A stretch of DNA of 33,203 bases from Acidaminococcus intestini DSM 21505. GTDB taxonomy: Bacteria > Bacillota > Negativicutes > Acidaminococcales > Acidaminococcaceae. The notes below the pieces were generated by a model, which worked only from the letters and a program-made list of their open reading frames with translations, ran no database searches and had not been told where the DNA came from. The first letter of the stretch is position 1. Each line of letters begins with the position of its first letter. Location: NCBI RefSeq assembly GCF_000425045.1, contig NZ_AULA01000030.1, positions 1 through 33,203 of the forward strand, given 5' to 3'. A program made the position numbers and the translations under genes. This document shows positions 1-33,203 of the stretch, in pieces.

Positions 1-173
1 AGGCGCGTATAGTAGCCCTTTATGCGTCTTGTAGTGGCCTTACAATGAGGGCAGATGTGTTCTTGAGGCGGCAGCTGAACCGCTAAAACCAAGGCTGATT
101 CCGTTTCCTTTAAATTTTGAATCCATTCCTCTTTAATTCCTGTTAATTTTTCGATATAATCTAGAGAAGGCAT
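1..173 (-). CDS. ISL3-like transposase, N-terminal fragment
   Basis: This encodes the first 57 residues of a transposase, starting MPSLDYIEKLTGIKEEW; the rest is beyond the window edge. The segment HICPHCKATTRRIKGYYTR carries a CxxC pair followed by basic residues, as in the N-terminal zinc-binding region of ISL3-family transposases. The catalytic domain is not visible, so the family call is moderate. The gene reads out of the window to the left. It starts about 150 bp inside the element end, and an inverted repeat lies between that end and the start codon. Confidence 0.7.
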   Translation of the reverse strand, partial: MPSLDYIEKLTGIKEEWIQNLKETESALVLAVQLPPQEHICPHCKATTRRIKGYYTR

Positions 174-236
174 ATGTATTCAACTCACTTTCTTTATTGT
201 TTGATCACTTTAATTGTAGAGGATTTGAGTGCATAT

Positions 237-266
237 GCCTATTTTTTTATTGAAAAAAAAGTAGGC
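237..266 (-). repeat. Internal hairpin of the IS end
   Basis: GCCTA and a T/A run pair with a matching A/T run and TAGGC around a four-base loop, giving a stem of about 12 bp with one mismatch. It lies between the element tip and the transposase start. The identical structure is at 32970-32999 in the other copy. Such hairpins in IS leaders can limit transcription entering from flanking DNA; that role here is inference. Confidence 0.6.
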
Positions 267-358
267 GCTGAGAGGACACGCATCTGGACGGTCACTTTAG
301 CGCCCCAAAATAAATTATAGAACCGTTTTTTACCTTTTAACAGGACAGCAACCGGTTC

Positions 359-850
359 TTAGCGGGCAGCCCAGGATTCGATGGCCTTCCAGTAAGGTCC
401 GTCCAGTTTGTCCTTGACCATCCGATATAACCAGCCAATCGTCCTTCCCTTGAGATAGGTGCGATATTGGTCTTCGGCCCCTTTCATGACCTCACTGATC
501 AGGCAGGGACATTCCGAAAAGGAAGGCGGCAATTCGTGCGGATCCACAATGGCCATATGCTGCCTGATTTCGGCACATTGAAACCGATAATGGGGCCCCT
601 CGATGGCCTCCACGACATCCCAAAACGTAATCTCATCAGCTTCCCTGGAAAGGCGATAGCCTCCCTTGACACCGGGAACCGCAGATACAAGTCCTTTTTT
701 CCTAAGCTTCATGAAGATCTTTGACAGATACGTCTCTGAAATGCCTTGGAATGCAGCCATCTCCTTGATGCCGATGGACCGGGACGTCGTGGGAATGGCT
801 AAATAGATCAAACAGTGGAGCGCATATTCAACGCCGACAGAAATTGACAT
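359..850 (-). CDS. Rrf2-family transcriptional regulator
   Basis: A 163-residue winged-helix regulator. The N-terminus (MSISVGVEYALHCLIYLA) is typical of Rrf2 proteins. The DNA-binding segment follows at about residues 28-70, with ISETYLSKIFMKLRKKGLV and the wing KGGYRL. Cysteines at 92, 114 and 116 fall in the region where IscR and NsrR hold an Fe-S cluster, but the CPC spacing differs from both, so cluster binding is only a possibility. GGGAGGACAACTCACT precedes the ATG and holds a good ribosome binding site. The gene is divergent from a flavin-binding protein, and a 31-bp palindrome overlaps its likely -35 box, so autoregulation and control of the neighbour are probable. The left IS inserted 34 bp past its stop codon, and no terminator is visible. 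Confidence 0.9.
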   Translation of the reverse strand: MSISVGVEYALHCLIYLAIPTTSRSIGIKEMAAFQGISETYLSKIFMKLRKKGLVSAVPGVKGGYRLSREADEITFWDVVEAIEGPHYRFQCAEIRQHMAIVDPHELPPSFSECPCLISEVMKGAEDQYRTYLKGRTIGWLYRMVKDKLDGPYWKAIESWAAR

Positions 851-916
851 AGTGAGTTGTCCTCCCTCCCAAAGGGGTGTTTCTTTTCGCTAGCCCCTAA
901 CCGGGGTCCTTTTCAT

Positions 917-946
917 ATGGTACGTCACAAGAGGGGATTTCGTCAA
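917..946 (-). promoter_or_regulatory. Promoter of the Rrf2 gene
   Basis: On the minus strand, TTGACG (941-946) is followed after 18 bp by TACCAT (917-922). The -35 box shares two bases with the palindromic operator at 945-975, so a bound regulator would occlude it. The -10 box is only a fair match. Confidence 0.45.
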
Positions 947-975
947 TATTACAGATATAATATATCTGTAATATT
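945..975. promoter_or_regulatory. 31-bp perfect palindrome, probable Rrf2 operator
   Basis: The arms AATATTACAGATATA and TATATCTGTAATATT are exact complements around one central base, giving 15 of 15 paired positions. It lies between two divergent genes. It touches the minus-strand -35 box and ends 15 bp before the plus-strand -35 box. Rrf2 proteins bind as dimers to inverted repeats, so this is the best candidate site for the adjacent regulator. Confidence 0.7.
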
Positions 976-989
976 TTAGGAAAATATAA

Positions 990-1019
990 TTGACTCAATG
1001 TTTATAGAGATGATATACT
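990..1019 (+). promoter_or_regulatory. Promoter of the FMN-binding protein gene
   Basis: TTGACT (990-995) and TATACT (1014-1019) are 18 bp apart, and TGA directly before the -10 box makes it an extended -10. The leader to the start codon is about 40 bases. Confidence 0.65.
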
Positions 1020-1065
1020 TTAATCACGGAGTTAATCTATCCATAATAAAAAGGAGGACGCAATC

Positions 1066-1443
1066 ATGCTGCCTAAAAAATTTTTCGACGTACTAAACCA
1101 TGAAGGAGTCGTAACGGTCATTTCCTGGGGAGATACAGAAGAACCCCATTTTGCCAATACCTGGAATTCCTATCTGGTCATTACGGAAGATGAACGGATC
1201 CTGATCCCTGCTTATGGGTTCCGTGTCACGGAAAGAAATGTCAATCGAGTAGGGAAAATCAAGATGTCTCTTGGCTCCAAGGAAGTCAAAGGGTACAAAG
1301 ACTATCAGGGAACGGGATTCTATCTTGAAGGCACGGCCCGCTTCCTATCGGAAGGACCTGACTATGACCGCATGAAGGAAAAATATGATTTCCTGACCCG
1401 CGTACTTGAAATCACGCCCACTTTTGTACAGCAAAAAATTTGA
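1066..1443 (+). CDS. FMN-binding split-barrel protein (PNPOx-like)
   Basis: A 125-residue protein that from memory closely resembles the 122-residue Desulfovibrio vulgaris FMN-binding protein. It shares the start MLPxxFFxVLxxEGVV, the segment ANTWNSYL, the TERNVNR stretch and the MSLGSKEVKGYKDYQGTGFYLEGTARF block that forms the flavin site. The family is a small dimeric split-barrel that binds FMN non-covalently. Its physiological role is unsettled, but electron transfer or a protective redox role is usually proposed. The start is preceded by AAAAAGGAGG. It is a single-gene unit with its own promoter and terminator, facing an Rrf2 regulator, which suggests expression responding to redox, nitrosative or iron-sulfur stress. 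That link is inference. Confidence 0.85.
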   Translation: MLPKKFFDVLNHEGVVTVISWGDTEEPHFANTWNSYLVITEDERILIPAYGFRVTERNVNRVGKIKMSLGSKEVKGYKDYQGTGFYLEGTARFLSEGPDYDRMKEKYDFLTRVLEITPTFVQQKI

Positions 1444-1460
1444 TCAAGGCAAAGAAAAAT

Positions 1461-1503
1461 AAAACGGGCCGCCTGCCTCTAAAGAGGACGGGCGGCCTGT
1501 TTT
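1461..1503 (+). terminator. Terminator after the FMN-binding protein gene
   Basis: AAAACGGGCCGCC pairs with GGCGGCCTGTTTT (one G-T pair), enclosing a second small stem CTCT/AGAG. T-rich sequence closes the right arm and A-rich sequence the left, so it could work in both directions. Confidence 0.8.
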
Positions 1504-1570
1504 CGGAAGGAAATATCAATCGTGAGGGGAACCGTGCGTTTGGCCTTTCATGGCATACGAAGGCAATGAT

Positions 1571-1650
1571 GAGGCGCGGTCCCAAACCGTCCCTTCTTCA
1601 AAGGGTGGGGACCGAATTCATCCGCCCTTACACATGTTCTTCGGCTTTCC
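1571..1650 (-). repeat. Dispersed structured element, copy R1 (truncated)
   Basis: This shares with the other copies the order: GC-rich stem, conserved AAACCG, closing stem, GAATT, ATCCGCCC and ACATGTT. Here the stem is GGTCCC (1578-1583) with GGGACC (1608-1613), where other copies have GGCGCC/GGCGCC or CCGCC/GGCGG. The partner of ATCCGCCC and everything beyond are missing. It lies in the 370-bp gap between the FMN-binding protein gene and nagA. Confidence 0.65.
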
Positions 1651-1679
1651 GATTTCACTCCCCTCTTATACTTTGGAGC

Positions 1680-1765
1680 AAAAATCGCTCCGATTCTCCA
1701 GCACTACATCTCTCCATTGCATCCATAAAAAAGGAATCAAGCAATGGAGGCATATCGTGGTAGAG
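1680..1765 (-). repeat. Two-copy hairpin repeat S, copy A
   Basis: CTCCATTGC (1712-1720) pairs with GCAATGGAG (1741-1749). In minus-strand orientation it is followed by AGAATCGGAGCGATTT. The second copy at 21920-22020 has the same layout with stem CCCCCATTGC/GCAATGGGGG, so one base pair changed on both sides. A short GGCGC-GGTTT-GGCGCC segment of R-element type adjoins it at 1770-1787. Confidence 0.6.
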
Positions 1766-1813
1766 ACTCGGCGCGGTTTGGCGCCTAGTCAAAAAGTTGG
1801 AAACCTAGCGGTC

Positions 1814-2956
1814 TCATCCTTTTTTCTGATACACCCTTTCCCCACCCACAAAGGTCATCTTCACGTCAAACTTCTCGTCAAAGATGGTCATGTCAGCCAG
1901 TTTGCCTTTTTCAAGGGAGCCCATTGTCTCATAGACGCCCAGCTCCTTGGCGGGATTGACCGTTGCCATGCGGATGACATCGGCGAGGGGTAGGCCCGTA
2001 GCCTTCAGGAAATGATGGAGACTGTGTTCCATGGTGTCGACGCTTGCCGCAATGGTCCCGTCCGCGAGAAGCGCCCTTCCGCCGCGGACATAGACTGTCT
2101 GCCCGCCGAGTTCACTGATGCCGTCGCCTTCCATGGCAGCCCGCATGGAATCGGTCACAATGACAATCTGGTCCGGCCCCTTGACTTTTACCAACAGGCG
2201 CAGGACCGCATCGTGGATGTGCAGCCCATCCGAGATGATCTCCGTTGTCACCGGAAGCGTCAGGGCCGCGCCGACCATGCCGGGTTTACGGTGATGAAGG
2301 GGACTCATGGCGTTGAAGGTATGGGTGATGTGGCTGGCCCCTGCCTTGATGGCCCGGCTGGCTTCTTCATAGGTTGCACCGGAATGACCAAGGGAAACGA
2401 TGATGCCCTTTTTGCAGCATGAATGGATAAACGCCATGGAAGACAGTGTTTCCGGGGCGATGACAAGGACTTTGATGACGTCGCAGTAAGGGCGGATCCG
2501 CTCCATATTGGCCGCTTGGATTTCCTCGGCTTTTTGCGATCCCCGGTAACTGCCGGAAATGAAGGGCCCTTCCAAATAGGCCCCCAGGACACGGCTGCCG
2601 GGGCAGGGGACTTCCATAGCCTTACGAACGTTTCTGAGCGCCTTTTGAACGATGGGCCATACCCTTGTCATTGTCGTCGGTAAAAATGCCGTAACGCCGC
2701 ATTTTGGAAGTTTCCGGCAGAGGATTTCCATGGAGGTCCGGGTCCCATCCATTGTATCGGCCCCGCCGCAGCCATGGATATGCATATTGATGAAGCCAGG
2801 CGAGAGATAGGCCCCCTTGGCGTCGATGCTTTCCGTACCCTCCGGTAAGGGGCTGCCTGCCGGGAGAATATCGTAGATATGGGTTCCAAAAAGGAGCGTC
2901 TGTCCTGTAAGGACGGTGTGTGGTAAAATAAGTTTGCTGTTGATGATGGCTTGCAT
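1814..2956 (-). CDS. nagA: N-acetylglucosamine-6-phosphate deacetylase
   Basis: NagA removes the acetyl group from GlcNAc-6-P to give glucosamine-6-P, a cytoplasmic step in amino-sugar use and wall recycling. At 380 residues it is of normal family length. The TIM-barrel metal ligands are visible: HxH at 59/61 (GFINMHIHG), E129 in LEGPFIS, H191 in LGHSGAT, H212 in THTFNAM, and catalytic D269 in IVTDSMRA. Substrate-binding LHHRKPGMVGA and ISDGLHIHD are also present. I chose the ATG at 2956 because AAAGGAG lies 7 bases before it; an in-frame ATG nine codons upstream lacks such a site. The gene is divergent from murQ-murP-mupG with a 76-bp spacer. Together they turn MurNAc and GlcNAc phosphates into glucosamine-6-P. 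Confidence 0.95.
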   Translation of the reverse strand: MQAIINSKLILPHTVLTGQTLLFGTHIYDILPAGSPLPEGTESIDAKGAYLSPGFINMHIHGCGGADTMDGTRTSMEILCRKLPKCGVTAFLPTTMTRVWPIVQKALRNVRKAMEVPCPGSRVLGAYLEGPFISGSYRGSQKAEEIQAANMERIRPYCDVIKVLVIAPETLSSMAFIHSCCKKGIIVSLGHSGATYEEASRAIKAGASHITHTFNAMSPLHHRKPGMVGAALTLPVTTEIISDGLHIHDAVLRLLVKVKGPDQIVIVTDSMRAAMEGDGISELGGQTVYVRGGRALLADGTIAASVDTMEHSLHHFLKATGLPLADVIRMATVNPAKELGVYETMGSLEKGKLADMTIFDEKFDVKMTFVGGERVYQKKG

Positions 2957-3004
2957 AGCAATACTCCTTTGCAATCTGCCCAATGGCTTATTGATTTCCT
3001 CTTA

Positions 3005-3010
3005 ATTATA
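3005..3010 (-). promoter_or_regulatory. Candidate -10 box of nagA
   Basis: A perfect TATAAT lies on the minus strand in the nagA-murQ spacer. At 17 bp the -35 position reads TAAGTT, a poor match, so an activator may be needed. No convincing murQ promoter was found in this 76-bp spacer. Confidence 0.35.
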
Positions 3011-3032
3011 CCCCTGAAAGAGGTTGGAACTT

Positions 3033-3869
3033 ATGCTGAATTTAGAAAAACTTTCGACTGAAGCCCGTAATCCTGCTTCCAGCCGGATTGACAAACTCGA
3101 TACGCTGTCCATGATGCGTGTCATGAATGATGAAGACCAAAAGACGGCCCTTGCCGTTAAGGCCATCCTGCCGGATATTGCCCGGGCTGTTGATGTGATT
3201 GCGGCCCGGCTCAAAACAGGCGGCCGGCTCTTTTATATGGGAAGTGGGACGTCAGGACGGCTCGGCATTCTCGACGCCGTGGAATGTCCCCCCACCTACA
3301 GTACAGATCCGGACCTTGTCCAAGGGCTCATTGCCGGCGGCAAGGAAGCCATTTTTCGGGCCCGTGAAGGGGCGGAAGACTCTCTGGATAAAGGGGCAGA
3401 CGATATTATTTCCCATGATCTTTCGGCAAAGGACGTCTTGGTCGGGATTACCGCGTCAGGCCGCACGCCCTACGTCCTTGGCGGCATGGAAGAAGCCCGG
3501 CGCCGCGGCGCTTTTGTCATTGGTCTTGCCTGCTCCAAGGAACCTGATATCGCTTGCACTGCAGATCTTATGCTCATCTGCCTTCCCGGTCCGGAAGTCG
3601 TGACGGGGTCGACGCGCATGAAGGCCGGGACCGTAACGAAGATGATCCTCAACATGCTCTCGACGGGCACCATGATCCGTCTTGGCAAAGTGCGGGGCAA
3701 CCTCATGATTGACGTAAAGGCGACCAATGAGAAACTAAAGGAACGGGCGACGCGCATCGTCATGACCGTGACCGGCATGGACCGGGCCGCGGCGGAAAAG
3801 GCCCTTAGGGAGTCAGACGGCCGTGCACGCCTTGCTGTAGAGCGATGGGAGGCCAGCCATGACTCGTGA
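3033..3869 (+). CDS. murQ: N-acetylmuramic acid 6-phosphate etherase
   Basis: MurQ cleaves the lactyl ether of MurNAc-6-P, giving GlcNAc-6-P and D-lactate; GlcNAc-6-P then feeds NagA across the divergent promoter. The 278-residue protein has a SIS (sugar isomerase) fold. The signature SGTSGRLGILDAVECPPT contains E84, matching catalytic E83 of the E. coli enzyme, and REGAEDS contains E115, matching E114. GSTRMKAGT follows in the second half. The ATG at 3033 has AGAGG 9 bases upstream. A TTG three codons earlier is in frame but sits directly on that site. It overlaps murP by 11 bp, so translation is coupled. Confidence 0.95.
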   Translation: MLNLEKLSTEARNPASSRIDKLDTLSMMRVMNDEDQKTALAVKAILPDIARAVDVIAARLKTGGRLFYMGSGTSGRLGILDAVECPPTYSTDPDLVQGLIAGGKEAIFRAREGAEDSLDKGADDIISHDLSAKDVLVGITASGRTPYVLGGMEEARRRGAFVIGLACSKEPDIACTADLMLICLPGPEVVTGSTRMKAGTVTKMILNMLSTGTMIRLGKVRGNLMIDVKATNEKLKERATRIVMTVTGMDRAAAEKALRESDGRARLAVERWEASHDS

Positions 3870-5268
3870 AAAAGAGATTGCCCAAAAGATCTACGCCATC
3901 GTGGGCCCCAAGGACAACATTGAAACAGTGACGCACTGCATGACGCGTCTGCGCCTGCACCTCGTAAAGGACGCGGACCTTGCTGAGCTAAAGGCCATTC
4001 CTGGCGTCCTCGGCGTCAACCAAAACGGTGACGAGCTGCAGATTGTCCTAGGTCCGGGAAAGGTGATCCGCGTGGCTGATGCCTTTGCGGCCCTTCTTGA
4101 CGGAAATGAAGCACCCACGCCGAATGACTCCAAGGAGATGCCCAAAGAGCCAGCCGGCCTTTTTGGCGTCCAAGGGGAGGTGGGGGACGGCAAAGCCCTC
4201 CATGAAGCCATTCGGCAAAAAAACGCCACGCCGGCAAAAGCCTTTCTGCGCAAAGTGGCGTCCATCTTCATGCCCCTTATTCCGGGCTTTGTGGGCTGCG
4301 GTTTTTTGACGGGCCTTTTGGGCATCGTGAAATTCTACGACCCCGCTCTTCTTGCCCTGGCGCCCCTGCGCATTCTGCTTCTAGCGGGAAGCGCCATCTT
4401 CCAGTCCATGAATATCCTCGTCGGTTGGAACGCGGCCAAGGTCTTTGGCGGTTCGCCCGTTATTGGCGGCATCTTGGGAGCCCTCATTTCCCATCCCGGC
4501 CTTGCCGACCTCACCCTTTACGGCATGCCCTTGACGCCAGGCCGGGGCGGCGTCTTTGCCGTCCTCCTCGTTACCCTCCTTGCGGCCTACGGGGAAAAGC
4601 AACTGAGGAAAATCGTGCCGCCTGCCTTTGACCTTTTTGTGACGCCTACCCTTGTCATCCTTGTTATGTCTCTTTTGGCGCTCTACGTTCTGCAGCCAGT
4701 GGGCGGCTTTTTAGCAGAAACCATTGGCCGGGGCGCCACGGAAGCGGTGGAGCGGGGCGGCGCCGTGACGGGCTTTCTTTTGGGCGGCTTCTTTCTGCCC
4801 CTTGTCATGATGGGCGTCCATCAGGGCCTCACACCCATCCACGCCGAGCTCATCAGCCAATTTGGCTATACGATCCTTCTTCCCATCCTTGCCATGGCGG
4901 GCGCCGGGCAGGTGGGGGCTGCTCTTGCAGTCTATGTGAAAACAAGGAACCCACGTCTTAAAAAGATTGTGGCGTCGTCCCTTTTTGTCGGCGTCATGGG
5001 CGTCGGCGAGCCTCTTATTTACGGTGTGACCCTTCCTTTGGGCCGGCCCTTTATCGGGGCCTGCATTGGCGGAGCCTTGGGCGGCGCTGTGGAAGCGGCC
5101 TTTCATGTAGGGGCCCTTTCCATGGGTATTTCAGGTCTCCCCCTTCTGCCCAGTACGACCCATCCCTTGATGTACCTCGCAGGCCTTCTTGTCGCTTATG
5201 TAGGCGGGTTTGCTGCCGCGTGGATCCTGGGTTTTGATGACCCGCAGGACGCGAAAGGAGGCGCATGA
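3859..5268 (+). CDS. murP: PTS transporter EIIBC, N-acetylmuramic acid type
   Basis: A 469-residue phosphotransferase permease that imports its sugar while phosphorylating it. The EIIB domain (about residues 1-80) carries the phosphorylated Cys27 in ETVTHCMTRLRLHL. The EIIC membrane domain starts near residue 125 and contains the GxGEPLIYG motif (VGVMGVGEPLIYGVTLPLGRP). Length and domain order match E. coli MurP (474 residues, EIIBC), and its position between murQ and mupG supports MurNAc or MurNAc-GlcNAc as substrate. No EIIA domain or gene is present here, so EIIA must come from elsewhere. Residues 80-120 form a linker that looks variable. A GlcNAc or other glucose-family specificity cannot be excluded from sequence alone. 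Confidence 0.9.
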   Translation: MTREKEIAQKIYAIVGPKDNIETVTHCMTRLRLHLVKDADLAELKAIPGVLGVNQNGDELQIVLGPGKVIRVADAFAALLDGNEAPTPNDSKEMPKEPAGLFGVQGEVGDGKALHEAIRQKNATPAKAFLRKVASIFMPLIPGFVGCGFLTGLLGIVKFYDPALLALAPLRILLLAGSAIFQSMNILVGWNAAKVFGGSPVIGGILGALISHPGLADLTLYGMPLTPGRGGVFAVLLVTLLAAYGEKQLRKIVPPAFDLFVTPTLVILVMSLLALYVLQPVGGFLAETIGRGATEAVERGGAVTGFLLGGFFLPLVMMGVHQGLTPIHAELISQFGYTILLPILAMAGAGQVGAALAVYVKTRNPRLKKIVASSLFVGVMGVGEPLIYGVTLPLGRPFIGACIGGALGGAVEAAFHVGALSMGISGLPLLPSTTHPLMYLAGLLVAYVGGFAAAWILGFDDPQDAKGGA

Positions 5269-6329
5269 TGGAAAAAGGCATTTCCCTTTATCCCGGTCTT
5301 GGCATGACGCGGGAGGAACTCGTTGGACGGGTGGAACAGGCGGCCCAAAAAGGCATGACCCGCCTCTTTTTATCCTTTCATATCCCTGAGACCAATGAGG
5401 CGGCCTTTCAAAAGGATATCGACGCCCTTTTTGAAGCGGCTCGGTGCTATGACCTGAACGTCGTCGGCGACCTTGTGCCAGGTCGTCCCATTCCGGAGGC
5501 CTTGACCCATCTGCGCCTTGATGACGGCTTTACGCCGGAGCGCATAAAAGAGCTGCAGACGCGCTATCCGCAAAAGACCCTCGTCCTTAACGCGTCGACC
5601 GTGACGGAAGGATTTCTTCTTTCCCTTGAGAAAGCCGGTGTTGACGTAGGATGCGTCGAAGCGCTCCATAACTTTTATCCCCGGCCCCATACGGGCCTAT
5701 CAGAAGCCTTTTTCCTGCGGCAAAATGCCCTCTGTCACCATTATGGCATCAAAGTCGGCGCCTTTGTGCGGAGCTTTGGCGCCTGCCGCGGTCCGCTTTT
5801 TAAGGGACTCCCCACGCTTGAAATACATCGGACCCTGGATTTTTTCCTGGCCCTGCAGCATCTGAGGCTCCTTGGAACTGACGCCTTTTATATTGGGGAC
5901 GACGGAGCAACGGAAGACGAACTGGACGCCCTAGCCCAATTGGATGACGTCCTTACCCTTACGCTGTTGACGGAAAAAATCACGGCCCTTCATGAAAAAC
6001 TTGCTGCCTGTATCTTTACGCTGCGGCCCGATGAGGCCGAAGAGGTCCTGCGCGCCCAAAATAGCCGTGCTCTCTTTAAAGAAATGGATATCCCGCCCTT
6101 TACCTTGAAATATCTGCCGCAGGGTACAGTGACCCTCGATAACCGTCTTGCCGGCCGTTATGCTGGTGAAGTTGAGATTACCCTTACGGACCTTCCTGCT
6201 GATCCCAGCGTCAACGTCATGGGACGGGTGAGCGAGGAGGAACGGTTCCTGCTGGGTCTCATGCGGGGTGGGGCACGGTTTAGATTTAGGCTTGTCACAA
6301 AAGCTGCGCCGATTAAAAGTAAAAAGTGA
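5268..6329 (+). CDS. mupG: 6-phospho-N-acetylmuramidase MupG (DUF871)
   Basis: MupG of Staphylococcus aureus hydrolyses MurNAc-6-P-GlcNAc, made by PTS uptake of the wall disaccharide, into MurNAc-6-P and GlcNAc; this is the same family (DUF871). The 353-residue protein has an N-terminal barrel starting GISLYPGL, the family motif ALHNFYPRPHTGLS near residue 137, and a smaller C-terminal beta-rich domain from about residue 240. The stop of murP overlaps its start. Two adjacent ATGs exist (5265 and 5268). I prefer the second because GGAGG then lies 6 bases away rather than 3. Its presence implies import of the disaccharide, not only free MurNAc. Confidence 0.88.
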   Translation: MEKGISLYPGLGMTREELVGRVEQAAQKGMTRLFLSFHIPETNEAAFQKDIDALFEAARCYDLNVVGDLVPGRPIPEALTHLRLDDGFTPERIKELQTRYPQKTLVLNASTVTEGFLLSLEKAGVDVGCVEALHNFYPRPHTGLSEAFFLRQNALCHHYGIKVGAFVRSFGACRGPLFKGLPTLEIHRTLDFFLALQHLRLLGTDAFYIGDDGATEDELDALAQLDDVLTLTLLTEKITALHEKLAACIFTLRPDEAEEVLRAQNSRALFKEMDIPPFTLKYLPQGTVTLDNRLAGRYAGEVEITLTDLPADPSVNVMGRVSEEERFLLGLMRGGARFRFRLVTKAAPIKSKK

Positions 6330-6395
6330 TCCCTTGCCTTGGAAAAGCGTCGGGAAAGTAAGGAATCCAAGGCTTGTTGAATAAAACTGGGAGCG

Positions 6396-6453
6396 AGCGT
6401 ACCTGATTTTGCGTAATCTGGATGGACCAAAATCGGGTACGCTTCTTTTTGTT
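6396..6453 (+). terminator. Terminator of the murQ-murP-mupG operon
   Basis: AGCGTACCTGATTTTG pairs over 16 positions (one G-T) with CAAAATCGGGTACGCT, with a 16-base loop, and is followed by TCTTTTTGTTT. Confidence 0.9.
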
Positions 6454-6572
6454 TCCTAGATCGATTGGATTCTAAAAATAGCTTATTATTCTTCAAATCC
6501 ACTTATTTTACCTTATTTTCCCCTATTTTAAAAATAAACTGTGAACTTCTTGCTCTTTTATTCATCCTTACA

Positions 6573-6601
6573 TTGCAAATCTACCGATTTTGCGCTATGA
6601 T
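6573..6601 (+). promoter_or_regulatory. Promoter of mgtE
   Basis: TTGCAA (6573-6578) and TATGAT (6596-6601) are 17 bp apart. The rest of the 6454-6572 stretch is AT-rich with no other feature I can support. Confidence 0.65.
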
Positions 6602-6610
6602 AAGCCTGTG

Positions 6611-6638
6611 GATGGGACTGTACAGACCCCATCTTTTT
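6611..6638 (+). promoter_or_regulatory. Terminator-like hairpin in the mgtE leader
   Basis: GATGGG (6611-6616) pairs with CCCATC (6628-6633), followed directly by TTTTT. It lies between the promoter and the ribosome binding site of mgtE, within a leader of about 57 bases. It has the form of a weak intrinsic terminator or attenuator. The leader is too short for a full Mg2+-sensing M-box. Confidence 0.4.
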
Positions 6639-6664
6639 CATTATGGCAAAAAGGAGGTCACATC

Positions 6665-8050
6665 ATGAAAAAGAATAAGAACCAGCATCGCGTGCAGGAT
6701 ATCCTGAAGCTCATCCGTACGGAAAGGGATCCCTACTTTTTGGAACGCGCCCTTGACAGTTACCACGATCACGATATAGCCGATGTGCTCCCTCTTTTAA
6801 GTTCGCCCGAATGGAAGCGCCTGGCAAGTCTTTTGCCGGCTCCCTATCTTGCCGATTTGATGGAATATGTCGATGACAAGGAATCCCTTTTTGAGGTTCT
6901 GCCAGCTGAAAGGGCAGCTGCCATCCTCACCCAGATGGAGCCTGACGAAGCCGTCGATTTCCTGAAGGAAACCCAAAGTGCCCAAAAAGAAGCATGGGTG
7001 GCGCATTTGGATGAGGCGACACGGCAAAAACTGACGCGCCTGGCCGCCTATGATGAAGATACGATTGCTTCCCGGATGACAACGAACTTTGTTGCCGTCG
7101 AGGAAGGTCTTGATGTTCCTTCCGTCATGCGCACAGTTGTGCGGGAAGCGGCTGACCATGATGAAATTGCGGTCATCTATGCCCTCAATGACCGTGCTCA
7201 ATTTGCCGGGGCCTTTTCCCTCAAGGATCTCATCATTGCAAGACGGGATACTCCCCTTAACGAAATCATCGTGCGAGGATACCCTTACGTTTATGCCAGC
7301 GAAAAGATCAGCGACTGCCTGCAGCTGATTGAAGAATACAGTGAAGCTTCCATTCCTGTCCTATCGCCGGACCATCGGATCCTTGGCGTTGTAACCGCAA
7401 ATGACGTAGCGCAGCTCCTTGATGATGAAATGGGCGAAGACTATGCTAAACTGGGCGGCCTCTCCGCTGAAGAAGACCTGGACGAACCGCTCAAAACGTC
7501 CATCAAGAAACGGCTGCCCTGGCTTATTCTGCTTCTTGGCTTGGGTCTTGTCGTTTCAAGCGTCGTCAGTCTATACGAAAACGTCGTGGCAAAGTTGACC
7601 CTTATCATGGCCTTTCAGTCCATGATCCTTGATATGTCGGGAAACGTTGGGACCCAGTCGCTTGCCGTAACCATCCGTGTCCTTATGGATGAAGAACTGA
7701 AACCAGGCGATAAATGGCGGCTCATCCGAAAGGAAGGGGGCGCCGGTTTCTTCAATGGACTGATCCTGGGATGCATTGCCGTTTTGGGCATTGGTTTTTA
7801 TATCTATGCGGTAAAATCCTACGATGCCCTTACGGCCTTTGGCATATCGTCCTGCATCGGCCTTTCCCTGGTCCTTGCCATGTTTATTTCGAGTCTTGTA
7901 GGGACCGTGGTCCCGATGGGCTTCAAAAAGATCCATATCGATCCGGCCGTGGCCTCGGGCCCGCTCATTACGACCGTTACGGACCTTGTGGGTGTCGTGA
8001 CCTATTATACCCTGGCGTGGGCGATGCTGGTGCATGGATTGGGGCTGTAA
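6665..8050 (+). CDS. mgtE: Magnesium transporter MgtE
   Basis: A 461-residue dimeric Mg2+ channel of the inner membrane. The order is an N-terminal helical domain (residues 1-130, with MEPDEAVDFL), two CBS domains (about 139-265, including ITANDVA-like VVTANDVAQLLDDE), a connecting helix, and five membrane helices from about residue 283. The pore-region signature GNVGTQSLAV and the closing VASGPLITTVTDLVGVVTYY match the family. The ATG at 6665 follows AAAAAGGAGG. An in-frame upstream ATG at 6590 overlaps the likely promoter and is rejected. It is a monocistronic unit with its own promoter. The CBS and N domains gate the channel by Mg2+ binding in studied homologues. Confidence 0.93.
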   Translation: MKKNKNQHRVQDILKLIRTERDPYFLERALDSYHDHDIADVLPLLSSPEWKRLASLLPAPYLADLMEYVDDKESLFEVLPAERAAAILTQMEPDEAVDFLKETQSAQKEAWVAHLDEATRQKLTRLAAYDEDTIASRMTTNFVAVEEGLDVPSVMRTVVREAADHDEIAVIYALNDRAQFAGAFSLKDLIIARRDTPLNEIIVRGYPYVYASEKISDCLQLIEEYSEASIPVLSPDHRILGVVTANDVAQLLDDEMGEDYAKLGGLSAEEDLDEPLKTSIKKRLPWLILLLGLGLVVSSVVSLYENVVAKLTLIMAFQSMILDMSGNVGTQSLAVTIRVLMDEELKPGDKWRLIRKEGGAGFFNGLILGCIAVLGIGFYIYAVKSYDALTAFGISSCIGLSLVLAMFISSLVGTVVPMGFKKIHIDPAVASGPLITTVTDLVGVVTYYTLAWAMLVHGLGL

Positions 8051-8200
8051 GCGCGTAGGCATCAGCATTTAAAAGGGACAGCTTGTGGAATCGGCGCGCT
8101 CCCTATGAAATCAATGGAGGCTTGGCTTACTGTACAAGCTATCAGCAGCTGGAACGGTAGGTGTGGTGGCAGGCAAACTTGTAAAGAAATGGAATTGAAA

Positions 8201-8227
8201 AGAAAAGGGCCTCGGACCCTTTCTTTC
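8201..8227 (+). terminator. Weak terminator after mgtE
   Basis: AGAAAAGGG and CCCTTTCT pair around CCTCGGA with one bulge, followed by a broken T-run. It lies 150 bp past the mgtE stop. In between, AGCTTGT (8081) and ACAAGCT (8134) form a distant inverted pair, and I see nothing else there. Confidence 0.4.
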
Positions 8228-8252
8228 GACTCCCCGATTCTCTTCGCCCCTG

Positions 8253-8281
8253 CTGAAAAAATCCCCTTGCTGTGATATAAT
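8253..8281 (+). promoter_or_regulatory. Promoter of ychF
   Basis: The extended -10 TGATATAAT (8273-8281) is strong. CTGAAA, 17 bp upstream, is a fair -35. Confidence 0.6.
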
Positions 8282-8317
8282 GATATGTCAACTTAACTAG
8301 ACAAGGAGAGATCATCC

Positions 8318-9427
8318 ATGAGTTCAACCAACCTCGAAATGGGTATTGTCGGCCTGCCGAATGTAGGCAAGAGCACCCTCTTCAACGCCATTACGAAAGC
8401 TGGGGCGGAAGCGGCCAACTATCCATTCTGCACCATAGAGCCCAACGTCGGTATCGTCGATGTCCCAGATCCACGGCTCCAGGTCCTGAGCGACCTATAC
8501 CATTCCAAACGCATTGTTCCGGCGGGCATGAAGTTTGTCGATATTGCAGGCCTTGTGAAGGGCGCCTCCAAAGGTGAAGGCTTGGGCAACAAATTCCTCA
8601 GCCATATCCGCCAGACCGACGCCATTGCCGAAGTGGTGCGCTGCTTTGAAGACGGCAACATCACCCACGTCGAAGGCTCCATTGACCCTATCCGCGATAT
8701 TGAAATCATCAATACGGAACTGTGCCTGGCTGACCTCGAATCGGTGGAAAAGCAGCAGCTCAAGGTCCAGAAGCTCTTAAAGAGCGGTGACAAGACGGCG
8801 CCTGCGAAAAATGCCCTTCTGACCCGTCTCGTCGAGGCCCTCGGCGATGCCAAGCCGGCCCGTCAGGTGGAAATGACAAAGGATGAAAAGGAGATGATCC
8901 GTGAACTCGATCTCCTCACCTTGAAACCAATTCTGTACGTAGCTAACGTTTCCGAAGAAGAGGCCGCCGACGCGTCCGGAAACCCCCATGTGAAGGCGCT
9001 AACGGAATATGCCGAAAAAGAAGGGGCCCAGGTCATCACCATTTCTGCCAAGGTCGAAGAGGACATTGCTTCCCTGCCGGCAGACGAAGCCAAGGAGTAC
9101 CTTGAAATGGAAGGCCTCACCGAAGCGGGTCTTGATCGCCTCATCAAAGCTGGGTTCTCCCTCCTAGGTCTCCAGACCTTCCTCACGGCAGGGGAAATGG
9201 AATCTCGTGCCTGGACCATCGTCAAAGGATTTACGGCACCTCAGGCAGCTGGCAAGATCCATTCGGACTTTGAAAAAGGCTTCATCCGTGCTGAAATTGT
9301 TTCCTACGATGACCTCGTTGCCTGTGGCAGCAAACAGGCTGCCCGTGAAAAGGGCCTTGTGAGACTGGAAGGCAAGGACTACATCATGCAGGACGGCGAC
9401 GTCGTCGAATTCCGCTTCAACGTGTAA
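8318..9427 (+). CDS. ychF: Redox-regulated ATPase YchF (OLA1-type)
   Basis: A 369-residue P-loop protein of the Obg-related YchF family, which prefers ATP over GTP and associates with ribosomes. GLPNVGKST (residues 12-20) is the Walker A motif, DIAGLVKGASKGEGLGNKFL is the switch/G3 region, and ILYVANVSEEE holds the altered G4 (NxxE in place of NKxD) that explains ATP use. A C-terminal TGS domain ends in DGDVVEFRFNV. The start follows ACAAGGAGAGATCATCC. It is followed after 16 bp by the PHP protein gene, so the two are probably co-transcribed. Confidence 0.95.
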   Translation: MSSTNLEMGIVGLPNVGKSTLFNAITKAGAEAANYPFCTIEPNVGIVDVPDPRLQVLSDLYHSKRIVPAGMKFVDIAGLVKGASKGEGLGNKFLSHIRQTDAIAEVVRCFEDGNITHVEGSIDPIRDIEIINTELCLADLESVEKQQLKVQKLLKSGDKTAPAKNALLTRLVEALGDAKPARQVEMTKDEKEMIRELDLLTLKPILYVANVSEEEAADASGNPHVKALTEYAEKEGAQVITISAKVEEDIASLPADEAKEYLEMEGLTEAGLDRLIKAGFSLLGLQTFLTAGEMESRAWTIVKGFTAPQAAGKIHSDFEKGFIRAEIVSYDDLVACGSKQAAREKGLVRLEGKDYIMQDGDVVEFRFNV

Positions 9428-9443
9428 AAAAGGGGTGAGGGCC

Positions 9444-10217
9444 ATGCTGTTTGATACCCATATGCATGCCGATTATTCCTGCGATGCCGAAATGACCATC
9501 AAGGATGCCATGGAAGCGGCCAAAGCCGCTGGTCTTGGCATGATCCTGACGGAACACTGGGACCGGGACTATCCGACGAACCCGGAAAGCTTTCTTTTTG
9601 ACATCAACGATTATTTCAAAAAAAACGCACCCTATCGGAGCGATACCGTGCTCCTTGGCATTGAAATGGGGCTCCAGCCCCATACCATCGAGGAGGACCG
9701 GATGGTTGCAAAAAGCCATCCCTTTGACGAAATCGTTGGCTCCATGCACTGTTATCGCGGCCTTGATATGTATGAACGGACGACTTACGACGGCGTTGCC
9801 AAGGATCAGGCTGTGGGGTACTATCTTGAGGATTCCCTCAAATGCCTCGAACAGGACCCGAACTTTGACACCTATGGTCACATCGACTATATCTGCCGCT
9901 ACTGGCCCTATGAAGACAAGAACCTCCATTACAGCGAGCATGCCGATCTGTGGGACGAAGTCATGAAGCACCTCATTCGCCTCGATAAGAGCATTGAAAT
10001 CAATACGCGTCGCCTTGCCGTGCCCGGTGCGGTGGAGTCCCTGACGGAACTTTATACGCGCTATGCCGAACTGGGCGGCAAGTACGTGACCTTGGGCAGC
10101 GACGCCCATGCGGCAAAAGCCGTGGGCATGCACTTTGATGTGGCCCAAAAGATCGCCAAAACGGCAGGGCTCACCATTGTCTACTACAAAAAAAGACAGC
10201 GCCAGCTGCCGAAATAA
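9444..10217 (+). CDS. PHP-domain phosphoesterase, histidinol-phosphatase (HisJ) family
   Basis: A 257-residue metal-dependent PHP protein. The metal ligands are visible in order: DTHMHADYS at residues 4-12, TEHWD near 37, GIEMGL near 70, VGSMH near 97, YGHIDYICRY near 150 and GSDAH near 215. The layout fits the HisJ/HisK branch, whose members remove phosphate from L-histidinol phosphate, but no other his gene is nearby. A different phosphoester substrate is therefore possible. ATG 9444 was chosen; an upstream in-frame GTG (9435) lies inside the purine-rich ribosome binding site. It sits 16 bp after ychF and ends at a strong terminator. Confidence 0.8.
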   Translation: MLFDTHMHADYSCDAEMTIKDAMEAAKAAGLGMILTEHWDRDYPTNPESFLFDINDYFKKNAPYRSDTVLLGIEMGLQPHTIEEDRMVAKSHPFDEIVGSMHCYRGLDMYERTTYDGVAKDQAVGYYLEDSLKCLEQDPNFDTYGHIDYICRYWPYEDKNLHYSEHADLWDEVMKHLIRLDKSIEINTRRLAVPGAVESLTELYTRYAELGGKYVTLGSDAHAAKAVGMHFDVAQKIAKTAGLTIVYYKKRQRQLPK

Positions 10218-10220
10218 AGA

Positions 10221-10262
10221 AAACGCCGTGAAGGAAGGAGACTTCTTTCACGGCGTTTATTC
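10221..10262 (+). terminator. Terminator of the ychF-PHP unit
   Basis: AAACGCCGTGAA pairs with TTCACGGCGTTT around a purine-rich loop and is followed by ATT. Confidence 0.85.
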
Positions 10263-10335
10263 ATCAAATATCTGAAAAACGATTTCCTTATGGAATCTGT
10301 TTGCAACGAAAAATATGTTACTACTTTGAAAATAA

Positions 10336-10375
10336 AACGCAAATGTAATGAAAAAAATTTCATTTTATTTGCGTT
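10336..10375. repeat. AT-rich long inverted repeat upstream of nadD
   Basis: AACGCAAAT then AATGAAA pair with TTTCATT then ATTTGCGTT, 16 pairs with one internal 2x2 mismatch. It sits in the 427-bp gap between the PHP gene and nadD. It could be an operator or a transcript hairpin. The remainder of the gap (10376-10585) shows nothing I can support. Confidence 0.5.
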
Positions 10376-10585
10376 GCGCTTTTGTTATGCTCATGGGATG
10401 AAACTCAATCGGATGGGAGGGAGGTTTTTCGTGAAAGAAAGCACGACGCTCGAAAAATCCGCTGCTGACGATGGAAGGCAACAGGCTATGCTTTTTTCAT
10501 TTTGTTTCGTAGAAGGCCTCTTTCCTTTTCTTGTAAAATCGGCATTATGCCACATAAAAATCACCTTTTCCGCATGACAATTTGA

Positions 10586-10614
10586 TTGAGCTTTGGCATC
10601 GTACCTGATATAAT
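10586..10614 (+). promoter_or_regulatory. Promoter of nadD
   Basis: TTGAGC (10586-10591), a 17-bp spacer and the extended -10 TGATATAAT, ending 30 bp before the start codon. Confidence 0.7.
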
Positions 10615-10644
10615 GTAAGAACCATTCTGAAGGAGGATTTCCAT

Positions 10645-11253
10645 ATGCGCCGACAGCGTTTAGGCATCATGGGCGGGACCTTTGACCCCATCCATAATGG
10701 TCATCTTGCGATTGCCCGCGCCGCTATGGATGCCATGGCCCTTGATCGGGTCCTTTTCATTCCCGACTATTTGCCGCCCCATAAAGCGGCCGGATGGGCG
10801 CCGGCCGGGGACCGCATGGCCATGACCCTTCTTGCGACGATGGACGAGCCGCGTTTTTTGGTGTCCGATATGGAGCTGGTCCGCAAGGGCCCTTCCTATA
10901 CAGTCGATACCATGCGGATCCTCCATCGTCGGTGGCATCGCTTTTATGACCTGTACTTCATCATTGGCGGGGATTCAGCCGAAGCCCTTGATACGTGGTG
11001 CCGCATCGAAGAAACGATGCGCTACTGCACCTTCCTTGCCATTGGACGGGTTGGGTACAGGGAGCGTCATGAAGATGTGACAAAACGACTGGCCCAAAAA
11101 GGACTCACCCGCCTCGTGTGGATTGACGCCAAAGCCCCGGATATTTCTTCCACCATGATCCGGCAGCGCCTTTCCCGCGGTGAATCCATTGATGGACTTG
11201 TTCCTCGGACTGTAGTGGACTACATGAGACAGAGAGACCTCTACCGTCGGTAG
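10645..11253 (+). CDS. nadD: Nicotinate-nucleotide adenylyltransferase
   Basis: NadD joins AMP from ATP to nicotinate mononucleotide to make deamido-NAD, an essential step of NAD synthesis. The 202-residue protein opens with GIMGGTFDPIHNGHL (residues 7-21), the nucleotidyltransferase GxFxPxHxGH motif. It continues with YLPPHK near residue 50, GPSYTVDT near 83 and the closing ISSTMIRQR near 168. GAAGGAGG precedes the ATG. In most Firmicutes nadD is directly followed by yqeK; here a terminator and nearly 1 kb of stem-loop-rich DNA separate them. Confidence 0.95.
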   Translation: MRRQRLGIMGGTFDPIHNGHLAIARAAMDAMALDRVLFIPDYLPPHKAAGWAPAGDRMAMTLLATMDEPRFLVSDMELVRKGPSYTVDTMRILHRRWHRFYDLYFIIGGDSAEALDTWCRIEETMRYCTFLAIGRVGYRERHEDVTKRLAQKGLTRLVWIDAKAPDISSTMIRQRLSRGESIDGLVPRTVVDYMRQRDLYRR

Positions 11254-11270
11254 GGGGGCTCTCTTTTTTG
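11225..11270 (+). terminator. Terminator directly after nadD
   Basis: AGAGAG and CCTCTACC pair with GGTAGGGGG and CTCTCT (G-T pairs included), with a 3-base loop, followed by TTTTTTG. It begins inside the last codons of nadD. Confidence 0.8.
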
Positions 11271-11317
11271 TTGGGTGAAAGGGTCAGCCCAAAAATCGGG
11301 TAGCCTCGTGCGGAAAT

Positions 11318-11590
11318 GAAAGGCGCCAGAAGCCGGTGACTCATTGTGTCCTTCGGACAGGGCGCTGAATTATATTTGCCCTCAAACATGTTTTTTTGCC
11401 TTCTGCGATTGCATCAAAGCAGCCTCGGAACCCGGGCAAATCTGCTTTGCTTCCGCTCAAGATGAGACATCGCTGCGCGCCTTATCCACTACCAAAAGGA
11501 CTTGTCTATTGCAACGCAGCATCAAGTGGCTTTTGGTTCCCCGCCTTGGTAAGGCGGAACAGGGTTCGCCGTTTCTAAGGTAAAACCCGA
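11318..11590 (-). repeat. Dispersed structured element, copy R2
   Basis: Stems, in plus coordinates: GCGCC 11323-11327 with GGCGC 11361-11365; ATTTGCCC (from 11374) with GGGCAAAT (to 11448) enclosing ACATGTTT; ACCAAAAG 11491-11498 with CTTTTGGT 11530-11537, containing ACTTG/CAAGT; CCGCCTT 11541-11547 with AAGGCGG 11551-11557. The order is the reverse complement of R3 and R6. No protein-coding signal is convincing. Confidence 0.75.
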
Positions 11591-12078
11591 AGATAAAAGA
11601 ACGGGAGTGATCAGATGATTGCTGCTCATCTCATCCTTAAGAAAAATGAGGGAGCGAAAAGTCTGGTTCCACATCTTAGGGTCTTTTGCCTCAGCGCTCG
11701 ATGCGCAGCATCGATCTGCCCCGTCAGGGCGGTAAACGCATCGCCGATCGATTCGCGAACTTCCCTGTGCCTTGGAAAAAGCGAAGCGAGAGATCGTGAC
11801 AGGGCGGTTAAGTGAGTCGCCGAATTTTTTGTTACCCCTTATGCTGAAAAATTCGTGCAGAAAGCTTACTCATAGGGCAGCGACAATAGGAGCAGTTGGA
11901 GTATCCTCTGCCGGAAAGGCCGGTCTTCTCATGTGAAACAGCAGAGAGCGAGCCCTTTTGGTGGTGGATGAGGAGGCCCGGGTTTGGGGCCGGCCTCCTG
12001 CACTTTTGTCTTTGAATCGACCTCACATCGCCTTCGTTTCGACAAGAAATGTGAACCCGATCATAAGGCGCCGCCCTT
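11591..12078. other. Gene-free stem-loop region between nadD and yqeK
   Basis: No gene is supported here. Visible structures are CGATGC/GCATCG with a GCA loop after GGTCTTTTGCCTC (from 11679), CCCTGT and ACAGGG (about 11765-11806) and CGAATTTTT/AAAAATTCG (11821-11829 with 11847-11855). GGTCTTTT recurs as a module boundary, as in the R elements. The rest has no recognisable feature. Confidence 0.55.
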
Positions 12079-12218
12079 CTGGTCTTTTCGCCAGCTGCCG
12101 CAGGCAGCCTTCACCAAGCTGCAAAAGCAGATCCTTAGCCAGGAATGCCTGCATTCCCTTAGCCTGCCGCCTCCGGCGGCCTTAGCCCAGATTTCATCGG
12201 CGCGACTTGCGAGCCGAT
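12079..12218 (+). repeat. Hairpin array with CTTAGCC linkers, array 1
   Basis: After GGTCTTTT come consecutive hairpins of unrelated sequence: GCTGCC/GGCAGC (12094-12108), CTGC/GCAG (12119-12130), GGAATGC/GCATTCC (12142-12157) and GCCGCC/GGCGGC (12166-12180). They are separated by CCTTAGCC-type linkers (CACC after the first). A fifth, TCGGC/GCCGA (about 12196-12216), ends 30 bp before yqeK. Loops are 2-4 bases except the last. Confidence 0.7.
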
Positions 12219-12246
12219 TTCAATTCAAGTAAGGAGCTAACCAATC

Positions 12247-12828
12247 ATGGATTTTTCCCAAATGAAAGAACAGCTTCGCCAAAGCCTTCAGCCAAAGCGC
12301 TTTGAGCATAGCGTGGCCGTCAGTGAAACTGCCGTTGCGCTTGCCCGTCATTACGGGGTCGACGAAGATAAAGCCGCCCTTGCCGGCCTGCTCCACGACT
12401 GTGCCCGCAAGTATTCGACCAAGGATTTTGTGGAGGTATCAAAAAAGCTGGGCGTCCCGCTCACGGATATCGAAAAGGCGCAGCCCATCCTTATCCATGC
12501 CATCTTGGGGCCCCTTGTCGCAAAGAGGGACTATGGCGTTACCGATGAGGAAGTCCTGTCTGCTATGCGTTATCATACAACGGGCAAAGCCCATATGACG
12601 GCCCTTGAAAAAATCATTTATCTGGCAGACCTTACGGAACCGCATCGTGACTTTCCTACCGTGGACGAAATGCGGCGCCTTACGATGAAGGATCTTGATG
12701 AGGCCATGATTGCCGCCTATGCCAATACGATGGAATACCTGATGCACCAGCATCTGTTGATCCATCCGGATTGTCTGGACGGCTATAACGAACTGGTCCT
12801 TGCGGCCAAACACAATAAGAAGGAGTAA
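12247..12828 (+). CDS. yqeK: HD-domain Ap4A hydrolase YqeK
   Basis: A 193-residue HD-superfamily protein. Studied YqeK homologues cut diadenosine tetraphosphate symmetrically to ADP. Metal and catalytic residues are seen in RFEHSVAVSE (H21), LLHDCARK (H50, D51), LIHAILGP (H83), RYHTTG (H108) and YLADLTEP (D127). The start follows AAGGAGCTAACCAATC. It heads a tight run yqeK-LCP-rsfS-cvfB, but no clear promoter is visible in the hairpin array just upstream. Transcription may therefore start within the repeat DNA or further back. Confidence 0.92.
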   Translation: MDFSQMKEQLRQSLQPKRFEHSVAVSETAVALARHYGVDEDKAALAGLLHDCARKYSTKDFVEVSKKLGVPLTDIEKAQPILIHAILGPLVAKRDYGVTDEEVLSAMRYHTTGKAHMTALEKIIYLADLTEPHRDFPTVDEMRRLTMKDLDEAMIAAYANTMEYLMHQHLLIHPDCLDGYNELVLAAKHNKKE

Positions 12829-12837
12829 TCGCAACCC

Positions 12838-13821
12838 ATGAGTGATATGGAACAATCAGGCGTGAAGAAAAAGAAAAAGCGGCTCCGCAAGGGACGTGTT
12901 TTTCTTCTCCTCATCCTTTTGATCGGGATCTTGTGCGGCGGCTTCATGGCTGGCATGGGCCTTTATGACCGATTTTTCAGTGCCGATGATCCCGTGCCTA
13001 AACAGAAAGAGAACCAACTCCTCACAGAAGAACCCCTTTCAAGCCGCATCAACGTCCTGCTCCTCGGGAAAGATGACGGGGACAGCGAGGATATGAATAA
13101 CCCCGATGCACCGAAGCGGACAGACTCCATGATGGTCGTCAGCTTTGACCCAGAGAAAAAACAGATTGCCATCGTCGGACTGCCGCGTGATACACGGGTC
13201 ACCATTCCCGGCCGGCGGGGTCATGACAAGATCAATGCCGCATACGCCTATGGCGGTACCAAACGGGCCGTGCGCACGGTGGAACAGCTCCTCCAGATTC
13301 CCATCAACTACTACATGGTCGTTGATTGGCAGGGCTTCATTAAAGTCATCGATATGCTGGGCGGTGTGGACCTATACGTTGATAACAACATGGATTATGA
13401 AGATCCTTACGCCAACCTCAAGATCCACCTCAAAAAAGGCTACCAGCACCTGGATGGTGAAAAGGCAGGTCAGTATGTCCGCTTCCGTCACGATGAATTG
13501 GGCGATATTGGCCGTGTGGAGCGTCAGCAGAAATTTATGAAAGCCCTGGCTGGACAGTTCTTTACCTTCACGAATATGCTGAAGCTTCCTATGATCATCA
13601 ACACCGGCCTTGACTACGTCGATACGGACATGAACCTGATGACCATGATCCGTGCCGCCAACTGCTTCCGCATCTTTGGCGAAAACTCCATCAAAAGTGA
13701 AATGCTCGATGGTGATTTCAAGACCATCGATGATATCAGTTACTGGGTTACGACGCCGTCCCAGGTTTCGCACACCCTCGATAAACTGGGGATTCCCCAT
13801 AAAAGGATTACAGAAATTTAA
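12838..13821 (+). CDS. LytR-CpsA-Psr (LCP) family glycopolymer ligase
   Basis: LCP enzymes transfer lipid-linked glycopolymers to peptidoglycan. The 327-residue protein has a basic cytoplasmic tail (KKKKKRLRKGR), one membrane segment at about 20-45 and an extracytoplasmic LCP domain. Conserved residues are in RTDSMMVVSFD, GLPRDTRVTIPG, KINAAYAYGG and VRFRHDELGDIGRVERQQKF, which supply the pyrophosphate- and Mg2+-binding Arg and Asp. The usual yqeK-LCP-rsfS order is kept. The best ribosome binding site, AAGGAG, lies inside the 3' end of yqeK, 12 bases from the ATG at 12838; a second in-frame ATG is at 12847. The acceptor in a two-membrane Negativicute is unknown. Confidence 0.9.
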   Translation: MSDMEQSGVKKKKKRLRKGRVFLLLILLIGILCGGFMAGMGLYDRFFSADDPVPKQKENQLLTEEPLSSRINVLLLGKDDGDSEDMNNPDAPKRTDSMMVVSFDPEKKQIAIVGLPRDTRVTIPGRRGHDKINAAYAYGGTKRAVRTVEQLLQIPINYYMVVDWQGFIKVIDMLGGVDLYVDNNMDYEDPYANLKIHLKKGYQHLDGEKAGQYVRFRHDELGDIGRVERQQKFMKALAGQFFTFTNMLKLPMIINTGLDYVDTDMNLMTMIRAANCFRIFGENSIKSEMLDGDFKTIDDISYWVTTPSQVSHTLDKLGIPHKRITEI

Positions 13822-13834
13822 GGAGGTTCCATCC

Positions 13835-14197
13835 ATGAATCCAAAAGAACTCGCAAACGCCATTGCCGCCGCCGCTGCTGACAAAAAAGCAAAAGACATC
13901 CTGCTTCTCAATATGGTTGGCCTGTCCCCTGTGACGGACTACTTCATGATTTGTTCTGCCCAGAGCGCGACTCAAGTCCGAGCCATCGCAGACAGCATCG
14001 AAGATAAACTGGCCGAAACACGCGGCATCCTGCCCTCCCACAAAGAAGGCTACACCGAAGGCAACTGGATCCTTATGGATTACGGCGACTGTGTGGCCCA
14101 TATCTTCCGGGAAACGGAACGTGACTTTTATAACCTGGAACAGCTCTGGGCCGATGCCCCGTCTGAAGCCTATGTGGAAACGGAAGGAGAAGCATGA
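13835..14197 (+). CDS. rsfS: Ribosomal silencing factor RsfS
   Basis: RsfS (YbeB/Iojap) binds uL14 on the large ribosomal subunit and blocks subunit joining in starved cells. The 120-residue protein has the typical core AKDILLLNMVGLSPVTDYFMICSAQSATQVRAIADSI and the end GNWILMDYGDCVAHIFRETERDFYNLEQLW. The ATG at 13835 follows AAGGAGGTTCCATCC; the open frame extends upstream into the LCP gene but without a start signal. Its stop overlaps the next start (ATGA). Confidence 0.95.
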   Translation: MNPKELANAIAAAAADKKAKDILLLNMVGLSPVTDYFMICSAQSATQVRAIADSIEDKLAETRGILPSHKEGYTEGNWILMDYGDCVAHIFRETERDFYNLEQLWADAPSEAYVETEGEA

Positions 14198-15087
14198 GCC
14201 CGAAAAAAGAACCGGCCAGCGTCAAGACCATTGGCAGTCACCGCGTTGGCGATGTCGTGGAACTTACGGCCGTGCGCATGAATGACCAGGGCGTTTTTCT
14301 TGATGCTGGAACGGGGAATACCAGCGATGATATTCTCCTTCATAAGCACCAGATGACATCGCCTGTTTCCGTTGGCGATAAGGTCAAGGTCCAGCTCTAC
14401 CTCGATGCCAAGAACCGGATCACGGCGAGCATGAAGCTTCCCAAGATGCGGGAAGGGCAGCTGGGATACGTCAACGTGATTTCCGTGAACAGGATGGGCG
14501 GATTTGTCGATATCGGCGCTGAACGCGGCGTCTTTTTGCCCTATAGCGAAATGCGGGGCCATGTTTCCCCCAATCAGCATATCTGGGTGAAACTCTACCG
14601 TGATAAGTCAGGCCGTCAGGCCGTGACCATGCGTGTCGAAGAAGATATGGAACGGGCCAGCCGTCCGGCAGAAGGCGTCAAAGTGGGGGATGCGCTTACA
14701 GGGACCGTCTACAATATCCTTAAGGATGGCTTTTTCCTTTTTACAAAAGAACGCTATATCGCTTTTATCCATCGCAGTGAAGTCCCTGGCGGACGCCTTG
14801 ACTTTGGTCAGCGTATCACAGGACGCGTCACCTACGTTCGTGCAGATGGACACATCGATATGTCCCTGCGCCTTGTCAAAGAAGAAGCCATGCTGGACGA
14901 TGCGGATAAGATCCTCTTCTTTCTCGAAAAGCGCAATGGCACCATGCCTTATTCCGATGATACGCCGCCGGCCATCATCAAAAGCGTCTTTGATATCTCT
15001 AAATCCGCCTTTAAGCGCGCCTTGGGCCGCCTTATGAAAGAAGGCAAAGTCGTGCAGGAAGATGGGTGGACAAGTTTAAAGAAATGA
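14194..15087 (+). CDS. cvfB: CvfB-like S1-domain RNA-binding protein
   Basis: A 297-residue protein of the CvfB family, described in Staphylococcus as an RNA-binding virulence-gene regulator. Three S1-type OB folds can be traced: about 15-65 (GDVVELTAVRMNDQGVFLDAG), 75-140 (GQLGYVNVISVNRMGGFVDIGAERGVFLP) and 155-225 (GDALTGTVYNILKDGFFLFT). A C-terminal winged helix follows (ISKSAFKRALGRLMKEGKVVQEDG). It overlaps rsfS by 4 bp, so translation is probably coupled. Its target RNAs here are unknown. It closes the operon before a strong terminator. Confidence 0.88.
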   Translation: MSPKKEPASVKTIGSHRVGDVVELTAVRMNDQGVFLDAGTGNTSDDILLHKHQMTSPVSVGDKVKVQLYLDAKNRITASMKLPKMREGQLGYVNVISVNRMGGFVDIGAERGVFLPYSEMRGHVSPNQHIWVKLYRDKSGRQAVTMRVEEDMERASRPAEGVKVGDALTGTVYNILKDGFFLFTKERYIAFIHRSEVPGGRLDFGQRITGRVTYVRADGHIDMSLRLVKEEAMLDDADKILFFLEKRNGTMPYSDDTPPAIIKSVFDISKSAFKRALGRLMKEGKVVQEDGWTSLKK

Positions 15088-15096
15088 AAGTGAAGA

Positions 15097-15127
15097 AAAG
15101 ACCACGCTCTTGCAGCGTGGTCTTTTT
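15097..15127 (+). terminator. Terminator after cvfB
   Basis: AAGACCACGCT pairs with AGCGTGGTCTT around a 5-base loop and is followed by TTT. Confidence 0.9.
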
Positions 15128-15229
15128 GGCTGTCAAGCTGTCTCATTCAGGGCCCCGCCCTGAATGGCTGTCTTACGGCAAAGCCGCGGCTGTCGAGCGA
15201 GAGAGGGGAAAGGATGCTGTGGTGCTGTG

Positions 15230-15345
15230 GGGCTAAGGCAGCCTTCGGCTGCTGGCTGAGGCGGAAGGCCTATGAAAACAGGTCCTTCCTTGGCTAAGGC
15301 GTTGCGCTTGGCCAAGGCCGCCAGAGGCGGCAGGCTAAAAGACCG
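15230..15345 (-). repeat. Hairpin array with CTTAGCC linkers, array 2
   Basis: In plus orientation the linkers read GGCTAAGG, GGCTGAGG, GGCTAAGG, GGCCAAGG and GGCTAAAAGACC. They separate the hairpins GCAGCC/GGCTGC (15238-15252), GGAAGG/CCTTCC (15263-15289, long loop), GC-GTT-GC (about 15299) and GCCGCC/GGCGGC (15317-15331). It is the same design as 12079-12218 in the opposite orientation with mostly different stems. The flank 15128-15229 holds TCAGGGC/GCCCTGA (about 15147) and nothing else notable. Confidence 0.7.
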
Positions 15346-15404
15346 TGAGGGCGTCGCCAAACCTTCTCCCATTGGAATCTTTTGGTCGAGTCTTTCCCGT
15401 GGGG

Positions 15405-15670
15405 TTTTTGCCTTAGAGACGGCGAAAGCCGTTCCGCCTTACCAAGGCGGGGGACCATCAAGTGAGGTCATAACATGACCTCCTTTATGGTGGTGGATGA
15501 GGAGCGGAGCAACGTCTCATCATGAGCGGTAGCGAAGCAGATTCGCCCGGAGTTTCGAAGGACGCTTTTGGAGCGAAGCGGAAGTCCGAGAAACATGTTT
15601 GAGGGCGAATTAAGTTCCGCCCCCTCCCGTAGGGCGGTTTGGGGCGGTGCCTCACGGTCTTTTGACTTAG
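15405..15670 (+). repeat. Dispersed structured element, copy R3
   Basis: After GCCTTAGAG come the stems, in order: ACGGC-GAAA-GCCGT (15419-15432); CCGCCTT/AAGGCGG (15434-15450); ACCAT, AAG and GAGGTCAT paired with ATGACCTC, CTT and ATGGT (15454-15491); GATGAG/CTCATC (near 15496-15522); ATTCGCCC (15541-15548) with GGGCGAAT (15603-15610), enclosing ACATGTTT; CCGCC 15617-15621 with GGCGG 15643-15647, enclosing CGGTTTGG. It ends in GGTCTTTT. This is the most complete copy. Confidence 0.8.
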
Positions 15671-15818
15671 AACTGCCTTTGTATCGCCTTAGAATCACCT
15701 TAGAACGACAAGAAACGCAACTCCGACAACACAATTGCCGCATAGCGGCAATCTGCCCCTTCCGGTCGGGACGCTTTGGTGCCGCGCCTTTATATCTTCC
15801 ATCTCCCAAAATAATATA

Positions 15819-15848
15819 TTGACAACAGCGGTATACTTGAGCTATAAT
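15819..15848 (+). promoter_or_regulatory. Promoter of tRNA-Ala
   Basis: TTGACA (15819-15824) and TATAAT (15843-15848) both match consensus, with an 18-bp spacer, 13 bp before the tRNA. Confidence 0.85.
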
Positions 15849-15861
15849 GAACAAGTCTTTT

Positions 15862-15937
<76 letters not shown>

Positions 15938-15949
15938 ATTTGGACTCAG

Positions 15950-15980
15950 ATCCATGTGGCTTCAGTCACATGGATTTTTT
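15950..15980 (+). terminator. Terminator of tRNA-Ala
   Basis: ATCCATGTG pairs with CACATGGAT around GCTTCAGT and is followed by TTTTT. Confidence 0.9.
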
Positions 15981-15989
15981 GTTGTAATA

Positions 15990-16027
15990 AAGCCCCCTCC
16001 TTCAAAATAAAGGAGGGGGCTTCTTTT
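15990..16027 (-). terminator. Terminator of the exonuclease gene (bidirectional form)
   Basis: AAGCCCCCTCCTT pairs over 13 bp with AAGGAGGGGGCTT. It lies just past the stop of the minus-strand exonuclease gene, and T-rich bases follow on both strands. Confidence 0.85.
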
Positions 16028-16036
16028 CCTGCCGCC

Positions 16037-16714
16037 TTAAGGGTGGCTTTTTTGTTTCCTGATTTCCTTTGCAACGGCTTCATAAAGAAGAAGCGTGGCT
16101 TCGCAGTCTGCCAGGGCTTCATGATGGCGATGGATGGGAATATTGAAGTGCGCGAGAAGCGCTGCAAGGCCCGTTTTTCCGCCTACAGCTTCACGGGAGA
16201 GGTGGCGCAGGATGAGGCGCGACGTATCTAAAAAAGGCGGGCGGAAGGCCTTCATGCCGTAACGGCGACAGGCAAGGTTGATGGCCATGATATCGTTGTA
16301 GCCGATATCGTGCCCCATGACGGCACTGCCTTCCACAAAGGCAAAAAAACGTTTTAGGACCTCGGGGAGCTGAGGTTTATCCTTCACCATGTCCCGCGTA
16401 ATACCCGTCATTTCCGTAACGCGTTTGCTGATCTTCGTCCTAGGTCGGATAAGCTCACGAAAAACGGCTGTCTGCCGGCCTAAGAAATCCACCTTGATGG
16501 CAGCAATTTCAATGATATCATCTTCGGCGTAGCCGGCCAGTTCAAGGTCAAAGACGACCATGTCGCAGGTTGTAGGGTCCCGCAGTTCCTTGGCATCGAC
16601 CTTTTGCTGCTCTGCCTTTCGCCAGCGCTTGTAGAGCAGATTGCGCCGCTCTTGCGGCGTCATCGGCTTGCGTGTTCGTGTATCCCGTCTCGGTCCGCGG
16701 GTCCGTTCTTCCAC
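16037..16714 (-). CDS. DEDDh 3'-5' exonuclease (DnaQ-like)
   Basis: A 225-residue exonuclease of the DnaQ/RNase T superfamily. The acidic catalytic residues appear as VFDLEL (D and E, near residue 55), VMGHDIGYND (D near 138), and HHEALADCEAT (H and D near 200), the DEDDh pattern. TEMTGITRDMV is the usual substrate-loop region. A basic, charged N-terminus of about 45 residues precedes the domain. I start at GTG 16714 because GGAG lies 8 bases upstream; another GTG at 16723 overlaps that site. It could be a proofreading-type epsilon or a stand-alone nuclease, and sequence alone does not decide. It stands alone with its own terminator. Confidence 0.85.
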   Translation of the reverse strand: MEERTRGPRRDTRTRKPMTPQERRNLLYKRWRKAEQQKVDAKELRDPTTCDMVVFDLELAGYAEDDIIEIAAIKVDFLGRQTAVFRELIRPRTKISKRVTEMTGITRDMVKDKPQLPEVLKRFFAFVEGSAVMGHDIGYNDIMAINLACRRYGMKAFRPPFLDTSRLILRHLSREAVGGKTGLAALLAHFNIPIHRHHEALADCEATLLLYEAVAKEIRKQKSHP

Positions 16715-16800
16715 TGTGATCACTCCGTAGGATTGTAGTTGGAAGTCTATTATACCGCATGGCTACCGTGCTGTCACGAAATTGAGGGGGAGAAGGCACT

Positions 16801-17080
16801 TTGAGGCCGGCGCCAAACCGTCTTCCTATTGGTCGTGGGCGCCGAATTAAATCCGCCCTTAAACATGTTTCTCGGACTTCCGCTCCAAAAGCGTCCTTCG
16901 AAACCCGGGCGGATATGCCTCTCTAGCCGCTCGCAAGGAAACGTCGCTGCGCTCCTCATCCACCACCGAAAGGGCACGCGTGCCTCATTTTAATGAGGCA
17001 ACATGCGGCTTTCGGTCCCCCGCCTTGGCGGGGCGGATCGACTCTACGAGTCGAGTTCTAAGGCGAAAAGACCCGACAGG
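16801..17080 (-). repeat. Dispersed structured element, copy R4
   Basis: Stems: GGCGCC 16809-16814 with GGCGCC 16838-16843, enclosing AAACCG; ATCCGCCC (from 16851) with GGGCGGAT (to 16915), enclosing ACATGTTT and GGAC/GTCC; ACCGAAAG 16965-16972 with CTTTCGGT 17009-17016, containing TGCCTCATT/AATGAGGCA (16981-17000); CCCGCC/GGCGGG (17018-17034); CGACTC/GAGTCG (17039-17053) in place of the ACGGC/GCCGT stem of R3 and R6. Of the stems listed for R3, only GATGAG/CTCATC lacks its partner here. Confidence 0.8.
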
Positions 17081-17128
17081 AACGGTTCGATGCAGGAGCA
17101 CCGAACCTAAAGAAAAAAATAAAAAAGT

Positions 17129-17175
17129 AAGCCTTACCCCGAATCAAAGCGTGTTTTCGGGTTAAGTCTTTTTAG
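17129..17175 (+). terminator. Orphan terminator-like hairpin
   Basis: AAGCCTTACCCCGAA pairs imperfectly with TTCGGGTTAAGTCTT and is followed by TTT. No gene precedes it on the plus strand. It may end a transcript of the R4 region or be debris. Positions 17176-17285 show nothing else. Confidence 0.5.
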
Positions 17176-17285
17176 TTGATTCTGCATAGTTTGCTATCAA
17201 TGACCTTCTATTGGCTTTTCTATACTAAGTACAAAAATCACTAGGCAATACCTTTATTCTCAGCACGAACTGCCTCCGAATCTTT

Positions 17286-17370
17286 TGCCTTAGAGACGGC
17301 GAATGCCGATCCGCCCGTAGGGTGGTTTGGGGCGGCACCTCCTGGTCTTTTCCCTTACGGTCTTTTAGTA
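17286..17370 (+). repeat. Dispersed structured element, copy R5 (internally deleted)
   Basis: TTGCCTTAGAG and the stem CGGC-GAAT-GCCG are followed at once by CCGCC 17311-17315 with GGCGG 17331-17335, enclosing GGTTTGG, and then GGTCTTTT twice. Both ends match R3 and the roughly 170 bases between are missing. Confidence 0.7.
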
Positions 17371-17420
17371 CCGTATGTGCGAGAAAGCTAGAGCCGCAGG
17401 CTCGTGGCAGCCTCACACCA

Positions 17421-17453
17421 AAAAACGCAGCGCCCAGTGGACGCTGCGTTTTA
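17421..17453 (-). terminator. Terminator of nifJ
   Basis: On the minus strand, AAAACGCAGCG pairs with CGCTGCGTTTT, followed by TTGG. It lies 30 bp after the nifJ stop. Confidence 0.85.
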
Positions 17454-17483
17454 CATTACCTCACTCTTTATCCGAGCTTTTCT

Positions 17484-20400
17484 TCATTCTGCATCGAGCC
17501 GTTCGTACAGGGCTCTCCGCGCCATGGCATCTTCCTTGGTCTTTTTGAAGAGTTCCTTTGCGACATCGGGGAATTCGTGTTCGAGGGAGGCATAGCGGAC
17601 TTCTCCACGGAGGAAGGCTTCAAAATCACCTGTCGGGGCCTTGCTGTCAAGGAAGAAGGACTTCTTGCCTTCAGCCTTGAGCTGCGGGTTATATCGATAG
17701 TTGATCCAGTAGCCGCATTCCACAGCCGCCTTGGCTTCCATGAAGGAATGATCCATACCGCGTTTGATGCCGTGGTTGATGCACGGTGCATAGCAGATGA
17801 TTAGCGACGGTCCCGGATAGGCTTCGGCTTCCTTGATGGCTTTGATGGCCTGGTTCTTGTCATAGCCGAGGTTGATCTGGGCCACATAGACGTAGCCATA
17901 GCTCATGGCCATCATGCCCAGGTCCTTCTTCTTTGTCCGTTTGCCGCTGGCGGCAAATTTGGCAACCGCTGCCGTCGGCGTCGATTTGCTCGATTGTCCG
18001 CCCGTGTTGGAGTAGACCTCCGTATCAAAGACGAGGATATTGACATCGCGGTTCATGGCAAGGACATGGTCTACGCCGCCGTAGCCGATATCATAAGCCC
18101 AGCCGTCGCCGCCAAAGACCCACTGGGAACGTTTGACAAAGTAGATCTTATTTTCGTAGAGGTGCTCCAGCGTTTCATTGCCGGCCTTTTCTTTCTCGAG
18201 GAGGTCTGTCAGGCGATCGGCCCGTTCACGGCTCCCTTCCCCTTCATCGCGGTGGCAGATCCAGTCTTCCATGGCATTTTTGAGTTCCGTGGAAATCTGG
18301 CCTTCTTCAATGAGCCCCGTCATGATATCCGTGATCTGCTTGCGGCAGGCCTGGGTGCCCAGATGCATGCCAAGTCCGTATTCGGCGTTGTCTTCAAAAA
18401 GGGAATTGGCCCAAGTCGGACCATGGCCAGCGGCATTCTTCGTGTACGGCATGCTCGGTGCGGAACCGCCCCAGATGGAGGAGCAGCCCGAAGCGTTGGC
18501 AATCATCATGCGGTCACCAAAGAGCTGGGTTACGAGCTTGGCGTACGGCGTTTCACCGCAGCCGGCGCAGGCGCCGGAAAATTCAAGAAGCGGCTTTTCA
18601 AACTGGCTGCCCTTTAAGGTGTATTTGTTCATGGGGTTTTTCTTTGGCGTGACGTCTTCCATGAAGTAGTTCCAAGCGTCAGCCAGATGGCGCTGCGTAT
18701 CAAGCGGTTTGGCCACGAGGGCCTTTTCCTTGGCCGGGCAGGCGTCGATGCAGTTGCGGCAGCCCTGGCAGTCCATGGGCGACACAGCAATGCGGAAATA
18801 AAGGTCCTTGGCACCAAGGGCGGGTTTCGCCGGTACGTCGGATTTTTCCATTTCTTCCTTCGTGAGGAGTACCGGTCGGATGGCCGCGTGCGGACAGATG
18901 GACGCGCACTGGTTGCACTGGATGCAGTGTTCAATCTGCCATTCCGGTACCATGACAGCAATGCCGCGTTTTTCATATTTTGTCGTGCCTGACGGGAACG
19001 TACCGTTGGCCTGATCCATGAGCTGCCCGACGGAAAGGGTATTGCCTTCCTGCTGGTTCATGGGCATCATGATTTGATCGACAAAGGCGTTGCCTGTCTT
19101 CGGATAGAGCTCTTCGTCCGTGCAGTCCTTCCAGGCTTCAGGAACCGTGACCTTGACGAGATTCTTGACGCCGGCTTCGACAGCGCGGCCGTTCATGTCG
19201 ACCACATCTTGGCCTTTCTTGCCGTAGGTATGTTCAATGGATTCCTTGAGGTAGGCGACAGCGTCGTCGATGGGAATGATATCAGCCAGTTTGAAGAAGG
19301 CTGCCTGCATGATCATGTTGATGCGACCGCCAAGACCGATCTCGCGGGCAATCTTCACGGCATCGATGGTGTAGAAGTTGACCTTCTTTTCAGCAATGAC
19401 GCGTTTGAGCTGACCGGGCAGACGCGTATCGAGTTCTTCCCCGCTCCAGCCGCAGTTGAGGAGGAACGTGCCGCCTTCCTTGATTCCATTTAGCACATTG
19501 TAGAGACGGACATAGGACGGATTGTGGACGGCGATGTAGTCCGCGAAGTTGATGAGGAACGGCATATGGATGGGATCGTGACCAAAGCGCAGGTGGGAAA
19601 TGGTGATGCCGCCGGATTTTTTGGAGTCATAGGCAAAATAGCCCTGGGCATACATGTCCGTCTTGTCGCCAATGATTTTGATGGCACTCTTGTTGGCGCC
19701 GACCGTGCCGTCGCTCCCAAGGCCCCAGAAAAGGCAGCTGCGCGTACCCTTGGGCGTAATGTCGAGGGATTTTTCCTTTTTAAGCGACGTGTGGGTCACA
19801 TCATCGACGATGCCCACCGTAAAGTGGTTCTTTGGCGCATCAAGTTTCAGGTTGTCAAAGACAGCGAGAACGTCGCCGGGATAAAATTCCTTGCTGCCCA
19901 TGCCATAGCGTCCGCCTACAATGACAGGACGGCGGTCACTTTCATAGAAGGCATTGCGCACATCAAGATAGAGCGGTTCCCCGTCGGAGCCCGGTTCCTT
20001 CGTGCGGTCCAAAACGGCAATCTTTTTCACCGTTTCCGGAAGGGCGGAGAGGAAGTGTTTCACGGAGAACGGCCGATAAAGGTGGACATTGAGGACACCG
20101 ACTTTTTCGCCTTGACCAGCAAGGATCTTCACTACTTCCTCAGCCGTCTGGGCACCGCTTCCCATGAGGATGATGACCCGTTCGGCATCAGGCGCACCGG
20201 TGTAGTTGAAAAGCTGATAGTCGCGCCCTGTGAGTTTGCTGATTTCCTTCATGTAGCCATCAACCACTTCCGGTAGGGCTTCATAGAATTGATTCACGGC
20301 CTCGCGGGTCTGGAAGTAGATGTCCGGGTTTTGGGCCGTACCGCGGATGACTGGTGTATCGGGGTTCATGGATTCCCGGCGGAAGCGAGCGAGGGCGTCC

Positions 20401-20987
20401 TGGTCCACCAATTTTTTGAGATCATCATAATCAAGGAGCTCAACCTTCTGGATTTCGTGGGACGTACGGAACCCATCAAAGAAGTTGAGGAAGGGAACGC
20501 GGCCGCGGATAGCCGACAGGTGGCATACGGCCGAAAGATCGAGGACCTCCTGGACACCAGCGCAGGCCATCATGGCAAATCCCGTCTGACGGCAGGCCAT
20601 GACGTCACTGTGGTCACCAAAGATATTGAGGGAGCTCGTTGCAATCGTACGGGCTGCCACTTGGAATACGCCGGGGAGCAGTTCGCCGGCAATCTTGAAC
20701 ATATTGGGAATCATAAGGAGCAGCCCCTGGGAAGCCGTGTAGGTCGTTGTGAGCGCTCCGGCCTGGAGGCTGCCGTGAACCGTACCGGCGGCACCGCCTT
20801 CAGACTGCATTTCCATGAGTTCGACAGGGCGGCCAAACATGTTTTTCTTGCCATAGGCAGCCCATTCATCCGTCACCTCTGCCATGGGGGACGACGGCGT
20901 AATGGGGTAGATGGCCGCTACATCACTAAAAGCATAGGATGTATAGGCTGCCGCTGTGTTTCCATCCATCATCTTGGTTTGCTTCAT
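17484..20987 (-). CDS. nifJ: Pyruvate:ferredoxin (flavodoxin) oxidoreductase
   Basis: A 1167-residue one-chain PFOR that converts pyruvate and CoA to acetyl-CoA and CO2 and reduces ferredoxin, a central reaction in anaerobic fermentation. Domains in order: pyrimidine-binding N-terminus (AAIYPITPSSPMAE), transketolase-C-like domain, gamma domain (LFWGLGSDGTVGANKSAIKII), two 4Fe-4S sets near residues 685 (CIQCNQCASICP) and 739 (CQGCRNCIDACP), and the TPP domain with CAGCGETPY near 800 and GDGWAYDIGYGG near 960. Further cysteines in the C-terminal part fit the third cluster of this family. The start follows AAGGAGAGACGCACA. It is monocistronic, with a promoter upstream and a terminator after it. 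Length and domain order are normal. Confidence 0.96.
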   Translation of the reverse strand: MKQTKMMDGNTAAAYTSYAFSDVAAIYPITPSSPMAEVTDEWAAYGKKNMFGRPVELMEMQSEGGAAGTVHGSLQAGALTTTYTASQGLLLMIPNMFKIAGELLPGVFQVAARTIATSSLNIFGDHSDVMACRQTGFAMMACAGVQEVLDLSAVCHLSAIRGRVPFLNFFDGFRTSHEIQKVELLDYDDLKKLVDQDALARFRRESMNPDTPVIRGTAQNPDIYFQTREAVNQFYEALPEVVDGYMKEISKLTGRDYQLFNYTGAPDAERVIILMGSGAQTAEEVVKILAGQGEKVGVLNVHLYRPFSVKHFLSALPETVKKIAVLDRTKEPGSDGEPLYLDVRNAFYESDRRPVIVGGRYGMGSKEFYPGDVLAVFDNLKLDAPKNHFTVGIVDDVTHTSLKKEKSLDITPKGTRSCLFWGLGSDGTVGANKSAIKIIGDKTDMYAQGYFAYDSKKSGGITISHLRFGHDPIHMPFLINFADYIAVHNPSYVRLYNVLNGIKEGGTFLLNCGWSGEELDTRLPGQLKRVIAEKKVNFYTIDAVKIAREIGLGGRINMIMQAAFFKLADIIPIDDAVAYLKESIEHTYGKKGQDVVDMNGRAVEAGVKNLVKVTVPEAWKDCTDEELYPKTGNAFVDQIMMPMNQQEGNTLSVGQLMDQANGTFPSGTTKYEKRGIAVMVPEWQIEHCIQCNQCASICPHAAIRPVLLTKEEMEKSDVPAKPALGAKDLYFRIAVSPMDCQGCRNCIDACPAKEKALVAKPLDTQRHLADAWNYFMEDVTPKKNPMNKYTLKGSQFEKPLLEFSGACAGCGETPYAKLVTQLFGDRMMIANASGCSSIWGGSAPSMPYTKNAAGHGPTWANSLFEDNAEYGLGMHLGTQACRKQITDIMTGLIEEGQISTELKNAMEDWICHRDEGEGSRERADRLTDLLEKEKAGNETLEHLYENKIYFVKRSQWVFGGDGWAYDIGYGGVDHVLAMNRDVNILVFDTEVYSNTGGQSSKSTPTAAVAKFAASGKRTKKKDLGMMAMSYGYVYVAQINLGYDKNQAIKAIKEAEAYPGPSLIICYAPCINHGIKRGMDHSFMEAKAAVECGYWINYRYNPQLKAEGKKSFFLDSKAPTGDFEAFLRGEVRYASLEHEFPDVAKELFKKTKEDAMARRALYERLDAE

Positions 20988-21090
20988 TGTGCGTCTCTCC
21001 TTCTTGGTTACACTGGGTCCATGAAATTGAAGTTCAAAAAATGTGATAAAAAATGTAAAACCATGAATGAAAAAATTGCTCTCTTCCTAT

Positions 21091-21119
21091 ATGATACCCA
21101 AAAAGAAAGAGCCACGCAA
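21091..21119 (-). promoter_or_regulatory. Promoter of nifJ
   Basis: On the minus strand, TTGCGT and TATCAT are 17 bp apart, leaving a leader of about 95 bases. The upstream stretch 21120-21400 is AT-rich to 21290, and I can support no further feature in it. Confidence 0.5.
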
Positions 21120-21412
21120 GCATAATTGTAATGAAAATTTTGAAAATACAAACGTCTTTACATGCAGGTTAAAAAGACTGTAAAATCGCATTGTGACAAA
21201 TAAAGTTGAAAGAAAATGAGAAGATTGTAATCTGTGTAAGACCAGAATGTGCGCGGAATAGGGACCGTATTTTAGTGAGGCAGTAACTTAATGAAAAAAG
21301 AAAGAAGACCTGGACTTGGACCGTGTCTTTCGGCTCTAGCTGTCAAGCAAAAGACAACATATAGGCCGTGATGCTGCGACGCTGTGTCGCTAAAAGACTG
21401 GCCTCAAGCCGC

Positions 21413-21716
21413 CCGGTCTTTTTCCCTTCGTGTTTTCGTCTTAGAGACGGCGAAAGCCGTTCCGCCTTACCAAGGCGGGGGACCAAAAGCCACTTGATGC
21501 TGCGCAGCAGCAGGCAAGTCCTTTTGGTGGTGGATGAGGAGCGGCAGCGACGTCTCATCATGAGCGGCTAGCGAGGAACATTTTTCGATGGGCCAAGACC
21601 GCTGCGTGTGGAGCTCCTGCTCCATAGCCGGTCGCAGGACCGTGTTATCGAAAAATCAATTCGGCGCCCACGAACGAAGGGAGGCGGTTTGGCGCCGTGC
21701 GTCCGGTCTTTTTCCC
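21413..21716 (+). repeat. Dispersed structured element, copy R6
   Basis: Stems: ACGGC-GAAA-GCCGT 21447-21460; CCGCCTT/AAGGCGG 21462-21478; ACCAAAAG 21482-21489 with CTTTTGGT 21521-21528, containing ACTTG/CAAGT and GCTGC/GCAGC; GATGAG/CTCATC 21533-21559; TTTTTCGAT (from 21581) with ATCGAAAAA (to 21656), containing GACCG/CGGTC and GGAGC/GCTCC; GGCGCC 21663-21668 with GGCGCC 21691-21696. The unit is bracketed by a 14-bp direct repeat, CCGGTCTTTTTCCC, at 21413 and 21703. Confidence 0.8.
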
Positions 21717-21919
21717 ATTTACCTTTTTCGAATATGGCTCCAGATGAGCCCAGATGCTAGGAGGTTCGACGCGTTTGACAATACAGATGGACCGATATGG
21801 GAACCGTAGGTGAAAAAGGGTTCTTCTATCATCCGAAAAAAACTAAAAGTGCCCCCCCAAGGGCACCATTTTATCTTGGCGTCTTAAAAATGAGATTGTG
21901 GTACGGGATCTTTTTACGA

Positions 21920-22020
21920 AACATCATGCCCCCATTGCTCTCAAAAGAATCTTTTCTTAAGCAATGGGGGCATATAACTTCATTGAATCGGAGCGATTTG
22001 TGCGTCGAGTCAAAAATAAA
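21920..22020 (+). repeat. Two-copy hairpin repeat S, copy B
   Basis: ATGCCCCCATTGCT (21926-21939) pairs perfectly over 14 bp with AGCAATGGGGGCAT (21960-21973). The loop holds its own AAAAG/CTTTT stem. GAATCGGAGCGATTT follows, as in copy A at 1680-1765. A smaller hairpin, GTGCCC/GGGCAC, lies at about 21850-21867. The remaining 22021-22224 shows nothing I can support. Confidence 0.65.
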
Positions 22021-22224
22021 AGGCGATTTAGGTGGAACGCTCCAGTCTTTTTCTCTTGTCTATAGTCACGTCATAACAGGGATTAACCAAGATGATTCTA
22101 GATCATTTTTAAAGAAAGATTTCTGTAGCAAGATTGCCGCAGAGGTCATTCTAAAGCGGAGAAAATAGATTGAGAGAACATACAATACAGTGTTGGTAAA
22201 TGGAATTCCAGCTTTTGAGAATCG

Positions 22225-23478
22225 TTAGAACGTGACCACGAGCTGAGACCAAAGGGTCCGCGCGTGTTTTTCCGTTTCTTTGCCTTCAAGGTCATAGTAT
22301 TCAACCTGAGCCACCATATTCTTGGCAAGGGTCAGGTTGCCGCCAACGAGGTAGCCTTTGTAGCCTTCGCCGGCAAATTTCTTCCAGGCGCCGTTCATGG
22401 TCGGATTGATTTGGGTTGGTGCACCAAGGTTATAGTATTTGGCAAAGAGGCCCCAAGAACCTGCTTTGGAGGATTTTGCTCCATTCCAGCCCATGTTGAT
22501 GATATAGCCATCGTCATCCGCATTGGGGTACTTAGTTTTTTTGAGGGAATCGTCATCCCCTTTGAGATACATGGCGCCAACCTTGAACTTTCCAACTTTG
22601 TAGTTGGCACGGGTGTTCCAAATGGTGTTGTCGCCGTTTACCATGACCTGCTGATTATTATTTTTAATGAACTCAGCAGCAAGGTCCCAATTACCCCATG
22701 TTTCACCCAATTCTGTTTCAACAAACGTGTCAGCGACAGCTTTGGAAGACCCTTGTTTGACAGCTCCAGACCAACCGTAGGCCCCAATATTTGCCATCTT
22801 TCCATATTCAGCCTTAAGGTAAGCATCGCCAAAAGGAACAGAAGCACGAACACTGTCAACACGCATAGAATAGATATCAGAATCCCCATAATCTGCATGC
22901 TGGCGACCTGCAGAGATGTTTACAACTCCAATATTGCCTTTGAGGAATGCTCTCTGAAAATCGGTATCACTGTCTCCAGATTCATTCTTCCCTTCAAAAA
23001 ACTGATTGTTTTCTAACATGGCAACATAGTGCCAATTATCATTGACTTCACCTGTAAAGAAGAGCCTGGAACGAAGTTGTGACTTGCTGTCGCCGCCAAA
23101 TCCTCCGGTTGTATTAGCGTAACTCATTCGGATATTACCCGTAATTTTAACATTATCGGCGTTTTTTTCAAGCTTTGCTACGCATACTCCAAGGTTGTCA
23201 AGTTCATCAGCAAATTCACCGACCAATTTATCATCAGCACCGATAGTACCTTTAGCAAGGGCCTTTGCAATAATTTGGGCCATTTCATAACGAGTCATGG
23301 TACGGATCCCTTTATAATTTCCATCGGGATAACCATCTACGATTCCTGCTGCAGCAAGTTTAGCAACAGCCGCATAAGCCCAGTGGCCGGCTGGCACATC
23401 AGAAAAAGGATTGTCTGCAAAGGCAGTTTCGCTTACCCCTAGGGCTACAGCCATTGCAATAAAGAGTTTCTTGTTCAT
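22225..23478 (-). CDS. SLH-domain outer-membrane porin (OmpM-like)
   Basis: A 417-residue outer-membrane channel of the type typical for Negativicutes. A signal peptide (MNKKLFIAMAVALGVSETAFA) is followed by one SLH domain (about 22-80: NPFSDVPAGHWAYAAVAKLAAAGIVDGYPDGNYKG), which in these bacteria ties the porin to peptidoglycan polyamines. A short helical linker follows, and then a beta-barrel rich in alternating aromatic residues ending in Phe (LWSQLVVTF), the usual outer-membrane assembly signal. GGGGAGG precedes the ATG. It lies 76 bp after the transporter gene on the same strand with only a weak hairpin (AGAAC/GTTCT) between. It may therefore be read with that operon and admit the same substrate; this is inference. 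No terminator is visible after it. Confidence 0.9.
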   Translation of the reverse strand: MNKKLFIAMAVALGVSETAFADNPFSDVPAGHWAYAAVAKLAAAGIVDGYPDGNYKGIRTMTRYEMAQIIAKALAKGTIGADDKLVGEFADELDNLGVCVAKLEKNADNVKITGNIRMSYANTTGGFGGDSKSQLRSRLFFTGEVNDNWHYVAMLENNQFFEGKNESGDSDTDFQRAFLKGNIGVVNISAGRQHADYGDSDIYSMRVDSVRASVPFGDAYLKAEYGKMANIGAYGWSGAVKQGSSKAVADTFVETELGETWGNWDLAAEFIKNNNQQVMVNGDNTIWNTRANYKVGKFKVGAMYLKGDDDSLKKTKYPNADDDGYIINMGWNGAKSSKAGSWGLFAKYYNLGAPTQINPTMNGAWKKFAGEGYKGYLVGGNLTLAKNMVAQVEYYDLEGKETEKHARTLWSQLVVTF

Positions 23479-23554
23479 GAGTATTTCCTCCCCAGGAACA
23501 TAGTTATTGAGAACCTATCAAATGTGTTCTAACAATCGAGTGGATTAGATTATT

Positions 23555-24805
23555 TCAACAGCTTGTTTGCCAGAGCAAAATGGTAATTGCTGTTGCAAAT
23601 ATGTAGCATACGGTCATACTGACTTGAAGAAGACGAGGTGCTCTCATGCCAGCGTTAATATCTTTTCGCCACATAAGAAGGGTTACAAAAAAACCCGCTG
23701 TTGGTGTACCAATGGAAGTGGCAAGATTTGCTAGGAAAATCAGCTGTGTCGGAGAACCACTGTAAGCAAAGCAAACGATGACACCAAAGAGAATACAAGC
23801 AACACAGGTCCAACGGACACGTTTTGACTCAAGACCGACGGACCAATCCATCCCAGCATTGAGAAGTACGACGCCGCGCTGTGTATTACCAAGAAGGCTT
23901 GAAAAAGCAGCCCCCAGGAGGGCAAGCCCCATAACTGGATTGGCAAAAGTGCCAAGGACCGGTTTCAACATGGCCGCCATCTGGGCCGGTGCCTTGATTT
24001 TGAGGCCTGCCGGGTGAAGGACGATAGCACCAACCGTAACGATGGCTCCAGAAATGAGAATAACTGTAATGACATGGGCAATGCCGTCAGCAAACATGGT
24101 GCCGTTAAAGAGGTCTTCTTTCTTCCATTTCTTTTCTGCTCCCAAATAGGTTCCGTAAACGCCGGCAGTGATGGCGGCGTGAGTACTGATGAAAGCGAGT
24201 GAGTGAAGTAGACTGCCTTGAGGAAATTGCCAATGTGTGATCCCCGTAAAGAAGGGCCCTGCGGCTGGGCCACCAGAAGCAATGAGGGTTGCATAAAAGG
24301 CAATGATCATGCCCATAATGCAGAGAAGAACCCCTTTTTCTACCTTGGAATATGTATTTTTTGAAAAATACATAAGAAGGAGGATGGCAATCATAATGAG
24401 GGCGCCTACTTTCCAGTTAATGCCGAAAATGAGATTCATTCCGGCTCCACTCCCTGAAATATTACCAAAAGTGAAAAAAAGACAGGAAAAGAAAAGGCAG
24501 ATCCCGACAAAAGCAGCGGCACCTTTTCCATAATAATGACGAATTGCATGTATGATGGGCATGCCTGTCAACATGCAGATACGGTAGCAGGAAAGCATAA
24601 AGGTAATGCCCATGATGAAAATGGGGATGAAGAGCCAAAGCATTTGGTAGCCATAGTTGGCACCTAGCATAGACGCTGTTGTAATGGCTCCCGGACCAAT
24701 GACAACACCGGTTAAGATGATACCTGGGCCAATTCGTTTGAGAAGTTCACCGAAAGAGAGTGTGGGAACCGTATCAGGATCGAATCCAAGTTTATCAATA
24801 TACAT
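23555..24805 (-). CDS. NRAMP-superfamily transporter without the DPGN metal motif
   Basis: A 416-residue inner-membrane protein with about 11 hydrophobic segments and the NRAMP/LeuT-like start FGELLKRIGPGIILTGVVIGPGAITTASMLGANYGY. In metal-transporting NRAMPs the first helix carries DPGN and the sixth carries MPH. Here the corresponding segments read GPGA (VIGPGAITT) and STHAAITAGVYG, so the usual metal-binding Asp, Asn and Met are absent. The substrate may then be something else, perhaps the organic compound handled by the upstream lyase. The ATG at 24805 follows AAAAGGACGGATTATT; an upstream in-frame ATG lies beyond the terminator hairpin. Position between a DapA-family lyase and a porin suggests a small uptake operon. 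Confidence 0.75.
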   Translation of the reverse strand: MYIDKLGFDPDTVPTLSFGELLKRIGPGIILTGVVIGPGAITTASMLGANYGYQMLWLFIPIFIMGITFMLSCYRICMLTGMPIIHAIRHYYGKGAAAFVGICLFFSCLFFTFGNISGSGAGMNLIFGINWKVGALIMIAILLLMYFSKNTYSKVEKGVLLCIMGMIIAFYATLIASGGPAAGPFFTGITHWQFPQGSLLHSLAFISTHAAITAGVYGTYLGAEKKWKKEDLFNGTMFADGIAHVITVILISGAIVTVGAIVLHPAGLKIKAPAQMAAMLKPVLGTFANPVMGLALLGAAFSSLLGNTQRGVVLLNAGMDWSVGLESKRVRWTCVACILFGVIVCFAYSGSPTQLIFLANLATSIGTPTAGFFVTLLMWRKDINAGMRAPRLLQVSMTVCYIFATAITILLWQTSC

Positions 24806-24830
24806 AATAATCCGTCCTTTTCGAATATGA

Positions 24831-24864
24831 AAAACGGTGCACAGCATTTCTCACTGTGCACCGT
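24831..24864 (-). terminator. Terminator or attenuator between lyase and transporter genes
   Basis: On the minus strand, ACGGTGCACAG pairs over 11 bp with CTGTGCACCGT (9-base loop), followed by TTTCAT. It lies between two genes that otherwise look like one operon. It may cut the amount of transporter transcript relative to the lyase. Confidence 0.75.
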
Positions 24865-24889
24865 AAAACTTCGCTGGCATCAGCGGCGA

Positions 24890-25861
24890 TTATTTTTCGT
24901 ACGGAGTCATATCAACTTTGGGAAGACCGCTCTTCTTGAGGCCCATAGCAATCCAGTCTTTTTCTTCCTGATCAAGCGGCAGAACCGGTTTTCTCATGAG
25001 GCCGGATTTGAAAACGCCTCTTTGAACCAGCGCTTCCTTCAAACGGGCATGAGCTTCACCGGAAGGCTGGCCGCCGCCATAGATAGCTTGGGAAATCGGG
25101 TAGATGCGATCAGACCATTCCTGAGCTTCCTTGAGAGTGTGTTTTTCAGAATGGGAGAAGACTTCCCAAGCACCGGTAATAAGTTCAGGTACGCAGCCGG
25201 CAAAACCTATTAAAGCACCATCCATACCCGTGAACCAAGTGACGCAAAGCGTTTCATCGTGGCAGGTGATGAGGGATACATCCGGGCATTCCTTGCGGAG
25301 TTCGCGAACATCATGTTCATAGATGGCCGTTACACGAGTACCCATTTTAATGGCCTTAACATGGGGGATTTCTTTAACCATTTTGATCAAGGTTTCTACC
25401 GGATAGAAAGCCTTGCTTGTAGCAGGATAGAGGTGGATGATGATGTCGATATCAGCACCTTCAGCAACATCTTTGACATATTCGAACGGAGCATCCTTGT
25501 GCATGCCGAAGCGAAGCCACATATGAGGCGGCATAAGAAGGATGCCATCAGCACCGGCTTCCTTAGCTTCCTTAGCCATTTCGATGCTTTCAGCCGTGTT
25601 TTCACAGTTCACACCGGAGATGATCGTCATGATATCGCCACATTCTTCGGAGCAGATTTCAACGACGCGTTTCCTTTCAGCACGGGTAAGACCTGTAATT
25701 TCGCCCGTATGACCGTTACAGACAAGGCCTTTAATTCCCTTGTTATAGAACGTCTTAATCCAGCGCAGATAAGCGCGGAATTCTGGTTCATTGATCGTAT
25801 AGTCATTGTTCAAAGGAACAGCAACCGCCGGGAAAATTGTTTTGAAATGTTTTTCTTTCAT
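24890..25861 (-). CDS. DapA-family lyase/aldolase (substrate unknown)
   Basis: A 323-residue class I aldolase of the dihydrodipicolinate synthase/N-acetylneuraminate lyase family (TIM barrel, Schiff-base lysine). Visible are the N-terminal FPAVAVPLN, the substrate loop CNGHTGEITGLT (family GxTGE), the catalytic Tyr in HLYPATSKAF and the Schiff-base Lys in VKAIKMGTR. These differ enough from true DapA (usual IKEATG and YNVPxRT) that a catabolic role on a sugar acid or hydroxy-amino-acid product is more likely; the exact substrate cannot be read. The ATG at 25861 follows TTAAGGAGG. A LacI-type operator lies between its promoter and start. Confidence 0.82.
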   Translation of the reverse strand: MKEKHFKTIFPAVAVPLNNDYTINEPEFRAYLRWIKTFYNKGIKGLVCNGHTGEITGLTRAERKRVVEICSEECGDIMTIISGVNCENTAESIEMAKEAKEAGADGILLMPPHMWLRFGMHKDAPFEYVKDVAEGADIDIIIHLYPATSKAFYPVETLIKMVKEIPHVKAIKMGTRVTAIYEHDVRELRKECPDVSLITCHDETLCVTWFTGMDGALIGFAGCVPELITGAWEVFSHSEKHTLKEAQEWSDRIYPISQAIYGGGQPSGEAHARLKEALVQRGVFKSGLMRKPVLPLDQEEKDWIAMGLKKSGLPKVDMTPYEK

Positions 25862-25897
25862 GGTAACATCCTCCTTAATTCTTTGCACTCTATTTAA

Positions 25898-25911
25898 TGC
25901 AATCGTTTGTA
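25898..25911. promoter_or_regulatory. LacI-type operator upstream of the lyase gene
   Basis: TGCAATCGTTTGTA is a near-palindrome centred on CG, the form bound by LacI/GalR proteins. It lies 14 bp after the -10 box of the lyase promoter, where binding would block transcription. Confidence 0.65.
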
Positions 25912-25925
25912 TTTCCGATGGCTTT

Positions 25926-25955
25926 TTTATACCACGAAGAATAGAATAGCGTCAA
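25926..25955 (-). promoter_or_regulatory. Promoter of the lyase-transporter operon
   Basis: On the minus strand, TTGACG (25950-25955) and TATAAA (25926-25931) are 18 bp apart. Confidence 0.65.
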
Positions 25956-26048
25956 TATTTTCTGATATTTCCGCAATTTATTGCAAAGTATTTTTAGGTG
26001 AATCTTAAGTATTAAAGCCAATTTTAGAACTTTTTCTTTATTATTCCG

Positions 26049-26077
26049 TTGTAAAAATTCAAAATTTATGATATATA
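26049..26077 (+). promoter_or_regulatory. Promoter of the LacI-family gene
   Basis: TTGTAA (26049-26054), a 17-bp spacer and the extended -10 TGATATATA. Confidence 0.55.
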
Positions 26078-26084
26078 GTAAATA

Positions 26085-26098
26085 TGCAAACGTTTTCA
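26085..26098. promoter_or_regulatory. LacI-type operator at the regulator gene start
   Basis: TGCAAACGTTTTCA is a close match to the LacI/GalR palindrome and sits at the expected transcription start of the regulator gene, so autorepression is likely. It resembles the site at 25898-25911. The two are about 187 bp apart, which would allow looping. Confidence 0.7.
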
Positions 26099-26114
26099 GA
26101 AAAGAGGTGGCTTT

Positions 26115-27110
26115 ATGCCAACTTTAAGGGATGTCGCAAAACTTGCCTGCTGTGATGTGAGCACTGTTTCGCGGGCTCTTAATAACAACCCCTGTGTCCA
26201 TGCCGAAACGAAAAAGCGTATTATGGCTGCAGTAGAAAAGCTCTCATATCGTCCTAATCTTCTAGCCAAAGGACTCCGCCAAGGTAAGCGTCATTCGGTC
26301 GGAATTGTCGTACCTCACCTGCATCTATCAGTATTTTCCATGATTGCTCAATCCATTGAAGCAACACTTCGGGAAGCAGGGTATTCCGCGTTTTTGTGCA
26401 GTGTTGAAGATAATCCCATTGCCGAAAGAGATAGTCTCAATCGTCTGCGCAATGGCCTTGTAGATGGCATTATTATTGCTGGAACAGGAAAAAATAAAAA
26501 TCTTATCCGTGATATCCATAGTTCACGACTAGCCATTACACAAGTTATCCGTGTCCAGGACAATACACTTAATAGCGTCACTGTTGATTATTATAAATGT
26601 GGATATGAGGCAGTCCATTTCCTCTATAAGAAAGGTTGTCGTCATATTGGGCTTATTACGGGGTCGCTCAAGCTTTCTCCATATAAATTTCGCTTCCAAG
26701 GATATCGAGATGCTATGATGGAGCTTGGAATGCGTGAATTTACGGCGGAAGCGAAGCGATATTCAAATCAACTGGACTACGGATACACATCTACAAAGGA
26801 AATGCTCAAAATCCATCCAGAACTAGACGCCATTATTGCTGCTATGGATGCACAGGGGATTGGAGCACTTCGTGCGCTCAAAGAGGCAAGGAAAAAAGTG
26901 CCGGGAGATGTACGTGTCATTAGTCTTACAGGTCATGAGTTAGGGAGCATGCTTGAAACAACAATGACTACGATGGAAATGCCTGCAGTGGAAATTGGAA
27001 AAAAGGCGGCCCAGCTTGTGCTTGCAGAAATTGAGGCAAACAGTGGCGGAGACGCCCCGGTTGAACGGGTTGTTTATACATCGAAGCTTATCGAACGAGA
27101 AAGTACATAA
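26115..27110 (+). CDS. LacI/GalR-family transcriptional regulator
   Basis: A 331-residue repressor. The DNA-binding head PTLRDVAKLACCDVSTVSRALNN (residues 2-24) and hinge YRPNLLAKGLRQGK are typical. A periplasmic-binding-protein-like ligand domain follows, with SVGIVVPHLHLSVFS near 61, VDGIIIAGTG near 118 and the C-terminal lobe containing VRVISLTGHELGSML. It is divergent from the lyase-transporter-porin genes, and operator-like sites lie at both promoters, so it probably represses them until an inducer appears. The inducer is unknown. The two cysteines in the helix-turn-helix (ACCD) are unusual. The start follows AAAAGAGGTGGCTTT. Confidence 0.93.
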   Translation: MPTLRDVAKLACCDVSTVSRALNNNPCVHAETKKRIMAAVEKLSYRPNLLAKGLRQGKRHSVGIVVPHLHLSVFSMIAQSIEATLREAGYSAFLCSVEDNPIAERDSLNRLRNGLVDGIIIAGTGKNKNLIRDIHSSRLAITQVIRVQDNTLNSVTVDYYKCGYEAVHFLYKKGCRHIGLITGSLKLSPYKFRFQGYRDAMMELGMREFTAEAKRYSNQLDYGYTSTKEMLKIHPELDAIIAAMDAQGIGALRALKEARKKVPGDVRVISLTGHELGSMLETTMTTMEMPAVEIGKKAAQLVLAEIEANSGGDAPVERVVYTSKLIEREST

Positions 27111-27116
27111 AGAAAT

Positions 27117-27153
27117 AAGAACGCTTCACAAAGCACAGTGAAGCGTTCTTATT
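27117..27153 (+). terminator. Terminator of the LacI-family gene
   Basis: AAGAACGCTTCAC pairs over 13 bp with GTGAAGCGTTCTT and is followed by ATT. Confidence 0.9.
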
Positions 27154-27228
27154 CCATGCTTCTACAAAATTCTCCCTCTAAGCGTAAAATGTTTCTCGGT
27201 AGGGTATAAATAATCCTTGCAAAATAAA

Positions 27229-27575
27229 GGGAAGACCCCTATTGTTAAGATCGTGTTGACGACACGAATATCAAAACAAAGGAAGGTCTCCCATGGAAAA
27301 GAAGGCTGCTTAGCCATGGCTAGGGCCCTTGCGGGCCTGCAAAATGAAGAGCTGGAAGCCGGCTATTCAGCAAGTTCAAGCCTGTAGAAGCTCCGAAGAG
27401 CGCGGAGCTGCGAAAAGCCTTGAGGAACGCGCTGCAAAAAGCTTCTATGGTTCCACATGTGGGAATTAGAAACGGAGGAATTGGTGCGTATACGGCCAGC
27501 AGTACAGCCATAGGTCACTTAAGCTCCATTTTTCGCATTTAATTAGGCTGCAACATAATCTTATAGGGGTCTCCC
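27229..27575. mobile_element. Possible IS-derived fragment with imperfect terminal inverted repeats
   Basis: GGGAAGACCCCTATTGTTAAGAT at 27229, of which the first 13 bases and the AAGAT tail match, is mirrored by ATCTTATAGGGGTCTCCC at 27558-27575. The roughly 350 bp between hold no intact gene, only short interrupted frames. Inside are CGTGT/ACACG and AGCTCC/GGAGCT hairpins. It abuts the truncated transposase start to its right, so it may be a MITE-like element or the scar of a nested insertion. The family is not recognised. Confidence 0.4.
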
Positions 27576-27653
27576 AAGAAAATGTTGACACATACTTTGA
27601 ATTTCCTCCGTTTTTACGTTGAGAAGCTTTGTGGTAAACTGCTCTAAAGACAT
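27561..27653 (-). pseudogene. Truncated transposase-like 5' end
   Basis: A strong GAGGAGGTAAGACAA ribosome binding site precedes an ATG, and 30 codons follow (MSLEQFTTKLLNVKTEEIQ and on) before a stop reached just past the junction at about 27575. Upstream lies a TG-TAGAAT -10-like box and leader to about 27720. The pattern is that of the 5' end of an IS cut off by other DNA. I cannot name the family from so few residues. Confidence 0.45.
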
Positions 27654-27805
27654 TTGTCTTACCTCCTCTGAGAATAGATATATGGATACTTTTATTCTAC
27701 AGCAGGAGGTTTCATGGATTGTTGTCTGAAAATTCTAATCCGCAATTAGTTTAAAGGGATGACCACACCACAGGATTATTTATATACCTTTTTATATAAT
27801 AAGTC

Positions 27806-27845
27806 GGACCTGTACTTCGTATTGAAGTACAGGTCCATTGATTTT
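27806..27845. terminator. Strong hairpin downstream of the LysR gene
   Basis: GGACCTGTACTTC pairs over 13 bp with GAAGTACAGGTCC around a 5-base loop. ATTGATTTTT follows on the plus strand. On the minus strand, the direction of the LysR gene, the T-run is poor. It probably ends transcription from one or both sides. Confidence 0.55.
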
Positions 27846-27888
27846 TACTGATTTACGGTACGTGAAAATGAAGAGTGATTTATATTCC

Positions 27889-28812
27889 TTATTGCTCATT
27901 GATGAGTTCCCGAATGATTTCGATGCAGTCCTGGACAACAGGATCTCGCGAAAGTCCTCTTGACGTGCAAATGGTAAGCCATGGCACTTGTTTCAGGTCG
28001 CCCGTTACAAAGTAAGCAAGGGGCTTTTGCGTATGAAAGGACGTGACATACGATTCCATGGCAAATGCCACACCAAGTTTTTCAGAAGCAAGCTGGATGG
28101 CGAGCTGAATGCTTTCCACTTCTTTGATTTCCTTAGGGTGAAACCCGCTGATTTCAAGCAGTTTGTTTTCCTGCCAGCGGATTTGTTGGTGGGGATATTG
28201 GAAAAAGATGCAGTCTTGATTGAGTTCCCGTATATCAAGATAGGGATAGGTAAGATCTTCCATTTTGACTGCTTTATGACAGGCCGGGTGTTCCGGAGGA
28301 ATCGCAAGAAGAAAGTGCTCCCTCTTTAAATGGATGCAGTCAAATAAAGGATTATCTTTATCTTGGACACAGACGATAAGGTCGAGATTGTTTTTCGACA
28401 GTGAATTTTCAAGGGCTTGATAATGCCCGTGGATGGAGGAAATTTCAATGTCGGGATGCTTCTTCTTAAATCTCACAAGAAGGGGCGGGATGATCACAGT
28501 ATTTAAAATGGAGTAGATTCCAATGCGAATCCTCTTGATATGGGCCATTTGCTGACGATAAAGTTTGCGCTCCATTTCTTTTTGCAGCAGAAGGATCTTA
28601 CGGGCGTAGGTAAGAACAATAGTCCCTTCATCAGTGGGCACAACCTCTGATTTCTTCCTGATAAATAGGGGTGTTCCCAGACTTTTTTCGATATTTTTTA
28701 CGGCAATACTAAGCGTTGGCTGCGTTACGTATAGCTTTTTAGCTGCTGCACAATAGCTTCCTGTATCAGCAATGGCGCAAATATATTCCATTTGTCTAAA
28801 GCTTAAATTCAT
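27889..28812 (-). CDS. LysR-family transcriptional regulator
   Basis: A 307-residue LysR protein. The winged helix-turn-helix is at residues 1-60 (FRQMEYICAIADTGSYCAAAKKLYVTQPTLSIAVKNIEKSLGTPLF), a linker helix follows, and an effector domain runs from about 90 onward (RIRIGIYSILNTVIIPPLL). The ATG at 28812 follows GGAGATGAGG; the frame stays open upstream across the operator and is not a credible start there. It is divergent from the M20-YfcC-M20D operon with a palindromic site between, the classic arrangement for a LysR activator of the adjacent operon. The effector is unknown; an amino acid or acyl-amino acid would fit. Confidence 0.92.
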   Translation of the reverse strand: MNLSFRQMEYICAIADTGSYCAAAKKLYVTQPTLSIAVKNIEKSLGTPLFIRKKSEVVPTDEGTIVLTYARKILLLQKEMERKLYRQQMAHIKRIRIGIYSILNTVIIPPLLVRFKKKHPDIEISSIHGHYQALENSLSKNNLDLIVCVQDKDNPLFDCIHLKREHFLLAIPPEHPACHKAVKMEDLTYPYLDIRELNQDCIFFQYPHQQIRWQENKLLEISGFHPKEIKEVESIQLAIQLASEKLGVAFAMESYVTSFHTQKPLAYFVTGDLKQVPWLTICTSRGLSRDPVVQDCIEIIRELINEQ

Positions 28813-28865
28813 AGACCTCATCTCCACCCGCCAAATGAAACGTACGTTACAGAATGAATCGCGAA

Positions 28866-28890
28866 TATATAACGTAATTTGCGTTATATA
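28866..28890. promoter_or_regulatory. LysR-type operator palindrome
   Basis: TATATAACG (28866-28874) and CGTTATATA (28882-28890) form a perfect 9-bp inverted repeat with a 7-base centre and contain a T-N11-A core. It lies between the divergent LysR gene and the peptidase operon. A candidate plus-strand promoter (TTAGCG, 18 bp, TACAAT 28947-28952) is weak, fitting activation. Confidence 0.7.
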
Positions 28891-28992
28891 AAGATTATTT
28901 ATCAATCTCTTGAGAAAAACAATTAGCGCAGTTAGTCTAACTATTTTACAATATTAAGTAATAAAAATCCAATTTGTATAGGGGGAGTCTAG

Positions 28993-30177
28993 GTGAAGAA
29001 TACAAGATTATATGATCTGTGCAAAAGATCCTTGCCAGATTATATTAATGTATGGAAGCAACTGGTCAATGTGGACTGCGGCTCTCGGAATGGAAAGGGA
29101 ATCAACGCGGTTGCCGATGTGTTGATTCGAGAGTTTGAGAAAATAAGCCCTTATTCCATTGAAAAGATTCCCATGGAAAATCCGGAAGAAGGGTGTCATC
29201 TTCTCGTTGTTTTTAGGGGAAAAGGCAAGGGAAAGATTATGGCAGCTGCCCATCTTGATACGGTCTTTCCCGAAGGAACAGCTGCCGAAAGGCCGTTTAA
29301 CATTGAGGGAGACTGGGCAAAGGGCCCTGGTGTGGCAGATTGCAAGAGCGGGGCCAATATGATGCTTTTTGCCATGAAGCATCTCCATGAACTGGGATTC
29401 GATGATTATGATCAAATTACGCTTCTTTTTAATGGGGATGAAGAGATCTCATCACCAAGCAGCCGAAAATTAACGGCAGAACTTGCTCCACAGCATGACT
29501 GCTATTTGTGCTGTGAATCGGGGCAGGAAGGGGATGGCCTTGTCCGGTCGCGGAAGGGCTCCAACTTACTCCAGCTGCGTGTTACGGGTGTTCCTTCTCA
29601 TTCCGGAAATGCGCCGAAAAAAGGCGCCAGTGCACTGATGGAAATCCTGCATCAGATCGAAGCCATCAAAAAGTTAGAAGATGTCAGTAGGGGAACAACC
29701 CTTAATTTTACGCTTCTAAAGGCAGGAGAGCGGGACAATATCATTCCTTCCCATGCGGAAGCAACAGCGGACCTGCGGGTTGTCGATAAAAGTGAAATTG
29801 ACCGGGTAGAAAAGGCGGCTCAAGCAATTGCAGCTCGTCCATTGATTCCACAAACAACAGTAGAGGTTCATGTAAAAAGAGGAAATCCTCCCTTTGCTCC
29901 CAATACCGGCACGGACCAACTCATTGCACTTGCCCAGAAAATCTATGGAGAATTGGGGAAGACGCTGATTACAAGGTCTGTAGGCGGAGCATCGGATGCA
30001 AACTGGGCGGCCGATGCGGGGGCTGTTGCTGTGGACTGCTTTGGCGCTGTCAAAGGTGGCAAGAACCATACGCCGCAGGAATGCGCTTCTGTCAGCAGTG
30101 TTGTTCCACGTATGTATCTTTTAAGCCGAATGTTTATGGAACTGGGTAAAGGAACTGCAGTGAAAGGAGTTTCATGA
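28993..30177 (+). CDS. M20 metallopeptidase, glutamate carboxypeptidase (CPG2)-like
   Basis: A 394-residue zinc exopeptidase. It follows the pattern of Pseudomonas carboxypeptidase G2, which frees glutamate from folates and related N-acyl glutamates. Ligands and catalytic residues are visible: H87 and D89 (AHLDTVFPEG), D116 (GPGVADCKSG), E150/E151 (GDEEISSPSSR), E175 (CCESGQ) and H359 (NHTPQE). The dimerisation lid lies at about 190-300 (VTGVPSHSGNAP). No signal peptide is seen, so it acts in the cytoplasm. The start is GTG, after GGGGGAG. It overlaps the transporter gene. Exact substrate specificity is open. Confidence 0.87.
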   Translation: MKNTRLYDLCKRSLPDYINVWKQLVNVDCGSRNGKGINAVADVLIREFEKISPYSIEKIPMENPEEGCHLLVVFRGKGKGKIMAAAHLDTVFPEGTAAERPFNIEGDWAKGPGVADCKSGANMMLFAMKHLHELGFDDYDQITLLFNGDEEISSPSSRKLTAELAPQHDCYLCCESGQEGDGLVRSRKGSNLLQLRVTGVPSHSGNAPKKGASALMEILHQIEAIKKLEDVSRGTTLNFTLLKAGERDNIIPSHAEATADLRVVDKSEIDRVEKAAQAIAARPLIPQTTVEVHVKRGNPPFAPNTGTDQLIALAQKIYGELGKTLITRSVGGASDANWAADAGAVAVDCFGAVKGGKNHTPQECASVSSVVPRMYLLSRMFMELGKGTAVKGVS

Positions 30178-31601
30178 TGGATGCTAAGGAAACAGGCCGG
30201 GTTCAGCCGGTCAAAGTGATGAATTTCCCTCATACCTTTGTTATTATTCTTGCGATGATTGTTGTAGCATTGATTTTGACGTGGGTTGTACCGGCCGGTA
30301 TGTATGATTTTATCAAGACACCGTCCGGGCAAAAGGTCGTTGATCCTGCAACGTTCCGATATATCAAAAGTACGGGCATCAATCCTGTCCTTATTCCGCT
30401 TTATATCATCAAGTCCTTTAGCAAGCGAATTGACCTCATGATGGTTATTTTCATGGCTGGGTCGGCTTTCCATGTTGTGACGAAGACCGGCGCTTTGCAG
30501 GCCATTCTTGCCAAAGGGGCTAAGCGTTTTTCCAATCGTTTGGAAGTCTTCATCCCCGTCTTGACGCTGATCTTTGGCCTTATCTGCACGACGCAGGGCG
30601 TCAATACGTTCATCCCCTTTGCACCTGTTATGGTCATGCTCGCTATGGCGATGGGCCTTGACTCCATCACAGGCGAAGCCATTATGGTCCTTGGCGGTGC
30701 TATTGGATTTTCCACGGGGACGTTCAACATGTTTACGACCGTGGTGGCGCAAAACATTGCCGAGCTGCCGACTTATTCCGGTCTCTGGTATCGTGCTGTC
30801 TGCTTTGTCGTCTTTTATATCGTGACCAATATTTATTTGATCCGGTATGCCAAGAAAATCAAAAAGAATCCGGAAAAGAGCCCGATGTACGATTTGGACC
30901 AGCTGACGAAAGATAATGCGGCGACGCTTGACCTTGATAAAACGGGCGAACTTTCCGGAAAGATGATGATTCCCCTTGTTCTCCTTGTCATTGCCTTTGC
31001 GGCTATCATTTATGGGGCAATCGTCCTCAAGTGGGGTATGTCCCACATGGCGGCTATTTTCCTTACTTATACAGTTGTGGCAGATCTGATTATTGGAACG
31101 AAAGCAAACGATGTCTGCAAGGATATTTTGAACGGAAGCAAGCAAATGCTCGGAGCAACCTTTATTATTGGGATGGCAACAGCTATCAGTGGTATTATGA
31201 ATGACGGGAAAATTACTTACACGATCGTGCATGCGATGGCAGAAGCCCTTAGCGGATTGCCAGCTATTATCATAGCACCGGGCATGGTGATTGCTAATAC
31301 AATCATCAATGTTTTCTTGACTTCAGGGAGCGGGCAGGCGGTTGCTGTTATGCCTATTCTTATTCCACTAGCTGATGTGCTGGGCGTTACCCGCCAGACC
31401 ACCGTCCTTGCCTTTAATTTTGGTGATGGATTCTGTAATTATATCCTGCCGACATCGACCGCCCTTATGGGAACTCTGAGCGTGACCAATATTCCTTATG
31501 ACCGGTGGATGCGCTTCATGTGGAAACTTTTCCTGATTTGGCTCGTGACGGGCTGCGTCATGACGTTCATTGCCCAAATGATTCATCTGGGGCCCATGTG
31601 A
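30174..31601 (+). CDS. YfcC/DcuC-family transporter
   Basis: A 475-residue inner-membrane protein with about 12 hydrophobic segments. It opens with NFPHTFVIILAMIVVALILTWVVPAGMYDF, a start shared by the YfcC branch of the DcuC-like carriers (ArcD-type basic amino-acid and peptide transporters also resemble it). Other marks are MVIFMAGSAFHVVTKTGA, TTQGVNTFIPFAPVMVMLA and LTSGSGQAVAVMPILIPLAD. Flanking peptidase genes suggest a dipeptide or N-acyl amino-acid substrate. Adjacent ATGs at 30174 and 30177 overlap the previous stop; AAAGGAG lies 4 or 7 bases upstream, favouring the second. Confidence 0.85.
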   Translation: MMDAKETGRVQPVKVMNFPHTFVIILAMIVVALILTWVVPAGMYDFIKTPSGQKVVDPATFRYIKSTGINPVLIPLYIIKSFSKRIDLMMVIFMAGSAFHVVTKTGALQAILAKGAKRFSNRLEVFIPVLTLIFGLICTTQGVNTFIPFAPVMVMLAMAMGLDSITGEAIMVLGGAIGFSTGTFNMFTTVVAQNIAELPTYSGLWYRAVCFVVFYIVTNIYLIRYAKKIKKNPEKSPMYDLDQLTKDNAATLDLDKTGELSGKMMIPLVLLVIAFAAIIYGAIVLKWGMSHMAAIFLTYTVVADLIIGTKANDVCKDILNGSKQMLGATFIIGMATAISGIMNDGKITYTIVHAMAEALSGLPAIIIAPGMVIANTIINVFLTSGSGQAVAVMPILIPLADVLGVTRQTTVLAFNFGDGFCNYILPTSTALMGTLSVTNIPYDRWMRFMWKLFLIWLVTGCVMTFIAQMIHLGPM

Positions 31602-31622
31602 TAATAAAGGAGATGCAAAAGC

Positions 31623-32825
31623 ATGTTGGAAAAACAGATTGAAACAGCCAATCAGTGGATTGACGCGCACCTTTCGGAACTGACGAAGATGTCTGACACC
31701 ATCTTTGATCATCCGGAAATCGGTCCGCATGAATATAAGTCGAGCGCCCTTCTTACCCAGTATCTTGAGGACCATGGTTTTGCTGTGACACGTGGGATTG
31801 GCTCCTTGGAAACGGCCTTTAGGGCCATTTGGAAAAATGGGGAAGGCGGGCCTAATATCGGCCTTCTGTGTGAGTTTGACGCCCTGCCCGGCATGGGACA
31901 TGGCTGCGGCCATCAGCTTCAGGGACCCTCTATTTTGGGCGCAGCAAACGCTATCAAGGAAGCCGCCGGAGATAGCCCCTTTACCTTGACCGTATATGGC
32001 ACGCCGGGCGAGGAAAATATCAGTGGCAAATATATCATGATCAAGGAAGGATGCACCTTTGAGGAACTAGATGTGGCCCTGATGATGCACGGTGGCCCGG
32101 CAACGCAGACAGACATCAAGAGTCTTGCAAATGCTGAATATACAGTTACTTATCACGGTAAGGCCGCTCATGCCGCCCTCAAACCGGAAGCCGGGCGAAG
32201 CAGCCTTGATGCCATGATGCTTGCTTTTCACGGAATTGAATGCCTGAGGGAACATGTACCTGATGATGTGCGGATTCATTACAATATCATTGATGGAGGC
32301 GGTACTGCCGCAAATGTCGTGCCAAGCTTTACGCAGGCTCAGGTCATGGTTCGGGCCGGAACAGTTGGTCTTGTCAAGGAAATCATGAACCGCATGGAAA
32401 AAATCTATAACGGAGCAGCTCTGATGACAGAAACAACTGTCAATGCCGAGGTGGGGAAAATTCTTGATAACAAGATTCCGAATCTTACGCTCAATGATCT
32501 CCTCATGAAACATGCCAGGGCGCTGAACGCACCTAATTGTCAGTCTGCACGGAAACGGACAGGCTCTACGGACTTTGCTAATGTCATGCACCGTGTTCCG
32601 GGCTCCTGTATCCGGGTCGCCTTTGTCCCTGATGGAACCTCTTCCCATTCGCCGGAATTCATTGCGGCCGGTAAATCTGAAGAAGCCCATCAGGCCGTGC
32701 AGTTTGGCGCCAAGATCCTTGCTGACGCTGCTCTCGAACTGATTGATGATCCAAAACAGCTAGAAGCTATCCAAAAAGAGTTCAAAGAAAGAAAAGAAGC
32801 AGAGGAAAAGAATCCCTCTGCGTAA
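31623..32825 (+). CDS. M20D amidohydrolase (AbgB/PM20D2-like)
   Basis: A 400-residue metal-dependent amidohydrolase of the M20D subfamily. GMGHGCGHQLQG gives C95 and H97 as metal ligands and GTPGEE gives E130/E131. HGKAAHAALKPEAGRSSLDA is the lid-domain motif. AbgB of E. coli helps split p-aminobenzoyl-glutamate, and PM20D2 splits dipeptide-like amides. The C-terminus is a charged, helical Lys/Glu-rich tail (KEFKERKEAEEKNPSA). A GGAG site lies 10 bases before the ATG, 21 bp after the transporter stop. It is the last gene of the operon, before a strong terminator. Confidence 0.87.
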   Translation: MLEKQIETANQWIDAHLSELTKMSDTIFDHPEIGPHEYKSSALLTQYLEDHGFAVTRGIGSLETAFRAIWKNGEGGPNIGLLCEFDALPGMGHGCGHQLQGPSILGAANAIKEAAGDSPFTLTVYGTPGEENISGKYIMIKEGCTFEELDVALMMHGGPATQTDIKSLANAEYTVTYHGKAAHAALKPEAGRSSLDAMMLAFHGIECLREHVPDDVRIHYNIIDGGGTAANVVPSFTQAQVMVRAGTVGLVKEIMNRMEKIYNGAALMTETTVNAEVGKILDNKIPNLTLNDLLMKHARALNAPNCQSARKRTGSTDFANVMHRVPGSCIRVAFVPDGTSSHSPEFIAAGKSEEAHQAVQFGAKILADAALELIDDPKQLEAIQKEFKERKEAEEKNPSA

Positions 32826-32871
32826 AATGAAGCCTTGTGCACTTGTCTAAGTCCCATATATGATATAACTG

Positions 32872-32911
32872 AAAAGGACCTTGCGGTTTATGAAATCGTA
32901 AGGTCCTTTTT
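32872..32911 (+). terminator. Terminator of the peptidase operon, abutting the right IS
   Basis: AAAAGGACCTTGCG pairs with CGTAAGGTCCTTTT (one G-T pair). Its T-run ends at 32911 and the insertion sequence begins at 32912, so the element sits in the terminator T-tract. Confidence 0.9.
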
Positions 32912-32969
32912 GGTTCTATAATTTATTTTGGGGCGCTAAAGTGACCGTCCAGATGCGTGTCCTCTCAGC

Positions 32970-32999
32970 GCCTACTTTTTTTTCAATAAAAAAATAGGC
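32970..32999 (+). repeat. Internal hairpin of the IS end (right copy)
   Basis: The same GCCTA/TAGGC plus T/A-run stem as at 237-266, between the element tip and the transposase start. Confidence 0.6.
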
Positions 33000-33062
33000 A
33001 TATGCACTCAAATCCTCTACAATTAAAGTGATCAAACAATAAAGAAAGTGAGTTGAATACAT

Positions 33063-33203
33063 ATGCCTTCTCTAGATTATATCGAAAAATTAACAGGAAT
33101 TAAAGAGGAATGGATTCAAAATTTAAAGGAAACGGAATCAGCCTTGGTTTTAGCGGTTCAGCTGCCGCCTCAAGAACACATCTGCCCTCATTGTAAGGCC
33201 ACT
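33063..33203 (+). CDS. ISL3-like transposase, N-terminal fragment (right copy)
   Basis: The first 47 residues of the same transposase as at 1-173, identical where they overlap and ending in HICPHCKAT at the window edge. It reads out of the window to the right. The spacing from the element tip is the same as in the left copy. Confidence 0.7.
   Translation, partial: MPSLDYIEKLTGIKEEWIQNLKETESALVLAVQLPPQEHICPHCKAT

Follow-up and report, generated by a model that had tools for sequence, protein, structure and literature searches.

We assign a probability of about 0.75 to the reading that the carrier-lyase module of Acidaminococcus intestini DSM 21505 is dedicated to the uptake and cleavage of one organic 2-oxo acid, or of a compound handled as one. 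The module lies in the 33,203-nucleotide stretch of DNA that was analysed as a whole (the window). NRAMP proteins are textbook metal importers, while the carrier described here has the NRAMP fold and, judged by alignment, is without the canonical metal ligands in TM1 and TM6. The initial annotation had placed open reading frames for a porin, an NRAMP-like carrier and a DapA-family lyase between 22225 and 25861, with a LacI-type gene adjoining, and this layout is supported by Pfam scores well over the curated cut-offs (PF01566, 158 bits versus 29.8; PF00701, 116 versus 22.1; LacI, 59 versus 27). Its suggestion of organic-acid uptake by an NRAMP-fold protein in a catabolic setting appears sound in the light of gene order, transporter swapping and the LacI-type operator. 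The carrier probably starts at M15 (24805) rather than at 24847, because a terminator-like hairpin occupies positions 24834-24864; terminator-like sites in the region number 12, against 5.7 expected.

Table 1. Features of the module and its surroundings, in window positions
Feature	Position	Strand	Basis
SLH-domain outer-membrane porin	22225..23478	-	ORF; SLH PF00395, 44 bits (cut-off 20.8)
NRAMP-fold carrier, without metal ligands by alignment	23555..24805	-	ORF 23555-24847, start probably M15; PF01566
TM6 motif T222-H-A-A-I-T227 (canonical A-x-V-M-P-H)	24167..24184	-	alignment
TM1 motif GPGA (canonical DPGN)	24686..24697	-	alignment
Intrinsic-terminator-like hairpin in the lyase/carrier gap, 13 pairs and T tail	24834..24864	-	RNA fold, -30.1 kcal/mol, z -3.16
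DHDPS-superfamily (DHDPS/DapA family) lyase, 323 aa	24890..25861	-	PF00701, 116 bits; AlphaFold and Foldseek
Codon of Lys172, Schiff-base lysine (DapA K161 slot)	25346..25348	-	alignment
Codon of His143, slot of the catalytic Tyr	25433..25435	-	alignment
LacI-type operator TGCAATCGTTTGTA, exact match, 5' of the lyase	25898..25911	.	motif scan
LacI-type operator TGCAAACGTTTTCA, 1 mismatch versus TRCAAWCGWTTGYA, 5' of lacI	26085..26098	.	motif scan
LacI-family regulator, divergent from the lyase	26115..27110	+	PF00356 and PF13377 above cut-off

With the carrier as query, 66 named loci were found in Bacillota and one Spirochaete MAG, a set of close relatives only; many of the hosts are gut bacteria. 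Gene neighbourhood was one of the checks proposed in the initial annotation. The lyase gene immediately precedes that of the carrier, on the same strand, at 62 of the 66 loci; among the 57 loci with 1.3 kb or more of sequence available upstream, it does so at 54. The lyase-carrier association is far beyond chance. Among the four exceptions, the lyase is on the other side of the carrier in one (L025) and a contig end intervenes in another (L031), while in L052 and L074 no lyase was found in the available sequence and TAXI-TRAP genes are nearby in both. Of the 63 loci with a lyase, 58 have one that is 72-89% identical to that of the window, and a LacI protein with 46-73% identity (threshold at least 40%) is present in 48/66. 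A small VOC-type gene occurs near the module in 12/66 loci, as found by tblastn with four queries drawn from the same loci; the label is Pfam-supported in L033 and L076, just under the cut-off in L052, and without any match for L044. Downstream of the module, oxaloacetate decarboxylase genes occur in two of the 66 loci, where OadA passes the NF008985 cut-off (L033 and L028) and OadB of L033 passes TIGR01109, although both OadA proteins are below TIGR01108 (680 and 671.5 versus a cut-off of 756.5). The Enterococcus florum cluster contains a gene of the aromatic-acid-exporter family.

Lyases of the same clade elsewhere adjoin sodium-solute symporters, TAXI-TRAP or MFS carriers, and on the lyase tree (29 rows) the type of carrier changes at least six times. 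The lyases of Priestia (with an MFS carrier) and Shouchella (with an NRAMP-like one) are 92% identical, and both clusters hold a LacI and a VOC-type gene. This pairing of same-clade lyases with TRAP, MFS and sodium-solute carriers argues that the NRAMP-fold carrier imports the organic substrate of the lyase. Members of the TAXI-TRAP and sodium-solute symporter families generally import their substrates, which also speaks against the alternative that the carrier of a fermentative host exports the lyase product or exchanges it for the substrate. This direction of transport would fit the fermentative metabolism of the hosts, the common exchange of precursor and product in organic acid metabolism, and the exporter-family gene of E. 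florum, but given the families that replace the carrier we consider it unlikely.

The fold of the carrier is that of NRAMP proteins (VIA Z 45.0 versus DraNramp 6c3i, 377 residues aligned, rmsd 2.4). Its TM1 reads VVIGPGAITT and its TM6 STHAAITAG, so that GPGA and THAA are present as originally noted. In register with the canonical members, as set by sequence alignment, the ligands are replaced by G51 (for D), A54 (for N), A225 (for M) and T227 (for H). The proposal that THAA takes the place of MPH thus holds as far as the metal Met and His are replaced, but only one residue of THAA (222-225) falls within the MPH position, and H223 is not at the position of the metal histidine and is H, N or S among relatives. 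The positions of the metal ligands D, M and H are replaced in all 17 family rows and kept in 22/22 canonical rows. At the TM1 aspartate the family has Gly (17/17), while D is found in 22/22 canonical and 10/10 NDAxG-type rows; the M-P-H positions of TM6 hold A or S, then V, L or I, then T or N in the 17 family rows; and the acidic position of TM3 is N in 17/17 family rows versus E in 22/22 canonical rows. Restoration of the metal ligands at equivalent positions, which would have spoken against the initial annotation, did not occur in the sequence alignment.

These replacements weigh against the view that the carrier still imports a divalent metal (Mn or Mg) and that the lyase is co-expressed for physiological reasons, as claimed for YcsG/MntG. 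Membership of PF01566, the NRAMP fold itself and a score over the cut-off of NF037982 'Nramp family divalent metal transporter' (58.2 bits versus 50) are in its favour, although the carrier is far under the MntH model NF001923 (71.5 versus 430) and TIGR01197 nramp (46.3 versus 272.5). Over-expression of B. subtilis YcsG raised cellular Mn and MntR binds the operon promoter, according to PMC10448178, and NRMT members move Mg with an altered site (PMC8806188). By sequence, EleNRMT is also the best match of the carrier among solved structures (phmmer E 2.8e-15), and an altered binding site is common to both; however, the NRMT-type rows keep the TM1 aspartate (DxxG) where the carrier family has G, and their clades differ. 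Compared with the canonical NRAMP/SLC11 proteins DraNramp and MntH, the carrier shares the fold but differs at the metal ligands and at the TM3 glutamate, all of which are replaced, and in its catabolic gene context. An Rfam scan of the window at the gathering score returned one tRNA only and no metal riboswitch, M-box included. As organic-solute carriers take its place in sister operons, we hold metal import to be quite improbable.

In the tree, which held PxpT-like and NRMT-type rows but not PxpT, YcsG and EleNRMT themselves, the carrier family forms one clade with a support of 100, apart from the canonical and NRMT-type members, and the PxpT-like rows form another (support 100). The carrier belongs with those NRAMP relatives that have Gly for the TM1 Asp and lie outside both the canonical and the NRMT group. 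'G-motif' is the name given to an NRAMP-related group in PMC12873925, and a figure legend there reads as though it denotes this same Gly. A 2026 preprint describes the Nramp-related groups as entirely uncharacterised, except for the NRMT-like one and the YcsG/MntG one; the latter is contested between Mn (PMC10448178) and 5-oxoproline (PMC13274462).

The nearest precedent for the carrier is PxpT of Corynebacterium glutamicum, needed for growth on 5-oxoproline according to PMC13274462. PxpT and B. subtilis YcsG resemble the carrier in their NRAMP-family fold, catabolic operon and proposed organic substrate, and PxpT has a dedicated repressor, PxpR, as the carrier locus has LacI. The PxpT-like rows share GPG in TM1 and GN in TM3 (G128, N129) with the carrier, but their TM1 motif is GPGF and their TM6 motif VGGY, whereas the carrier family has GPG[A/N/S/V] and T-x-A-[A/S]; moreover, PxpT-like genes adjoin pxp genes and no lyase. 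No pxp genes were seen among the window ORFs on inspection by eye. That the carrier transports 5-oxoproline or a similar amino acid, with the lyase as an unrelated neighbour, is very improbable: although PxpT and YcsG are the studied relatives of such a kind and G128 and N129 are common to both families, the clades are separate, the lyase adjacency is kept, and the host has its own PxpT-like gene (contig C15) between pxpA and a PxpB-like gene. For this PxpT-like protein of the host, phmmer found no match to a solved structure.

The partner enzyme belongs to the DHDPS superfamily by its PF00701 match, TIM barrel and Schiff-base lysine, and its AlphaFold model (pLDDT 87.9) has NAL and DHDPS as top Foldseek matches. 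For the class I lyases of the superfamily, no metal is required. K172 is invariant in 23/23 lyase rows. The slot of His143, which we take to be that of the catalytic DapA Y133 and NanA Y137, is occupied by His, or by Phe in three distant rows, and a Tyr follows two positions later; the family also keeps the extra basic residues R117, K150 and R176. The lyase has the TIM-barrel family, the Schiff-base lysine and the GxxGE loop in common with DapA, NanA and YagE, and a D-E pair aligned with that of NanA, but it carries an insert, PPHxWLRFG, and is 20-22% identical to these three enzymes of E. coli. All seven NCBIfam models matched score it under their cut-offs. Assignment as DapA (4-hydroxy-tetrahydrodipicolinate synthase) was rejected on 92.4 bits versus a cut-off of 206 and the His in the Tyr133 slot, and assignment as N-acetylneuraminate lyase on 85-90 bits versus cut-offs of 281 and 382 and the His in the Tyr137 slot. 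DHDPS, NAL and KDG-aldolase entries are matched at similar strength, and homology singles out none as the substrate class. As a candidate, a 5-KDG (GudL-type) substrate was considered on the basis of PMC11775122, which gives an M110 and K194 signature and gudD/garD/garR genes for the 5-KDG aldolase GudL. Because the canonical catalytic Tyr is absent, the reaction may be other than aldol cleavage. A substrate of the 4-carboxy-4-hydroxy-2-oxoadipate type (yielding pyruvate and oxaloacetate) was considered, as a guess, because of the Oad genes mentioned above, and a literature search on it returned nothing. The genome also holds another DHDPS-family gene (298 bits), probably the DapA of the host, and a ZnuA-type gene (search with PF01566 and PF01297), so that lysine synthesis and metal uptake are not obviously dependent on the locus.

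The operator TRCAAWCGWTTGYA is found upstream of lyase ORFs in 28/49 cases as an exact match and in 37/49 with at most one mismatch, against 0/49 and 1/49 for the reversed control pattern; 12 of the 49 have no operator even at one mismatch. In nine Acidaminococcus genomes a looser pattern gave a modest excess (48 sites versus 31 for the reversed control), and the scan found no further regulon or pathway gene. Of the looser-pattern matches in the host genome, only the two at the module have 0-1 mismatch, the other four having 2-3. Judged by eye, the sites with 0-1 mismatch to TRCAAWCGWTTGYA are situated at module copies or contig ends, apart from two others: one about 350 bp 5' of a porin and close to a contig end (about 140 bp away), which may serve another gene (G006), and one in a genome without a close copy of the carrier (G002).

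The porin starts 76 bp 3' of the carrier, and the list of terminator-like sites has none in the gap. It was initially regarded as a dedicated outer-membrane pore, and a porin does adjoin the module, both in the window and at three Veillonella loci (28-32% identity by tblastn). An SLH-signature scan recovered it in the window, L046, L047 and L107 and missed L049; the same scan was negative at the ten further Acidaminococcus loci covered, some with short flanks. The host genome has four more porins (53-73% identity), and the porin is under the NCBIfam por_somb cut-off (33 versus 100). The proposal of a dedicated pore is partly supported, and the porin link is weaker than the lyase link.

Taking the module as an uptake and cleavage system, the LacI repressor would come off both operators in the presence of the compound or of its product, as operator position and family suggest. 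The compound would cross the outer membrane, in Acidaminococcus possibly via the downstream SLH porin, and would be imported by the carrier acting as a secondary transporter, whose pocket may be lined by the conserved small polar residues T56, N129, T222 and T227, together with the H or N of position 223. Once in the cytoplasm, the compound would form a Schiff base with Lys172 of the lyase, in line with the chemistry of the superfamily, and be split into pyruvate and another fragment, which may be oxaloacetate-like in view of the oxaloacetate decarboxylase genes after the module in two hosts. The hairpin between the genes may set the level of the lyase above that of the carrier.

More tentatively, and with somewhat less than even confidence, we propose that the glycine-motif half of PF01566 forms a broad family of carriers for organic nutrients, with this clade as its 2-oxo-acid branch: a polycarboxylate or sugar acid would be imported and then cleaved, by a histidine-type DHDPS lyase with a new specificity, to pyruvate and an oxaloacetate-like fragment. 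If this is true, metal transport would be one specialisation of the NRAMP fold and not its defining role. The module also points to a strongly conserved, uncharacterised lyase, and since the carrier-lyase operon offers an enzyme amenable to purification and screening, the substrate of an NRAMP relative becomes a direct biochemical question, and the annotation of such carriers in many Bacillota genomes could be corrected.

The DHDPS-family lyase and the NRAMP-fold carrier encoded in the window form a conserved module. Searching genome contigs with the carrier as query returned 68 loci, of which the distant L086 and L087 were excluded, leaving 66; since the carrier was the query, this sample is limited to its close relatives. 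The lyase was present in 63 of these loci; in 62 it immediately precedes the carrier in the same orientation, as it does in 54 of the 57 loci with at least 1.3 kb of upstream sequence. At locus L025 it lies on the other side of the carrier, at L031 the upstream region ends with the contig, and no lyase was found in the locus sequence examined for L052 and L074. Identity to the lyase of the window was 72-89% in 58 of the 63 loci and 46-54% in the other five, and a LacI protein with at least 40% identity was encoded in 48 of the 66. Hosts include Lachnospiraceae, Oscillospiraceae, Streptococcus, Enterococcus, Veillonella, Shouchella and one Spirochaetaceae MAG. Unless backed by Pfam or NCBIfam, gene labels at the loci come from ORF calling that favours long ORFs and from reading by eye. 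At locus L052 (198-9411) the NRAMP-like carrier occurs together with TAXI-TRAP genes, a VOC-type gene and a pair of LacI genes, with no lyase in the 15 kb examined.

Features of the module in the window (contig C28 of the 2.28 Mb genome)
Feature	Position	Strand	Remark
SLH porin	22225-23478	minus	Pfam cut-off passed
NRAMP-family carrier	23555-24847 (longest ORF)	minus	Pfam cut-off passed
Hairpin, 13 pairs and T tail	24834-24864		between lyase and carrier genes
DHDPS-family lyase	24890-25861	minus	Pfam cut-off passed
LacI-family gene	starts 26115	plus	opposite to the other three; Pfam cut-off passed

Because of the position of the hairpin, translation of the carrier likely begins at M15 (24805). 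The 76 bp gap between carrier and porin contains no listed terminator-like site. Elsewhere in the window, 27240-27540 has, by eye only, the appearance of an insertion-element remnant, and an M20 carboxypeptidase, a YfcC-like carrier and an M20 amidohydrolase behind a LysR-like gene (28993-32825, plus strand) constitute a second, separate cluster for a peptide or N-acyl amino acid.

A LacI-type operator, TRCAAWCGWTTGYA, was found upstream of the lyase ORFs, exactly in 28 and with at most one mismatch in 37 of 49 ORFs from 48 loci, the window's own included, while the reversed pattern, used as a control on the same ORFs, gave no exact match and one with at most one mismatch. Among the matches to a looser pattern in the own genome, only those at 25898 (exact) and 26085 (one mismatch) had no more than one mismatch.

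The initial annotation proposed organic-acid uptake by an NRAMP-fold protein with a dedicated outer-membrane pore; the porin is likely a local addition outside the core module. Porin matches beside the module were seen in the Veillonella loci L046 (30%), L047 (32%) and L049 (28%); a scan for the SLH signature was positive in the first two and missed the third. The signature was absent in the scan of L004, L005, L006, L007, L013, L014, L015, L020, L021 and L115, some of which have short flanks only. The own genome encodes four further porins (53-73% identity), and in another Acidaminococcus genome, G006, an exact match to the operator lies near a contig end, some 350 bp ahead of a related porin (60% identity).

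Among named genomes, the best matches to the carrier came from Acidaminococcus fermentans, at 78% identity, and from an uncultured Acidaminococcus MAG, at 88%, so the host was taken to be Acidaminococcus. The carrier was modelled with AlphaFold at a mean pLDDT of 85 from an alignment of 31 relatives (30 picked from the 63 ORFs of one cluster, plus the window's own carrier). The top structural match was DraNramp (Z 45.0, rmsd 2.4, 377 residues), an integrative YcsG model ranked sixth (Z 43.0), and APC-superfamily amino-acid carriers matched more weakly (AdiC, Z 31.0). For the tree and residue counts, 79 NRAMP homologues were collected and aligned, and 69 remained after removal of 10 near-copies. 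D, N, M and H at the metal-ligand positions and E in TM3 are invariant among the 22 canonical rows. In the 17 rows of the carrier family, the TM1 Asp position is always G and the TM3 Glu position always N; the TM1 Asn position is A in 10, N in 4, S in 2 and V in 1, the TM6 Met position S in 9 and A in 8, and the TM6 His position T in 15 and N in 2. The family forms a single branch (support 100). Another branch (SH-aLRT 96) separates PxpT-type and GPGT-type rows, the carrier family and four single rows from the canonical and NDAxG (NRMT-like) rows, in a tree built by a quick method and with several long branches. A point against a non-metal role is the score of 58.2 that the carrier reaches with the NCBIfam equivalog "Nramp family divalent metal transporter", above its cut-off of 50; it scores far below the cut-offs of the MntH and nramp models.

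Other NRAMP-like genes were also found. PF01566 matches in the own genome were the carrier and a GPGF-type gene only, and a canonical DPGN NRAMP was not found; the GPGF-type gene, on contig C15 (L002, 619-3429), is flanked by pxpA on one side and by a PxpB-like gene with a CT_C_D domain on the other. In other Acidaminococcus genomes (loci L109-L112, about 3.2-7.7 kb), GPGT-type genes stand near an arginase-family gene, a hydantoinase/carbamoylase-type amidase and an IclR regulator, families called on L109 and L112 only; these clusters are perhaps another organic-nitrogen uptake module. GPGT-type genes also adjoin a D-glutamate cyclase family gene (PF07286) at L108 (5084-7317) and L114 (4261-6824).

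In the lyase, the GxxGE loop is intact and the Schiff-base lysine is retained as K172. Its catalytic-tyrosine slot is occupied by His in 23 of 23 rows of the lyase alignment and in 30 of 33 clade rows of a wider one, where the distant rows of Klebsiella, Cupriavidus and Neorhizobium have Phe instead; a Tyr follows two residues after the His, and the insert PPHxWLRFG and the sequence TCHDE are present. R117 and R176 are found in all 33 clade rows and K150 in 32 (L062 has R), whereas E. coli DapA, NanA and YagE lack all three. From these residues the pocket would be basic, suited to a polyanionic 2-oxo acid. Another DHDPS-family gene of the own genome, with a much higher score, is probably the DapA of the host. 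Oxaloacetate decarboxylase genes lie downstream of the module on the same strand at L033 and L028, where OadA passes the NCBIfam equivalog NF008985 (735.6 and 729.5, cut-off 718) and falls below TIGR01108, and OadB of L033 passes TIGR01109; these two of 66 loci hint at oxaloacetate as a product.

Neither the NRAMP fold nor the notion of NRAMPs that do not carry metals is new. Growth of C. glutamicum on 5-oxoproline depends on the NRAMP-family PxpT (PMC13274462), B. subtilis YcsG is named MntG and described as a Mn importer (PMC10448178), and a January 2026 preprint calls Nramp-related groups besides the NRMT-like and "G-motif 3" ones entirely uncharacterised (PMC12873925). Among the matches listed for CC-licensed PMC papers, we found no description of the lyase-NRAMP module, nor an earlier one of the carrier clade, its lyase partner or its regulator.

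With the lyase as query against plasmid records and 398 genomes from the same phylum, lyases of this clade were found with transporters of other families. At E 1e-60, the lyase occurred in six of these genomes and the carrier family in one, the own genome being included in both counts; of the five others, four had TAXI-TRAP genes close to the lyase and the fifth had an MFS gene. Lyases of the same clade accompany a sodium:solute symporter (PF00474) in Lactiplantibacillus plantarum, TAXI-TRAP in Paenisporosarcina and an MFS carrier in Priestia. The swap is sharpest between Priestia and Shouchella, whose lyases are 92% identical and whose clusters share a VOC-type gene as well as a LacI gene, but where Priestia has the MFS gene Shouchella has the NRAMP-like carrier instead. 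A lyase tree of 29 rows, including three of the five genomes, required at least six changes of carrier type, and eight when enlarged by four distant rows to 33. A more distant lyase of Neorhizobium has as neighbours a LacI gene and an NRAMP protein of a different, GPGN type; on the plasmid locus L154 (5647-9230) the three form one divergent cluster, outside the Bacillota and with a carrier from another clade.

TRAP, MFS and symporter carriers of such kinds transport organic solutes as a rule. Their exchange with the NRAMP-fold carrier around the same lyase therefore suggests, from gene neighbourhoods, that the shared role of these carriers is probably the uptake of the substrate of the lyase, with the inward direction as the presumed one.
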